This document shows positions 1-64,000 of a stretch of DNA of 64,000 nt, in pieces. The translations under genes were made by a program, and so were the position numbers. The notes beneath the pieces were generated by a model. It made no database searches. It had not been told where the DNA came from and saw nothing but the letters and a program-made list of their open reading frames with translations. Location: contig JAKAPJ010000001.1 of assembly GCA_021807115.1 (NCBI GenBank), forward strand, positions 29,830 through 93,829, written 5' to 3'. Positions within the stretch are counted from its first letter, which is position 1; each line of letters starts with the position of its first letter. The DNA is from Microcaldota archaeon (lineage in GTDB: Archaea; Micrarchaeota; Micrarchaeia; Micrarchaeales; Micrarchaeaceae).

Positions 1-669
1 AGCATCTCCACGCTGAACGAGACCGAGCTCGCATTTCCCCATTACTATGCCACGGAGCTGTATGCAATACTCAAGGACAGGGTGGGCATAGGCTTCAAGA
101 AGGACATAGTGGAGGACGAGGTGCTGCATTACGTTGCCGCCATGGCTGCCAAAGAGGGAGGGGATGCAAGGCTATCCCTCAAGATCCTGACCAAGGCCGG
201 CGAACTGGCCGACGAGAGGGAGCTGGTGAAGGTGACGATGAAGGAGGCTCAGGAGGCCACAAAGATCGCGGAGAACGAGATAGTCTACGACGTCATCGCG
301 ATGCTGCCAGAACACCAGAAGTTCGTGCTCTACTCAATAGCGCTGCTCACGCAGAGCGGCGGCTCATACAAGAAACTCAGCGACGGCATAGACACATACC
401 TATTCAGCGGGGAGGTGTACAACAGGTACAAATCCCTGACAACCAGCATACACAAGGATCCGAAGAGCGAGAGGTGGTATCGGAAATACCTCTCTGAACT
501 GGAGATGCAGGGGCTCATACAGTCCTTCGAGTCCGGCAAGGGGATAAGGGGCCACACCAAGCTAATAAAGCTGTGCTCCCCGGCCAAGAAGATGTGCGAT
601 GTCCTTTCAAAGGAGCTGTTTGGGGGTGGCGGCACAGAGATACCGCTCCAGCAGACCGTGCCTGGTTGA
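1..669 (+). CDS. cdc6: Orc1/Cdc6 replication initiator, C-terminal part (5' truncated by window edge)
   Basis: Open frame continues to base 1; 'FPHYYATELYAILKDRVGIGF' and the C-terminal winged-helix region (YNRYKSL...YLSELEMQGLIQ) are Cdc6/Orc1-like. Confidence 0.85.
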   Translation, partial: SISTLNETELAFPHYYATELYAILKDRVGIGFKKDIVEDEVLHYVAAMAAKEGGDARLSLKILTKAGELADERELVKVTMKEAQEATKIAENEIVYDVIAMLPEHQKFVLYSIALLTQSGGSYKKLSDGIDTYLFSGEVYNRYKSLTTSIHKDPKSERWYRKYLSELEMQGLIQSFESGKGIRGHTKLIKLCSPAKKMCDVLSKELFGGGGTEIPLQQTVPG

Positions 670-685
670 TTTTGCTGGTGCGTGA

Positions 686-1213
686 GTGGATTTCTACGAC
701 ATTGTCTCAGAGACCTGCGCGTTCGACGACGGTTTTAGGGAGCGGCTGGGCTTCAAGAATATATTCACCGTAAACAAGGACGTCATGGCGGTAGGCGCAG
801 GTCGCGGCCCCTCCGCAGACATTGGCGTATGCATTGCGTTCGGCAGGCCGCAGAATCTTCTTCCCCTGGTAAAGGGGGGCGTGGGCTCCGTGGCGATAAC
901 CGATTCGTACATAGACAAGGAGCTCATGGAGGCAATCAGCGAGAATGGCTGCATACTGTGCATGCCAATGGTCTCCATAACATCGTCGTACGGGCAGGAG
1001 AGGGTGAGGAACATCTACAAGATGTCCAAGCTGTTTTCGCACGCGCGCAAGCTTGGGATAGAGGTGAGCTTCGCCAGCATGGCAAAGACGGCGCTGTACA
1101 TGAACTCCTACATCCAGCTCATAGCGCTCGCGAGATTGGTGGGCGCGGACGATGGGTATGCGCGCCACAGCATAAGTGAACTCAACAGGAGGGTAGGTTC
1201 AGGCATGGCATAG
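686..1213 (+). CDS. rnp3: RNase P protein component 3 (Rpp30-like)
   Basis: 175 aa, TIM-barrel PHP-like pattern; followed directly by a Pop5-like gene. Confidence 0.75.
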   Translation: MDFYDIVSETCAFDDGFRERLGFKNIFTVNKDVMAVGAGRGPSADIGVCIAFGRPQNLLPLVKGGVGSVAITDSYIDKELMEAISENGCILCMPMVSITSSYGQERVRNIYKMSKLFSHARKLGIEVSFASMAKTALYMNSYIQLIALARLVGADDGYARHSISELNRRVGSGMA

Positions 1214-1221
1214 GTTTTAGA

Positions 1222-1542
1222 ATGATGCGCGACAAGCACAGGTATCTGCTGGTTGAGGCCAGTTCCGCTGTGCGCGAGGACGACCGGGAATTCGGCCCGG
1301 CGCTTTACAGGGAGCTGTCCAGGTGCGTAGGGGAGGCGAACATGCATAGGGTCAACCTGAAGTACGTAAAGCAAGTGGACCAAAAAACATTCGTGCTCAA
1401 GTCCAGCCTTGATGGCGCACGGGACCTTGTGCTCGCGCTGGCCCTTGTGAAGAGGGTGAACGGTGCAGACATTGCATTCTACACCCTGAAATCATCCGGC
1501 ACCATAAAGGCACTGCTCTCGTCCGGCCCCGCCGTGGATTAG
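1222..1542 (+). CDS. rnp2: RNase P protein component 2 (Pop5/Rpp14-like)
   Basis: 'MMRDKHRYLLVEA...G...' N-terminus typical of Pop5; adjacent to Rpp30-like gene. Confidence 0.75.
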   Translation: MMRDKHRYLLVEASSAVREDDREFGPALYRELSRCVGEANMHRVNLKYVKQVDQKTFVLKSSLDGARDLVLALALVKRVNGADIAFYTLKSSGTIKALLSSGPAVD

Positions 1543-3276
1543 GTGTTCCAAATGCCATGCGACTACGTGCTCAAGTTCGATGAATGCAGTGCGGGAATAG
1601 CCGTGGAGAGCTACAGCGGCGAGGAGCAGGCAGTCCTGGAGCGGCACATGACCAACTGCGACAGCAACGTCTTCGCGTGGAGGCAGTCGGACACGTTCAC
1701 GTCCGAGCAGATAGGCGCGCTCCTTTCCAGGTACAGCAGGACCTCACTCACAGGCCGGCGCCTTTTCCTGAAGGAGTTTTATCCAAACAAGGAGAGGGGC
1801 AGGGAGTTTTTTGCGGCATGGCTTGTGGACTACGGCGACGATTCCATACAAGAGATGGTCGGGGGGCTGCCCATGGCGTGCGAGTTCGTGTCAAACCTGG
1901 CGGCGAAGGAGATAGAGGACAGCAGGCTTGGGTCTTACATAGAGAAGTCCACAAGGTACGTCCAGTTTGACAAAAAGCTTCCGGACGGCCACTACATGTT
2001 CTACCGCGACCCGGATATACTTTCAACAAGGCACGGAGACAGGTACATATCGCTAATGGACAGCCTTTTCTCTTCGTACTCCGCCGCCATGCCAAAGATG
2101 GAGCGCTACATCAGGGACACCAACAGGATAGAAGACGTGCGCTTTAGGCTCGGTAGCTCGCTTATCGGGATATCGGACATGGGACCCAAGGTCACGGAGG
2201 ACTTCGGCGTCACTGAACAGGATCTCACCAAGGCGTACGACAACGCAATAAAGGCAAATGCACTGGATTTTCTGCGCGACTACCTGCCCATGTCCACCCT
2301 CACACACGTGGGAATGAGCATGAACGCGCGCTCCTACGAAAACGTGATACAGAAGATGCTGGCATCCCCTCTGGCCGAGTCCGTGTGGATCGGCAAGAGG
2401 ATGGCTCAGGAGCTGGGCAGGCTAACGCCGTCCCTGGTGAAAGAATCGGGTGACCCGCGCTCCGCCGCGTTCCAGAAATTCCTGAAGATCCGTGCGCAGG
2501 CGACCAGTGCAATCGTGGATAAAATTGGCGCCCCCGCAAGCGGCGGAAGCGGCGTGGATCTTGTTTCATACTACGGAATGGGCTCAGGCGACCCTGATGT
2601 CGCTGCTCAGGTTGCCTTGGCGGCGCCCATCATATATACATTCTCTTCCGGCACAAGCATGCGGGATGCGCATAAAGCTGCAGAGCGCCTTGACCGCTCC
2701 GCCCGTGTGGAGCTTATATCAGCATACATAGGGGAGCGGGCAAACCGCCGCCACAAGCCAGGCCGCGCGTTCGAGAACCTGGAATACCAGTTCGACCTGA
2801 AGGGCAGAATCGGAATTTACCGTGACATACAGAGGCACAGGATAGGCACGCAGGAGCGGCAGCGGTTTGGCGTTAGCCTCGGCTACGAGGTTAGAGACGC
2901 ATTCAGGGATGTTGGCATAGCCGAGGACTATTGCAGCAATATGGACGAGGTGAAGGGTCTCTACGGCGCACTGCAAGAAAGGCTGCCGTACCAGGCCCAG
3001 TATGCCGTGACATTCGGCTTCAATACTAGATGGTACTACCGCATCAACGCCAGGCAGCTATACCACCTATGTGAGCTGCGATCCTCCCCACAGGGCCACC
3101 CTGACTACAGGGTGCTGGTTCAGAAAATGGCTGCCAAGGTGGCTGCAGTGCACCCTACAGTGACGTCAAAGATGACATATCTGGACAGCAGCGAAAAGTC
3201 CCTGGGGCGTCTTGATTCCGAGATAAGGATAGCAGTGAAGAAGGCTAGGCTGTCCGGTGCGAATCCACCGCGCTAG
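1543..3276 (+). CDS. ThyX-like flavin-dependent thymidylate synthase homolog with two ThyX-like halves
   Basis: N half: YGDDSIQEM, YIEKSTRYV, LPMSTLTHVGMSMNARSYENVIQKML; C half: DIQRHRIGTQERQRFG, INARQLYHLCELRSSPQGHPDYR. Confidence 0.75.
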   Translation: MFQMPCDYVLKFDECSAGIAVESYSGEEQAVLERHMTNCDSNVFAWRQSDTFTSEQIGALLSRYSRTSLTGRRLFLKEFYPNKERGREFFAAWLVDYGDDSIQEMVGGLPMACEFVSNLAAKEIEDSRLGSYIEKSTRYVQFDKKLPDGHYMFYRDPDILSTRHGDRYISLMDSLFSSYSAAMPKMERYIRDTNRIEDVRFRLGSSLIGISDMGPKVTEDFGVTEQDLTKAYDNAIKANALDFLRDYLPMSTLTHVGMSMNARSYENVIQKMLASPLAESVWIGKRMAQELGRLTPSLVKESGDPRSAAFQKFLKIRAQATSAIVDKIGAPASGGSGVDLVSYYGMGSGDPDVAAQVALAAPIIYTFSSGTSMRDAHKAAERLDRSARVELISAYIGERANRRHKPGRAFENLEYQFDLKGRIGIYRDIQRHRIGTQERQRFGVSLGYEVRDAFRDVGIAEDYCSNMDEVKGLYGALQERLPYQAQYAVTFGFNTRWYYRINARQLYHLCELRSSPQGHPDYRVLVQKMAAKVAAVHPTVTSKMTYLDSSEKSLGRLDSEIRIAVKKARLSGANPPR

Positions 3277-3315
3277 ACGCATGGTGCAATGCCATGCCGC
3301 AGCATACACCGGTGG

Positions 3316-3516
3316 CTATCCCCTTAGCACTTTAAGTGCTGGCGACCTGAGTGATGTGTCAGAAGCCGCGGCATTAGACAGCGCGTCTCTCAGCCCGCTC
3401 ATGAAGTCAAGGAGGCTCTTTCCGTAAGGCTGCTGCAGGTCGCCCCAACTCTCGCCAATCACGCCATCCAATATCTTCGCGAACATCTGCACGACCCTGT
3501 CCTGGCTGCCGTGCAT
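3316..3516 (-). CDS. hypothetical protein (possibly the C-part of the same gene)
   Basis: Open frame extends upstream of the ATG (RFFRTELTDNAGYKNIEADAMHGSQ...). Confidence 0.35.
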   Translation of the reverse strand: MHGSQDRVVQMFAKILDGVIGESWGDLQQPYGKSLLDFMSGLRDALSNAAASDTSLRSPALKVLRG

Positions 3517-3527
3517 TGCGTCTGCCT

Positions 3528-3809
3528 CTATATTCTTGTAACCAGCATTGTCTGTAAGCTCGGTGCGGAAGAACCTGCTGGTGCATTGTCAACCCCCTTC
3601 CCATCAACCTGCACGTCCACCACTCTGTTATGCAGTAATACTACCCTAAACACCTTCGACATAAAATTCCCTTCCACAAAAAGGCCCGCCATCCTCCGCC
3701 CAAAGGAGCTGTCATCTATGCTGCCGCTAAAATGTCCTATGTCCACCTTCAAATCGCCTCCCTTACGCTTATTCCCAAATCTTGTTTTTCTTTGGCACCA
3801 TTTAACCAT
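3528..3809 (-). CDS. hypothetical protein (possibly the N-part of a gene split with 3316..3516)
   Basis: ORF only; 3' neighbour in another frame on the same strand looks like a continuation. Confidence 0.4.
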   Translation of the reverse strand: MVKWCQRKTRFGNKRKGGDLKVDIGHFSGSIDDSSFGRRMAGLFVEGNFMSKVFRVVLLHNRVVDVQVDGKGVDNAPAGSSAPSLQTMLVTRI

Positions 3810-3930
3810 CCTGTTGGCTTATGAATGATTGTCATACAAAAGGCTTTCTGCGCCTGGTGGCAGAAACGTTTATATTATCATGCAGAACAGTCAATTCGCC
3901 GGCCCACTGTGTGCCGGCACGGTTGGTCAA

Positions 3931-4212
3931 ATGGCAAAGGAAAAACCCAAGGTTGGCGAATGCGAGTGCAGGTGTGGTTCGGGACCGGCGAAGATAGTGG
4001 GGCTCATAGTTGCCCTCCTTCTTGTGCCTATCCTGTTCATATGGTCACTGCACATGTTGTTCTCGCTTGCTATAGCCTACAATCCATTCACATGGTTCGC
4101 GGCACTGATACTGGTCACGATAATAGGCAGGGGCGGGAGGTTCTGGCACCACCGCAACTGGTGCATATGCTGCATGTACGGGTGCATGGGGCACTGCAGC
4201 ATATCCAAGTAA
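3931..4212 (+). CDS. small Cys-rich membrane protein
   Basis: MAKEKPKVGECECRCG..., two hydrophobic segments, C-terminal Cys/His cluster. Confidence 0.5.
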   Translation: MAKEKPKVGECECRCGSGPAKIVGLIVALLLVPILFIWSLHMLFSLAIAYNPFTWFAALILVTIIGRGGRFWHHRNWCICCMYGCMGHCSISK

Positions 4213-4285
4213 CCCAATCGCCTTGGCATAAGCCAATTATGGTTATAGCACGGCCGGCGCGTGCGCCTGCCAGCAAGGTGCAATC

Positions 4286-5128
4286 ATGGAATACAAGACT
4301 CTGGGGAATACGGGCGAGAGGATTCCCTGTGTAGGCATGGGCACCTGGGAACTGCAGCACACAGAAAAATCGCTGACCGCCCTAAAGGCCGGTCTTGCTA
4401 TGGGTGATCGGTTCATCGACACGGCAGAGCTTTATGGCACAGAGGACATTGTGGGCAAGGCGATAGCCGGGGAGGATGGCGTATTCGTCGCGTCCAAGGT
4501 GTGGGTGAGCCACTTCAGGCACGACGATGTAATAAGGGCATGCACCGGAAGCCTCAAGAAGCTGGGTCTCAAGCAGATTGACCTCTACCAACTGCACTGG
4601 CCGAGTCGCGATGTCCCAATAAAGGATACGATGTCTGCCATGGAAGCATTGCTGAAGCAGGGCAAGATAAGGCACATAGGGGTCAGCAACTTCTCTGTGG
4701 CCCAGCTCCGTGAGGCTCGCGATGCGCTGAAAGGCGCAGACGTGGTGTCAAACCAGGTTGAATACGGTATACTCATGCGCGAGCCAGAGCACGACGGCAT
4801 GCTGGAGTACTGTGCGAAGGAACGGATAACCGTGATAGCGTACAGCCCGCTCAGCCACGGTGCACTTTTCGGCCCAGGGTGCAAAGAACTAATGCAGACG
4901 CTCGAATCGGTGGGCCACGGATACGGCAAGACCGGAGCCCAAGTTGCACTGAGCTGGCTGGTCTCGCACGATCAGGTGGTTCCGATCCCCAAGGCATCAT
5001 CGGCAGAGCATGTGAAAGCCAACATAGCGGCTGCAGAATTGAAGCTGTCAAAGAAGGACATTGGCCTGCTGGACCGGGAGTCACTGCGTTTTGCAAGGCC
5101 TTCCTTGGCCAGCTCGCGCAACTGGTAA
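4286..5128 (+). CDS. aldo/keto reductase
   Basis: 'DRFIDTAELYGTE', 'DLYQLHWP', 'IRHIGVSNFS', 'VVPIPKASS' AKR motifs. Confidence 0.92.
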   Translation: MEYKTLGNTGERIPCVGMGTWELQHTEKSLTALKAGLAMGDRFIDTAELYGTEDIVGKAIAGEDGVFVASKVWVSHFRHDDVIRACTGSLKKLGLKQIDLYQLHWPSRDVPIKDTMSAMEALLKQGKIRHIGVSNFSVAQLREARDALKGADVVSNQVEYGILMREPEHDGMLEYCAKERITVIAYSPLSHGALFGPGCKELMQTLESVGHGYGKTGAQVALSWLVSHDQVVPIPKASSAEHVKANIAAAELKLSKKDIGLLDRESLRFARPSLASSRNW

Positions 5129-5131
5129 TCT

Positions 5132-5692
5132 CTAGCGCCATCCCCTGAGCAAGGCGCGCATTATTCTGCTCGGTGGCAGAGAGGCGTCTATGAACCTCAG
5201 GCCAGCCATCCTTGCCTGTCTGTCCGCATAGTTTTTCCATGCGAGTATCATCCTCATCTGGTGCGGGGCCTTGCCGAAATCGTTGTCCCTGCCGCGGCTC
5301 GCCAGCCTCTTGTGTATCAGGGCGCGGCTTGCCTTGAGGTAGTACGCCTCATTGAAAAGCGTAACAATGTCATAGAGGTTGTGCGGTATGCCGAATACAA
5401 ATACATCCCTTCTACAATTGAGCAGGGCTCTCAGCCTCCTTTCGCTCCATACCCAGTAATTCCTGGAAAGCCATTCTTGGCTGGCGTCCTTGGGGTAGCT
5501 CACCGCCCTCCCCTTGCCATTTACCCACTTGGCAAGCCCGTGTACAGCGTCGCCGTCATATGCGTTCAGGCTCCTACGCCTGAAATAGCGGGCCAAATAG
5601 GTTTTCCCGCTGCCTGATATTCCCGTAATAAGCACGCGCCTGTGCATACAAGTATGATGGGTGCATACAAAATTAAAGAGTAGCGGCAGCAC
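5132..5692 (-). CDS. P-loop NTPase/kinase-like protein (likely start at 5647, MHRRVLITG)
   Basis: Walker A GISGSGKT; intact homolog of the frameshifted ORF pair at 45892..46537. Confidence 0.75.
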   Translation of the reverse strand: MLPLLFNFVCTHHTCMHRRVLITGISGSGKTYLARYFRRRSLNAYDGDAVHGLAKWVNGKGRAVSYPKDASQEWLSRNYWVWSERRLRALLNCRRDVFVFGIPHNLYDIVTLFNEAYYLKASRALIHKRLASRGRDNDFGKAPHQMRMILAWKNYADRQARMAGLRFIDASLPPSRIMRALLRGWR

Positions 5693-5741
5693 CGTGATTC
5701 GAAAGTAATAAATCCATCACCCGCGATTAACGTCCGAGCGC

Positions 5742-6644
5742 ATGTATAGTCCAGGTGCGTACAATCGCGTTTTACAGGTCACCCCGTCAGGCATCAGGGC
5801 CCAATCCGCAATGGAGTACCTGATGACCTACGGGTGGGCGATACTCGTCATAGCAGTGGTGCTTGGGATACTCTTTCAGCTCGGCGTCTTCGGCGGCGCG
5901 AACCTTGCGCCTAAGGCAAAGTCTGGGTCATGTATCGTACAGAAGACCTCAGTTTCCACCGCCCTTGAGGGGATGTGCCAGGGCGAGCTGCCGCAGTTCG
6001 TCGCAACGGTAAGCGGCAGCGGCGAGATGAAGCTGAACAATCCTGCAGGTTTTCCGATAGGCACACAGCCAATGAGCATCTTTGCATGGATAGAAACTTC
6101 AAACACTGGGCGCCAAAATATATTTGCATATGGCCCATGCAATACTGCACAATTAGTGTTCTTCGCAGTGGACAATGGAAGAATAGAGGTTGATTTTTGC
6201 GGTGATTCTACCAATCCGGGCCCCACCATCGACAATGGCGCATGGCATTTCGTAGGCTTTACCATAGCGGGCGGCACTACTGCGGTGACTTTTTACGTAG
6301 ACGGCCAGGCATACCCGTCCTCCGTAGGCACAGTGCCCAACATAGCGGGCGGCACATACGCAAATGTGATCAACAACAACGCAGGGGTCAATGGATACCA
6401 GGGATGTTGCCTATTCTACGGCGAAATAGCGAATGTCCAGCTATACAACGCCACACTCTCGCCTGCAGAGGCAAACGCGCTCTACCTTGAGGGCATAGGC
6501 GGCGCGCCGGTAAAGCCGCAGAACATAGTGGGGTGGTGGCCGCTTAATGGGGACGTGAACGACTACTCCGGAAACAACAACAACGGCCAGAACCTAGGCG
6601 TGGGATACTCGAGTTCGTGGGCAAGCGCTTACACTGCACCATAG
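5742..6644 (+). CDS. class III signal-peptide (type IV pilin-like) protein with LamG/ConA-like domain
   Basis: RAQSAMEYLMTYGWAILVIAVVLGIL at N-terminus; LamG-like 'GAWHFVGFTI...VTFYVDGQ...GEIANVQLYNATLSPAEANALY'. Confidence 0.8.
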   Translation: MYSPGAYNRVLQVTPSGIRAQSAMEYLMTYGWAILVIAVVLGILFQLGVFGGANLAPKAKSGSCIVQKTSVSTALEGMCQGELPQFVATVSGSGEMKLNNPAGFPIGTQPMSIFAWIETSNTGRQNIFAYGPCNTAQLVFFAVDNGRIEVDFCGDSTNPGPTIDNGAWHFVGFTIAGGTTAVTFYVDGQAYPSSVGTVPNIAGGTYANVINNNAGVNGYQGCCLFYGEIANVQLYNATLSPAEANALYLEGIGGAPVKPQNIVGWWPLNGDVNDYSGNNNNGQNLGVGYSSSWASAYTAP

Positions 6645-6717
6645 CGCAGTAAGGCATGGCTGAGGTGCGATGGGCGAAAGATACAATAAGCAATCATGAG
6701 CTAATAACCACATCAGC

Positions 6718-8313
6718 TTGAAGACAGTGAAGTGGGCGAACGGCAGTATGGCGGCAAACCGTGTGGTGGTCAGGGATACGAGGATATACCTATACGCCGC
6801 CATCGCCATCACGGTGCTGAGCATAGCCTACTGGGCAATGTATGTCGTCAATGCATATGGCACGTTCCACGATTATGAAGGTATAGGCATACCCGCATAT
6901 GGCATGTTCTACGACGTACACTATGTCTACGAGATGAGCCCTCTCCAGATGTTTGTCTACGGCAACCACCTAGCCCCCGACCAGGTTTTCCTGCTCGTGC
7001 CATACTTCTTCATCCAATCGCCCCTGACGCTGCTCATTGCGCAGGACATTATACTTTCCGCCACAGGCCTGCTCGTGTTCTTCGTCGCAAGGGACCTGCT
7101 GAGGAGCGATGGGTTGGGCCTGATGCTGTGCTTTGCATACCTGGCAAACCCCGGGATGCACGGAATGTTAATATTCGACTACCATGAGGAGTATCTGATA
7201 GTGCCGTTCTACATACTCACATTCTACTATTACATGAAGCTCAACAAGCCAATGTTCTACATTTCCTCCGCCCTGCTGTTGGGCGCAATGGATATCGCCC
7301 CAATAATTGCCGCATCCCTGGCAGTCGGCTTGGCCGCGTACGAATACATTGTAGACAAGAACCAGCGTACCAGGGGCGAGAGACTGCGGCTGAGCGCCAT
7401 CCTCATAATCGGATGCATTGCCGTCCTTGCAGTCTACAATCTGATGTATTTCAGCCTCAATGGGAGCTACGCCAAGAACCCCAACTTTCCCACCCTACTA
7501 GAACTGCAGACCGTGCCCCTTGTGCCATACAATGGCGTAGGCGCCCCTGGGGGCGAAAACAACATGCAGCAGTATGCGCTCATGTCTGGGAGCTGGCCCG
7601 AATATTACACTCTGCTGTGCTACGGCATAGGGGTAGGGCTTCTAGGTTCCGGGCCTGCCGTTCTGTTCGCCCCTGTCCCGGCTATCATAATGGCTTCACC
7701 GTGGCTTGCAGAGCTGCTTGTCTTCGGCAACTCGGACTTTGCTTCAGTGTTTATCGAGTACTTCAGTTTTGTAATAGGCGCGATGATTGCGGCAGCTATA
7801 CTCGGATTCATGTCAATAATGTCAAGGGACACGCACCGCAAGGCCGGAAGGACCGGGATGCTAATGCCAATCATGATCTCCATCACACTTTCCATAACCG
7901 TTCTGCTTGCCATTGTGTCGCCGTTCGCATCGCTGTCGCTCAACGTAACAAACATTTCGCAGTCCTTCCTATTCAAGGTCGCCCCATCCCAGCAGGCTTA
8001 CTACTCCCAGCTCGACTGGGTGATCGCTAAGGTCCCGTCCAACGCGTCGCTTATGACACAGGGCTTCATAATGCCCCATGTGCTGGACCGTCAGTACTTT
8101 GAGCTCCTAGGCGAACACGTCTACTTCCAGCCCAAGTACATACTTGTGGATTTCAATACAAACGTAAGCCTGGTATGGAACGGCGGCGCAATAACAGACG
8201 CATTCCAGAACTACACATCCCAGCATCCATACGAGCTGGTAGCCCAGAACGGTACCGCAAGGCTCTACGAGGAGATTCAGGGATTCAACGCAACCGGGAT
8301 AGGGATGCCATGA
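6718..8313 (+). CDS. DUF2079-like polytopic membrane protein
   Basis: NPGMHGMLIFDYHEEYLIVPFYILTFYYYMK; paralogous to the next ORF and to 43606..45144. Confidence 0.75.
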   Translation: MKTVKWANGSMAANRVVVRDTRIYLYAAIAITVLSIAYWAMYVVNAYGTFHDYEGIGIPAYGMFYDVHYVYEMSPLQMFVYGNHLAPDQVFLLVPYFFIQSPLTLLIAQDIILSATGLLVFFVARDLLRSDGLGLMLCFAYLANPGMHGMLIFDYHEEYLIVPFYILTFYYYMKLNKPMFYISSALLLGAMDIAPIIAASLAVGLAAYEYIVDKNQRTRGERLRLSAILIIGCIAVLAVYNLMYFSLNGSYAKNPNFPTLLELQTVPLVPYNGVGAPGGENNMQQYALMSGSWPEYYTLLCYGIGVGLLGSGPAVLFAPVPAIIMASPWLAELLVFGNSDFASVFIEYFSFVIGAMIAAAILGFMSIMSRDTHRKAGRTGMLMPIMISITLSITVLLAIVSPFASLSLNVTNISQSFLFKVAPSQQAYYSQLDWVIAKVPSNASLMTQGFIMPHVLDRQYFELLGEHVYFQPKYILVDFNTNVSLVWNGGAITDAFQNYTSQHPYELVAQNGTARLYEEIQGFNATGIGMP

Positions 8314-9842
8314 GGGCCGCGGCGCACAGCGTCTATCTATATGCGGCGCTGCTGTTCACCATCTGCAGCATCGCCTATTGGGGTGTATATTCGGTAAACG
8401 CCTACAATACGTTCCATGAGTATACTGCAATGGACTACTATGCATACAGCATGTACTACGCTGCGAACTACCCCGGCCAAATCGGGTGGCTTCAGATGCT
8501 AGTCTTCGGCGCGCACATAGCGCCTGACCAGCTGGCCGTGCTTGTGCTCTATTCAATTTTTCAGTCGCCAATCACCCTTCTGCTTGTGCAGGAGGCGATC
8601 CTTTCCGCCACGGGCCTGCTCGTGTTCTTCGTCGCACGCGACCTGCTCGGCAGCGATGGGCTTGGTCTACTGCTGTGTTTCGCGTTTCTTGTTAGCCCAG
8701 CAATGCACGGCTTGCTTGTCTTCGATTACCATGCCGAGATGTTCATACTGCCGTTCTATGTGCTCACGTTCTATTTCTACATGAAGAGGGACAGTGCGCG
8801 CTTCATAGCCTCTCTCGTCGCGCTGCTCGGGGCGATGGATGTCGCGCCAATACTTGTCATCGCGATGTGGCTGGGGCTTGTAGCATTCGAGTTGACGCAC
8901 AAGGGGAGGAACGGCAGACCCAACAGCGGCAGGCTACGTCTTGGTATGTGGATGCCTGCGCTGTCCATTGCCGCGCTCCTGTTCTACAACGCCGTATACT
9001 ACCTGTTGGTGGCAGGATACGCCGCCCAGCCCGCCGCAGTTCCCCCATTCCTAAGGGTAACGCCGTGGCCCGGCGTGCCCCTTTTGGGCGGCAACTCTTC
9101 ATATTCCATCGGAGGGGCAATTCCTAATCCATCGTCCGGACTTAACTTCTACGTCATATATGGAACGCTGGCAGGCGTGTTTGCATTCGGGTTCTCCGGC
9201 CTTGCCGAGATCCTGCCTCTTGTAATATTCCTTTCACCGTGGGTGGCTGCCATATCGCTGTTCGGCACATGGTGGTTTGCCTCCGTGGACCGCCATTACT
9301 TCGCATATGTACTGGGCGGTGCGCTCGCAGCGTCAATTCTTGGCATATCTGACATAATGTCTTCAGGCTCGCCGATAGGCCGGCTGCTGGGCGCGGCCAG
9401 GTCCGCGGCCCGCCGGCGTGCTGTCGGCGCGCTTATAATATCATCCACGCTTTCGATAACTGCCGTGGTGCTTGCCATATCGCTTTTCACTTACACGCCG
9501 GGCAACAGCACATCCTTTTTCCAAACTGTGCTGCTCAAGCTCAATGCGAGCCAGCGCCAGTCCTACGCAGACCTCACGCAGATGATAGCCCTTGTCCCGC
9601 AAAACGCCTCGCTCATGACGCAGGACTCCATAATGCCACACGTGATCAACCGACAGAATGTGGAGCTTTTCTGGTTCACGCCCTACTTCAGGCCGCAGTA
9701 CATACTCTTGGACCCGTCCAACTCCCTACTCACCCCGTACCTGCCGGCAGACCAATACCAGCCAGCATACGTGTACATATCCGAGAACAACTACACCCTA
9801 GTTGCGCGCAGTGGCACGGCCATGCTATACAGGTCAGGCTGA
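8310..9842 (+). CDS. DUF2079-like polytopic membrane protein (tandem paralog)
   Basis: Start ATG overlaps previous stop (ATGA at 8310-8313); strong similarity to the preceding ORF. Confidence 0.75.
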   Translation: MRAAAHSVYLYAALLFTICSIAYWGVYSVNAYNTFHEYTAMDYYAYSMYYAANYPGQIGWLQMLVFGAHIAPDQLAVLVLYSIFQSPITLLLVQEAILSATGLLVFFVARDLLGSDGLGLLLCFAFLVSPAMHGLLVFDYHAEMFILPFYVLTFYFYMKRDSARFIASLVALLGAMDVAPILVIAMWLGLVAFELTHKGRNGRPNSGRLRLGMWMPALSIAALLFYNAVYYLLVAGYAAQPAAVPPFLRVTPWPGVPLLGGNSSYSIGGAIPNPSSGLNFYVIYGTLAGVFAFGFSGLAEILPLVIFLSPWVAAISLFGTWWFASVDRHYFAYVLGGALAASILGISDIMSSGSPIGRLLGAARSAARRRAVGALIISSTLSITAVVLAISLFTYTPGNSTSFFQTVLLKLNASQRQSYADLTQMIALVPQNASLMTQDSIMPHVINRQNVELFWFTPYFRPQYILLDPSNSLLTPYLPADQYQPAYVYISENNYTLVARSGTAMLYRSG

Positions 9843-9880
9843 ACAAAGGTTTTTATCCTTTAAAATCCAAAAATGGTAAT

Positions 9881-10864
9881 ATGGGGGAACAGAGTGAGCT
9901 TGACTTCGCATACAAGTACCCATTCTCGAAAGAGGCCAGGGATGTGATAAGGGGCCTGAACTCAAATTCAATAGACCAGCGCCAGCTGGAGCGCGGCAAG
10001 GGCAGGGTGGAAAAGGCCCTGCACGATGGCAATCTGGATTACGTGGCCACGAGCTACGATCCCGCAAAGGTGGAGTCGATTGTGGAATACGTATACGCCA
10101 GGATGCTGGTGAGCGGCATGAAGAACAGCATTTATCTGCAGAGGTACGCCGCCGCCGAGGCGAGGCGCTCAGCCTCGGCGCTGGAGATGGACACCACGGA
10201 TAACGTCACAAAGGTCCTGCTGGAGCTCGGGTTTGAGGCAAGCATGTCCGGTGACGGATTCAGCATGCGTTTCGTGGATTACCTGCGGTTTGAGCCCAGC
10301 GCAGACGGGTATGCACTGGTGAACCAGAAGCTCAGCGGCGGCATGGTTGTGCTGGACAGGCACAGGTTCATAAGGGTCATGGAGACTGCGATATGCAAGA
10401 GCATACTGTCAGGTCTGCCCATAGACCCGAAGTCCGTGCCAAAGGTAGTGATTGACCTATCTAGGAACATACGCCTGCCCGTAAGGAAGGCTACCGAGCG
10501 TCCTACCGGAGTGTCAATAGGCTGGATAGACCGGCTGCTTGCCACCCCAATACCTGACTGCAGGCATAGGACCGTCAACCTCATACTGGCCCCATACTTC
10601 ATAACAATAAAAGGTATGGGTGTGGAGCAGGCGACCCAGGCAATCTCCGGCTACATAGAGATGTGTAAGACCGCCAACCCTGACACTAACATAACCGACA
10701 AGTACATAAGGTACCAGTGCGAGTACGCAAAGGCGCACGGTATGCACCCACTGTCGCTTAAGCGGGCGCGGGTGGAGCTCTTCAGCTCTTTCGACTCCTC
10801 GTTCCTGGAGGAGTTCGAGGCGAAGGCCACCCCGTCAGCCACCGCGCCGAAGGGCGCGGCATAG
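9881..10864 (+). CDS. DNA primase large subunit-like protein (PriL-like N-terminus, PriX-like C-terminus)
   Basis: YPFSKEARDVI...YARML.SGM...RYAAAEARRSASAL; GWIDRLLATPIPDCRHRTVNLILAPYFITIKGMGVEQA. Confidence 0.6.
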   Translation: MGEQSELDFAYKYPFSKEARDVIRGLNSNSIDQRQLERGKGRVEKALHDGNLDYVATSYDPAKVESIVEYVYARMLVSGMKNSIYLQRYAAAEARRSASALEMDTTDNVTKVLLELGFEASMSGDGFSMRFVDYLRFEPSADGYALVNQKLSGGMVVLDRHRFIRVMETAICKSILSGLPIDPKSVPKVVIDLSRNIRLPVRKATERPTGVSIGWIDRLLATPIPDCRHRTVNLILAPYFITIKGMGVEQATQAISGYIEMCKTANPDTNITDKYIRYQCEYAKAHGMHPLSLKRARVELFSSFDSSFLEEFEAKATPSATAPKGAA

Positions 10865-10908
10865 AAGTTAGAACTTGAAATGGTGATTCAACGGGCGGCG
10901 TTGCGGTT

Positions 10909-11049
10909 ATGTGCGACTTGTGCGGTAAAATTGCGATCTACAGCTGCAAGAACTGCGGGCGGAGGGTATGCGACGGGCACTACGAATCCAAGAGCGGGTT
11001 CTGCACATCATGCGCAAAGGGAAGGTCTTCCTCTGCGCCACGCAGGTAG
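10909..11049 (+). CDS. 46-aa Cys-rich zinc-finger-like protein (B-box/HIT-like)
   Basis: MCDLCGKIAIYSCKNCGRRVCDGHYESKSGFCTSCAKG; too short for the supplied ORF track. Confidence 0.6.
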   Translation: MCDLCGKIAIYSCKNCGRRVCDGHYESKSGFCTSCAKGRSSSAPRR

Positions 11050-11073
11050 ATGGGCTGAACTGAAGCGGCGCAG

Positions 11074-11778
11074 TTACATACCTATCTTTCCTGACGCAAC
11101 ATCCTTATTTGCCTCGTCCAGGTCCTTCATCGAGTCTATCATCCTGAAATACAGCTCCAGGTACCTGTGCCCCCCAAGCTTTCCAGCGGCAGCCAGTTTC
11201 GGGAATGTATCGAACGATATGTCGCCCTTGGGCCGCGGCAGGTATTCGAATATGTCCTTGGTGGCGTAGTACACGCCGCTGTTTATCCAGTAATCCTTGA
11301 GCACCGGCTTCTCCTCAAAGCTTAGGACCTTCTCCCCTTCAACGTTCACGATCCCGTACGGGCTCCTGAACGGGAACAGCGCCATCGTCGCAACATAGTT
11401 CGGCTTCCTAAGCAGTGTGATGTCAAAATCGGTGATTATGTCGCCGTTTAGCACAAAGAACTCCTCCTCACCCTTGAGTATGTCCCTGGCGTTGTAGAGC
11501 GCGCCGCCAGAGCCGAGCGGCTCCTCCTCTCTCACGTATTCCACATGCACTCCCCATCTCCTACCGTCCCCAACATAGTCCTCGAGGACGTCGAACAGGT
11601 ACCCGCCAAGGAAAAGGAATGACTTTACACCGTGGTGTTTGAGCCAGTTTATCTGCCACTCCGCTATCGGCCTGCCTCCTACCTCTACCATGGGCTTGGG
11701 TCTCTGGTTGGTTATTGGCCGCAGCCTTGTGCCCTGTCCTCCAGCAAATATGACCGCCTTCATGGTTTCTACTTCCAC
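11074..11778 (-). CDS. NDP-sugar nucleotidyltransferase
   Basis: MKAVIFAGGQGTRLRPITNQRPKPMVEVGGRPI signature. Confidence 0.93.
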   Translation of the reverse strand: MEVETMKAVIFAGGQGTRLRPITNQRPKPMVEVGGRPIAEWQINWLKHHGVKSFLFLGGYLFDVLEDYVGDGRRWGVHVEYVREEEPLGSGGALYNARDILKGEEEFFVLNGDIITDFDITLLRKPNYVATMALFPFRSPYGIVNVEGEKVLSFEEKPVLKDYWINSGVYYATKDIFEYLPRPKGDISFDTFPKLAAAGKLGGHRYLELYFRMIDSMKDLDEANKDVASGKIGM

Positions 11779-11784
11779 AAAAAG

Positions 11785-11794
11785 CTATATAAAT
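11785..11794 (+). promoter_or_regulatory. TATA-box-like element of 5S rRNA
   Basis: CTATATAAAT about 21-30 nt upstream of the 5S 5' end. Confidence 0.55.
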
Positions 11795-11814
11795 CTTATC
11801 CGGCTTAATTACTC

Positions 11815-11930
11815 TGTCAAACGGTAATAGGAGCGAGGTAACGCCCGATCCCATTCCGAACTCGGAAGCTAAGATCGCTCACGATATGTGTGTACTGCCT
11901 TCGGGTGGGAAAGCATATTGCTGTTTGACA
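11815..11930 (+). rRNA. rrf: 5S ribosomal RNA
   Basis: Terminal stem TGTCAAAC/GTTTGACA; conserved CGATCCCATTCCGAACTCGGAAG; followed by a T-run. Confidence 0.93.
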
Positions 11931-11940
11931 CCTTTTTTGC
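11931..11940 (+). terminator. poly-T terminator after 5S rRNA
   Basis: CCTTTTTTGC directly after the 5S terminal stem. Confidence 0.5.
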
Positions 11941-12137
11941 CCCACAGCGCGAGCGCGCTGCGCCGCCACTTCCAAAGCACCCTGCACCCCTCCCGCTTAA
12001 CCACGATGTCCACCACTCCCCAGTCATTTGTCTTATCAATCGCCTTGCCTAGGCCACTCCCCGGTATTCAACGTTGCGTCGCATGCTGCATACTTTTAAA
12101 TATTAGCCACGGGCAAGATACAAACCACCGTGATGCA

Positions 12138-12662
12138 ATGGCGATCGCAACAAAGAATCAGGCGCAGCATGAAACAGTAACCATACCAAAATCCGAGTAC
12201 GCAAGGCTCAAGCAGATTGAACGGGAGCACGGTGAGAATCAGGCGCGTAACGAGGCATTCACCGCACATATGCGCAAGATGCAGAAGTCAAGGGACGACG
12301 TTCGGTCCGTCCTCGGGTCAGCGGGCTTCAGTGTCACAGAGCCTGCGACTGTACGCCGAGCTACCTGGCGCGGGATCTACACGTCCACAGTGGACATAAT
12401 GGCCAAGGGGAATGGCGCAAGGGTCGCACTTGAGTTCGCGGGAGGCTCTGCCACATTATTCGACTGGATTGCACTTCAGTGCTCAAAGGCCGACATAAAG
12501 ATTGTCGTTGCGGAAGGGTGGGTGCCGGAGAACCTCGCCAAGAGGGCCGCGGATGACGGCATAACGCTGGTAAAGCCTGAGGATGCCGCAAGGTATCTTT
12601 CAAGGCGGATTGCGGCGCTGCCTAAGAAGAATGGGGCAACTGGGGGTTTCCTGCGCCGCTAA
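12138..12662 (+). CDS. hypothetical protein, coiled-coil N-terminus
   Basis: ORF track start (11886) lies inside 5S; first sensible ATG at 12138 (MAIATKNQ...). Confidence 0.55.
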   Translation: MAIATKNQAQHETVTIPKSEYARLKQIEREHGENQARNEAFTAHMRKMQKSRDDVRSVLGSAGFSVTEPATVRRATWRGIYTSTVDIMAKGNGARVALEFAGGSATLFDWIALQCSKADIKIVVAEGWVPENLAKRAADDGITLVKPEDAARYLSRRIAALPKKNGATGGFLRR

Positions 12663-12750
12663 GGCGTCGATCCAGGGATAGGTTTAAAAAACCCTGCGGC
12701 ATAATATAATTGCTGCTTTTCCCGCATGCACTGCCTAGGCAGGAGGGGGA

Positions 12751-13392
12751 TTGATCAGTATGGAGAAGGAACAATTAGAGAAGCTCAAATCTGTTCTTGC
12801 CGAAGGCAAGGGCAAGCGCAAGTTTACGCAGAGCGTGGACGTGGCCGTAAACTTCACCGGCATCGACTTCAGCAAACAGGACAACAGGCTGAACCTTGAG
12901 ATAAAGCTGCCGCACGGCAAGGGAAAGGAGAGCAAGGTAATATTTTTCGGAGATGACAGGAACATGGCAGCAAAGGCGCAGGAAGCCGGAGCGAAGGTCA
13001 TATCAAGCAAGGAGCTACCAGAGATCTCGACTGACAAGCTCAAGCAGGCGGAACTGCTGGCGCACGAGCTCATAGCCCAGCCGGCATTGATGCCGCAGAT
13101 CGCAAAGGCCCTAGGTCAGTTTCTTGGCCCAAGGGGTAAGATGCCCCGACCGGTCGTCGGCACTGACGTTTCAACCATGATAGGGGGCATAGGCAGCTCA
13201 ATATACGTCAGAAGTAAGGGCAAGTACCTGCCAACAGCCCACTGCGTGGTTGGCAATGAGAACATGGAGATCAGCAAGCTCGCATCAAACATAGACGAGG
13301 TGGTGGGGGCATTCACCAGGAAGCTGGGCAAGCAGCACATCAAGTCGATATACGTAAAGCTTACAATGGGCAAGCCTGTGAGGCTGCAGTAG
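12751..13392 (+). CDS. rpl1: 50S ribosomal protein uL1
   Basis: LGPRGKMPRP and overall length/order uL1-uL10-P1. Confidence 0.95.
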   Translation: MISMEKEQLEKLKSVLAEGKGKRKFTQSVDVAVNFTGIDFSKQDNRLNLEIKLPHGKGKESKVIFFGDDRNMAAKAQEAGAKVISSKELPEISTDKLKQAELLAHELIAQPALMPQIAKALGQFLGPRGKMPRPVVGTDVSTMIGGIGSSIYVRSKGKYLPTAHCVVGNENMEISKLASNIDEVVGAFTRKLGKQHIKSIYVKLTMGKPVRLQ

Positions 13393-13400
13393 GTGTCATT

Positions 13401-14270
13401 ATGCTTTCAAAACAGAACCGTACAAAAACCGACAAGACCAAATTCGTCGACGCGGGCAAGGCCGCGCTGAAGAAATACTCGCTTGTCGGCGTTGTGCCGC
13501 TAAGCGGAATCCCAGATAGGCTCTTCCAGCGCTCAAGGAACGGGATGAAGCCGAGCACGGAATTCATCATGGGCCGCAAGACCCTCATGGTCAAGATATT
13601 GGAGAGCAGCGACCACACAAAGCTCCTTGTGCCATACGTTACCGGCACAAGTGCAATAGTCCTGAGCAATGAGAACCCATTTGTGCTCTACAGGGGCTTC
13701 AAAGCCAATTCGCTCAAGCTTGGCGCAAAGCCAAAGCAACTGTCCCCAGAGGACATAAACATATCCGCAGGCGAGACAAGCATACAGCCCGGGCAGGCTG
13801 TAACTGAGCTCAAGCAGGCGGGCATAGACGTGCAGATCCAGAAAGGCAAGGTCGTGATAGCTAAGGATAAGGTACTTGTAAAGAAGGGGGCAGTAATAAG
13901 CCCTGCGGTCGCGAAGGCGCTCAAGACGCTTGACATAATGCCGTTCAGCGCATCGATACAGCCGTCCGTCTTCCTATCCGGTAAAATAATGTTCACGAAG
14001 GACGTGCTGGGGATAGACGCCGCGCAGGTCGCTTCCGATGTCTCAAGGGGGTTCTCCGCCGCATACACGCTGTCAATAAGCGCAGGCATAGTGAGCAGGT
14101 ACACGATACGGCCGCTGCTCGTGAAGGCATATATGTCTGCGATGGCGGTAGGCATAGAGGGGAAGATCTACGAGCCCGGCATAGTGGACAGGTTGCTTGC
14201 AAGTGCCACATTGCAGGCGTCTTCGCTGAACAGCATGGTGAAGCCGGCGGGAGAGGCCGAGGCAAAATAA
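13401..14270 (+). CDS. rpl10: 50S ribosomal protein uL10 (P0)
   Basis: Archaeal L10/P0 pattern; located between uL1 and P1. Confidence 0.93.
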   Translation: MLSKQNRTKTDKTKFVDAGKAALKKYSLVGVVPLSGIPDRLFQRSRNGMKPSTEFIMGRKTLMVKILESSDHTKLLVPYVTGTSAIVLSNENPFVLYRGFKANSLKLGAKPKQLSPEDINISAGETSIQPGQAVTELKQAGIDVQIQKGKVVIAKDKVLVKKGAVISPAVAKALKTLDIMPFSASIQPSVFLSGKIMFTKDVLGIDAAQVASDVSRGFSAAYTLSISAGIVSRYTIRPLLVKAYMSAMAVGIEGKIYEPGIVDRLLASATLQASSLNSMVKPAGEAEAK

Positions 14271-14307
14271 TCGCAAGGTTCCAAATATAATGTTAAGGTG
14301 AAAAGTT

Positions 14308-14616
14308 ATGGAGTACGTATATGCGGCACTGCTTCTGGACGCGGCAGGGAAGGAAGTCACGGAAAAGAGCCTGCTGGAAGTGGTGAAGGCAGCCGGGATC
14401 AGCCCGGACGAGGCTCGCGCGAAGGCCATTGTTACGTCGTTGAAGGACGTAAACATAAAGGAGGTCATAAAGAACGCGCAGGCAGCGCCTGTAGCTGCAG
14501 CACCATCCGCAGCTCCTGCACAAGGAGCGGCCGGAGCAAAGCCGAAGGAGGAAAAGAAGGAGGAGAAGAAGAGCGAGGAAGAAGCGGCGGGAGGGCTGGC
14601 AAGTCTATTCGGCTGA
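14308..14616 (+). CDS. rpl12: 50S ribosomal protein P1 (L12)
   Basis: [19 protein letters not shown]..., Ala-rich hinge, charged KKEEKK tail, terminal LASLFG. Confidence 0.95.
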
Positions 14617-14849
14617 AGCCATCCGGTGCATTAATGGCTCAGGCATGGCCATCACTAGGCGCCCGCGGCTGCCGCACGCCTTCTGGCAAGCAACCGCACT
14701 TCCAGCTAGCTTCGCGCCTGCTGGACGGCGGGTTGCTCAGGTCACGCCCTGCCACGCACACGGTTTCGGAAAGGCGCGTAAAGCGAACTGCAGCAAGTTT
14801 TATAAAAACGAAGGCTCTATATAGGTAATACAAAAATCTAGTTGGTTCT

Positions 14850-15203
14850 ATGGATGTATACGTGAACAAGCAGAATTGCACAGGCTGCTCCCACTGTTTC
14901 GATGTATGCCCAGTAGCTGTATTCGAGATGCGTGAAATAGCCCAGGATCCAAACGGATCAAAAGGCATAATCAACGCAGACAACGCCCCGGCGGACAAGC
15001 AGTGGAAGGGCGTCGAGAATCCCGCATACTTCAACAAGTGGAACAACAACGTGCAGAAGTGCCACGACCACTACAAGAAAAAGTCAGTTGGCGTCAATGG
15101 TGCATCATGCATACTATGCCAGGCGTGCCTTATAGAATGCGAGGGCGAATGCATAACCATAAGCGACGACCAGGGGCAGACATACCAGTCAATTTACAAG
15201 TGA
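14850..15203 (+). CDS. ferredoxin-like 4Fe-4S protein
   Basis: CTGCSHCFDVCP and CILCQACLIEC. Confidence 0.88.
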   Translation: MDVYVNKQNCTGCSHCFDVCPVAVFEMREIAQDPNGSKGIINADNAPADKQWKGVENPAYFNKWNNNVQKCHDHYKKKSVGVNGASCILCQACLIECEGECITISDDQGQTYQSIYK

Positions 15204-15292
15204 ATGAGCCATTGGCAATTCACTTCGCTTCCTTTTTCCACACTGCCAGCCTCGGCGATGGCCGCCGTGGCTGCTTCACATGAGCGGTTGCA

Positions 15293-18010
15293 ATGCCCAT
15301 CCAGTATGCGTCAGAGCCATTCAGCGAGGAGGAAAGCCTTGGCGTGCTCAACAAGTACGTAAGGTCGTGGTTCACTAAAAGCTTCACCGGGCTGACCCCG
15401 CCGCAGAGGTACTCATTCAAGCTAATAAACGAGCGCAGGAACACCCTAATTGCCGCGCCTACTGGGTCCGGGAAGACGATGTCGGGCTTCGTCTCCATCA
15501 TAAGCAGGCTGTTCGACTATTCCCTCGCCGGTAGGCTGGAGCGCAAGGTATACTGCATTTACGTCTCCCCTCTGCGCGCGCTAAACAACGACGTCTACAA
15601 GAACCTGCAAGTTCCACTCGATGCAGTGTATAAGCTCATAGCCAAGGACAAAGGGGTGGGGATGCTCAAGGAGAACATAAGGCAGGTAACCGTTGGCGTG
15701 AGGACGGGCGACACTACGCCGCGGCAGCGCGAGGAGATGATACTACGGCCGCCAAACATACTGGTTACTACACCCGAGAGCCTGGCGATACTGCTTAACT
15801 CCCCGCGATTCTCAGAGAAGCTCAGGTCAGTCGAGTATGTCATAATAGACGAGATACACGAACTGGCCAACAACAAGCGCGGTGTGCACCTGTCACTTTC
15901 CATCGAGCGCCTTGCCGACACCACCGATTCCAAGTTTGCCAGGATAGGCCTGGGTGCCACTCTCCACCCTCTTGAGGAAGCCGCAAAGTTCCTGGCTGGA
16001 TACGAACGCGGCAAGCCCGCCGACTGCACCGTTGTCGATGCGTCATGGAGCAAGAAGCTCGATGTGCTTGCAATGTGCCCTGTCAAGGACATGATGTACT
16101 CACCCGGCGGCAAGGCCGAGGAGGCGATTTACAACGAGCTCAATGGCATTATAAAGGCAGGCAGGACCACGCTCGTATTCACCAACACGCGTAGCAGTAC
16201 TGAGCGGGTCGTGTTCAACCTAAAGAAGAGGTTCGGCTATGGTGAGGCGGACATAGCCGCCCACCACGGGTCGCTGTCAAAGGAGTCAAGGCTAGAGGTG
16301 GAGGACCTGCTCAAAAAGGGCGCGCTCAAGTGCGTCGTTTCGTCGGCCAGCCTGGAGCTTGGCGTAGACGTCGGTGCGATAGACACGGTTGTGCAACTAG
16401 GTTCGCCCAAAAGCATCACCAGGGCCGTCCAGAGAATAGGCCGCGCGGGCCATTCGTTCCAGTCAGTTGCGCGTGGTAGGATGATGACGCTAGACAGGGA
16501 CGACCTGGTGGAATGTGCCATAACTCTAGACTCTGTGCTGAAGAAGCACCTTGACTCGTTCACAGTGCCACAGAACGCCCTGGATGTTCTCTCGCAGCAC
16601 ATAGCCGGAATGTCGATGACGCGCGTCTGGGGCGTCGATGAGGCATTCGAAGCGGTGCGCAGGGCATATGCGTACCATGGGCTGGAGCGCGCCGATTTCG
16701 TTTCGCTGATAGAATACCTTTCTGGAAAATATGCCAGCCTAGAGCGCTGCGAGGTGTACGGCAAAATCCTTTATGATGAAAAGAATGGCACATTCAGGAA
16801 GAAGGGGCAGCTTACTCAGGCTGTATACATGCTCAATATCGGCACAATACCAGATTCCGTCTCTATCTCCGTTGTCCAGAGCGGGGCCAACAGGTGGATA
16901 GGCAACATAGAGGAGGAGTTCCTAGCACGCCTCAAGGCCGGAGATGTGTTTATGCTCGGAGGCAGGTCGTATGCGTTTGAGTCGGCAAAGGGCATGAAGG
17001 CGTACGTTCGCCCCGCACACGCTGCCACTCCTGCCATACCCCCATGGTCATCCGAGCAGCTGCCTCTCAGTTACGAGCTCGCAGAGGCAATCAGCTCTTT
17101 CAGGGCAGATTTCGCAGGAGAGATGGCAGGCATTGTATCAGCCGGCAATGCTGCAAGCACCATGCGCGCAAACGGCGTGCCGGATACTATAAGCGCCTAT
17201 CTTGGCCGGCTGCCCATAGACGCCAACTCAAAGGAGGCAATATTCAGGTATTTCCTGGAGCAGGTGCTTTTCACCGGGTTTGTGCCTAGCAAGGACCTGA
17301 TGCTGATAGAGGACACTGCGGATCCATGGAGCGACAGGCACTATCTGGTGTTCCATTCGCTCTTCGGGCGCAGGGCCAATGACGCACTGTCAAGGGTCGT
17401 TGGCGCAAAGCTAGCCGCCGCCCACGACCAATCCATAGTCATACGGGCAGGGGACAACGGCTTCATGATGGCGTTTGAGAGGGACCCTGGGCTGTCATGG
17501 GGTGCAGTCCGAGGTATACTGGACTCGCTGTCAGGCAGCAGCATCGCGCCACTGCTTCGGCAGAGCGTCAGGCACACAGAATTGATGTACAGGCGGTTTA
17601 GGCAAGTGGCAGCAAGGAGCTTCATGGTGCTGAGGAACTACAAGGGTCTGAGCATAAGCGTAAGCAGGCAGCAGGCTGTTTCACAGCAGCTGCTCAGCAC
17701 AGTGGAGGAAATAGGCCCAAACTTCCCGGTGCTCAAGGAGACCTACAGGGAGATACTCAATGAGGTAATGGACGTGTCGCGTGCGGAGCAGGTCCTGTCT
17801 AGGATAAGGGACGGCAAACTCAAATGCGTGTTCATAAGGACCGATGTCCCAAGCCCATTTGCGCACGGGCTTGTGTCATTCGGGCATGCGGACGCAATAA
17901 TGGCAAATGACCGGCACGAATATGCGCAGCGCCTGCACGATGCTGTTATCGCCAGGCTATCGCATAACGGCGTCGCGGACGCAGGTCTGCGGCACGATGA
18001 CCCTGCTTAG
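15293..18010 (+). CDS. lhr: Lhr-type DEAD/H ATP-dependent helicase
   Basis: APTGSGKT, DEIHEL, SSASLELGVDVGAID, QRIGRAGHS. Confidence 0.92.
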   Translation: MPIQYASEPFSEEESLGVLNKYVRSWFTKSFTGLTPPQRYSFKLINERRNTLIAAPTGSGKTMSGFVSIISRLFDYSLAGRLERKVYCIYVSPLRALNNDVYKNLQVPLDAVYKLIAKDKGVGMLKENIRQVTVGVRTGDTTPRQREEMILRPPNILVTTPESLAILLNSPRFSEKLRSVEYVIIDEIHELANNKRGVHLSLSIERLADTTDSKFARIGLGATLHPLEEAAKFLAGYERGKPADCTVVDASWSKKLDVLAMCPVKDMMYSPGGKAEEAIYNELNGIIKAGRTTLVFTNTRSSTERVVFNLKKRFGYGEADIAAHHGSLSKESRLEVEDLLKKGALKCVVSSASLELGVDVGAIDTVVQLGSPKSITRAVQRIGRAGHSFQSVARGRMMTLDRDDLVECAITLDSVLKKHLDSFTVPQNALDVLSQHIAGMSMTRVWGVDEAFEAVRRAYAYHGLERADFVSLIEYLSGKYASLERCEVYGKILYDEKNGTFRKKGQLTQAVYMLNIGTIPDSVSISVVQSGANRWIGNIEEEFLARLKAGDVFMLGGRSYAFESAKGMKAYVRPAHAATPAIPPWSSEQLPLSYELAEAISSFRADFAGEMAGIVSAGNAASTMRANGVPDTISAYLGRLPIDANSKEAIFRYFLEQVLFTGFVPSKDLMLIEDTADPWSDRHYLVFHSLFGRRANDALSRVVGAKLAAAHDQSIVIRAGDNGFMMAFERDPGLSWGAVRGILDSLSGSSIAPLLRQSVRHTELMYRRFRQVAARSFMVLRNYKGLSISVSRQQAVSQQLLSTVEEIGPNFPVLKETYREILNEVMDVSRAEQVLSRIRDGKLKCVFIRTDVPSPFAHGLVSFGHADAIMANDRHEYAQRLHDAVIARLSHNGVADAGLRHDDPA

Positions 18011-18044
18011 GCTGCCTGGTTTTCAGCTCAGGCAATTCCAATGG

Positions 18045-19583
18045 CTATATGCCCCCGGCTATCCCGACAAACACCCATGAAAACAGGTTTATAAGTATGA
18101 GCACAAGGCATATACCCGCAAGCGCCTTTGTTATGTTGTTGTTCTTCACGTTCGCCTTGAACAGCCTCCATCCATCGAAGAACGGCAGCGGCAGCAGGTT
18201 GAATACGGCCAATGAGAAATTCAGCAGCAGTGAGAGCGCGAAGAACGCATAGAGGAATTCGACGAGCGAAGCGAGCAGCCCGGTATGCGCAGGGCCGTAC
18301 TGCTCCTGTACGCTCACCCCTATGTAGCCCTTGGCAGAGTTGTTTATGCTCTGTGCCTTTAGGGTGTATACGCCAGAATTCGTCTGCACGGTCACCAGCG
18401 CCCCGGGCACGTCATTTGCTGTAGCGACGCTGAAGTTGCTCGTGTTGTATATATGGTAGCCGTTCACATACAATATCTGCATGCCCGGTTTCAGTATCCC
18501 GCTTGCAGGCATCCCGGGCACTGTGCCGACCACGACCATCTGGTTGGTATAGACCACAGGTATAACATATGCGAGCAGCAGGGCAAGCAGCACCGCGAAC
18601 ACGAACATGAAAAGGAAATTTGCCGAAGTTCCAGCTGATAATATCAGCGTCTGCTTCGGACTTTCAAGCCTGGCTATCCTCTTTTCGTCAGGCTCTACGA
18701 ATGCGCCTATGGGTATTATCCCGAACATCGCAAGCCCCACTGTCTTTACCTTTATCTTCACTATTCGGGCTAGCACCCCGTGCGACGCCTCGTGCACAAC
18801 AAGCAGCACAGCAAGCGAGGCGAGGCCTGCGAAAAGCGGTATGTCTATCCCGGGTATTATTGGGGCAACGCCCGGAACTATCCCATGCAGCGTGCTGGGC
18901 TGCGCGGCACCCCCTACCGCGCTTGCGGCATATGCCCAAACCTTCAGGACTATGGAAGCCGCATTCTGCACCAAAAGCAGCAGTATCAGCCCGCTCAGCC
19001 CAACCACCACTGCTACCGCATCTATTATGTATGCAAGCGGCACTTGCGCCGCAGCCTGCTGTGTGCTGGCCTGTGCCGGGGCCTGCAGCGCGCCCTGTAT
19101 TGTGGGTAGGTTTATGAACTGGAAACCCTGTATCGTCTCAGGTATTATTACAAGCATGACAACTACTATGCACAGTATGCCAAACCCGAACAGCCTCCTG
19201 TCTATCCTGCCCTTCAAGAACGGGAACGACAGCAGCCCGAATCCAAGCACCAGGCCCCATATTGACATGCCGGTCCAGAAGCGCTCGTAGCGGCCCGACA
19301 GCCACTCTATTATCCATATCCCTCTCTTGGTTGGCAGCAGATACGCGCCATACCAGTTCGGCACCCCGTTGACGGACCCTATGAGTATGCCTACGCAGGA
19401 GAGCGATATGATTGCAACTATCCACTGGGAGAAAATCCCGAGCCATGTTGCATTGTAGCTGAACAGTACTGCACCTACCCCTGCCAGGAAGAAAAACAGG
19501 GTCAGGGCTGCCCTAGTCCACAGGCCGTACTTGGATTTCGGAGCGGCAGCTGTGGCCGCACTGTTCCTTTTCATGAAAAGCAC
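18045..19583 (-). CDS. site-2 protease (M50 family) with PDZ domain
   Basis: HEASH metal motif, PDZ-like 'GTVPGMPASGILKPGMQILYVNG', LLPLPFFDGWRLF. Confidence 0.88.
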   Translation of the reverse strand: MLFMKRNSAATAAAPKSKYGLWTRAALTLFFFLAGVGAVLFSYNATWLGIFSQWIVAIISLSCVGILIGSVNGVPNWYGAYLLPTKRGIWIIEWLSGRYERFWTGMSIWGLVLGFGLLSFPFLKGRIDRRLFGFGILCIVVVMLVIIPETIQGFQFINLPTIQGALQAPAQASTQQAAAQVPLAYIIDAVAVVVGLSGLILLLLVQNAASIVLKVWAYAASAVGGAAQPSTLHGIVPGVAPIIPGIDIPLFAGLASLAVLLVVHEASHGVLARIVKIKVKTVGLAMFGIIPIGAFVEPDEKRIARLESPKQTLILSAGTSANFLFMFVFAVLLALLLAYVIPVVYTNQMVVVGTVPGMPASGILKPGMQILYVNGYHIYNTSNFSVATANDVPGALVTVQTNSGVYTLKAQSINNSAKGYIGVSVQEQYGPAHTGLLASLVEFLYAFFALSLLLNFSLAVFNLLPLPFFDGWRLFKANVKNNNITKALAGICLVLILINLFSWVFVGIAGGI

Positions 19584-19651
19584 TATTAGATTCCATAAAA
19601 AACTATATATCGCTTTCCTTACAAGCTTTAAGGTCTGCTCACGCAGGTGTC

Positions 19652-20524
19652 TTGCATATGATGTGGATAGAGTCAGGGTTCGTGTTCGCCTTCCTCACTA
19701 CGCTGTTCTGGTCTATATCCAACGTGATGGCGAAAAGGCCGGCAGCCGACATGGACAGGTACAAGGCGGGGGTACTGGTCGTGGGCGGCGGCATCATCCC
19801 CTCAGCCATACTTTACATCATCGCCCCCGCCGCCATAGGCGGTAGCGGGATATTCTTCAGCTTCATATCCGGCGTCTTCCTAGCGCTCGGCGCAATAACG
19901 TTCTACAAGGCGCTGGAGACCCAGCAGACGTCCAATTCTTATGCGCTTGTGGTGGTGCAGTCAGTACTGGTGAGCGTCTTTGGGATAGCGGTGCTGGGCC
20001 AGCCGCTGTCAGTCATCAGCGCCGTAGGTGCTGCGATATGCATAGCAGGGGTGCTGATGGTTTCGACCACCACGGGCTTCAACCTCAACAGAAAACTGCT
20101 GCCAGCCCTTGCCGGGAACGTCTTCTGGGCCCTGTCGTGGTTCGCGGCAGACTATGCAATAAGCCTCGGCTCTAATTACGTAGCGGTAATCAACGTCATG
20201 CGCATAGTCGGCACCGTGATAGCGATAATAGCGTACATAGCCGCAAGGCGCCCCTCCCGCGCCGCCAAACCCGCCAAACATAGGCACTCCCTACGCACCG
20301 TGTCCATAGGGATTGCAGGCGGCATATTCAGCGGCATGGGGAACCTCGCGTTTGGATACGTAGCCGTCCTACAGTTCGTTTCCATAGGCGGCATATTCAC
20401 AGCGTTCGCTCCCGCTCTGACAGCAGTGCTGGCGTGCTTGGTGTACAGGGAAAGGCTTACAACGATGCAGTGGTTCGGGGTCGCAGTGGCCACATGCGGC
20501 GCCGTGCTGCTCGCTTTCGCATGA
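19652..20524 (+). CDS. EamA/DMT-family transporter
   Basis: 10-TM-like duplicated pattern; C-terminal 'ERLTTMQWFGVAVATCGAVLLAF'. Confidence 0.85.
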   Translation: MHMMWIESGFVFAFLTTLFWSISNVMAKRPAADMDRYKAGVLVVGGGIIPSAILYIIAPAAIGGSGIFFSFISGVFLALGAITFYKALETQQTSNSYALVVVQSVLVSVFGIAVLGQPLSVISAVGAAICIAGVLMVSTTTGFNLNRKLLPALAGNVFWALSWFAADYAISLGSNYVAVINVMRIVGTVIAIIAYIAARRPSRAAKPAKHRHSLRTVSIGIAGGIFSGMGNLAFGYVAVLQFVSIGGIFTAFAPALTAVLACLVYRERLTTMQWFGVAVATCGAVLLAFA

Positions 20525-20584
20525 TGCCCGAAATGTCCAATAACATATTTAACTGTCTGTGAGAATAAACATTACGGCGATTGC

Positions 20585-21049
20585 ATGGAGGAATGCGAGC
20601 TATGCGGCAGGCAGACTAAGGACGTGTACGTCTTGAACATCGAGGGAGTGGAAATGAGGTCCTGTGCAAAGTGTGCAGAGGGGAAGAAGGTAGTACGCGC
20701 AGAAATCGACAAGCCGAAGCAGCAGGCGCGGCCCGGATCACAGCGACCGCCGCGCAGGAACCCTGACGAGCCTGCCGAGCTGATAGACAACTACGGCAAG
20801 GTGATTCATGATGCCCGCGAACATATGCACCTGCCGCTTAAGGTGCTTGGGGAGATGCTTTCAGAAAAGGAGCACCTTCTGCTCAGAATAGAGGAGGAGC
20901 GCACCAAGCCCACTGTGGAACTCACCAAGAAGCTGGAAAGGGTGCTCGGCATCAAGCTCACGGAGGAGCAGAGGGATGAAAAGAAGGTTTCGGTGGGCCG
21001 CCCGTCCGCCGGCGCAACGCTAGGCGACTTCATGGAGGGCAAGGGCTGA
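20585..21049 (+). CDS. MBF1-like transcription factor (zinc ribbon + HTH)
   Basis: CELCG...CAKC; 'YGKVIHDAREHMHLPLKVLGEMLSEKEHLLLRIEEERTKPTVELTKKLERVLGIKL'. Confidence 0.9.
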   Translation: MEECELCGRQTKDVYVLNIEGVEMRSCAKCAEGKKVVRAEIDKPKQQARPGSQRPPRRNPDEPAELIDNYGKVIHDAREHMHLPLKVLGEMLSEKEHLLLRIEEERTKPTVELTKKLERVLGIKLTEEQRDEKKVSVGRPSAGATLGDFMEGKG

Positions 21050-21061
21050 GCGTGCATACGC

Positions 21062-22114
21062 ATGTCGGTTGATCTGGCAAAGCTGGTTTCGAAGAGGGTG
21101 CTTAACCTAGAGGAGCTGCGCGACAGGACGGTCGCGATAGACGCTTACAATGTAATATACCAGTTCCTTTCGATTATCAGGGGGCCGGACGGCAATCAAC
21201 TCGCAGACATCCATGGCAACGTGACCAGCCACCTCTCCGGCCTGTTCTACCGCAGCATAGACCTGCTGGGGTACGGCATAAAACCCATATACGTGTTCGA
21301 CGGCATACCCTCCGTGCTGAAGCAGAAGACAATAGCGGCCAGGATGCAGAGGCGCCGCGCGGCGTACGAAGCATGGCAAGAGGCAAAAGCCAGGGGGGCA
21401 GTAGAGGAGGCTAGGGCCCACGCACAGGCTAGCACAAGGATCACCAAGGAAGTGGTAGCCAGTGCAAAGGACCTGTTGGGGCTCATGGCCATACCGTATG
21501 TGAGCGCGCCGGGCGAGGGCGAGGCGCAGGCAAGTCGCATGTGTGCGAATGGACAGGCGTACGCGGTAGGCAGCCAGGATTACGACACCATGCTTTTCGG
21601 TGCGCCATTGGTGGTGAGGAACCTCACCTTAAGCGGCCGCCGGAAGTTGCCAGGCAAGCACATATACGTAAACGTCGAGCCGGAGCTTATGAGTCTTGAT
21701 GGCACCCTGGGCGAGCTTGGCATAAGTCAGCGGCAGCTCATATGGCTGGGCATACTGCTAGGGACAGACTTCAACGAAGGCGTGGTAGGAGTGGGGCCCA
21801 AGACTGCGCTTAAGATAGTGAAGGGCGCAGCCACCATAGAGGACATAAAGAACTATGTAAAATCCAAGTACAACGCGGAGTTCGAGCTCGACATACGCGA
21901 GGTGGAGTCGCTGTTTCTCAACCCAGAGACCTCAGAAATAGACGACTCAAGCCTCAGGGACCCATCTACCAGGGTACCAAACAAGGAGTCAATCATAAAG
22001 TTCCTATGCGACCAGCACGACTTCGGCCACGAGCGCATAGGGAAGTTCGCCGACAAACTCATAGCGATAAAGAGCAGCGCAGGGCAGAGCGGTATGTCGA
22101 GATGGCTCAAGTAG
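21062..22114 (+). CDS. fen: flap endonuclease 1
   Basis: IDAYNVIYQFL, YVSAPGEGEAQAS, GSQDYDTMLFGAP, LGTDFNEGVVGVGPKTA. Confidence 0.96.
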   Translation: MSVDLAKLVSKRVLNLEELRDRTVAIDAYNVIYQFLSIIRGPDGNQLADIHGNVTSHLSGLFYRSIDLLGYGIKPIYVFDGIPSVLKQKTIAARMQRRRAAYEAWQEAKARGAVEEARAHAQASTRITKEVVASAKDLLGLMAIPYVSAPGEGEAQASRMCANGQAYAVGSQDYDTMLFGAPLVVRNLTLSGRRKLPGKHIYVNVEPELMSLDGTLGELGISQRQLIWLGILLGTDFNEGVVGVGPKTALKIVKGAATIEDIKNYVKSKYNAEFELDIREVESLFLNPETSEIDDSSLRDPSTRVPNKESIIKFLCDQHDFGHERIGKFADKLIAIKSSAGQSGMSRWLK

Positions 22115-22182
22115 GGGAGCGCACGCAACGTATGTCACTGTCATATTTAAATTCACGTATGTCAAACAAGTAATCGGGTGCG

Positions 22183-22677
22183 ATGAGGATGCCAAAGAAG
22201 AAGGGCGACGACCAGGCCGAGGATGCCGGTATACAGAGGCTCAACAAGCTGTTGCAGGATACGTACCGCGCGCTGAAGAAGGATGTAGCCAAGCCAATCC
22301 AGCAGGACTCGGCGTACGCACAATCATCAACTGCCAATCCACAACCTGGCGGATCTGCCATGCCAGCAGGCGCGGTGGGCCCAGCGTTCGCAAGGGACCT
22401 TGAGCCACTTGTCGACATGATAGACAGGAAGGGTGAGATAGTCATTATGGTAGAGATGCAGGGAGTCCACGGCAGGGACCTTTCAGTTTCCGCGTCCCAC
22501 ACAGGAGTGGATATATTCGGTCGCGGCAGCTTCAGGAACTATACAAAAAAGGTGGACTTCCCGTCCCAAGTCACACCCACGCCGAAGGAGGCGAAATTCA
22601 GGAACGGGATACTGGAGCTTACTTTCGAGAAATCACAGAAGCAGGGCGGAAGAGTTAATGTGAAGGTCGAATACTAA
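22183..22677 (+). CDS. Hsp20/alpha-crystallin-like protein
   Basis: alpha-crystallin-like 'EIVIMVEMQGVHGRDLSVSASHTGVDI...FRNGILELTFEK'. Confidence 0.7.
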   Translation: MRMPKKKGDDQAEDAGIQRLNKLLQDTYRALKKDVAKPIQQDSAYAQSSTANPQPGGSAMPAGAVGPAFARDLEPLVDMIDRKGEIVIMVEMQGVHGRDLSVSASHTGVDIFGRGSFRNYTKKVDFPSQVTPTPKEAKFRNGILELTFEKSQKQGGRVNVKVEY

Positions 22678-22697
22678 TTCGGAATCGATGTGATCAA

Positions 22698-22793
22698 ATG
22701 GGAAAGAAAATCGGCAAGTCCTACAGGAAGGTGAAGAAGGCCAGGAAACTCAAGCGCGAGCACAACAGGACCAGGAGGCGTTCCAGGCGCTGA
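22698..22793 (+). CDS. 31-aa highly basic peptide
   Basis: MGKKIGKSYRKVKKARKLKREHNRTRRRSRR, 21 nt downstream of the Hsp20-like gene. Confidence 0.5.
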   Translation: MGKKIGKSYRKVKKARKLKREHNRTRRRSRR

Positions 22794-22814
22794 TGTGTGC
22801 GCCGCCACGGGGTT

Positions 22815-23408
22815 TCAACTTACATCTACGAAGCTCTGGTCGTTGAACTCATAGGCTATAGTGTCGTCGTCCACAGTGAGCGCGCCTATGAACTCGTCCC
22901 TGCTCGCCATCCTCTTCGTTGTGCTGCCGAACTCCGTAACATAGAACAGGCCATTGAGCTCGAATACCGTCTTTATACTTCTTGATGCGCCCCTCACGTA
23001 GACGAACACCTTTGTCGACGGGTTACCCAGCGCTATGAGCAGACTGCAGAAAAGCGTGTTCTTATCTACAGTGTCCCCCACGCCGAACTTCATCGTTTCG
23101 TTTGGCGTAAGCCAGAACTCCAGCGGCATCTGTACATCCTCTATCTCGTCCCTCACGAACGCATAAGCCTTGAGGCTGGCCTCGTAGAAATGCTCCACAT
23201 AGGAGTAGGCCCCGAAGCTGCCCCTTATGTCGTTGGCCTTGGCCAGGACAGACTCGTCCTTCGGAGTCACAAGGGTGGTCAACTCTGCGACGGAGATGTG
23301 CTCCTTCTCCTCTATGTAGTCCTTGTACCGCGCTATTATGGCAAGGTACAGCTGGTTTAGCCTCAGTTCACGATCCAGTGCAACCTTGCCGTTATCGTCG
23401 GCCATCAT
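22815..23408 (-). CDS. conserved-looking hypothetical protein, possible transglutaminase-like core
   Basis: 'GVGDTVDKNTLFCSLLIALGNPSTKVFVYV...VFELNGLFYVTE' (weak). Confidence 0.5.
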   Translation of the reverse strand: MMADDNGKVALDRELRLNQLYLAIIARYKDYIEEKEHISVAELTTLVTPKDESVLAKANDIRGSFGAYSYVEHFYEASLKAYAFVRDEIEDVQMPLEFWLTPNETMKFGVGDTVDKNTLFCSLLIALGNPSTKVFVYVRGASRSIKTVFELNGLFYVTEFGSTTKRMASRDEFIGALTVDDDTIAYEFNDQSFVDVS

Positions 23409-23583
23409 AATCTGCCATTATTACAGCTCAAATAAGTGATAAATATCTTCCTACCCCTCACTTTTGCGCTTTGCCGGTTCGGCAGCATGTTTCGACGGGC
23501 ACACGCAAAAAACACACAAGAAAGTACAAAAAAATTTAGCAACATTAATATTACTTGTTCTTCAATCTACTAACGCTGATGGG

Positions 23584-24261
23584 ATGGTCGAAGCGGGGAA
23601 GCTCATTGTAATAACCGGCCCAATGTTCTCGGGCAAGACCACAAAGCTCATAAGCGAGATATCCAAGGCCCGCAAGAAGAACCTCCGTGCAGTCGTGCTC
23701 AAGTCCGCGATAGACACAAGGTACAGCAGGTCCGATGTTGTATCCCACGACGGCCTGAAACTCCCGGCAATGGTGTTGCCAGATGGCGAAGCGTGCATCC
23801 CTGTTCTGAGGCGCATAGCCTGCGACTACGACGTCATAGGCATAGACGAAGGGCACTTCTGGGATGGCGTGCCAGGCCTCGCCGCTGCGCTCGACGATCT
23901 CGCATTCGACTCGAAAATTATCTATGTGTCAATGCTCAACAGGAAAAATATGGGCACCTCGTTCGACATAGGAGAGAAGCTCCTGCCTCTTGCCGACCAC
24001 ATATACTCACTAGGGGCCCATTGCTCGCAGTGTGGTAGGAAGGCGGCATTCACGCAGAGGATTACAAACTACCGCACAGGCGGCAAGCAGAAGTTCGTGG
24101 GCGGCGCTGGCGACTACGAGCCACGGTGCAGGACGCATTTCATGCGCCAGAAGTTAGTCGGGCAGTCCTCCCTCGCGGAGCCAATCACCGCCTCGCCCAA
24201 GAGCGCGCAGAAAATCAGGACAAAGATACCGATTTCGCCACAGACACTGCCCTCTCCTTAG
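23584..24261 (+). CDS. tdk: thymidine kinase (type II)
   Basis: GPMFSGKTTKLI, IGIDEGHFWDG, CSQCGRKAAFTQR. Confidence 0.94.
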   Translation: MVEAGKLIVITGPMFSGKTTKLISEISKARKKNLRAVVLKSAIDTRYSRSDVVSHDGLKLPAMVLPDGEACIPVLRRIACDYDVIGIDEGHFWDGVPGLAAALDDLAFDSKIIYVSMLNRKNMGTSFDIGEKLLPLADHIYSLGAHCSQCGRKAAFTQRITNYRTGGKQKFVGGAGDYEPRCRTHFMRQKLVGQSSLAEPITASPKSAQKIRTKIPISPQTLPSP

Positions 24262-24913
24262 CTGCAGACTCTATTAGTACCTGCATAGCCTCCTGCACGT
24301 TCTTCACCCTTACCACACTATCCCCATCTCTTATGTACCTGTTGTACGGCATGTCTATAAGGAGTATGAGTTTGCCCTTCGCTATTACCTCCTCTGCGAC
24401 CTTAGGGGAGTCGTCTATGTAAATATCATAGCCCATGTCGGCCTTGCTTTTATCCGGCGGGCACACCTCAAGCGGGTAGGAATCCAGGCCATGCATCTTA
24501 AGCCAGTTCTGCAGGTTTTCCACAGTGCCGCCCGTGGCGCCAGAGCTGTCAGGGCTGCGGGTCGTCACAATGCTTACCTCGTAGTGCCTTGCAAGCTCGC
24601 GCATCTGTGCGCTGTCCCCCGTGAATTTTATGCTTCTGTAATTGTTCTTCCATGCATCAGTGTAAAAATGCATCATTTCCTCATAGTTGGAGTTTATGGA
24701 TTTGAAGTTCCAGTCCCTGTGGTCCGCCGCGGTATAGGTAGTGCCATGCTTTGTATTGTAGCCGGCCAGCATGAGATCCAGCACATTCGCCATGGTGCCA
24801 TCTACGTCCAATGCCACCCTTGGCTGCCCTTTCCTCAACAGCGATCCTAGCTCCTCCACGGAATTGCCTGCCGTAGATGTATCCGGCCGGACAATCAAAG
24901 GTATCTGTATCAC
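24215..24913 (-). CDS. HAD-family 5'(3')-deoxyribonucleotidase-like protein
   Basis: RVALDVDGTMANV; 'VSIVTTRSP', 'ADMGYDIYIDDSPKVAEE'. Confidence 0.8.
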   Translation of the reverse strand: MIQIPLIVRPDTSTAGNSVEELGSLLRKGQPRVALDVDGTMANVLDLMLAGYNTKHGTTYTAADHRDWNFKSINSNYEEMMHFYTDAWKNNYRSIKFTGDSAQMRELARHYEVSIVTTRSPDSSGATGGTVENLQNWLKMHGLDSYPLEVCPPDKSKADMGYDIYIDDSPKVAEEVIAKGKLILLIDMPYNRYIRDGDSVVRVKNVQEAMQVLIESAAKERAVSVAKSVSLS

Positions 24914-24964
24914 AGATATTTAATACTGCCAAATACGTCCAAAAATGCAAAAAACCTTGCGATT

Positions 24965-27355
24965 ATGTCATTTGTGCCCCAGCGCCGATGCCATATCCAA
25001 ACCTATTTATATAGCCCACAACCAACACTATTCGAGATTGTGGCGCATTTTATGCGCGCGGCTGGTTCCTTGCCACACAACAGACACAAAGCGGCCTCCA
25101 GCGCCGTAATCCGTCCAATCAGGTTCCACACAACATCCCTTTCTAAGGTCAGGCGCGCAGCCAAGGTGCAATCTTCGGTCGAATACCTGATAGTTTACGG
25201 CTGGCTAATAGTGCTGCTGTCATTGGTCTTCACCCTTCTCCTGTACTTTGCAAGCGCGCCTCAGAACGTTGCGCCAAACTCGTGTTCGCTTATCCAGGCC
25301 GCGGCAAAGGTCGCATGCGAGGACATCGTGATATCTGCCAACGCGGTGTCGCACAATACTGTGGCAACCCTGTACCTGTTCAATGCAGAACCGTATGCCG
25401 TTGCGAACGTTATGGCATTAATGGCGATAGGTGGTTCAAATACGACCCCTTCATCGTGCTACCCTGCTCTGGTCCGGCAGGGCGCCCCAATAAACTGTGT
25501 AATACAAGTGCCGGGCAGCTACAAAGATTCACAGTACGTGGCAGGCGCAATATACGTGCGGTTTTCCGCATGCGGCCTGCTCAGGAACTACTCCATATCG
25601 TCACCCACATGCACTAACGCGCCAACTGCAACATCAGTAGGGGCGTTCCAGGCCCATGTGCAAGGTACTCCCGCTCCAACGTCCACAACCGTGGCTTCAA
25701 CAACGGTTCTCACGTCTTCTACCAGCACGTCCATAACCACTACCACAACATCCACAATAAGCCTGGGTCCCCATCAGGGGGTAATAATTTTCGGGGTACA
25801 GGGCGCCCTCACAGGAGTTCCCGCAGGCACGAATATTCTCACGCTCGACGGCACAAACTATGGCTATGGCTCGCTTCCTGTCTACACAGTGGTCACGATT
25901 GGCAATACTGTCACATACTCTTGGAACGGCGTCGTGCTGTTCTCCCCCACCAGTAGGTGGGAATGGTCTTCGACCTCGGGATGCGGTGCAACTGCGCAGT
26001 CCGGCTCTTTTGTCGCACAGTCATCATGCGAGGCAAACGGCGTGTACGGGGAGCAGTACTATCTCACGACAGCCACAAGCCCTGGCTCTGGCGGGTCAGT
26101 AAGCAGCCCAGGCTGGTTCAATGCCAACACCAACAATGTGATACAGGCCTACCCGAACTCCGGTTATGAATTCGCAGGATGGTCCGGATCAGTTGCGCAG
26201 GGGGACACTGGCATCGCATACAGCGGCATGTCCAACCCATATACAATTACGGTGAACGGCAACGGGATAACAGAGACGGCAGACTTCAAAGCGCTTACCC
26301 CAGACATATGGTACGTCGACAATTCATCGGACAAAGTGGTGCCAGTAAATTCATCGTATATGTACATATTCAGCCCTATAAACGTAGGCCCAGGTGCCAC
26401 ACAGATAACCGCATCCACGGACGACAGCACAGTATTCGTAAGCGAGTACGGGGCGTATACTTCCGGCAGTACATTCCCCCTGCCGTCTCCTGGCGTGGCA
26501 GTTATAAGCACGTCCAGCATGTCAGAGATAACCAACATAGGTGGGATAGGGTGGTGCACGGGCACGAACCCTAGGACATGCGACGAGTATGTGCATGGCA
26601 TAGCATATAACCACTGCACAAACGGATGCCTGCCCGCGTACCAAGGCGATCTTGTCGCTACAAACCAGAGCGGCAGCGATGACAGTATCATGAGTTTCAC
26701 TTACCAAAGCCCGTACGGTTACAAGAACAGTCTTGCAATCTGCCCAAGCGGGCAGCTAATCGGCTGCCCGACAAATCCGTACGACCTTGCATTCTCCGAA
26801 GACGGATCCGTAATAGGGGTGACTGACAGGATTTCGCCAGGGCAGGTGAGCTTCATAGCCGCAAGCACCGGCTCTGCGCTCAAGGCGGTGGTCCTGCCCA
26901 ACGGTGCATCGCAGGGTGAAATGCCCAGTGGCATAGCATTCGATGCGTTAGGGTTTGCGTATGTCGCAGTGTGGGAATCAGGCGACCTTGCTGTTATATC
27001 ACCTAGCCCAAGCTACACTGTTACGGAGTACGCGCTCAACAAGGCACCGTCGCCTAACTTCGATACGAACATACATCCGGAAGGTGTTGCGGTCTACGAC
27101 GCCGGGCAGGAGCTGTTCGTTGCTGACACAAAGTCAAACGTTGTGGAGGTGTTCCGCATACCAGGGGGAGTGCCTACATGGCTTGCAAACATATCTGTGC
27201 CAAGCCCACGATACATAGCCATAACCAAGAACGGCTTCGCCTTTGTCACGTCCTCCACGTCTGGCCTTTACAAGATAAGCATAGCATCGCTTAGCGTGGT
27301 ATCAAGCTACCCTGACGCCACAGGCATCCCGGACGGCATAACAGTGCTGCCCTAA
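24965..27355 (+). CDS. class III signal-peptide surface protein, Thr/Ser linker, InlB-B-repeat-like module and beta-propeller-like C-terminus
   Basis: KVQSSVEYLIVYGWLIVLLSLVF; TTTTTSTIS linker; GYEFAGWSGS; 'EGVAVYDAGQELFVADTKSNVVEVFRI'. Confidence 0.7.
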   Translation: MSFVPQRRCHIQTYLYSPQPTLFEIVAHFMRAAGSLPHNRHKAASSAVIRPIRFHTTSLSKVRRAAKVQSSVEYLIVYGWLIVLLSLVFTLLLYFASAPQNVAPNSCSLIQAAAKVACEDIVISANAVSHNTVATLYLFNAEPYAVANVMALMAIGGSNTTPSSCYPALVRQGAPINCVIQVPGSYKDSQYVAGAIYVRFSACGLLRNYSISSPTCTNAPTATSVGAFQAHVQGTPAPTSTTVASTTVLTSSTSTSITTTTTSTISLGPHQGVIIFGVQGALTGVPAGTNILTLDGTNYGYGSLPVYTVVTIGNTVTYSWNGVVLFSPTSRWEWSSTSGCGATAQSGSFVAQSSCEANGVYGEQYYLTTATSPGSGGSVSSPGWFNANTNNVIQAYPNSGYEFAGWSGSVAQGDTGIAYSGMSNPYTITVNGNGITETADFKALTPDIWYVDNSSDKVVPVNSSYMYIFSPINVGPGATQITASTDDSTVFVSEYGAYTSGSTFPLPSPGVAVISTSSMSEITNIGGIGWCTGTNPRTCDEYVHGIAYNHCTNGCLPAYQGDLVATNQSGSDDSIMSFTYQSPYGYKNSLAICPSGQLIGCPTNPYDLAFSEDGSVIGVTDRISPGQVSFIAASTGSALKAVVLPNGASQGEMPSGIAFDALGFAYVAVWESGDLAVISPSPSYTVTEYALNKAPSPNFDTNIHPEGVAVYDAGQELFVADTKSNVVEVFRIPGGVPTWLANISVPSPRYIAITKNGFAFVTSSTSGLYKISIASLSVVSSYPDATGIPDGITVLP

Positions 27356-27364
27356 TCTTACTCC

Positions 27365-27730
27365 TTATCCCCTCAGCAGCCCCATGAGATGGTCTCCAAT
27401 CCTCTTTGCGCCGTCGCTTATCCTCTCCCCTAGGGTCCTGTTGGCTTCGTACTGGCGTCTCTCAGCATCCGACTGATTTCTTATTTCCTCAGCTCTATCT
27501 GTCTCCCCTACCCGTTCAAGCTGGTATGCGGCGACGCTAAGCAGCGTGGCCCTCCGTTTGTGGCTTGCCTCGTCCGGCACAATGCTGATGTAGGCATCAG
27601 CCAGGCTCCTCTTCAGCAGTATAAGCCTTTTTTCGTCCCTGAGCTGCGGATACATGTCCTCAGCTATCCTCACCTCCGTGATCAGCCGGCTCATCTCCAT
27701 GTATTTTTCGGCCTTGTCCATGCGTTTCAC
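27365..27730 (-). CDS. hypothetical helical protein
   Basis: ORF only, charged helical composition. Confidence 0.5.
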   Translation of the reverse strand: MKRMDKAEKYMEMSRLITEVRIAEDMYPQLRDEKRLILLKRSLADAYISIVPDEASHKRRATLLSVAAYQLERVGETDRAEEIRNQSDAERRQYEANRTLGERISDGAKRIGDHLMGLLRG

Positions 27731-27876
27731 CCCTGTTAGACTCCTTGGCGGCTAGACAATATTTATATATTTCAAAAAGTTGCAAATTCGTCAAAATTCC
27801 GATTTTTTATAGCGGCCCGGACTGTGCACCGCCACCCCATCCCTTCCGTATGCCATGCAAACGATAAAAAGGCTAG

Positions 27877-29649
27877 TTGCCAATATGTCACTGTGCCACT
27901 GCCTATGGTGTCCCTACGTTGAACAAGAACATAGCAGACCTGCTTAGCGAGATAGCCGCATATCTGGAGCTCGAGGACTTCCCTACTGCCCGGTTTGAGA
28001 TCAGAGCGTACCAGAAGGCGGCAATGACAATAGGCACACTGCAGGAGCCTATAGAAGACATATACAGGAAGGGCGGAGTCGGGTCCCTGATGGCGCTGCC
28101 CGGAGTCGGGAAGTCCATAGCCTCGCTGATAGAGGAATACATCAAGACTGGCAGGTCGAAAAAATACGATACGCTAAGGAAGAAGTACCCTATCGACATG
28201 GCCGGGCTCACTTCAATCCAGGGGGTCGGTGCAAAGAAGGCACTTACGCTCTACAAAAAACTAGGGATTACAGATGTGGAAGGCCTCAAGAAGGCGCTGG
28301 CGCAGCACAAGATCGCGGAGCTCGACGGGTTCGGCGAGAAGAGCGAGGAAATAATAACAAAGGGGCTGCAGATAACCGAGTCCAGCAAGGGCAGGATGCT
28401 GCTTGGGGAGGCATTGCCTGTAGCCGAGGCCATGATAGCGAAGCTGAAGGGCAGCGGCCTTGTGGAACGCGCACTGGTTGCGGGCTCAGCAAGGAGGATG
28501 CGCGAGACTGTTGGCGATCTGGACATACTGGCCATATCCGCGCGTAACGAGAAGGTCATGGACTTCTTCATTGGGATGGAGGAAGTGTCCAGCGTGGTAC
28601 AGAAGGGCCCTACTAAGTCCACCGTTATGCTTAAGATCGGGATAAGCTGCGATCTCAGGGTGCTGGAACCTGCAAGCTTCGGCGCAGCCGTGCAATACTT
28701 CACAGGCAGCAGGGACCATAACATACAGGTCAGGACCATAGCCGTTAACAAGAGGTACAAACTCAACGAATATGGCCTGTTCGACAGGCGCGGCAGGAAC
28801 ATAGCCGGCCCCGAGGAGGAAGGCATATACGAGAAGCTGGGAATGCAGTGGATGCCTCCCGAGATGAGAGAGGCGCGCGGCGAGGTGAAGCTCGCGCAGG
28901 AGCACAAGATCCCGCGCCTCGTAGCGTCGGATGACATAGCAGGTGACATGCACACGCACACCAAGGAGACCGACGGCTCGAGCAGCCTCGAGGAGATGGT
29001 GGATGCGGCAATGAAGGCGGGCTACAAGTATATGGCCATAACAAACCACACCAAGAGTCTCTACATAGCAAAAGGGATGGACGACAGGCAGTTCGCAGAG
29101 TTCTTCAAGAGGGTGGACCGGCTACAGGACTCGCTTGACAGTGGATTCACCATATTCAAGGGTGTGGAATTGGACATACTCAAGGACGGCTCCTTGGACC
29201 TCAAGGCTGAGACACTTAGAGGCATGGACGTGGTCGTCGCCGCTGTGCATCAGAATACTGGTATGTCAGAGGAGCAGATGACTAGGAGGGTGGAACGTGC
29301 GCTCGATTCTGGCCTGGTGAGCGTGCTTGCGCATCCCACTGGAAGGCTGATAGGCGAAAGAGAGCCGTACAAGGTCGATCTCGAGAAGGTGTTCGAGTGC
29401 GCGGAGCGCAATGGGGTGGCCCTTGAGATAAACGCATTCCCGAACAGGACAGACCTGAACGACACGAACATAATGCTTGCATCCAAGTACAAGGTAATGT
29501 TCAGCATTGGTACCGATTCCCACAGTGTGCAGCACCTCAGGTTCATGCGCTATGGCGTGGGCACGGCTAGGCGCGGATGGCTGGGCCCCGAAAGGGTGGT
29601 CAACACAATGACTGCGAAAAGGCTACTTGGCGTGCTCAAGGTAGGCTAA
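27877..29649 (+). CDS. polX: DNA polymerase X family protein with C-terminal PHP domain
   Basis: HhH 'LMALPGVGKSIASLIEEYI', 'VAGSARRMRETVGDLDIL', PHP 'DMHTHTKETDGSSSLEEMVDAA'. Confidence 0.95.
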   Translation: MPICHCATAYGVPTLNKNIADLLSEIAAYLELEDFPTARFEIRAYQKAAMTIGTLQEPIEDIYRKGGVGSLMALPGVGKSIASLIEEYIKTGRSKKYDTLRKKYPIDMAGLTSIQGVGAKKALTLYKKLGITDVEGLKKALAQHKIAELDGFGEKSEEIITKGLQITESSKGRMLLGEALPVAEAMIAKLKGSGLVERALVAGSARRMRETVGDLDILAISARNEKVMDFFIGMEEVSSVVQKGPTKSTVMLKIGISCDLRVLEPASFGAAVQYFTGSRDHNIQVRTIAVNKRYKLNEYGLFDRRGRNIAGPEEEGIYEKLGMQWMPPEMREARGEVKLAQEHKIPRLVASDDIAGDMHTHTKETDGSSSLEEMVDAAMKAGYKYMAITNHTKSLYIAKGMDDRQFAEFFKRVDRLQDSLDSGFTIFKGVELDILKDGSLDLKAETLRGMDVVVAAVHQNTGMSEEQMTRRVERALDSGLVSVLAHPTGRLIGEREPYKVDLEKVFECAERNGVALEINAFPNRTDLNDTNIMLASKYKVMFSIGTDSHSVQHLRFMRYGVGTARRGWLGPERVVNTMTAKRLLGVLKVG

Positions 29650-29766
29650 AGTCGCAGTACGCCTGTACCATTGCTTTCTGTACACAGCATCATGCCTTTA
29701 TAACCCCAAACCATTCTCTTTGCAAAAGCAATGCTGTGCACATACCGCCAATGTAATTCCCGCAGG

Positions 29767-30195
29767 TCATTGGCTTACTGCCCTCTTAACCAGTGCCTTT
29801 ATTCTGGTCTCTTCAGCGGCTGTAAGCATCTTCAGCGCGTATGTTACTGGCCACATCATCCCTTCATCGAGTTTCGCTTTGTCGCTGAAGCCCAACGTCA
29901 TGTATCTGACCTTGAACTTGCTTGCAGGCTGGAAGAAACAAACTACGTCTTCGCCTTTTGTATATGCCGGCATGCCGTACCATGTCCTCATCCCTAGCTC
30001 CGGCGCGCCTGCCCTGATTATTGCATGTAGCTTACTTGCCATTGATTTGTCAGGCTCAGGCATCTCTGCTATCTTGGCAAGTATCGCCCCCTCCCCATCG
30101 GTCCCGCCGGCCTTTCTTTCCTTAATCGTGTCTTTCATTGCCGCTATCTCCTCCTTGGTCAGTCCCTTCACATTTGTTTTCATGGATTCCACCAC
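29767..30195 (-). CDS. DUF1801/YdhG-like protein
   Basis: 'HAIIRAGAPELGMRTWYGMPAYTKGEDVVCFFQPASKFKVRYMTLGFSDKAKLDEG'. Confidence 0.75.
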   Translation of the reverse strand: MVESMKTNVKGLTKEEIAAMKDTIKERKAGGTDGEGAILAKIAEMPEPDKSMASKLHAIIRAGAPELGMRTWYGMPAYTKGEDVVCFFQPASKFKVRYMTLGFSDKAKLDEGMMWPVTYALKMLTAAEETRIKALVKRAVSQ

Positions 30196-30683
30196 TATCC
30201 TTTAATTGTCTGCAGAAACTCGCCCAGCTTGTCGGTCTGTTGGTTGAAGCCCATCTCCATTCCGCGCAGCGCGTTCCTGGCCATCTCATCTCCCCTCGAG
30301 TTCGTTACGATTATATGCAGCTTCATCCTGGTCTTGGCGCCGAGTGCCTCAAATTCCACCGTAACCCGCTGCTCTATGAACATCTTCTTCACGTCATCCA
30401 GGGCCCCCGATGTGTAGACTAGCCTGCTCATCGGAGTGACCTCCTTGAAGGTCCCTCCCATGGGCCATTTCTGCCCTGCCATGGGCCCAAGCTCCGTACC
30501 TGCTTGCATGACTATGTTTATCTTCCCGCCTGGTCTCGCGTCCCATTCACATGTTGGGTTGGTGACACCCCTCGGCCCCCACCACATCTTTATCATGGAC
30601 TGGTCTGTCCATGCCCTCCACACCGATTCTATGGGCGCATCGAACATGCGCGTTATCTTAAGTTCCTTTACTGGTTCGTCCAT
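30195..30683 (-). CDS. SRPBCC/AHSA1-family protein
   Basis: 'ITRMFDAPIESVWRAWTDQSMIKMWWGPRGVTNPTCEWDARPGGKI'. Confidence 0.92.
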   Translation of the reverse strand: MDEPVKELKITRMFDAPIESVWRAWTDQSMIKMWWGPRGVTNPTCEWDARPGGKINIVMQAGTELGPMAGQKWPMGGTFKEVTPMSRLVYTSGALDDVKKMFIEQRVTVEFEALGAKTRMKLHIIVTNSRGDEMARNALRGMEMGFNQQTDKLGEFLQTIKG

Positions 30684-30691
30684 TCTTTCAC

Positions 30692-31009
30692 CTATTTAGC
30701 GTTTTTCCTCTCAGATTCAAGCACTCGGTCAAGCCTGTCAAAGCGTACCTCCCACACATTCGCTGTCCTCCTTGCCCATTCCTCTATCTCCGTGATTGCT
30801 TTAGGGTTCAGTCTGTATATGCGCTGCTGCCCGCACTTCTCCACCCTGACAAGCTTTGCAAGCCTGAGCACCTGCAGGTGTTGCGATATGGCAGGGTGGC
30901 TAACGTTGAACCTGTCATATATCTCGGTTGCGGGCATCGCGCCGCTACGTGCAAGGAGCTCCACTATGCTCCTCCTCTTCGGATCCGCAAGCGCCGAGAA
31001 TGCATCCAT
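30692..31009 (-). CDS. ArsR-family HTH regulator
   Basis: 'MDAFSALADPKRRSIVELLARSGAMPATEIYDRFNVSHPAISQHLQVLRLAKLV'. Confidence 0.93.
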   Translation of the reverse strand: MDAFSALADPKRRSIVELLARSGAMPATEIYDRFNVSHPAISQHLQVLRLAKLVRVEKCGQQRIYRLNPKAITEIEEWARRTANVWEVRFDRLDRVLESERKNAK

Positions 31010-31054
31010 ATCAGTAATAATTAAGTTATACTTTAATTAAGCTTTCACTTTAAT

Positions 31055-32575
31055 ATGCGTAGCCGGGTAAAATCGCCAGCTGCAGTCCAGCTGGACGTGC
31101 TATTTATTATTTATTCTTTATATAGGAATGATAGTTCAATGGCATTCTCAATAGGGAAGCTTGGATACACAAGAAGGATGTCACTCCTTGGCCTGATAAC
31201 AGGAATAATGTCGGGCTTCGCCGCATTGGTTGTCTACTACTCCCTCGGGCTCACACAGCAGCTTTTCATGGGCGACCTGCTGGGCTACAATGTACCCGCC
31301 GCATTCGGTGAGGGTGGTACTACATCATTCATATTCCATGTCTCCAAATATTACCTGATACCAGTATCAATAGTGCTGGGCGCGCTAGTGGCTGGCATTA
31401 TCGTCTACAAGTTTGCCCCCGAAACGGAGGGCCACGGCACCGACGCAGTTATAAGCGCCTTCCACAACCGTCAGGGTTTCTTCCGCAAGCGTGTATGGGT
31501 TGTGAAGCTGGTTGCATCCGCGCTTACCATAGGCAGTGGCGGATCTGCCGGAAGGGAGGGTCCCGCCGCGCAGGTGTCGGCAGGCATAATGTCAGTCGTA
31601 TCGCGGAACCTCAAGATAAGCAACGACGAGAAGCGCCTGCTAGGGACCGTAGCACTCGGTTCAGCAATAGGTGCGATATTCCGCTCTCCGTTCGCAGGAG
31701 CGCTAATGTCCGCAGAGATTCTGTACAGGCATGACATGGAGGTAGATGCAATATTCCCATCCCTAATAGCCAGTGCCGTCGCGTTCGTTATATTTGGTGC
31801 AGTTGCGGGCTATTCCCCAATATTTGGGATGCTTAGCTACACATTCAGCCCCCAAGATATGTTAACCTTCGCGCTGCTTGGTGTCGTCTGCGGAGTGATG
31901 GCCAAGGTCTATGTACGGGTTTTCTACAAGATACATGATTTGATGGAGTCCGTACGCATCAAAAAGATGTTCAAGCCTGCACTGGGTGCAGTCTTCACTG
32001 CAGCGATAGCACTTGCGTTTCCCGAGATAATGGGTGTAGGTTACGGGTGGGCGCAGTTCATGATCAGCGGCAACCTCAACGCATTCAACACATACGGCAT
32101 ACCTCTCGTACTATTCTTTTTCATACTTGCGCTCGCAAAGATCGCCGCAACGGCAACTACGGTGGGCTCGGGCGGCAGCGGCGGCGTGTTCGCCCCTGGA
32201 ATGTTCATAGGTGCCTGCGTCGGGATATTCGTAGCGCTGCTTCTGAATGCACTGATACCGGGCAGTGTGCCCCCGCCGTACCTGGGCGCATTCGCCATAG
32301 TCGGAATGCTCTCGTTCTTCGGTGCGGCAAGCAAGGTGCCTGTGTCAGTTTCGCTCATGGTCACTGAAATGACCGGAAGCCTCACTCTTCTTCCTGGTGC
32401 GATGTTCGGGATAGCCGCCGCGTATCTCGCGAGCGGCGAATCTACAATATACGGCTCGCAGGTGGACACCCGCAAGGACTCCCCCGCGCACATAGGCGAC
32501 TACTTCAACCGCGAACTCAGACACAAGAAGATACGGAAGAGCCTGCTAATCAATATAGATCGGACACATACATAG
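31055..32575 (+). CDS. ClC-family chloride channel/transporter
   Basis: GSGGSAGREGPAAQ, GAIFRSPFAGALM, GSGGSGGVFAPGMFIGA. Confidence 0.95.
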   Translation: MRSRVKSPAAVQLDVLFIIYSLYRNDSSMAFSIGKLGYTRRMSLLGLITGIMSGFAALVVYYSLGLTQQLFMGDLLGYNVPAAFGEGGTTSFIFHVSKYYLIPVSIVLGALVAGIIVYKFAPETEGHGTDAVISAFHNRQGFFRKRVWVVKLVASALTIGSGGSAGREGPAAQVSAGIMSVVSRNLKISNDEKRLLGTVALGSAIGAIFRSPFAGALMSAEILYRHDMEVDAIFPSLIASAVAFVIFGAVAGYSPIFGMLSYTFSPQDMLTFALLGVVCGVMAKVYVRVFYKIHDLMESVRIKKMFKPALGAVFTAAIALAFPEIMGVGYGWAQFMISGNLNAFNTYGIPLVLFFFILALAKIAATATTVGSGGSGGVFAPGMFIGACVGIFVALLLNALIPGSVPPPYLGAFAIVGMLSFFGAASKVPVSVSLMVTEMTGSLTLLPGAMFGIAAAYLASGESTIYGSQVDTRKDSPAHIGDYFNRELRHKKIRKSLLINIDRTHT

Positions 32576-32589
32576 GCGCAAAGGCACTA

Positions 32590-32883
32590 ATGGAAAAATA
32601 CGGGGTCGCCTCGTTGCCCATTATTGATGGCAACAAGCGCCTCATCGGTGGCATTTACCTCCTAGAAGAGGCGGCCACCGAGCCTCGGGCAAAGGTGGTC
32701 TCCTACGCAAGGAAAATCGCATCTGTTGACATAAACGCAACAACTGACGCCGCCCTCGAGGCAATGAGACGCAACAAAGCCGTGTGGTGCGCCGTGCTAG
32801 AACACGGCAAGTATCTCGGTGTCTTAAAATTCTCCGATGCGATTGCCGAATTTCATGCGTTCGATAGGAGGAGATACGTCTAA
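32590..32883 (+). CDS. CBS-domain ORF, probable C-terminal part of the upstream ClC gene separated by a frame change
   Basis: Upstream in frame reads SDTYIGAKALMEKYGVASLPIIDGNKRLIGGI, a CBS motif beginning before the ORF's ATG. Confidence 0.75.
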   Translation: MEKYGVASLPIIDGNKRLIGGIYLLEEAATEPRAKVVSYARKIASVDINATTDAALEAMRRNKAVWCAVLEHGKYLGVLKFSDAIAEFHAFDRRRYV

Positions 32884-32893
32884 CTGCAATATA

Positions 32894-33412
32894 TTAGTCC
32901 CTCTGGTCGTAGTCCACTGCGCTATCACTGCCCCTCTTCAGCACCAGTAGGCCGAATGCCTTCTTGATGTTGTCCGGCGCATAAGTATCAAAAAGCGTCC
33001 GGCCGATTTCCCTTACGCTCTTTCCTATACCCCCATCGCTTCCAAGAAGCGAGTGGTATTCTCTTTCTGCCACCATCACGATATATGTACCCTTTCCGTA
33101 TACTTCCTCTATCTCCCTGCAGTTGGCGATCTTGATCTCCAGTCCGCCCCTTACCGTTTCAGGAAGCGATGTCAGGGCATTTGTAGCATCCTGCAGCGCA
33201 GATGCAAGCCGTTCCTGTGGGACCGGCACAGAAAAAGAGTAGCGCTCGTAACTGTAACCCATGAGCGCAGGCACTTCCGTGGTCATCCCTGCTTTCCACT
33301 GGCCCCTACCTATTGCTTCTGCAAGCTTCTCCTCCTCACTCTTAGGTTTCTTGTCCCTTCTAAACCACGACATTTTATCCATCCTATATAAGTGTTTATG
33401 GTATTTATTCAT
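32894..33412 (-). CDS. hypothetical protein
   Basis: ORF only. Confidence 0.5.
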   Translation of the reverse strand: MNKYHKHLYRMDKMSWFRRDKKPKSEEEKLAEAIGRGQWKAGMTTEVPALMGYSYERYSFSVPVPQERLASALQDATNALTSLPETVRGGLEIKIANCREIEEVYGKGTYIVMVAEREYHSLLGSDGGIGKSVREIGRTLFDTYAPDNIKKAFGLLVLKRGSDSAVDYDQRD

Positions 33413-33480
33413 ATCCCTCTCTAGTCAGACCCGCAGCCAGTCCCCAAGGCGCCCCTCTAAGGCTCGCGCTGGATCTTGCA

Positions 33481-33532
33481 TGAAAAATAAAAAACAGGAA
33501 AAGAGAAAATGCCTGCAGTAGTACCTGCAGGC
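33481..33532 (-). terminator. hairpin plus T-rich tract downstream of 33560..34138
   Basis: GCCTGCAG-TAGTAC-CTGCAGGC stem-loop (33511-33532); minus strand then reads ATTTTCTCTTTTCCTGTTTTTTATTTTT. Confidence 0.5.
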
Positions 33533-33559
33533 CAATGACCGTTTTCAGCCACTACTTAT

Positions 33560-34138
33560 CTACTGCAGCCTGGATACGACGTTGTCCTGCACCCAGTTGA
33601 CTATTCTGCTCGCTACGGTATCCCTCTCGGTGGCCTTGAGTCTCCTCTCTTCCCTGAGCAGCGCCTTCTTAGTTGCGACTACTGCAGCCCTTGCCTCGTT
33701 AAGAGACTCCACCGCCTCCGTCTCAGCCCTTGCCCTCTGGGCAACCTCGGCCTGCACCTTGGTTATGGCATCACGCGCCTCCTTTTCGGCCTGCTTTACC
33801 TTCGCGGCGTACTCTGCAAGTATGACCTGCCTCTTCGCCTCGTGTTCGGCTGCGGTTCCGGAAACCATCCCTTGCATGGACGCCTGGGACTCCGACAATG
33901 CGGCAATGTCCGCGGCAGCCTCCTTCTTGAGGGACGCCTTCACGGACTTGAGTTCCGCCCTCTTGGCAGTCCTTTCCTCCGCCTCCTTCTTCGCCTCTGC
34001 CCTTCTCGATTCCACCAGTGCTTTGCGGCTTGTCTGCAGCTTTGACACTTCCTCTGTAAGAGACTTCACTGTCTCCTGCAGCGAAGTTGCGCTTGTACTA
34101 GCCTTAGCAACCAGCGGGCTGTTTGTTGTCTGTGCCAT
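33560..34138 (-). CDS. coiled-coil protein, hypothetical
   Basis: 192 aa, heptad-like Ala/Glu/Lys-rich composition. Confidence 0.6.
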   Translation of the reverse strand: MAQTTNSPLVAKASTSATSLQETVKSLTEEVSKLQTSRKALVESRRAEAKKEAEERTAKRAELKSVKASLKKEAAADIAALSESQASMQGMVSGTAAEHEAKRQVILAEYAAKVKQAEKEARDAITKVQAEVAQRARAETEAVESLNEARAAVVATKKALLREERRLKATERDTVASRIVNWVQDNVVSRLQ

Positions 34139-34283
34139 GTATACACCTTGAGGTAGGAAGTGAATTTACCAGATATTTAAGTGTTGCGGAATGTACCAAA
34201 AATATGCGGCAGTTCTGTTATTCTGCCAAGCGCGTCCATTGTCGTATGCCAAACGTCCATAATCTGCCGAGGCCGCGTGCCCA

Positions 34284-37200
34284 TCATACATAATTGGCCA
34301 GGTTAAACTGCCCCACGGGCTTCTCCCCCCCTCCCACGTTGCCGAACACTGCCTGTATCTCGTCCTTGAGCAGCAGAATCCGCTGTTTTATGTATGGCTC
34401 CAAATCGTACCTATCGGAGAGCGCGATTGCCACGTTCAGGTACTTCTCTATTCCTCCCTTTGATATGGTGAGCACAAGCTTGCCCCCGCCACATCTTTCC
34501 CTCGTGCACTTGCCCTCGAGCGGAACCCTGCGGTATTTCGCATTGCACGACACGCACCTGAACGTCTGCCTGGAGAACGAGTGCAGGTTGCCCATCAGGT
34601 CTGGTATGAAGTGGCTCATTATCAGCCTCCTAGCAGTATCCGCCTTGTTTATCGTGTAGAGCTTGTCCATGAGGCTGAACTGCATGTCTATCTTCTCCTG
34701 CATGGTCTTGAGCTTCGTGTACATGCTTCTGTATGGGGCGTCATCCACGGCCGATGGCCCGGTCGCATGGGTGAAGCCAAGCTTGAAGTACGCCTCGGCC
34801 TTTCCCAACCTGCCCCTTACCAGTTCGAGCTTGGCATCGGACGGCGCGGCCATTGTGAGGGTCTTGTTGTAGAACTCCAGCCCGTAGGAATCCACCACTT
34901 CCATGTCGTGCACTTCGTCGTCAACCTCTTCAGGTATGACATGCAGCGTCATAATGAGCGGCGCATCCATGGTGCCGCCTATGGTGACCGGCAGGTACTT
35001 CTTCGAGAAGTTGAGCAATGCATCCAGCGCGAGCATGAGGGTGTCCTCGTCGCCGTCGCAGTTCCTCCGTCTTGCCGTTATGGTGTAAGGGTGAGCGAAG
35101 CCTACGCTTGCGTTCGTGAACCCTATTATCCTGCCGAGCACCCCGCACGACGTATGGGGCGACAGCGTTATCACGCAGTGGCCCACCAGTCCATCGATTT
35201 CGCTTATGTTGTAGAATGGCTTGAGCCTGTAGAACCTCTCGAGGAGGTCGTCCACGAATCTGGCAACCCTAAGCATGTAATCCCCGCCGCGCCTGTTTAT
35301 CACCACGTCCTGGTGTCTCATCTCCACCAGCTGGTCGTCGCGCTCCAGTTCGTTACCCAGGTAGTCGTGGGTGTACCCAAGCTCCCTGAGCCTCCCTACG
35401 CTTGTCCCTATCTCCTTGGGGTAGAAGTGTGTCATCGGTGCGTCAGTGGCGTCAAATCGCGCCGTCCCGTCCTTGAATATGTTCACTCCCCGATTCCCGC
35501 GCAGTATCCCCTTCTCTAGCGGCTCTGATATCTTGTCTGCGCTTACCAGCCCCTTCACCCCCTTGAACGCCTTTGGCAGGGTCTGTATCCCAACGTTCTT
35601 CATTGCGTTGTCTATGGCCTCAGAGAGATTCACCTTCCTAATGTCGTAGCCGTCGGTTCTGGATTTGCACACTGGGCATGCACTGCTCGTTGTCATTCTA
35701 CCGCATATCTTGCATACCCTTTCCAGATATCCCCTAGCGCCATGCGTCCTGCAGTATGGGGATATTATCAGTTCGCCTCCCATCTTGCAACGGTACCTGG
35801 CTATAACAAGGTCTACAGATACGTTGCCAAACTTTCTCTTGTCGTTCATATACGACTTGTAAACGTTCCTCTCCTTGCCGCCATGCTCCCCTATCGGGAA
35901 CAGCACGTTGGGTGCCGGCTTCATCAGCCTCTCCTTTGCTTTTTCGGGACGCCCTATCCTCCCCCCCACCCTCGTGGCTCTCTTCATTATCCTAAAGGGC
36001 GCCACGGAGTTGACAATGTCCAGCCCTCCATCCCCTGCATATCGTTCCAGCACTTTGGCATCAAGGTGCACCATCCCCTCCCTCGCAAATCCCAGGGAGG
36101 CGACAAGGCTCTGTGCGTCGTCGTTGCTCACCTTTATGTACGTCCCGTCATCAAAGTGGGGTATGCATAGCCGTTCAAATGCCTCCCTAAATTCCGTATC
36201 AGGCGCCTTCATGCTGACCGATGCTATGTCGAAGAGGCTATTGCCTGAAGCCTCCAAATCTGCACATAGCACAGCTTCTGCTATCCTCCTAATCTGTTCC
36301 GCGCGCACGTCGGAATAGTCGTATATGAATCTGGGGTGCATCGGCACTCCGTATGCATTGGAGAGTTCGAACGCTGCCTTGAACGACGGTACCTCTATCG
36401 TGCCTCCGAATCCCGCCGCACGCAGCTGCCCCTCCCAGTACTCCTCCACGTAGCTTGTTGGCGCCAGCGGCGTGTTGGTTTTCTTGAAGTCTCCGTATGT
36501 GACGAGCATGTCTCCTACTGATAGTATCTTAGATATCTGGCTGGCCACTGCCTTTGCCTGGTCTATGCCGTTTACCCTGAACGCCTCCCCACTCTTGAGC
36601 TTCACGAACGGCCCCTCTATGCTGTCCACCGGCGTGGCTATGCATCCCTTCCCTGGCTTCTCTATCCTCATTTGAGTGCCGGTCGCTATGAACTCGTCAA
36701 GTATGTACATCGTTGCGGGGCTGAACCCCTTTGCAGCTATCCCGGTCATTCTTGACCTCCCATACCTCAACCTGAAGCTTCCAGGGTACTCCGGGTACGC
36801 CAGAACCGGCCTGCCGGCCACCATCTCCTGCAGGAACACTGCGACATTCTTCTCCTCTTTCGCCTGGGCCACACCTGTAGTCTTGTTCGCCGGGATTACA
36901 TTGGCAAGCCAGCTCCAGTCGAGTCCCGCCGCCTTCGTGTGCTTCATCACGCTCTTAGCCTTCTGCGCTATGCCCTCGCATATCACTAGGCCTATGCCCC
37001 CCCTTATCTTGTTTGTCATTATCTGCTCCTTGCCGGCAGCGTCCAGCCTCTTGACGTTCCTGTGCGTGCCTACCTCTATGTCCTCTGTCGGGACCCCGTC
37101 AACGCATACTGGGCAGCTCTCTATTATGGTTCTCATGTCCTGTTCGCTTGGCAGGTACTGGAGCCTTGCCTTCTTGGAATGATACAGCAGCATTTCCTCT

Positions 37201-37751
37201 ATGCAGCGCTCGACCTCGGAGGGAGTGGGTCTGTAAACACCTATATTGAAGAACTGTCTGCTGTAGTCGGCAAGGGCGACCGAAAGCGCTGCGCTCGTGC
37301 CGCCCGCGCCCCTTATCGGTCCGGCATAGAGTACGGAAATATAGTCTGTTCCGTCATAGTTCTTGTGCAGTTCTATGCCCTGCAGCCCCTCTGTAGGTGC
37401 CACGAGCACACCTTCGGTCAGTATTGACAGGCCCGCTCGTGTCGCAAGCGTGAGCCTTTTTTGCACTTCCATGTCGAATTTATGGTTTGTGCAAATCTCC
37501 TTTACTACTGAAAATGAAAGAGCCTGCCTTGTCGCATCCGGCGCCTCTTTCATTCTGGTCCTTATAGAATCCCCCAGTCCCTCTATCCCTATAATCCCCT
37601 CTACCCTGGCCGCCAGGTCTGGCGCAGCTTTTATCTCAACCACCAGCTCAGGGTCGTATCCCTTGGACCTGGCTTCTGCAGCCACCATGTTTATCTCGTC
37701 GAACTTCTTCGACAACCTATCAAAATAATCATCGTTCTCCAAAGCGTCCAC
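34284..37751 (-). CDS. polC: DNA polymerase D large subunit DP2
   Basis: 1155 aa; 'YISVLYAGPIRGAGGTSAALSVALADY', 'NCDGDEDTLMLALDALLNFSKKYLP'. Confidence 0.96.
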   Translation of the reverse strand: MDALENDDYFDRLSKKFDEINMVAAEARSKGYDPELVVEIKAAPDLAARVEGIIGIEGLGDSIRTRMKEAPDATRQALSFSVVKEICTNHKFDMEVQKRLTLATRAGLSILTEGVLVAPTEGLQGIELHKNYDGTDYISVLYAGPIRGAGGTSAALSVALADYSRQFFNIGVYRPTPSEVERCIEEMLLYHSKKARLQYLPSEQDMRTIIESCPVCVDGVPTEDIEVGTHRNVKRLDAAGKEQIMTNKIRGGIGLVICEGIAQKAKSVMKHTKAAGLDWSWLANVIPANKTTGVAQAKEEKNVAVFLQEMVAGRPVLAYPEYPGSFRLRYGRSRMTGIAAKGFSPATMYILDEFIATGTQMRIEKPGKGCIATPVDSIEGPFVKLKSGEAFRVNGIDQAKAVASQISKILSVGDMLVTYGDFKKTNTPLAPTSYVEEYWEGQLRAAGFGGTIEVPSFKAAFELSNAYGVPMHPRFIYDYSDVRAEQIRRIAEAVLCADLEASGNSLFDIASVSMKAPDTEFREAFERLCIPHFDDGTYIKVSNDDAQSLVASLGFAREGMVHLDAKVLERYAGDGGLDIVNSVAPFRIMKRATRVGGRIGRPEKAKERLMKPAPNVLFPIGEHGGKERNVYKSYMNDKRKFGNVSVDLVIARYRCKMGGELIISPYCRTHGARGYLERVCKICGRMTTSSACPVCKSRTDGYDIRKVNLSEAIDNAMKNVGIQTLPKAFKGVKGLVSADKISEPLEKGILRGNRGVNIFKDGTARFDATDAPMTHFYPKEIGTSVGRLRELGYTHDYLGNELERDDQLVEMRHQDVVINRRGGDYMLRVARFVDDLLERFYRLKPFYNISEIDGLVGHCVITLSPHTSCGVLGRIIGFTNASVGFAHPYTITARRRNCDGDEDTLMLALDALLNFSKKYLPVTIGGTMDAPLIMTLHVIPEEVDDEVHDMEVVDSYGLEFYNKTLTMAAPSDAKLELVRGRLGKAEAYFKLGFTHATGPSAVDDAPYRSMYTKLKTMQEKIDMQFSLMDKLYTINKADTARRLIMSHFIPDLMGNLHSFSRQTFRCVSCNAKYRRVPLEGKCTRERCGGGKLVLTISKGGIEKYLNVAIALSDRYDLEPYIKQRILLLKDEIQAVFGNVGGGEKPVGQFNLANYV

Positions 37752-37752
37752 C

Positions 37753-39270
37753 CTACGTACCCACGCCGAAATCTATCGTTATGAAATTGCGGCTCTTCAG
37801 CTCGCACACAGGCATAACGCAGGGGGTGGGCATGTGCCCCTGCTTTATCTGGAAGTCGGTCCTTGCCTGCCATGTCCCGCTGTTGACTATGTCCACGCCA
37901 TGATAGTTTGCAAGGCCGTTTTTGTGTATGTGCCCCATGTGGAGTATGTCCGGTACCTTCTTTATCACTAAGTTGTCATCCTTGCTGGGCACTATGACGT
38001 TTCCCCCGTAGACGGGAGACAGGTGCCTGCGTTTCAGCAGCTCTATCATTGCTTTCTCTGGCTGTGCATAGCTTGTGCCCGGCACGGCCCTGATTATGGA
38101 ATCCAACGAGGTTCCGTGGTACGAGAGTACATCCATACCGTGCAGGTTAAGGTAACACGGGTTCGATACTATGTGCACATTTGGCTTGGCGAAGTCCTTT
38201 ATGAGGTCCGTGGTGAGCGGCGGCTGCGGCTCGGCGCGCTGCACAGCATCGTGGTTGCCCGGGAGCACGAACACCTCGATGTAATCCGGCATTGCATCTA
38301 TGAAGTTGAACAGCTCCCGGTACTGCGCATACACATCAAGTATGGCCAAGTCCTGCTCCTGCCCCGGGTATACTCCTATCCCGTCCGCCACGTCGCCTGC
38401 CATCACTACGTACTTTATCTTTCCGGCGATGTCCTTGTGCTTGCTGTTAACATTGCCGTTAAGCCACTCAATCATCTGCCTGAAGTTCTTTTCCATGAAC
38501 CTCTTGCTGCCAATATGTATGTCGGACATGAATGCGATAGCTATGTCCTCCTCGGCTTTTTTGCGCTCTTTTATCGCAACATCTGGCCATATTATCTCGT
38601 CAGCATAAACAAACTCCCCTGACACCTTCCCCTTTATCGCTATAACCTCGTCGGTGATGATGCTTCCCGCCTTCTCAAACAGGTCTCTAGACCTCTGGGA
38701 AGAGCCGTTCATGAACATTACCTTAGCGTCACCGGTCTCGTCATCCATCCTCATAAATATGTTGCCCTTCGCCGTCCTTGACGTGCTGACAACGACCCCT
38801 ATTATGCACACCTCCCTGCCTGTTGTGTAGTTCTTCAACAGCTCCAGGCTCTGTGCAAATCCGTATATCCCCGCGCGGTTTGCCTCTATGAAGCTCCTTA
38901 TTTTCTTGAGCCTGTTCCTGAAGTAGTTTACGAAGTCCATCGATGTGCCTTCCGCACGGTCCGCCGGCGTATTGTCTATTTTGTAGTTCGAGCCAACGTC
39001 CGCGGACATGGGTTTGAAGTCCGCCGAGCGGCTTACTTCTATAGGCAGGGGGACTTTGTCCACCTTCATCCCGTCTATGATCTTGCGCATATACGCAGAA
39101 TCCACTATTGTCAGAGTGCTCGCATCCTTGCGCGCCTCTAGCAGCCTTGAGGCTAGCAGGTCTATGTCAACCCCGCTGATAAGTGAAGCGTCAATCTGCC
39201 CTGAAAGCACTATCTTGGAGTTTGCAAGAACCCTAACCAGTTCGCCAACCGGGTCCTTTTCGGCAGGCAT
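37753..39270 (-). CDS. polB: DNA polymerase D small subunit DP1 (likely start MPAEKD)
   Basis: Calcineurin-like 'SDIHIGSKRF', 'GNHDAVQ', 'HMGHIHKNGLANYHGVDIVNSGTWQ'. Confidence 0.95.
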   Translation of the reverse strand: MPAEKDPVGELVRVLANSKIVLSGQIDASLISGVDIDLLASRLLEARKDASTLTIVDSAYMRKIIDGMKVDKVPLPIEVSRSADFKPMSADVGSNYKIDNTPADRAEGTSMDFVNYFRNRLKKIRSFIEANRAGIYGFAQSLELLKNYTTGREVCIIGVVVSTSRTAKGNIFMRMDDETGDAKVMFMNGSSQRSRDLFEKAGSIITDEVIAIKGKVSGEFVYADEIIWPDVAIKERKKAEEDIAIAFMSDIHIGSKRFMEKNFRQMIEWLNGNVNSKHKDIAGKIKYVVMAGDVADGIGVYPGQEQDLAILDVYAQYRELFNFIDAMPDYIEVFVLPGNHDAVQRAEPQPPLTTDLIKDFAKPNVHIVSNPCYLNLHGMDVLSYHGTSLDSIIRAVPGTSYAQPEKAMIELLKRRHLSPVYGGNVIVPSKDDNLVIKKVPDILHMGHIHKNGLANYHGVDIVNSGTWQARTDFQIKQGHMPTPCVMPVCELKSRNFITIDFGVGT

Positions 39271-39272
39271 GC

Positions 39273-39551
39273 TCAATCTTTTATAGACTCCAGCATGCTC
39301 AGTATGTTCCATATAACGGTACGTGCCTGCGGTGGCAGGTTTATGTCGCTGCTCACATAATCTATGTTATAGATTGCCGCAGATATCCTTACCGTATAAT
39401 CCCCCTCCGCATTGAGTTTGGTCTTGGCTTCCGTGACCGCGCTCCGTACGTTCTTCGGCACCGAAGTGTCGTTTATCAGGGAATCCATGCTCTTGGTTAT
39501 CTGTTCGATAGCCTCTACCTGTTTCTTTTCGTCTTTTGCCATAGGATTCAC
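39273..39551 (-). CDS. UPF0147 family protein
   Basis: 'SLINDTSVPKNVRSAVTEAK...AIYNIDYVSSDINLPPQARTVIWNILSMLE'. Confidence 0.9.
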   Translation of the reverse strand: MNPMAKDEKKQVEAIEQITKSMDSLINDTSVPKNVRSAVTEAKTKLNAEGDYTVRISAAIYNIDYVSSDINLPPQARTVIWNILSMLESIKD

Positions 39552-39675
39552 CTCCCCAAAAATTTAGTGCACCAAATATAGTTTGGGCTAGTATAACAGG
39601 ATTATACGTTAAAAATATATTTATACCTATTTGATTCTTCTGAGCTTAAAGCGTAAGGGGGCTAAATAAAACCGG

Positions 39676-40614
39676 CTAGGCATCCCGCGGCAGCGTGCGC
39701 CTGTTTTTGTGCCCAAGTACATGCCTTGCATCTCGATTCTCGCATGCACTTCCATACGGCTCTACCTGTATTGTCGTGTGCGAAATGCCGAACGTTCTCC
39801 AAAGGTGTTCATCTATCGCCTCAGATATCATGTGTGCGCTGCTTAGTTTGGTGTCGTTTATCTCCACATGCATCATTGCAAATACCATGTCTGAACACGT
39901 GCGCCACACATGTATATCATGTACGCCGCGCACCCCATTCACTCCCAGTACAGCATTGCGCAGCGCCTTGGCGTCTATGTCGTAGGGCGCGGACTCCAGC
40001 AGTATCGAAAGTGAGCTGCGTATTATGGAATATGCGCTGAATACTATTATCGCTGCTATGATCAGGCTTATGATGGCGTCTACGGCATAAAGCCCCGTGA
40101 ATAGTATTACGACCCCGCCGATTATGACGCCCATGGACGAAAGTGCGTCCCCTGCCACGTGCACGAACGCACTCCTTATGTTGAGGTTTTCGTCATGCTG
40201 CAGCAGGTACGCGGAATATAGGTTGCCAAGCAGCCCTATGAATGCGGTAATCAACATCGGAACGCTGCTGACAACGTGGCTTCCATCAAGCCTGTGTATT
40301 GCATCGTACCCGATAAGCAGGGCCATGGCAAGCAACAGGCAGCCATTCGCCAGCGCTGCAAATACCTCTGTGCGGTGGAATCCGAACGTGAACTGTGGCT
40401 TAGTGGCGCGCATCGCTATCCATATAGTAACAAGCGACACGCCAATCGAAATTAGGTCGGAGAAGACATGTATGCCGTCCCCGAGGATAGCGAGGCTTCC
40501 GGAAAGATACCACCCTGCAAGCTCCACCGCAAGCACCAATGCGGTGACAAAGAAAGTCGTTACGAGTACGGTAGGCAGCCTGTCGCCAGGCCCTGCCACA
40601 TGTGAATCAGCCAT
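39676..40614 (-). CDS. CDF-family cation efflux transporter
   Basis: 'LSGSLAILGDGIHVFSDLISIGVSL', 'HVAGDALSSMGVIIGG', C-terminal 'VRGVHDIHVWRT'. Confidence 0.93.
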   Translation of the reverse strand: MADSHVAGPGDRLPTVLVTTFFVTALVLAVELAGWYLSGSLAILGDGIHVFSDLISIGVSLVTIWIAMRATKPQFTFGFHRTEVFAALANGCLLLAMALLIGYDAIHRLDGSHVVSSVPMLITAFIGLLGNLYSAYLLQHDENLNIRSAFVHVAGDALSSMGVIIGGVVILFTGLYAVDAIISLIIAAIIVFSAYSIIRSSLSILLESAPYDIDAKALRNAVLGVNGVRGVHDIHVWRTCSDMVFAMMHVEINDTKLSSAHMISEAIDEHLWRTFGISHTTIQVEPYGSACENRDARHVLGHKNRRTLPRDA

Positions 40615-40696
40615 TCCTATCCCTGATTGGATAATAAACCAACATATTCAACGTTTCCGGCGGCGCCCCTTGCCGTGCAATGTACTGCACATACGC

Positions 40697-41629
40697 TCAA
40701 ACGGGCAGGTGCATGACCGCCCTTGCGTATACCCCTATCAATATCGTTATAGCAGCTATGCCTAGTGATATAAGCAGGGTCCTAGATACGCGAACAAATA
40801 TGCTGGTATCGCTTATTACCGCGATTATCGTGGAAATTACGGTGAGTGCTATTGCAGTTATGACCACAGATAGCATTATACCCGGTGTACCGGAGAATCC
40901 TAGCGCGAAGGGCGCAAGTGGAAACAAGGTACCTATGAAGTATGTCACCCCCACGTAAATCCCAGACCTCAGTGCCGCATTCTTGTCGGCTTCACCCTTC
41001 TTCTTGTTTATCGTCATTTCGTATTCTGTGGAGAGGTACGCGCCCCCTCCCATGGAAAGTGTGCCTGCAACTGCAACTATTATGCCGCCCACCAGTATAA
41101 GCAGCGGGTTATTTAGTGCTGCGGCAAGTCCCACAACGACGCCTAGCAGTTCCACAAGCCCATCGTTCATACCAAACGCTACATCCCTTATGTTGTTTAT
41201 GATCTTGCCGTATCCTATAACTGCATCCTCTAGCACCCTTTCGTTGTATTCCTCATCCCTGTCTATGTACCCTATTATTGCCGCCTCCCTGCTGTCCAAC
41301 GGCTCCTTCTTGAGGAATGCCTCAAATCCGCGCTCGAGCTGCATCTCAAAATATTCTATGATCTTTACGGTGAGCGCGAGCCCTACTATCCTCCTAAGCA
41401 AGATTGTCATTTCCGTGTACAGCCCGACTCTTTCGTCGGGCACCCGCATGCCGTTGAGTTTGAGCAGCTTTTCGTAGCCCCCGCGGTGCGACTCCTCCAT
41501 CTTAGCCAGTTTCTCAAGTATCTTCTTCAGCTGTGGGTTGTCCTCCTTATGCGCCAGCCTCGCGTATACCTCCCGGTGCAGGTTCTCGTTGTTGTACAGC
41601 TTCCTCAGATAGTTTTCTTTTTCGTCCAT
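40697..41629 (-). CDS. ferritin-like/rubrerythrin-type domain fused to VIT1/CCC1-like membrane domain
   Basis: N-term 'YARLAHKEDNPQLKKILEKLAKMEESHRGGYEKLL'; 'IRDVAFGMNDGLVELLGVVVGLAAAL' VIT1-like. Confidence 0.9.
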   Translation of the reverse strand: MDEKENYLRKLYNNENLHREVYARLAHKEDNPQLKKILEKLAKMEESHRGGYEKLLKLNGMRVPDERVGLYTEMTILLRRIVGLALTVKIIEYFEMQLERGFEAFLKKEPLDSREAAIIGYIDRDEEYNERVLEDAVIGYGKIINNIRDVAFGMNDGLVELLGVVVGLAAALNNPLLILVGGIIVAVAGTLSMGGGAYLSTEYEMTINKKKGEADKNAALRSGIYVGVTYFIGTLFPLAPFALGFSGTPGIMLSVVITAIALTVISTIIAVISDTSIFVRVSRTLLISLGIAAITILIGVYARAVMHLPV

Positions 41630-41670
41630 CCGGTCCCCCCAATGGTAATTAGGGGAAGGGCGTTAAAACA

Positions 41671-42288
41671 TTATAAGCTTTGCACTTTTGCATCATGCCT
41701 GGCAGATACACCTATCCTTATGAACTGGCCCTTCTCTATGCAACTGGCAGGTGTCATCCCTGCGCGTTTCACAATTTCATAGACATCCGCCTTGTCTACA
41801 GAATGCGATGGCACTGCAACTTTGTATGGCAGGCCAAGGCGCCTAGAGTTGAATTCGTAAATCCTAATCTCCCCATTTCTGGCAAGGAAATGGCTCAGGT
41901 ATCTAAGCGACTCTTCCTGTTTGGCCCAGTGGTGGAATGACAGTGCAGAAAATATCAGCCCGAACTTCCTCCTGAATGGTATGCGGGTGCTTGATCCGGC
42001 GGCCAGATGCACATTGCCGAATTTCCGCGTTTCGAGTGAGGCAATCCACAGCATCTGCTTGGACGGGTCCACCGCGTATATCCCTTCGAACATACCCGAT
42101 GCGGCAAGTCTTGCCGGTACTGTCCCGGGGCCCGTGCCTACATCCAGTATATCCCTAGGTCCAACTCCGTGCAGGTCCCTACACACGAAGTCATAGAAGC
42201 CGCTCATTTGTGGTATTAAGGTAAGCAAGGAATAGAGCGGTGCAGTAACATATCCAAACCTCTCGTCGCCATCAGAATAATCATTCAT
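41671..42288 (-). CDS. SAM-dependent class I methyltransferase
   Basis: 'ILDVGTGPGTVPARLAA', 'IYAVDPSKQML'. Confidence 0.88.
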   Translation of the reverse strand: MNDYSDGDERFGYVTAPLYSLLTLIPQMSGFYDFVCRDLHGVGPRDILDVGTGPGTVPARLAASGMFEGIYAVDPSKQMLWIASLETRKFGNVHLAAGSSTRIPFRRKFGLIFSALSFHHWAKQEESLRYLSHFLARNGEIRIYEFNSRRLGLPYKVAVPSHSVDKADVYEIVKRAGMTPASCIEKGQFIRIGVSARHDAKVQSL

Positions 42289-42397
42289 TCATAACACACA
42301 GCATAATGCAACTTTGTCAATTAATACGTTTCGCGTTGCACAAGAAAGTTTCAATAGGTTTTTATTACATATCAGCCAATTATGGGTCGGGGGAGCT

Positions 42398-42937
42398 ATG
42401 ATACTTTCTGATTCTGACCTGTTGCGCTACCTCAAGTCCAGAAAACTCGTGGTACGCCCAATGGGCAGCGAAACGATCAGGGAGAATGGCCTAGATATGT
42501 GCCTTGCCGACCAGATAGCGGTACACAATCCAAGATTCGGGGACGGATTTATTCTCGACCCATCCAATGAGGAGCATCTGCGCATCGAATACCAGATAAG
42601 GAAGGGCCAGAAGAAGCTCATACTGCCCCCACGCTCCCAGGTTCTGTTGTCCACCAAGGAGTACATCAAGATGCCTGCCGACCTTGTGGGGTTCATAGCG
42701 CTCAGGAGCACATGGGCACGTCATGGGCTATCGATACCCCCTACAATAATAGACGCTGGATTCAGCGGCACCATAACCGTAGAAGTCGTTAACAACGCGC
42801 CCCATGGCATAGAACTGCGGCCAGGGGTGCGCTTCGCCCACGTGGTATTTGCCACCACAATTAGTCCCGTAAAGAACGTCTATTCCGGCAAGTACTTGGG
42901 TCAGAGCGGCATAAAGACCTCAAAAGCCGTTAAATAA
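42398..42937 (+). CDS. dcd: dCTP deaminase/dUTPase-like
   Basis: MILSDSDLLRYL; 'ALRSTWARHGLSIPPTIIDAGFSGTITVEVVN'. Confidence 0.93.
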   Translation: MILSDSDLLRYLKSRKLVVRPMGSETIRENGLDMCLADQIAVHNPRFGDGFILDPSNEEHLRIEYQIRKGQKKLILPPRSQVLLSTKEYIKMPADLVGFIALRSTWARHGLSIPPTIIDAGFSGTITVEVVNNAPHGIELRPGVRFAHVVFATTISPVKNVYSGKYLGQSGIKTSKAVK

Positions 42938-42973
42938 AGAAGCCGCTGAAGCTGCTGCAGAAACTCATCAGGT

Positions 42974-43522
42974 TCAGGCGCCTGCCCTATCAAGAACTGC
43001 ATCTATCTCAGTCGCAAGTTTTTTCAGCGTGCCGTTGTTTGGTACCACATAATCAGCCTGCTTTATCGCCCCTTCCACGCCGTACCGCTTTTCTTTCTTC
43101 TCACGGTATTCAAAGTCCCCCTGATTCTTTGGGTCATCAGCCCGCCCCCTTGCCTTCAGCCTCATGAATCTCATTGGCTTCGGGGCTTCCACAGCTATGA
43201 CCACTATGTCATCAAGATTCTCCCTAAAATACTTTATCTCGTAAACGCTCCTTACCCCTACAATTCCCACATCCCCGTGTCTCTTCCTTATGTTCTTCAC
43301 TACCTCCCTTGCTACGGCTATGCGCCCGTGCTGCTTCCTGATCTTCAGTGCAAATTCCCTGAGGCTCGTGTTGTTTATTGGTATGTGCTTCTCGTTCATC
43401 ATGTCGCGTACTATGTTACCCATCTCCATGATGCCGAACCCCCTTTTCTTTAGGCGATCCGCCGCCATTGTCTTTCCGGAGCCCGGCATACCCGTTATAC
43501 AGATGATCATTTCCCCAACCAT
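42974..43522 (-). CDS. UPF0200-type P-loop kinase-like protein
   Basis: 'MIICITGMPGSGKTMAADRLKKRGFGIMEMGNIVRDMM'. Confidence 0.85.
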   Translation of the reverse strand: MVGEMIICITGMPGSGKTMAADRLKKRGFGIMEMGNIVRDMMNEKHIPINNTSLREFALKIRKQHGRIAVAREVVKNIRKRHGDVGIVGVRSVYEIKYFRENLDDIVVIAVEAPKPMRFMRLKARGRADDPKNQGDFEYREKKEKRYGVEGAIKQADYVVPNNGTLKKLATEIDAVLDRAGA

Positions 43523-43605
43523 AAAATCAGTACAACAGAACTCTAACCCTATTAGGAGGTTAAGCTTTTATATACCGCGCATTTTCACCGCGTAGTACCA
43601 CGCAA

Positions 43606-45144
43606 TCAATGCGACGGCATGTACTTGTACAGCTCGGCCGTGCCGTTAGTATAAACTAGCCGATACGGCATGCCAGTTATATACTGTTGAAATATTTTGA
43701 ACTGCAGTCCGTTTGACTCGAATACATTTGTGCTTATGTTCTGGTTGAAATCCACAAGTATATACTGTGGGGTAAAGTTTGATGGGACTGCGCTTGATGA
43801 GAGCACGGCGAGATATTCTCTGTCGGAGACGTGCGGCATAACAAAGTATTGCGTTAGCAACGAGGCATTATTGGGCACAAGCGCGAGCGCAGTGTAGAGC
43901 TGGGAATAGGCTTCCATTTGGCTGCTTGGCGTCTGAAATATGAATGCTTCCCAGATATCCGGCACGTTATTGTTCAGCACAAAGAACGGGTATACTGCGG
44001 TTATGAACGCTACTACGATAAGAGTCGATACGACTAGCATTGGTTTTGAGCGCAATGGGGCAAACCGCAGTCCCCACCGTTTTTCCCGTTTCAGCATTTC
44101 CTTTACCCCAAGGATATTTGCTGCGACCACTCCCCCTATAACATAGCTGAAGTATTGGAACCACATGAGCGCGAATGCCATATCCCCAAAGAATACCTCC
44201 ATGAGCCATGGCAACGAAAATACAACAAGTTCGATGGCTGAAAACAGCCCGCCTACCCCAAACCCTAAAAATGCGACAATCAAGCCGTACGCTATCAGGT
44301 TTGCAATGCCCATATTGGCCGCAAAGCTTTGTATTGATATACGTCCTGATGCCGACGCAGAGAAAACCGGAAATAGGGGATATGACTGCACCCTGAAAAG
44401 CACAGGCACGGCAGAGTTGTATGTGCCGTAGCTTGCCGTAAGAACGTAGAAGAACAGGTTGAACAGGGCCAGCGCCGCAATGGATATAACAATAGTTTCT
44501 GCGGCGAGCCGCACGATTGCAGCCCGCTCTGATTCATTCTCTCTTGAGCTCCCGTAAATCATCATACCTGCGCCCAGCGCGAAAACGAGAAGCGGCGCCA
44601 GCTCTATGGTACAAAGCAGCAATGCCAGCGCGATGTAGTATCGAGCTCTGTTCAATTTCATAAAGTAGTAGAACGAAATCACAAAGAACGGTATTATGAG
44701 GAACTCAATGTGGTAATCGAATACCATCATCCCATGCATGCCCGGGTTCAAAAGGTACGCAATGCACATCAATAGCCCCAGTTGGCTGTCTCGAAGCAGG
44801 TTCCTCGTTACGACGAAAACAATCAATCCCGTGGCGCACAACACGGCAGCCTGCACAACCAACAGGGTGGTTGCCGACTGGTGGAGGTAGTAAATTGGCA
44901 GGACAAACAGTAACTGGTCAAGTGAGATATGGTTGCCGAATACCATAAGCTGCAATCCATTCATCACTCCAGTGTAGCTCACATCGTAATAGAAATTCTC
45001 CGCATACTCCCCGAGATCCGTATAGTCATGGAAAGTATAGTACGCATTCAGGGAGAACGCGCACCAATACGCCATGCTAAGCAGTACGAGCACAACTGCC
45101 GCATAGAAATATTTATCGTGCAATAAGTCCGTATCCCTGCGCAT
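43606..45144 (-). CDS. DUF2079-like polytopic membrane protein (third paralog)
   Basis: 'NPGMHGMMVFDYHIEFLIIPFFVISFYYFMKLNRA' matches the 6.7-9.8 kb pair. Confidence 0.75.
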   Translation of the reverse strand: MRRDTDLLHDKYFYAAVVLVLLSMAYWCAFSLNAYYTFHDYTDLGEYAENFYYDVSYTGVMNGLQLMVFGNHISLDQLLFVLPIYYLHQSATTLLVVQAAVLCATGLIVFVVTRNLLRDSQLGLLMCIAYLLNPGMHGMMVFDYHIEFLIIPFFVISFYYFMKLNRARYYIALALLLCTIELAPLLVFALGAGMMIYGSSRENESERAAIVRLAAETIVISIAALALFNLFFYVLTASYGTYNSAVPVLFRVQSYPLFPVFSASASGRISIQSFAANMGIANLIAYGLIVAFLGFGVGGLFSAIELVVFSLPWLMEVFFGDMAFALMWFQYFSYVIGGVVAANILGVKEMLKREKRWGLRFAPLRSKPMLVVSTLIVVAFITAVYPFFVLNNNVPDIWEAFIFQTPSSQMEAYSQLYTALALVPNNASLLTQYFVMPHVSDREYLAVLSSSAVPSNFTPQYILVDFNQNISTNVFESNGLQFKIFQQYITGMPYRLVYTNGTAELYKYMPSH

Positions 45145-45385
45145 GCCAACAACTCCGTAAAAATCTATACAAACTGCTGCCTATCTATACATAAGTTTTG
45201 TTATTTAAGCCAATGTGCCTGGAGCCTCAAGTTTGCACTACAAGCAGAATAGAGGGGTCTTGTCTGGCCCGCGCCCCTAGCCACCGGGATCGCAGCAAAT
45301 CTAACTAGGTCTTTGGCGCACTGCAAATATTTTTTAGGGCCCATAGGGACAATCAGCCCACATCGATTTCTATAGGTTAAAACTT

Positions 45386-45886
45386 TCACCCTATAATTTT
45401 TTCCCAAAATATCTCGTCCTCACCGTATGCATGCCTTTTTGCAACTCCTATTTTTCTGAACCCCATTTTAGTAAAGAACTTCTTTGCGTTCTTATTGTTC
45501 GGATTCGAATCACACCACACTTTATGGCAACCGCGCCTTTTTGCGTCCCTAATTGCATAGTTAACTAGGGCTCTGCCCAACCCCCGTTTCCTAAGTGTAT
45601 CATCCACGAGCAGCCAATCTATCCAGCCCACATGGCCATGGCCTATGTAATGCACGCAAAAACCCACGACCTTGCCCTCTTTTGTTGTAGCAATTATTAT
45701 ACTGTCTTTTGTCCTGAATGTGTCCTTGAGGTCCTTGACACTAAGCTCATAGATATTCCTCCTCATATGTTCCTTGTTGTAGAACTTCATCGATTTTACT
45801 ATAGGGGTCCCAAACCTGCTTATGGCTGGAATATCTTTAATCGTTGCAAATCTTATGTCAAAATCTTCAGTTTGCAAATCCATCAC
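45386..45886 (-). CDS. GNAT-family N-acetyltransferase
   Basis: 'WLLVDDTLRKRGLGRALVNYAIRDAKRRGCHKVWCDSNPNNKNAKKFFTKMGFRKIG'. Confidence 0.92.
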   Translation of the reverse strand: MMDLQTEDFDIRFATIKDIPAISRFGTPIVKSMKFYNKEHMRRNIYELSVKDLKDTFRTKDSIIIATTKEGKVVGFCVHYIGHGHVGWIDWLLVDDTLRKRGLGRALVNYAIRDAKRRGCHKVWCDSNPNNKNAKKFFTKMGFRKIGVAKRHAYGEDEIFWEKIIG

Positions 45887-45891
45887 ATAAG

Positions 45892-46465
45892 TTATTTTGC
45901 CCTAGGCCGTGAAAAGAAGACGCCTGATCGGATTCGAACAGGACCTGAAATCCCCTGATTTCCATCACCGATAACAAAATCAAATATCTTCTTCGGTGAC
46001 ATTGAGACATCGACACAAATAAAACCATGTTCCTTCGCCTTCCTGTCCATTGATGGTATCCAACTTAGTACCATCTCACGCTGCTTTCTCCCTTTCCCAA
46101 ACCTATTCTTCCTTCGCTCGCTTCTAAGCCTCTCCGATACCAAATTTCTATTCGCCTTCAGGTAATAGACCTTATCGAAAAGGTCTGCAATGGTCTCATT
46201 GCGGTTCGCGTTTCCAAACAAATACAGTTCCTTATTGGCCTTCAGTATCTGCTTAACCGCTTTTCTGTCCCATTCCCACCAGTAAGTCGCAAAATGTTCG
46301 TTGCTTACCTGTTTCTTAGCGAAAGTTTTTGACTTCATTTTTGTCTACCCATCTAGCAAGACCTTTGACAGAATCAGCGTTAATGGCATTCACACCCATG
46401 CGCTTAAAGTATCTACACAGATAGGTCTTACCGCTTCCTGCACTGCCAGTGATTAGAACATGCAT
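45892..46465 (-). pseudogene. P-loop kinase-like gene interrupted by a one-base frame change near 46330-46350
   Basis: 46316..46537 supplies GSAGSGKTYLCRYF...LARWVDK; 45892..46338 supplies the rest; joined product aligns gap-free to the 5132..5692 paralog across the junction. Confidence 0.75.
45917..45946 (-). other. degenerate tRNA 3'-end-like sequence (remnant 1)
   Basis: Minus strand GGTCCTGTTCGAATCCGATCAGGCGTC; compare tRNA-Asp tail GGGTTCGAATCCCGGCCAAGGCGTC. Confidence 0.55.
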
Positions 46466-46490
46466 GCTTATAGGTACCACCGAAGATTTA

Positions 46491-46522
46491 AAAGACGTCC
46501 TGGCCCAGATTCGAACACGGAC
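46491..46522 (-). other. degenerate tRNA 3'-end-like sequence (remnant 2)
   Basis: Minus strand AGTCCGTGTTCGAATCTGGGCCAGGACGTCTT. Confidence 0.55.
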
Positions 46523-46568
46523 TGCAACACGCTTCACACTTTAAATTTTGACATAAATTTACCATCTC

Positions 46569-46991
46569 TCAAGCCTTGGTATAATAAAACAGCACGAAAT
46601 ACGAAAGGAGTGCAAAAATGAAGCCAATGCTCATAGTAAACGAAAACAGATTATTTTGGAATGCGTACACCATGAATTCTATTCCAGAGACGAAGGCAAC
46701 AAAGACTGAGATGAAACCAGCGAGCGAGATAAGGAGTGTGTTTCTATTACGTAACCTGTATGTAATAACGACCATAGCGATAGACCAGAAAAAGAGCAAC
46801 ACGCCGAGAAGATAATGAACTAGAAGAACCGGATACTGCAGAAAAGTGGGCACATATTGATTCGGTTGTATTATTCCGGAGGGAAATGTGGGGAATGTCG
46901 TAAAGAGGTTTAGTGTCATCCCTAGAATAAATTGAATAGTCAAAAACACCAGCAATCCCGCTGCGGCCCGGTGTAGAATCCTTTTGTCCAT
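46569..46991 (-). CDS. small 4-TM-like membrane protein (likely start MDKRIL)
   Basis: Upstream part of the 47054 ORF is antisense-free read-through of tRNA-Asp; first sensible ATG about 46991; hydrophobic segments. Confidence 0.6.
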   Translation of the reverse strand: MDKRILHRAAAGLLVFLTIQFILGMTLNLFTTFPTFPSGIIQPNQYVPTFLQYPVLLVHYLLGVLLFFWSIAMVVITYRLRNRNTLLISLAGFISVFVAFVSGIEFMVYAFQNNLFSFTMSIGFIFALLSYFVLFYYTKA

Positions 46992-47024
46992 GGTAAAGAT
47001 TATGTCAAAGTGTTTAAAATAAGA

Positions 47025-47097
47025 CGCCTTGGCCGGGATTCGAACCCGGGTCACAAGCGTGACAGGCTCGTATGCTAGACCACTACACTACCAAGGC
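47025..47097 (-). tRNA. tRNA-Asp (GTC)
   Basis: GCCTTGG/CCAAGGC acceptor; CGAGC-CTGTCAC-GCTTG anticodon arm; CCGGGTTCGAATCCCGG T-arm. Confidence 0.93.
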
Positions 47098-47135
47098 GCA
47101 CAACAACTATTATTGATTTAAGAAGACTTAAAGCA

Positions 47136-47639
47136 CTATCTTCTGGGTTTCAGTACGCCCCTGTCTGATCCTATCCAGTTCTTTTTGCCCGATATCTTCC
47201 GCCTTACTGCCTCGAGCTCCTTGTCATCCGCCCGTGGTCCCATCATGGTGGTAACGAAGCCCGGATAGCTCGTGAAGTATATATTCTCCTTGGCAATGGC
47301 CTGCCTGAAGAGTTTGCTTGTCCCTATTGCCGGGTAAAGCTTAGCGTGCAAGTGGTTCACGCTTGTGCCCTCAAACACTATGTGCACCCTTCCAACATTA
47401 AGTTTCCTTTCCAAAAGTTTAGCCACCTTTTTGGTTGTCGCCATAAGCTCCGCCAGTTCAATGTTGCTCAGGTCAAATACGTAACTTGGTACATGCCTTT
47501 TGGGTATGACAAGAGTCTGGCCTTTGATGTTAGGGTATATATCCAGTATCCCAATAAAGCTCCTGTCCTCATATACATTGTAGGACGGCAGTTCGCCCTT
47601 TACTATCTTGCAGAAAATACAGCTAGGATCTTCGGCCAT
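47136..47639 (-). CDS. HIT-family hydrolase
   Basis: 'CIFCKIVKGELPSYNVYED', 'HLHAKLYP'. Confidence 0.88.
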   Translation of the reverse strand: MAEDPSCIFCKIVKGELPSYNVYEDRSFIGILDIYPNIKGQTLVIPKRHVPSYVFDLSNIELAELMATTKKVAKLLERKLNVGRVHIVFEGTSVNHLHAKLYPAIGTSKLFRQAIAKENIYFTSYPGFVTTMMGPRADDKELEAVRRKISGKKNWIGSDRGVLKPRR

Positions 47640-47732
47640 CAAATCACGGCGGTAAGTTTGCACCATTTTTAATCGTATCCCATATGCAGGCGGGCGCCCG
47701 CCCCAATGTATGCCATCCCCAATAAAGTCTAA

Positions 47733-47837
47733 TCCCGTCGGGGCGAGTCGAACGCCCAACCTATCGGTATCTAACATGCATTGCACGTTAGCAACGGCAA
47801 ACTACAGCCGATCGCTCTGCCATTGAGCTACGACGGG
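47733..47837 (-). tRNA. tRNA-Tyr (GTA) with intron in the anticodon loop
   Basis: C1-G72 acceptor CCCGTCG/CGACGGG; anticodon stem ATCGG..CCGAT split by about 30 nt; T-arm GGGCGTTCGACTCGCCC. Confidence 0.88.
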
Positions 47838-47911
47838 TGGTAGTTTATTTTATCAAGCTAATATTAATATAATGTCCCATATTATTATTAAAACGCTTAC
47901 GGGCAACTAGA

Positions 47912-50764
47912 TTGATATTGATGGCAAGCCAAAGCGCTGACTCACAAAAGCCTGACGGCAGCGGCGATGCCAAAAAGGACGGCCAGTCAAGTAGCGCCAG
48001 CAGGCAGCAGCAATATAGCCAGAGCTCTGCCACAGGCAATGCGAACACGATATCCGAGGAGGTAATAAAGAAGCATTACCGGCGCATACCGATATCGTTT
48101 TACCGGTTAAAGGACCAGCTAATACAGCTCACATCTACGGCCAGCTTCCTAGATGCGGTTCTCGTGTCATTGGCATTCATAGCAGTGGTAACTGCGCTCA
48201 ATTTCTACCCTATCCCTGTAATTATAATACTGCTAGTCCTAATATTCGCCGCCACAATCTTCCATCCGTTTATAGGCTTAATTCTGTTTACGTTCTCAAT
48301 ACTGCCTGTGCTTGCATACCAGACGCCCGTGCTAGCGTGGGCATTCCTTGTCGGAGCGAGCCTTATATTGTTGCTTGGGTACAAACATTATCGCATCGCA
48401 ATTTTCATATACATACTTTCGGCGTTGGCATTCTCGCCACTTGGTGCGGTGTTAGAAATCCCGCTGTTCATATACTCGGTGCTCACCATAGGAAATAAGA
48501 GGGCCATAGTCATGTTGGTCGCTGCTGTTTCCCTCATAGCCATGTTCTCTGCCGCAACCGGCATGCAGAACACCAGCTACATACTGTATAATGCAGGGAC
48601 GGCGCATTCTGCCCTTCAGTCCAGCCCCATAACCACGCTCGATACTCCTAACAGTACTGTGGAGTACAATATCAGTGCAATGCTACCTGCCATCTCAAAT
48701 AGGATGCTGGGAAACCAAGTGATGTCCCAAGTCCCAGACCTCGCATCCGTACTGCTCGGTTCTCTTTTCATATCCCCTATCCCGTATCTTGCCCAGACCG
48801 CCATATTGGCATGTGCAATACTTGTCATGGACTTTTTGGCAGTGACCGGCCGGTCAAAGTTTAAGGGAGCCCAGGCAAGCCTAGTGGGCATAGCGTACCC
48901 ACTTTCATATGCGGGCCTTGCTACATTTGCAAGCCTATACTCGCAGCCTAGTATGATTACTGCTGCGATAAGCTTCGTGCTGACGCCTGTGGCGATATAC
49001 CTGTTCGAGTATTACGATATACCAATGGTCAGGGCGCTGGACGTGAGAAAGCAGGACGTGATGTCGCAGTTCGGTACTGCTTTCGAAGATTTGGGTGCAG
49101 GAATGACCAGTGAGTCATTCAATGACATAGGCAACTACGACACAATAAAAAAGGAACTTAAGGAGGCGGTGGTGTCGCCCATAGAGGAAAGAGGCATATC
49201 CAGGGCATATAACGTTCAACCCACAAAAGGGATACTGTTCTTTGGCCCCCCCGGGACTGGAAAGACAATGATGATGAGGGCGCTGGCAAACGAAATACAT
49301 GCCGGTTTCTACTACGTGAAGGCGTCAAATCTAGTATCCGCATTCCCTGGCGAGACAGAAAAGCTGCTTTCCAACATATTCACAATAGCGAAAAAGAATT
49401 CACCATGCATACTTTTCTTTGACGAGCTGGACTCCTTGACGCCTGCCAGGGGCCTTCAAGGTACTGATGAGACCCACAAGCAGGCGATGACCCAGCTTCT
49501 AATCGAGATAGATGGATTCCAGAAGAACAGCAACGTCATAATAGTCGGTGCCACCAACAGGCCTGACATGATAGATGCAGCCATGATCAGGCCAGGCAGG
49601 TTCGACAAGCTCATCTACATGCCGCTGCCGGACAAGGATGGCAGGAAGAAGATATTCGGCATATATCTCAACAAGCTGCCCGTTTCGTCAAGCATAAACC
49701 TCAACGAACTGGCTGAAAAGACTGAGAGGTATTCCGGAGCCGACATCAAGGCGATGTGTGAAAGCGTTGCTCAGCGAGTGGCCCAGGAGGCGTCAAACGA
49801 GCACAAGGTGCTTGAGATAACGCAGCAGGACATACTCACCGTAGTGAGGGGTACAAAACCGTCCACAAGCCTGGCACAGATAGAAGACTACGAGAAGTTC
49901 AAACTCGACTTTGAACGAAGCTCATTCAAGACCCAGGGCGAGGAGCGCAAGGGCATACAGATTGCGGATATCATAGGGCTGGAAGAGGCGAAAAAGGCCA
50001 TCCGCGATGCCATAGAGATACCACTGCTCTATCCAGAGCTCATGAAGAAGTACGATATTAAGCCCATAAACGGCCTGCTTCTCTTCGGGCCGCCCGGTGT
50101 CGGCAAGACAATGCTCATGCGTGCCGTGAATAATGAGATGAAGAACGTCACGATGCTTGAGATAAGCGGATCCACACTTACGGAGGAGGGCATCGAGGCC
50201 GCCACTGCAACCATCAAGGAGATATTCAACAGGGCCAAGGAGAACGCCCCGGCCATCATATTCATAGACGAGATAGAGGGCGTGCTTCCAAACCGAGAGG
50301 GGGCAACGGAGCAGAGCGTCCAGATAACCACTGAGGTGCTCAAGGCCATAGATGGGGTCAAATCCCTCTCAAATGTAGTGATAGTTGGTGCGACAAACCT
50401 GCCATATGCCGTGGATCCTGCCATGCTCCGACCCGGCAGGTTCGACAAAATAATCTTCATAAGGCCGCCTTCCGCAACCGAGAGAGCCGCAATGTTAAAG
50501 AAATACATAGGCGTTGTGAAAATAGAGGGAAGCTTGGACTTCGACCGGCTCGCAGCACAGACAAAAGGATTCACCGGAGCCGATATCGCGAACGTATGCA
50601 GGGAAGCAAAGACTGATGCGCTTAAGCAGGAGGTGAGCACAGGCGATGAGGGCGCTATAAATATGGACAGCATGGAGGCCATAATAAAAGACACAAAGCC
50701 GTCGGCACCTGACTCTGTCCTAATAAGGTACCAGGCTTTCCTCACCAAGTACGGCAGGCGCTGA
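47912..50764 (+). CDS. membrane-anchored tandem AAA+ ATPase (Cdc48-like) with long polytopic N-terminal region
   Basis: Two Walker A (FFGPPGTGKTMMMRAL, LFGPPGVGKTMLMRAV) and Walker B (ILFFDELDSL, IIFIDEIEGV); many hydrophobic segments between about residues 80 and 370. Confidence 0.9.
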   Translation: MILMASQSADSQKPDGSGDAKKDGQSSSASRQQQYSQSSATGNANTISEEVIKKHYRRIPISFYRLKDQLIQLTSTASFLDAVLVSLAFIAVVTALNFYPIPVIIILLVLIFAATIFHPFIGLILFTFSILPVLAYQTPVLAWAFLVGASLILLLGYKHYRIAIFIYILSALAFSPLGAVLEIPLFIYSVLTIGNKRAIVMLVAAVSLIAMFSAATGMQNTSYILYNAGTAHSALQSSPITTLDTPNSTVEYNISAMLPAISNRMLGNQVMSQVPDLASVLLGSLFISPIPYLAQTAILACAILVMDFLAVTGRSKFKGAQASLVGIAYPLSYAGLATFASLYSQPSMITAAISFVLTPVAIYLFEYYDIPMVRALDVRKQDVMSQFGTAFEDLGAGMTSESFNDIGNYDTIKKELKEAVVSPIEERGISRAYNVQPTKGILFFGPPGTGKTMMMRALANEIHAGFYYVKASNLVSAFPGETEKLLSNIFTIAKKNSPCILFFDELDSLTPARGLQGTDETHKQAMTQLLIEIDGFQKNSNVIIVGATNRPDMIDAAMIRPGRFDKLIYMPLPDKDGRKKIFGIYLNKLPVSSSINLNELAEKTERYSGADIKAMCESVAQRVAQEASNEHKVLEITQQDILTVVRGTKPSTSLAQIEDYEKFKLDFERSSFKTQGEERKGIQIADIIGLEEAKKAIRDAIEIPLLYPELMKKYDIKPINGLLLFGPPGVGKTMLMRAVNNEMKNVTMLEISGSTLTEEGIEAATATIKEIFNRAKENAPAIIFIDEIEGVLPNREGATEQSVQITTEVLKAIDGVKSLSNVVIVGATNLPYAVDPAMLRPGRFDKIIFIRPPSATERAAMLKKYIGVVKIEGSLDFDRLAAQTKGFTGADIANVCREAKTDALKQEVSTGDEGAINMDSMEAIIKDTKPSAPDSVLIRYQAFLTKYGRR

Positions 50765-50820
50765 CTGACATTCATATTGCGCAACTGCACCCAAGACGCA
50801 ATTGCCGTAAAAGCCGGAAG

Positions 50821-51036
50821 TTAGATGACGCTGAACGCATACAGTATCGCTATTATGAGCAATATCACTACCACGATGCCCATCATTACCAGGGTCATGT
50901 CATCATCTGACTTCTCCTTCTCCTTTGTGGGCTTCACATCATGTATGGGCGTTCCCCAAAACGGCAAGAAATGCTCAAGTTCCGCTTCGAATTCATCCAG
51001 CGCCCCCTCGTCCCCCCTTTTGATTATGGCCACCGA
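50821..51036 (-). CDS. small C-tail-anchored membrane protein
   Basis: Charged N-part then 'MTLVMMGIVVVILLIIAILYAFSVI' at the extreme C-terminus; probable GTG start near 51036. Confidence 0.5.
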   Translation of the reverse strand, partial: SVAIIKRGDEGALDEFEAELEHFLPFWGTPIHDVKPTKEKEKSDDDMTLVMMGIVVVILLIIAILYAFSVI

Positions 51037-51143
51037 AAGCACCGGTAAATAGAATACTGCACAACAATTTAAATAAACAGAGCATAGTGTGCATTGTCTA
51101 TTGCAGGAAAACGAATATAAAGTTAGCATGCACAAAGGTTACC

Positions 51144-51929
51144 ATGATAATAGTCACGAACGACGATGGGATATACAGCAAGGGCATAAAGACACTCTAC
51201 CAGACTGCTGTAGAGGTCTTCGGGGAGAAGAATGTGACTGTTGTGGCACCATCTGGTCCAAGGAGCGCAAGCGGGATGAGCCTCACTTTCCACAAGCCAC
51301 TACGGATTGAGCGGATAGTCCTGCCGGGTGTAAAGGGTTTCTCAGTGTCTGGCACTCCGGCCGACTGCCTGTTCTCAACTGTGTATTATCTGTTCAAGCG
51401 CAAAAAGATAGACCTAGTGCTTTCAGGGATAAACAACGGGTCGAACGCAAGCATACAGGCGATAGAGTCCAGCGGCACGGTGTCAGCTGTCAAGTTCGGC
51501 GCGATACACGGTATAAAAGGCGTGGCGATATCGCTGGCGACAGAGACTGGCGTGCGTCCAAAGACCTACAAAAACACGAGGATACACCTTGCCCGCCTGC
51601 TCAACGAAATAAAGAAGAACGGTTTTCCAAAGGATGTTGACATCCTCAACGTGAACATACCAACAACTATAAACGGGGCCACAAAGTGGAAGATATGCGA
51701 CCTTGAGGACACAATGTTCAACAACTTTCTTTCAAAGAAGATGGATCCTAGGCGCAGCATCTACTATTGGCTCGGGGGCAACATGAAAAAGAGCCTGAAG
51801 AAGGGCACGGACTGCTATGAACTGTTCAAGAACGAGTCGCTCACGATAAGCCCACTTGAGATAGTGAACATAAACAAGGACCTGAAGAAGGAGACTGCAT
51901 ACTCCATAAGGCACGCCCAGATTGCGTAA
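51144..51929 (+). CDS. surE: 5'/3'-nucleotidase SurE
   Basis: 'MIIVTNDDGIYSKGIKTL', 'VVAPSGPRSASGMSLTF', 'SGINNGSN'. Confidence 0.95.
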   Translation: MIIVTNDDGIYSKGIKTLYQTAVEVFGEKNVTVVAPSGPRSASGMSLTFHKPLRIERIVLPGVKGFSVSGTPADCLFSTVYYLFKRKKIDLVLSGINNGSNASIQAIESSGTVSAVKFGAIHGIKGVAISLATETGVRPKTYKNTRIHLARLLNEIKKNGFPKDVDILNVNIPTTINGATKWKICDLEDTMFNNFLSKKMDPRRSIYYWLGGNMKKSLKKGTDCYELFKNESLTISPLEIVNINKDLKKETAYSIRHAQIA

Positions 51930-52030
51930 CTACTGCAATACGCCATTTCTTATTGTATGCCCATTTCTCGCGCTTCCCTTAGCTGAACAGGACAGGCTTA
52001 ATGGCATTGCTTCAGGGGGAAACCAAAACT

Positions 52031-52050
52031 AATGGCAGTTCAGTGCCATT
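52031..52050. repeat. short perfect inverted repeat
   Basis: AATGGCA-GTTCAG-TGCCATT. Confidence 0.5.
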
Positions 52051-52152
52051 CATAGCACCATACCTGCGAGTTCGTCGGCGATGCAAAAGGGTGCAGCACA
52101 TGTTTAACACTTTACTGCAAAGGCGCCGCTCCACATGTTAGTAATGCTGTAA

Positions 52153-52224
52153 TGGGCCTGCGGAGAGTCGGACTCCGGTCTCAAGCGTGTAAGGCTAGCG
52201 TCTTAACCGTTGGACGACAGGCCC
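52153..52224 (-). tRNA. tRNA-Val (TAC)
   Basis: GGGCCTG/CAGGCCC acceptor; loop CTTACAC; T-arm CGGAG-TCCGACT-CTCCG. Confidence 0.88.
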
Positions 52225-53442
52225 CTATCTTGCATTCTTCTTGCAGAATGCGTTTATCTTATCTATAGCCGGGCTTAATATCTCTTTTGGCGCAAGCGAT
52301 ACGACCCTGAAATGGCCGGGCTCCCCAAATGCAGTGCCGCTCCTTATCTGTACCCCCGTGCTATTGAGGAGGGAGAGCACGAAGTCATTGTCGCTCTTGA
52401 ACCGCATCGCCTTCATGTCCATCTTCGGGAAAAGGTAGAACGCCCCATGCGGCCTGACAACACTGAGGTATTCCGACTCGTTTATCCTCTTCGCGGCGTA
52501 AAGCACCCTGTCCTCTATTTCCCGCACCATGCTCCTTATCGCCCTCCGGTGCTCGACCACATTGTTCATGGCCTCTGCTACGGCATACTGCGCCGGGGTG
52601 TTTATGGACAGTCTGGATACCGCATAATTCGAGAATGCGCCTTTTACTTCCTCAGAGATGGGATCATGCTCCGGTATTATAACAAATCCGACCCTGAAAC
52701 CCGTTGCGTCCATGTTCTTTGATGCGCCATTCCATATCATGTGCGGCATGCCATTCGCAAGCTTGCACATGCTTGTAAACGTGGTTCCCCTGAAGATTAT
52801 CTCGTCGTAAATCTCGTCGCTTATTAGGAATATGCCGTGGTCGTTTGCTATGTCAACTATCTCCTTCAAGGTGTTCCGGCTAAGGACAGTGCCCGTAGGG
52901 TTGTTGGGGTTTGTGACTATGATGTATTTTATCCTGCCGTGGCCCTTCTGCCGAACCAGCAGCCGCCTTATACTGTCTATGTCTATATCCCATCCCTTTT
53001 CTTCATCGTAGCTGCCGAGCAGTTCACTGCCGTAGTGTATTCTCAGGTACGTGTAGTATGGCGAATAGTATGGCTTGAGCAGTATCGCACGGTCTCCCTT
53101 GTCTATGAGGGCATTGTTCAGGAAGAAAAACGCCTCGGAGAGCCCGGCGGTTGCCACTACATCCTCCGGGCCGAAGTTCGTTCCATACATCCTCTTGTAT
53201 CTGTGCGCGACTGCTTCAAGCAGCCCCACGGTCCCCTCCGCCCTGCTGTAGTTGGTCTTCCTGTCCCGCAGCGCTTCCACATATGCGTCTATTATGTACT
53301 TTGGCGTCTGAAAATAGACTGCGGGGTCGCCTGTGTCAAGCCTCAGGACCTTACTCCCTCCCTTTGTCAGTCTCTCCGCTGCGCGATGCACCTCTGATAT
53401 CGGATTTGCGGCGAACTTAGCTCGTCCAGAAAGGAAGGTCAT
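52225..53442 (-). CDS. class I/II PLP-dependent aminotransferase
   Basis: 'YIIVTNPNNPTGTVLSRNTLKEIVDIA', 'LISDEIYDEIIF', 'GASKNMDATGFRVGF'. Confidence 0.93.
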   Translation of the reverse strand: MTFLSGRAKFAANPISEVHRAAERLTKGGSKVLRLDTGDPAVYFQTPKYIIDAYVEALRDRKTNYSRAEGTVGLLEAVAHRYKRMYGTNFGPEDVVATAGLSEAFFFLNNALIDKGDRAILLKPYYSPYYTYLRIHYGSELLGSYDEEKGWDIDIDSIRRLLVRQKGHGRIKYIIVTNPNNPTGTVLSRNTLKEIVDIANDHGIFLISDEIYDEIIFRGTTFTSMCKLANGMPHMIWNGASKNMDATGFRVGFVIIPEHDPISEEVKGAFSNYAVSRLSINTPAQYAVAEAMNNVVEHRRAIRSMVREIEDRVLYAAKRINESEYLSVVRPHGAFYLFPKMDMKAMRFKSDNDFVLSLLNSTGVQIRSGTAFGEPGHFRVVSLAPKEILSPAIDKINAFCKKNAR

Positions 53443-53514
53443 GTTAATAGATCGTAAGCAAATATTAAATCTCTTGTTTATCTTCCCATTTAGCTTCAGC
53501 AGCCTCGGCGTGTG

Positions 53515-54180
53515 CTACCTGTCCTCTAGCTCCGCCTCCTCTATGACGAACCTGCCCACCGGTCCGTGCCATTCCGTGTGTGACTTTGTTATCATTATCC
53601 TGCGCCTGAACAGCGGCGCATCAAGCACGAAGGACTCCGCCTCCCCTCCCTCAAAGAGCATGTTTATCCTGTACCTTTCATGAAGCTTCTGCAGCAGCTC
53701 TATCATGCCTCCATCTATGCGCCTGCCCAGTATCCTGTCGTCGAACCCCTCCGCGGAAACCTGGGTGACTATTGCATCGTACTTCTCCGCCAGCTCGCCC
53801 AGCTCCAAAAGGGGATCTATCCCCCACAATGGCGCATGGTGGGGTATCCCCATGCTCCTGCACATGTTATTTATCCTGTCGCCCTGGTATCGGCTGGCTA
53901 CCGCGCCAGTCACCAGTTCCGTGACTCCGTTTGTGCGAAGGGCATCCTTCAAATCCCCCAGCTCCTTCTCCTTTTCACCCTTCGTAGCAAAGAACGTGTG
54001 CCTAATCCCCATGGCTTGCGCCTGCATGGCGGTGAACTTTATGTTGGGTTTGTGAAACATATAGCTGAAGTCGTTCTCCGACACCATCGATATAAGCAGC
54101 TCCACGGGCTTCCCCGCATCGTGCATCCTGTGCACTGCCATTGTAGAATCCTTGCCCCCACTGTACAGGCACGCTCTCAG
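53515..54180 (-). CDS. Dph6-like / PP-loop ATPase (diphthine-ammonia ligase family), apparent CTG start
   Basis: In-frame extension reads LRACLYSGGKDSTMAVHRM; 'LVTGAVASRYQGDRINNMCRSMGI', 'EGGEAESFVLDAPLF'. Confidence 0.85.
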   Translation of the reverse strand: MRACLYSGGKDSTMAVHRMHDAGKPVELLISMVSENDFSYMFHKPNIKFTAMQAQAMGIRHTFFATKGEKEKELGDLKDALRTNGVTELVTGAVASRYQGDRINNMCRSMGIPHHAPLWGIDPLLELGELAEKYDAIVTQVSAEGFDDRILGRRIDGGMIELLQKLHERYRINMLFEGGEAESFVLDAPLFRRRIMITKSHTEWHGPVGRFVIEEAELEDR

Positions 54181-54845
54181 CTGCTATCACCCCTCCATTC
54201 ACTTGATGGGCATAAATCCCTCAGCACGCATCTGTCACAGTGCTTGGCCCTGGCGGTACATACTTCCCTCCCCAGCGCTATAAACAGGTTTGTAACGTTT
54301 CCCCATTCGCTTCTCGGTACAAAGTCCATCATTATCCGCTCTATCCTCCCAGCACTTTTGGTCCTGAGCAGGAAGAGCCGGCCAGCAACCGTTATGCAGT
54401 GGGTGTCAATTGCGATTCCATCATGCCTCCCAAACCCGTTGGAGAGGACAACATTCGCAGTCTTCCTACCTACGCCAGGCAGCGTCACCAACTTTTCCAT
54501 GGAGGAAGGAACCACGCCGCCAAACGAAGCCTCCAGAATCCTTGCAGTCCTGATTATGTTCTTGGACTTGCTCCTGTACAGCCCAAGTGTGCGTACGTAC
54601 TGATAGAGCTGCGACGGCTTCGCCCTTGCGAACGCTCCTACATCCCTATACTTCCCGAACAGGGCCGGTGTCACCTTGTTCACTTGCGCATCCTGCGACT
54701 GCGCAGAGAGCATTGTGGCGACCAGCAGTTCCCATTCGTTACCATGCAGTAGTGCGGTGTGCATATGCGTCCTATATCTTTCCTTCAGCCTCGCCAGCAC
54801 CTCTATTATCCTGCCTCTTGCGCTCACACGTTTCATCCAAAACAC
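54177..54845 (-). CDS. nth: endonuclease III (copy 1)
   Basis: 'LPGVGRKTANVVLSNGFGRHDGIAIDTHC', CTARAKHCDRCVLRDLCPS Fe-S motif. Confidence 0.93.
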   Translation of the reverse strand: MFWMKRVSARGRIIEVLARLKERYRTHMHTALLHGNEWELLVATMLSAQSQDAQVNKVTPALFGKYRDVGAFARAKPSQLYQYVRTLGLYRSKSKNIIRTARILEASFGGVVPSSMEKLVTLPGVGRKTANVVLSNGFGRHDGIAIDTHCITVAGRLFLLRTKSAGRIERIMMDFVPRSEWGNVTNLFIALGREVCTARAKHCDRCVLRDLCPSSEWRGDSS

Positions 54846-54876
54846 AGCAGCGGAATATTCCCTCGCTAAAGATCAT

Positions 54877-55347
54877 TCACTTTCCAGTGCCTCCCCTCCT
54901 GTGTGCATGCCTCCTCAGGGGCACGCTGGGTCCTATGTTAGATATGGATCCGTAAAGATCCAGGGCAACATAGAACACCATCATGTTTATCCCAAGGTTT
55001 ATCGCAGCCTCGAGAAGCAGGTTGTTCGCTATGGGGAAGAAGATTATTATGTTGGCGATGGATATCACCACCACTCCGGTCACGAACCTCCTTATGTCAA
55101 TTTCAGCTATCTGGAGGAACGGCAGTCCGTACGCTATCAGGGCAATATAGAAGCCCACCGCTATGGCCAAAATCCGCACCGCGATGAATGCCAGAAGCAC
55201 CCCCTGGTTGAGATACAGCGGGTTGAGCGAATCTGGGCTTATGCTGTCGCTTATGGCGCCGAGGAATACGAACAGCGCCATCACTGCGCCTATCGTAACA
55301 AGGTAAAGCAGGAATACTCCTGCGAACTTCTTAAGATCCGTAACCAC
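54877..55347 (-). CDS. hypothetical membrane protein
   Basis: Several hydrophobic segments. Confidence 0.55.
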   Translation of the reverse strand: MVTDLKKFAGVFLLYLVTIGAVMALFVFLGAISDSISPDSLNPLYLNQGVLLAFIAVRILAIAVGFYIALIAYGLPFLQIAEIDIRRFVTGVVVISIANIIIFFPIANNLLLEAAINLGINMMVFYVALDLYGSISNIGPSVPLRRHAHRRGGTGK

Positions 55348-55484
55348 ACCAAGCCAAGAAGTATGCTACTGCTAAGGATTAATTACTTGCGTAACATCAC
55401 ATAACCGCTGCCGCAGGCGTGCATGACATCGTGCGCATTGCGCACCAGCAATAGCCATAAAAATTTGTATTTGCATAAGACCTT

Positions 55485-56141
55485 ATGCCTGGTTCTGGAC
55501 TGCTGCAGGACAAGTACGCGCGGATCCTTGCTAGTAGGCTGAGTGCCGCTTACAAGGACGCAAAGTACTATCTCAACTTCAAGGCTCCAATAGACCTGGT
55601 TGTCGCGGCGATACTTTCCGCACAGACCAGGGACGAGGTAGTGAATCACTTAACCCCGCCGCTGTTCTCCAAATACAAGACCGCAAGGGACTACGCATCT
55701 GCGGACGAGGGGGAACTGCTCGGGATGATAAAAAGTGTGAGCTTCGCCTCCAGCAAGGCGAAGAACATCATAAAGGCGTGCAAGGAGATAGACGGGCGGT
55801 ACGGTGGCAGGGTCCCAGATAGCATGGGGGCGCTAGTAGAGCTGCCAGGGATAGGAAGGAAGACGGCAAATACAATTCTGATCAACGCATATGGGATAGT
55901 CGAGGGCATACCTGTCGACACATGGGTAATAAAGCTGTCACCGCGCCTTGGCCTGAGCGCCAACAAGGATACTGAGAAGATAGAAGCTGACCTTATGAGG
56001 GTGGTCGACAGGAAGCTGTGGCACAATTTCGCATACGTGCTCAAGTCGCATGGCAAGGCACTGTGCCAGAACGTGCCCTACTGCAGCAAGTGCCCGGTGC
56101 AGGACATATGCCCAAAGAATGGTGTCACGAGCAGGCTGTAG
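55485..56141 (+). CDS. nth: endonuclease III (copy 2)
   Basis: 'LPGIGRKTANTILINAYGIVEGIPVDTWV', CQNVPYCSKCPVQDICP. Confidence 0.93.
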   Translation: MPGSGLLQDKYARILASRLSAAYKDAKYYLNFKAPIDLVVAAILSAQTRDEVVNHLTPPLFSKYKTARDYASADEGELLGMIKSVSFASSKAKNIIKACKEIDGRYGGRVPDSMGALVELPGIGRKTANTILINAYGIVEGIPVDTWVIKLSPRLGLSANKDTEKIEADLMRVVDRKLWHNFAYVLKSHGKALCQNVPYCSKCPVQDICPKNGVTSRL

Positions 56142-56171
56142 GCGCCATGGCGCAGCGGCAAGGCGCATAGC

Positions 56172-57428
56172 ATGAGAATAATATCAGACCTACACACGCA
56201 TTCCAGGTTCGCAATGGCCTGCAGCGGCGCCATAAGCGTGGATGGACTGGACCGCACAGCAAGGGAGAAGGGCATAAACCTACTCGGCACAGGGGACTTT
56301 ACCCACCCTACATGGCTCAAGGAGCTCAAGGGCGCCCTGGAGCCGGCGGAGCAGGGATTCTTCAGGCTCAAGAGCTCAAGCAGCGGCGTTAGGTTCGTCC
56401 TGAGCGCAGAGGTCTCAACCGTCTTTACGGATGGCGGCAAGTCAAAGAGGATACACAACTGCATACTCATGCCTGGTTTCGAGCAGGTCGACTCCCTGAA
56501 CGAGGCGCTCTCTAGAAAGGGGGACCTTTCCGCTGACGGCAGACCGCAGGTAGCGATGAGCGCCGCAGAGCTCGTAGAACATTCCATCACGGCATCAAGG
56601 GATGCATTCGTTTTCCCTGCACACGCATGGACTCCGTTTTTCGGCGCGCTGGGTGCCGCGACAGGGTTCAATTCGATAAAGGAGGCCTACCAGGACCAGG
56701 AGAAGCACATACATGCGCTAGAGACTGGGCTGAGCAGCGATCCTGCCATGAACTGGAGGATATCTGCGCTTGACAAGTATGCCCTGCTCTCGAACAGCGA
56801 CATGCACTCCCTGCCTAAGATGGGCAGGGAGATGAATGTATTCGAGTTCCGCGAGACCGACCTGTCCTATGGCAGCCTTACCAAGGCGATAAGGGAGAAG
56901 GACGCGTCCAAGTTCAGGAGGACAATGGAATTCTTCCCAGAGGAGGGCAAGTACCATTTCGATGGGCATAGGCAGTGCATGGTATCCGTGGACCCTGACC
57001 GGAGCAGTATAACCGCATGCCCTGTCTGCGGGAAGAAGCTTGTCATAGGTGTCATGCACCGGATAAGGGACCTGGCGGATCGCGAGGCAGGATATGTGCC
57101 GCGCGGCTCAATACCGTACACGAGCCTGGTTCCGCTCCGCGAGATCATAGCCTACACGATGAGGAAGGCAGAGGCGTCCATGGCAGTGGAGAAGGCATAT
57201 CGGGCGCTTGTCTCGCTTTCCGGCACCGAGTTCGACACATTGGTCAATTCCGACATAAACGCCATACGTGAGCACTCCACGCCAGAGATCGCCCAGGCAG
57301 TGCAGAACGTAAGGTCAAACAAGGTCAACATAGTGCCAGGATATGATGGCGTCTTCGGGAAGGTGGATCTTCTGAGCCGCGAGTCCGGTCCCCCTCCATC
57401 GTCCATGTGGCGACAGAAGACCCTGTGA
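56172..57428 (+). CDS. PHP-domain protein resembling endonuclease Q
   Basis: 'IISDLHTHSRFAMACSGAISVDGLDRTAREKGINLLGTGDFTHP', CPVCGKKL zinc motif, C-terminal helical region. Confidence 0.8.
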   Translation: MRIISDLHTHSRFAMACSGAISVDGLDRTAREKGINLLGTGDFTHPTWLKELKGALEPAEQGFFRLKSSSSGVRFVLSAEVSTVFTDGGKSKRIHNCILMPGFEQVDSLNEALSRKGDLSADGRPQVAMSAAELVEHSITASRDAFVFPAHAWTPFFGALGAATGFNSIKEAYQDQEKHIHALETGLSSDPAMNWRISALDKYALLSNSDMHSLPKMGREMNVFEFRETDLSYGSLTKAIREKDASKFRRTMEFFPEEGKYHFDGHRQCMVSVDPDRSSITACPVCGKKLVIGVMHRIRDLADREAGYVPRGSIPYTSLVPLREIIAYTMRKAEASMAVEKAYRALVSLSGTEFDTLVNSDINAIREHSTPEIAQAVQNVRSNKVNIVPGYDGVFGKVDLLSRESGPPPSSMWRQKTL

Positions 57429-57433
57429 GCGCC

Positions 57434-57796
57434 CTACGTCAGTACCCACTGGAATGCGCGCAGCAGCTTCGCCGCTGCCTTCGCTGCGGCCGCATAGTAC
57501 CAGTTGCGCCCGTTCACCCTCTCGTATTCGCTGCGGAATGCGGTAAGCAGCAGGGCGTCGAACGTCCTGCGGTAGTGCTTGGACAACAACATGCATGTGA
57601 AGATCAGGGCCGCCAGGCTCACCTCTACCACCATTAGGTATCCGCCTATCATGAGCAGCGTGCCTGATATCTTGAGCCCGTTCAGCGCCAGGTACGTGGC
57701 CACAGCTATGAGCACGTCTATCCCTACAGAAAGGTATGCCAGCCTTTCCAGCGCCTTCTCCAGTCGCCTAATCCTTGCGAATTCGCTGTAGTACAA
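57434..57796 (-). CDS. hypothetical membrane protein
   Basis: Two hydrophobic segments. Confidence 0.5.
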   Translation of the reverse strand: MYYSEFARIRRLEKALERLAYLSVGIDVLIAVATYLALNGLKISGTLLMIGGYLMVVEVSLAALIFTCMLLSKHYRRTFDALLLTAFRSEYERVNGRNWYYAAAAKAAAKLLRAFQWVLT

Positions 57797-57936
57797 CTCC
57801 TACACCGTTCTGTCCCATCCGTTAAATCTTCCCTGAAAAACATTTAAAAAGCTAATACAATGCGGTTGCTACTGGAAGTTTTAGGAATGCGCCAGGTAAA
57901 AAATGGGAGCGCGGCGCCCCTGCGCCGCCAAAGCCA

Positions 57937-58488
57937 TTATTTCCTGAGGTAAATTGCCTTCCTAGCGCCAGGAGCGGCCTCGGCTACCGGTCCATCCACG
58001 CCTTGGCTTATTGCCACAAGCGCAGCTTCATACTGGTCCTTCACCGATAAAAGCTCGTTGTCTGCAAAGGCCCAAAGCACGAACCTTTTCTCAACGTCTG
58101 TGAAAGCTTTCGAAGCCTGGAACTCCCTTACGAAGTCCTCCATCGTCGCATCCGGCCTGTCGGCAAACGTCTTCTGCACCCAATCGCCCAGCCGTGCATT
58201 TAGCTTCTGTGCATAGTCCTCGAACTCCTTCCGCTCAGCCTCATTGAGCGTGCCGAACACCCTGTCCCTCTCCTTTGCGTAGTCCTTCAGCGCCCCCACT
58301 AGTTTTATGACCACATCAACCCTGCCCTTGTCGTCCAGGGCGTCGAAATTCACACTGTTCGTTATTGTGTCTAGATTAGAGTATGTCCTGTCCGCCGCGC
58401 CCTCCAGTGCGCCCAATGACGCCTCCAACGCCTCCAGTTTGCCCAGTCTCCCTTTCTTGCTTGCTTGTGCATCCACCATCCAAATCAC
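57937..58488 (-). CDS. hypothetical helical protein
   Basis: ORF only. Confidence 0.5.
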   Translation of the reverse strand: MIWMVDAQASKKGRLGKLEALEASLGALEGAADRTYSNLDTITNSVNFDALDDKGRVDVVIKLVGALKDYAKERDRVFGTLNEAERKEFEDYAQKLNARLGDWVQKTFADRPDATMEDFVREFQASKAFTDVEKRFVLWAFADNELLSVKDQYEAALVAISQGVDGPVAEAAPGARKAIYLRK

Positions 58489-58545
58489 TTAGTAATCCAT
58501 AGAATCAAACCCCCAATTTAAAAATGTTAGCACGGACTTCGTATT

Positions 58546-58590
58546 AATGGAAACATTGCATGCGTTTATGCAATCCCTGCATGTTCCATT
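58546..58590. repeat. nested inverted repeat in a divergent intergenic region
   Basis: Outer AATGGAA...TTCCATT; inner ATTGCAT-GCGTTT-ATGCAAT. Confidence 0.6.
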
Positions 58591-58680
58591 GGCGCAGGTT
58601 TAAAGGGGCCCTAAGGCAACGCATAAATATCTTGCATAGCTTACCTATCAGTCATATCAGTCAAACAGGACAAAGGGAAC

Positions 58681-59154
58681 ATGATGGCAGAAAAGGATGT
58701 GGTTCAGGATGCCAAAACGGCCGGGGCGGCACAGGACCTCAAACCAAAGAGCGTAGTAACCAACAGGGACAAGGCTCTGCCGAGGGGGAATCTTATTGCA
58801 GGGCTGGAGCGCATAGCCTATGGCATTGACCAATCGCATCCCACCAGCCCGTACATGCCTACTGCGAGGAGCCTGATTGTCGATGTTATAGAGGAGTACA
58901 CGCGTGTGGCTGACAAGAGCATCGCGGAGGACTGGCTGGTCAGGAGCGTGAAGCACCTGTTCCGTATGCAGCCCATAGGGCTGCCGGAGGGTTCCGTGAC
59001 TGCGGTACTGCCCCAACATCCCGATCTTGACCGCGTGCGCAACGGCATAGCCGCGCTGCTGGAGCGCTACGAGGCGCAGAAGGCTGTGCTAATGGCGCGC
59101 GACATCGCGCGCACGGCCCGCGGTTCCGATGACAAGGGCCATCAGGACGGATAA
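58681..59154 (+). CDS. hypothetical protein
   Basis: ORF only. Confidence 0.5.
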   Translation: MMAEKDVVQDAKTAGAAQDLKPKSVVTNRDKALPRGNLIAGLERIAYGIDQSHPTSPYMPTARSLIVDVIEEYTRVADKSIAEDWLVRSVKHLFRMQPIGLPEGSVTAVLPQHPDLDRVRNGIAALLERYEAQKAVLMARDIARTARGSDDKGHQDG

Positions 59155-59252
59155 GCGGCACGGAATAGCAAGGAATATATACTTAATTGGGGAAAGTAGT
59201 TACGAAGGCAGTTCTAATTCAAGGACGGCACAAACACACATTCGTGTTTTAG

Positions 59253-59675
59253 ATGAAACAAGCGGAGTTAATAGGAAAAGTAGTGGCCGCTGTAAGGATC
59301 AGGGGCAGCGTCAACGTCAGGGATGACATAGCAGAGACGATGGACCGGCTCAACCTGAAGAGGGTAAACAACTGTACGCTGATAAAGGTCAACAACCCGT
59401 ACCTGGGAATGCTCAAGAAATGCATAAACCACATAGCGTACGGCGAGGTTGACGAGGAGACGATGGGCAGGCTAGTGTCCAAGTTCGGGCTCAATGTGGA
59501 TCCCAAGGCCGTTGTAAGTGGCAAGATTGACATGAAGGGGCTCAGCGATGCGATGCCTCTGAGGCTGCAGCCCCCAAAGCACGGCTTCAGCGGCGTGAGG
59601 CTGCACCACAACCAGGGCGGCTCGCTCGGCTACCTAGGCAAGGACGTGAACGAGCTGATAAAGAGAATGGTATAA
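59253..59675 (+). CDS. rpl30: 50S ribosomal protein uL30
   Basis: 'AAVRIRGSVNVRDDIAETMDRLNLKRVNNCTLI'-type start; followed by uL15. Confidence 0.92.
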   Translation: MKQAELIGKVVAAVRIRGSVNVRDDIAETMDRLNLKRVNNCTLIKVNNPYLGMLKKCINHIAYGEVDEETMGRLVSKFGLNVDPKAVVSGKIDMKGLSDAMPLRLQPPKHGFSGVRLHHNQGGSLGYLGKDVNELIKRMV

Positions 59676-59678
59676 TTC

Positions 59679-60134
59679 GTGATAAAGATGGTAATAAGGA
59701 AGGACAAGAAGAACCGCAAGTTCCACGGCACCAGGCGCTGGGGCGTAGGGAACATAAAGAACGCCAGGGGCGCAGGAAGCCGGGGAGGCGTAGGCGGACT
59801 CAACAGGCTAAGGAAGCATGACTGGACATATTTCACGGCCAAGGCGCCCGAGCTGATAAAGAAAAAGGGCTTCGCGCCATGGAAACGGTCAAGGCTGGAT
59901 GAGGTAACACTGGCGCAGGTAAATGAGCTTGCGAAGAGAGCCAGCGACCCTTCCGCAACGCTGGATTTCCCAGGCACGAAGGTTATAGGTAACGGCTCGC
60001 TTGAGCGGGTTGTGACCGTGCGTGCCGTCCGGTTCTCAAAACAGGCGGAGGAGAAGATAAAGGGCGCGGGCGGCCAGGCCGTGCGCATCAAGGAGGAGGC
60101 GCCAAAGGAAGAAAAGAAGCCGCAGGCCAAATAG
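59679..60134 (+). CDS. rpl15: 50S ribosomal protein uL15
   Basis: 'RKDKKNRKFHGTRRWGVGNIKNARGAGSRGGVGG'. Confidence 0.92.
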   Translation: MIKMVIRKDKKNRKFHGTRRWGVGNIKNARGAGSRGGVGGLNRLRKHDWTYFTAKAPELIKKKGFAPWKRSRLDEVTLAQVNELAKRASDPSATLDFPGTKVIGNGSLERVVTVRAVRFSKQAEEKIKGAGGQAVRIKEEAPKEEKKPQAK

Positions 60135-60160
60135 CACTAATCCTATCAGGGAAACAACAG

Positions 60161-61414
60161 ATGCCTAAGGTACATACAAGCGTGCAGTTCATGAAAGAGA
60201 AGCTTAAGATAGCCTTTTACACAGACTCGTTCCTTCCGGCCCACGACGGGGTCGTCAGCTCCATAATGGCGCTGAGGAAGGGGCTGGAGAGCAAGGGCCA
60301 CGAGGTTTACATATTCGCCAGCGGCAACGACGCCACTAGGAAGATGGTCGGGCACGACAGGCACATCATTATAGTGAAGGGAATGAAGTTCAGGAAGTAT
60401 CCGCAGTACAATATAGCCCTCCTGCCGTTTTCCACTTCGTTCAAGCTCAACAGAATAAGGCCCGACGTAATACATGCGCACACCCCATTCGTCATGGGCA
60501 CATGGGCGCTGGTGGCCGCAAAGATAAACGGCACACCGGTGGTGGGCACGTTCCATACCATATTCATGGACCGCTCCGCCGTCGAGCAGTATGCGTCCAA
60601 GGTCGCTGCAGGGGCGATAGCAAAGTATGCCTGGGAATACGCAAGGTTCTTTTACAACCGCTGCGATGCAGTCATTGCTCCGTCAGAGTCCACGAAAGAG
60701 ATACTGGAAAGCAAGGGCGTCAGGAACGTATGTGTCGCGCCAAATGGTGTAGATACGGAAAGGTTCAACGATCATGCAAGGGGCAAGGCAGTCAGAAGCC
60801 GCCTGCTGCAGAATCCGCGGCAGAAAATTGTGCTGTATGTCGGCCGTATGAGCAGGGAGAAGAAAATAGAGGTACTGCTGCGCGCCGCGCGCTTGCTCAA
60901 AGACGAGAACATATTCTTCGTGTTTGTAGGCGCCGGCCCCGCGATTGGCCACTATAAGAGGCAGTCGGAGAGGCTAGGCATATCGGGCAAGGTAAAATTC
61001 GTTGGCTTCGTGGAGGACGCCCAGCTGCCATCGTACTACGCGGCAGCTGACCTCTTCTGCATACCGTCAACATTCGAGACCCAGGGAATGGTGGCTATAG
61101 AGGCGATGGCCGTTGGCAAGCCCGTTGTTGGCGCTGATAGCCTTGCGCTCAAAGAGGTGATAAAATCCGGCAGGAACGGAGAGAAATTCAGGCCTGGCGA
61201 CAGCCGCGACTGCGCAGCAAAGATAAAAAAAGCTATAAATAACCTCACCTCGTATAAGGAAATGGCCAAAACCGCCAACGAATACTCCGTAAACCGCACT
61301 ACCGACGGGGTTTTAAATGTTTACTATAAAGTATTAAGGGCGGCTGGGCAATACGGCTATGACATTGCCAAAGGAGCAGGGGCAACAAGGCAAAATCTAA
61401 AGGCGATTCACTGA
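60161..61414 (+). CDS. GT4-family glycosyltransferase
   Basis: 'IAFYTDSFLPAHDGVVSSI', 'VLYVGRMSREKKIEVLLRAARLL', 'FCIPSTFETQGMVAIEAMAVGKPVVGAD'. Confidence 0.95.
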   Translation: MPKVHTSVQFMKEKLKIAFYTDSFLPAHDGVVSSIMALRKGLESKGHEVYIFASGNDATRKMVGHDRHIIIVKGMKFRKYPQYNIALLPFSTSFKLNRIRPDVIHAHTPFVMGTWALVAAKINGTPVVGTFHTIFMDRSAVEQYASKVAAGAIAKYAWEYARFFYNRCDAVIAPSESTKEILESKGVRNVCVAPNGVDTERFNDHARGKAVRSRLLQNPRQKIVLYVGRMSREKKIEVLLRAARLLKDENIFFVFVGAGPAIGHYKRQSERLGISGKVKFVGFVEDAQLPSYYAAADLFCIPSTFETQGMVAIEAMAVGKPVVGADSLALKEVIKSGRNGEKFRPGDSRDCAAKIKKAINNLTSYKEMAKTANEYSVNRTTDGVLNVYYKVLRAAGQYGYDIAKGAGATRQNLKAIH

Positions 61415-61419
61415 CAGAC

Positions 61420-62232
61420 GTGGAGGCAAAGGAAGCTGATAAACAAGCTATAAGGGATAGTTCTATGGCGGAATTACCTAACCAGCAGCCGCAGCAGCCA
61501 GCGCCGTCTTCTGAAGCCACACAGCAGAAGGCCCCGCAGGTGCAGAACGCGCCGCAGAAGCCAATGCCGCAGGTGCAGAGGATATCCCCATTCACCCAGA
61601 TGCTCAACGACGCCATAGCTGCATCGAAGGATCCAGAGGTGCCGAAGATAAAGGAGGAGATAGACTCGATAAAGAAGCAGAGGGGGGAGGTTATAGGCAG
61701 GATAAAGGACACGCGCAGGCGCCTCAACTACAAGGAGTCCGAATCCGTGTCCATAGCCAAGCTGCTTGCGATAGAAAAGGCGAAGGCCGAGACGGAGCAG
61801 AAGAGAAACAAGATAGGATATCTCAAGAAGCTCAAGAACCGGCTGGAGTTCAGGATATCCACTGAGGCAACGTCCCTATCCGCGGAGAAGGAGCTCATAA
61901 GGAAGATTGAGGAGGTAAACAAGGAACTTAACGAAGCATACAGGACTGTAAGGCTCGAGCGCAAGAGCGAGTTCGTCAAGAAGGACGTGGAACAGTACAA
62001 GGCCCAGCTGGTTGAGCTTGAGGCCAAGATAGTCGAGTCAGACAAGAAGCTTGACGAGCTTTACGATAGACTTAGGAAACTGTTAGGCATAAAGAAGGAG
62101 CGGCAGGAGTTCAAGCCTGCAAAGAAGCAGCAGCCCGAACACCACCAGCAGCTCCAGGAGATCAACCTAGAGGACATTGCCATAATAAAGAAAAAGAAGA
62201 AGGCGGATGTCACGGCTGACGAAAGTGCCTAA
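61420..62232 (+). CDS. long coiled-coil protein
   Basis: Pro/Gln-rich N-terminus followed by an extended charged coiled coil. Confidence 0.7.
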   Translation: MEAKEADKQAIRDSSMAELPNQQPQQPAPSSEATQQKAPQVQNAPQKPMPQVQRISPFTQMLNDAIAASKDPEVPKIKEEIDSIKKQRGEVIGRIKDTRRRLNYKESESVSIAKLLAIEKAKAETEQKRNKIGYLKKLKNRLEFRISTEATSLSAEKELIRKIEEVNKELNEAYRTVRLERKSEFVKKDVEQYKAQLVELEAKIVESDKKLDELYDRLRKLLGIKKERQEFKPAKKQQPEHHQQLQEINLEDIAIIKKKKKADVTADESA

Positions 62233-62274
62233 CCGTCCCTACTTTTTATCGCAGCGCCGCGCTGCAACTGCGCC

Positions 62275-63690
62275 TTGGGCGCACATTGCACCACGAAGGA
62301 GAACATAAAGGACGGAAAACAAACTGCAAGGAAAAATACGAAGACAGAAACAAGCATAGAACAAAAAAAACAAAAGGTGTTGGATTTGAAGGTAACATTT
62401 TACGGAGGAGCCGGAGAGGTGGGAAGGAGCTGCATAGTCATAACCACCGAGAAGGCAAAGATAATGCTAGATGCGGGGGTCAAACCTGGGGAGACTAACG
62501 AATTCCCCGAGATACCATCGCACGAACTGAAGGACATCGATGCCGTGCTTATAACGCACGCGCACCTGGACCATTGCTGCTTCACGCCCCACCTCTTCGC
62601 GAGGGGGTACAACGGCTTCATATACACTACTAAGCCTACAATGGAGCTGCTGAACGTGCAGGTGTCGGACTATATGAGGCTGTCGATGCCGCAGGAGATA
62701 AAGAAGGAGCACCTTGACAAGATGTCAAAGCGCTTCAAGGTCATAGAGTACCGCCAGCCATTCTCGATAAAGGACGTCAAGGTGGAGTTCATAAACGCCG
62801 GCCATTTGGTCGGCAGCTGCCTGATACGGCTGACCCACAAGGGGAAGAGCGTGCTGTATACCGGTGACATAAACCTACAGGAGACCAAGCTGCTGGAGGG
62901 CGCGGACCTGAACAACTTGGAGGCCGAGACGCTGATAATGGAGAGCACCTACGGCGGCAAGGGCGACATATTCCAGAGCGAGAAGGACATGGCAAGATCG
63001 ATGGTCAAGAGCATAAACGACACACTGCTGCAGGGAGGCAAGGTCCTCATACCGAGCTTTGGGGTAGGCCGGGCCCAGGAGGTGCTGCTATTTCTCGACG
63101 ACTTCATGAACTCCGGCAAGTTGCCGAAGGTGCCGATATACGTGGACGGCATGATAGGGAAGGTGCTGAGGATACACCGCCATAATGTCATATACTGCCG
63201 CAAGGAAATCCAGAGCAGGATACTGATGAGCGATTATGATCCGTTCAAGAGCGACAACTTCAAGATAGTCGAGAAGCCGGACCGCCAGTCGATAACAGAT
63301 GGTCAGGCATGCATAATAGTCACCACGAGCGGTATGCTCACCGGGGGGCCGGTGGTATTCTACCTCAAGCGGCTCGCGCGCGACCCCAAGAACAAGCTGA
63401 TGCTTATAGGCTATCAGGTGGAGGGCACCCCTGGCAGGGAACTGCTCGACGGCCACAAGGAGATAGACTTCCACGACTCAAGGTTGCGTGTAAACATGAA
63501 GGTAGAGCTCTACCATATGTCAGCACATGCAGACAGGCGGCACCTCGAGATGATACCGAAGAGGGTCAAGGGCATAAAGCGCATATTCATAGTGCACGGG
63601 GAGGCAAGGAAGTCCGAGGAACTCGCCCATGCTTTCAGTCATAAGTACCGGGTCATGCTTCCGAAGATAGGCGACAGTCAGGAGATATGA
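62275..63690 (+). CDS. beta-CASP metallo-beta-lactamase ribonuclease (archaeal CPSF/RNase J-like, no N-terminal KH region)
   Basis: 'VTFYGGAGEVGRSC', HAHLDHC, 'GDINLQETKLLEGAD', 'STYGGKG'. Confidence 0.93.
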   Translation: MGAHCTTKENIKDGKQTARKNTKTETSIEQKKQKVLDLKVTFYGGAGEVGRSCIVITTEKAKIMLDAGVKPGETNEFPEIPSHELKDIDAVLITHAHLDHCCFTPHLFARGYNGFIYTTKPTMELLNVQVSDYMRLSMPQEIKKEHLDKMSKRFKVIEYRQPFSIKDVKVEFINAGHLVGSCLIRLTHKGKSVLYTGDINLQETKLLEGADLNNLEAETLIMESTYGGKGDIFQSEKDMARSMVKSINDTLLQGGKVLIPSFGVGRAQEVLLFLDDFMNSGKLPKVPIYVDGMIGKVLRIHRHNVIYCRKEIQSRILMSDYDPFKSDNFKIVEKPDRQSITDGQACIIVTTSGMLTGGPVVFYLKRLARDPKNKLMLIGYQVEGTPGRELLDGHKEIDFHDSRLRVNMKVELYHMSAHADRRHLEMIPKRVKGIKRIFIVHGEARKSEELAHAFSHKYRVMLPKIGDSQEI

Positions 63691-63693
63691 GCT

Positions 63694-64000
63694 TCACTTC
63701 CGCAGCAGCACCTCCGGGCCACTATAGCCCTCCGGCACGCCGTTCCGGGCCAACTTCTTGTTTCGGTATCTCCTGTCGCTGCTCACCTCGGCCCCGAACC
63801 ATGCTGGCGGGCTGAATTCATGCAGTTCCTTCATTGTCGGGAACTCAACCTCAACAGTGTACATGCCCTCCAGCTTTCCGTGGTACGCGTCGAGCTCAAA
63901 GGTCCTGCCGCTGTGCGGTATGTAGTACCTTGTCTTCTCCAGCGCCCTGCCTTCAGAAAGCGCAAGTATGAGTTCAAACTCCTTCTTCGTTCTCGCTCTC
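63694..64000 (-). CDS. CYTH-domain protein, partial (5' end beyond the window)
   Basis: Minus frame reads ...EKTRYYIPHSGRTFELDAYHGKLEGMYTVEVEFPTMKELHEFSPPAWFGAEVSSDRRYRNKKLARNG...*. Confidence 0.8.
   Translation of the reverse strand, partial: RARTKKEFELILALSEGRALEKTRYYIPHSGRTFELDAYHGKLEGMYTVEVEFPTMKELHEFSPPAWFGAEVSSDRRYRNKKLARNGVPEGYSGPEVLLRK

Follow-up and report, generated by a model that had tools for sequence, protein, structure and literature searches.

Probable relic of serially inserted, integrase-less tRNA-tail cassettes behind a tRNA-Asp gene in Micrarchaeota

The locus behind the tRNA-Asp gene in the window (the whole 64,000-nucleotide stretch of DNA analysed) is probably a relic array of small, non-autonomous 'tRNA-tail cassettes', units without an integrase that entered one after another at tRNA 3' ends and were mobilised in trans. 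In each unit, a single gene or small operon would be closed by a terminal element and, after it, a duplicate of the tRNA's 3' end. A circular form of the unit is envisaged to recombine with the 3' end of the tRNA gene, so that the tail brought in by the circle makes the tRNA whole and the previous tail is displaced outward behind the new gene. Repeated rounds would lead to the order tRNA-gene-tail-gene-tail-gene, in which the newest unit presumably lies nearest the tRNA and the outer tails are free to decay. Mobilisation in trans is the most likely route because the right-end element of the units is common to elements that carry a tyrosine integrase; the recombinase would be the family-II integrase of full elements sharing the terminal block R1.

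The tRNA-Asp array in the window

The source genome of the window (G000) is a 1.18-Mb draft in 44 contigs. On the minus strand, which carries all the features of the array, the order is tRNA-Tyr, a HIT gene, tRNA-Asp, a membrane-protein gene, tail 2, a kinase gene, tail 3 and a GNAT gene. A tRNA-like gene at 47733, which ARAGORN did not name, is a tRNA-Tyr(GTA) with a 33-nt intron (47733-47837); this left neighbour of the array is conserved, and in most relatives tRNA-Tyr lies upstream of tRNA-Asp. The HIT-family protein gene (47136-47666; Pfam HIT, 1.4e-11) forms the conserved left flank of the integration site, and its homologue adjoins tRNA-Asp in about 35 fetched loci. The intact tRNA-Asp(GTC) at 47023-47098 (ARAGORN; Rfam RF00005) is the insertion target. 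Beyond it lie unit 1, of about 530 bp (46492-47022), comprising a leader, the membrane-protein gene, a partial terminal element and tail 2, and unit 2, of about 575 bp (45917-46491), comprising a leader, the frameshifted kinase gene and tail 3.

Two degenerate copies of the tRNA-Asp 3' end had been predicted here, and both were confirmed by comparison with shuffled sequence. Tail 2 (46520-46492) matches the tRNA-Asp 3' end and flank at 24 of 29 nt without gaps, and tail 3 (45939-45917), the most decayed copy, aligns with the 3' end with two 1-nt gaps; each beats dinucleotide shuffles of its own region (p<=0.0005 in both cases). The control gene, HIT, matches the tRNA-Asp 3' end at chance level only. 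Both tails are on the same strand as tRNA-Asp and each closes a short gene. Their T-stems are broken, with three of five pairs left in tail 2 and two of five in tail 3. Under the insertion model, tail 3 would be the original end of tRNA-Asp, pushed away from the tRNA, and its more advanced decay fits a newest-next-to-tRNA order, of which two tails are no proof. A decayed tail behind GNAT was sought in G019 and in the window, with no significant match.

The gene of unit 1 (46569-46991) encodes a 140-aa membrane protein without a Pfam or NCBIfam family, and its stop codon falls within the GGCTTGAGAG motif of the terminal element; a homologue sits between two tails in another genus (G023). The second gene (45892-46465) had been read as a P-loop kinase. 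Its N-terminus is indeed kinase-like (AAA_18/CoaE-like), but the gene is a pseudogene, frameshifted into two overlapping ORFs (46465-46316 in frame 1; 46338-45892 in frame 2, which reads through tail 3), and its homologues are single ORFs of 167-171 aa that span both frames. A second, more distant kinase relative (34%) lies at 5159-5494 on the minus strand of the window. In the window, no tail follows the GNAT acetyltransferase gene (45386-45886). The GTDB relatives reached via this gene are all Candidatus Micrarchaeota MAGs, and the window is accordingly taken to be micrarchaeal; GNAT follows tRNA-Asp directly in G019, whilst in G138 it follows tRNA-Asp and one gene and is itself followed by a hairpin and a decayed tail. 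Other GNAT relatives lie after tRNA-Ala (G010 and G008) and after tRNA-Asn (L165).

The arithmetic behind the reported spacing of 46, 43 and 45 nt between each tRNA or tail end and the next start codon (starts at 46991, 46465 and 45886) is right, but its constancy fails in relatives, where the first gene of a unit mostly begins some 20 to 110 nt past the tRNA or tail end. Given this wide variation, a constant 45-nt spacing was rejected as a functional feature.

Empty and filled sites in related genomes

With the tRNA-Asp gene as query, serial copies of its 3' end were found behind tRNA-Asp in several genera among 40 relatives, and a 22-nt tail pattern revealed more copies across 164 genomes of the order. 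At 92 oriented tRNA-Asp loci, extra tails numbered 25 downstream on the same strand (within 6 kb), one on the opposite strand and none upstream on either strand; some of these loci were picked for having several tails, so that the figure of 25 should not be taken as a frequency, and it is the bias of strand and side that counts. Most loci retain tRNA-Tyr and HIT as left neighbours, and the right side is hypervariable. A search for further combinations of a tRNA tail and an ORF found such units in several genera of the same order, including an ordered array of three units in G010.

The comparison of presence and absence in close relatives, proposed with the original prediction, was informative in one genus (g3), where the site is followed by a common set of chromosomal genes, F2-F5-F6-F7. 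In G121 tRNA-Asp directly abuts F2, giving a clean empty site. This F2 end comes after a tail copy in G118 and G015, where a VapBC unit, accompanied in G015 by a kinase gene, lies between tRNA and tail. Five other members of the genus have different genes at the site without a recognisable tail. At the level of sequence comparison, these empty and filled sites demonstrate insertion, with duplication of the tail, directly.

The VapBC units of G118 and G015 are 90% identical in DNA over 678 nt, as against 67% in the right flank and 69-70% in the left. G121, at 79% in the flank, is more closely related to G015 and yet is without the unit. As the 90% identity is set within such diverged flanks and the unit is missing from the closer relative, horizontal transfer of a block of about 0.7 kb is the conclusion.

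Unit ends, cargo and integrases

Twenty-seven units, the window's included, were delimited. They range from 417 to 3693 bp (median 969), as a rule measure 0.4-1.9 kb and mostly hold one or two genes, with the main genes directed away from the tRNA in 22 of the 27. An integrase-like ORF was found in none of the 27, and fragments or remnants of an integrase are absent from 26; the exception is a restriction-modification (R-M) unit in G125, in which a remnant adjoins the tRNA. Some units may accordingly be shrunken larger elements. The cargo, often toxin-antitoxin, includes VapBC, a ParE/YafQ-type toxin with partner, AbiEi/AbiEii, Fic, an R-M pair, DUF4258/DUF2283, small membrane proteins and hydrolases. 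Genes for SET and isochorismatase proteins adjoin tRNA-Asp or tails in several genomes, and at tRNA-Leu in G010 the same kind of unit carries a PIN toxin and ends in a 28/28 tail.

When the 150 nt ahead of each tail were compared across units, ends belonging to unrelated cargo proved alike: a cupin unit in G010 and the VapBC and kinase unit in G015, from different genera, are 90.6% identical over 139 nt, and the end of window unit 1 is 83% identical to one in G011 over 52 nt, tail excluded. This terminal element contains an AT-rich TTATAAA box flanked by an inverted repeat (ACCCGA ... GGGTTCG), together with a GCTTGAGAG motif. Its GGGTTCGA half-motif resembles the T-arm core GGGTTCGAATCCC, a likeness which suggests repeated, putative recombinase binding sites. 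Ahead of the tail stands a short hairpin, with stem ends picked by eye, whose two sides co-vary between GTAAATTT/AAATTTAC, CAAAATTT/AAATTTTG and CAAAATCA/TGATTTTG; these compensatory changes are suggestive of a local hairpin. A whole-alignment structure computed with RNAalifold gave little, and the terminal element was rejected as a known RNA family after Rfam returned no match above chance. The window retains just the 3' half of the element, at the end of unit 1 (46492-46576), where the GGCTTGAGAG motif, the hairpin (46562-46555 with 46548-46541) and the tail were recovered by nhmmer at E=2.2e-7 over all fetched loci and 5e-9 in a local scan.

R1 is a 92-nt block of this element, modelled on sequence only and with the tRNA tail excluded. 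The model matches in 37 of 164 genomes, from 20 genera, and a T-arm-like tRNA tail (Asp, Glu, Lys, Asn, Ala and others) lies downstream in 31 of 34 inspected matches, some of which are near-duplicates, making the effective number lower. Several units, those of the window among them, do not contain R1 proper.

Sequence retrieved from as far as 20 kb upstream of R1 matches contained full elements of 3-12 kb, with the order tRNA, integrase, cargo, R1 and tail, at about ten genomic places and with tails matching at 28-33 of 33 positions. They include elements at tRNA-Lys in G138 (4.4 kb), tRNA-Arg in G002 (5.0 kb) and tRNA-Asn in G070 (9.0 kb), each with a 33/33 tail, and others at tRNA-Asn in G010 (9.3 kb), tRNA-Glu in G012 (8.8 kb) and tRNA-Arg in G040 (11.1 kb). 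All ten loci searched carry one family of tyrosine integrase, termed family-II, and most members are 55-63% identical to the one that immediately follows tRNA-Asp in G008, a genome which also has R1 and an Asp tail on another contig. The G138 integrase appears in two pieces. Small tRNA-Lys units in G118 (1.49 kb) and G038 (0.95 kb) have R1 and a tail without an integrase. R1 is thus the common end of small units and family-II integrase elements, as in pairs of non-autonomous and autonomous partners; the search for an integrase found none inside the units but did find one in related elements with the same end sequence. A second integrase family of about 400 aa, also found behind tRNAs including tRNA-Asp, was set aside as the favoured partner, there being no R1 in the few loci fetched.

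The window's own genome encodes five tyrosine integrases, all directly downstream of a tRNA and on the same strand: on contigs C34, C2, C37, C29 and C32, behind tRNAs Glu-ttc, Glu-ctc, Thr, Lys and Leu. None adjoins the tRNA-Asp of the window. With its partial element end and frameshifted kinase, and without R1 or a tRNA-Asp integrase, the array is best read as an old, decaying relic. It looks inactive now, since R1 proper is absent, one gene is a pseudogene and tRNA-Asp lacks an integrase.

A toxin-antitoxin pair with a conserved, operator-like TATTAAT/ATTAATA palindrome (L231-L258) recurs among the 164 genomes and is present in 29; some six copies immediately follow tRNA-Asp tails, and a few others follow different tRNAs. 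On two G010 contigs (C24 and C40; L094 and L162), two adjacent units with unrelated cargo begin, past the tRNA or tail, with a common leader of about 68 nt (91% identity). The left-end sequence may therefore be conserved too, judging from these leaders.

Competing explanations and known systems

Small units might never have been mobile, but be what remains of full integrase-bearing elements at tRNA-Asp that lost their middles and kept one cargo gene near the right end. The 3-12 kb elements with the same R1 end at other tRNAs are compatible with this, as are the existence of intermediate sizes (2-4 kb) and the integrase remnant next to the tRNA in G125. However, 26 of 27 units have no such remnant, the 0.7-kb VapBC block occupies the same site despite diverged flanks, and related ParE/RelE-type toxin-antitoxin units lie right behind tRNA-Asp tails in several genera and two families. 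Moreover, the tails of small units are often flawless or nearly so (26/26 in G118, G094, G097 and G010), which argues that these units are recent. Deletion is on these grounds an improbable source of the units as a whole. A tandem duplication of tRNA-Asp, or an exchange through the conserved tRNA-Tyr/HIT/tRNA-Asp flank, could also have brought in the genes, and in G063, G094 and G097 the second copy is indeed a nearly complete tRNA-Asp. This origin is very unlikely, as most units copy the 3' end only and unrelated cargo shares a terminal element that is absent from the tRNA flank; in addition, both flanks of the VapBC unit have diverged, so no long homologous tract came along with it.

The original prediction had offered, as an alternative to insertion, that T-arm-like tails are retained as signals for tRNA-type processing which set mRNA 5' ends. 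The window tails do lie just upstream of start codons, and in relatives a hairpin with compensatory changes stands ahead of the tail. Nevertheless, this idea has hardly any claim to belief: the T-stems in the window are broken and tails decay freely, the distance to the start codon varies elsewhere, many tails abut chromosomal flanks or stand before oppositely oriented genes, and genomes without units have no tails. The other proposal, repeated insertion of single-gene modules at the tRNA 3' end, is supported by the strand- and side-specific tails, the empty site, the 90% identical VapBC unit and the shared ends.

An island that integrates into the 3' end of a tRNA gene rebuilds the tRNA and leaves a 3' fragment displaced (Islander type, PMC4383910), and tandem integration at tRNA genes is known, as are archaeal tyrosine-recombinase elements (PMC8371274). 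The units resemble such islands in their target, in the intact tRNA at one end and the displaced 3' fragment as a direct repeat at the other, and in the empty site in a close relative. They differ in size and autonomy, the known archaeal islands being kilobases long with their own integrase. Thaumarchaeal cryptic integrated elements span 2.6-98 kb (median 17 kb), and even the 2.6-kb one encodes an integrase (PMC6563490); Thermococcaceae elements measure 9-23 kb (PMC9897764). SSV-type elements differ again, as 26 of the 27 units have no N- or C-terminal integrase fragments at their ends. In the Caldiarchaeum tRNA-Thr locus, the insert is 1.8 kb long, carries a recombinase gene and gives rise to a 5' fragment and introns (PMC3293823). 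Population heterogeneity and tRNA fragments made by an element integrating at a tRNA are common to both cases, whereas the present inserts are recombinase-free and leave 3' tails. MITE-like elements and phage or plasmid satellites likewise have terminal recombination sequences in common with their autonomous relatives, and no recombinase gene of their own; unlike them, the units carry ordinary accessory genes, singly, and accumulate in order at one tRNA.

Integron cassettes and CALINs offer a further parallel, with single-gene or toxin-antitoxin cassettes in tandem between elements resembling recombination sites (as in G010, G011 and the window) and an integrase that acts in trans, as is presumed for the units. 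Entry is through a tRNA gene here and through attI in integrons. In 13 termini the attC box RYYYAAC was not found and GTTRRRY was sporadic only; two clade integrases scored 23 and 41 bits against the 265-bit cut-off of the integron integrase model, and no IntI-type integrase is adjacent to the window array. For these reasons, the units are not filed as integrons. Such units were not described for Micrarchaeota in the open-licence papers searched, and they are regarded as a variant, not reported in those papers, of tRNA-targeted integrative elements. A bolder and distinctly tentative reading is that Micrarchaeota have an integron-like mode of gene capture independent of integrons. In it, tRNA 3' ends would be entry sites, attC-like R1-hairpin-tail sites would be recognised partly by structure, and co-resident tyrosine integrases would shuffle single genes, often toxin-antitoxin genes, in trans across genera.

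To our knowledge, gene gain by gene-poor, host-dependent archaea is poorly known. The tRNA-tail units reveal a precise route, one gene at a time and with readable boundaries, such that cassettes, empty sites and partner integrases become cataloguable in any Micrarchaeota assembly. The R1-tail is a candidate recombination site that can be tested in vitro. The units also account for odd tRNA fragments and contig breaks beside tRNA genes in such genomes.

Several contigs stop at, or within a few bases of, a tRNA-Asp 3' end or tail (G002:C67, G012:C30 and G015:C28), as would happen if the tail were a repeat with cassettes beyond it that vary in the population. One MAG, G088, has tRNA-Tyr and tRNA-Asp on two contigs (C20 and C22; L159 and L160) with different right sides, SET following directly on one and after an extra gene on the other; this may be strain variation at the site. 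In four genomes, tRNA-Asp contains an intron or unusual insertion of 22 to about 70 nt (G019:C22, G005:C41, G032:C11 and G030:C6).
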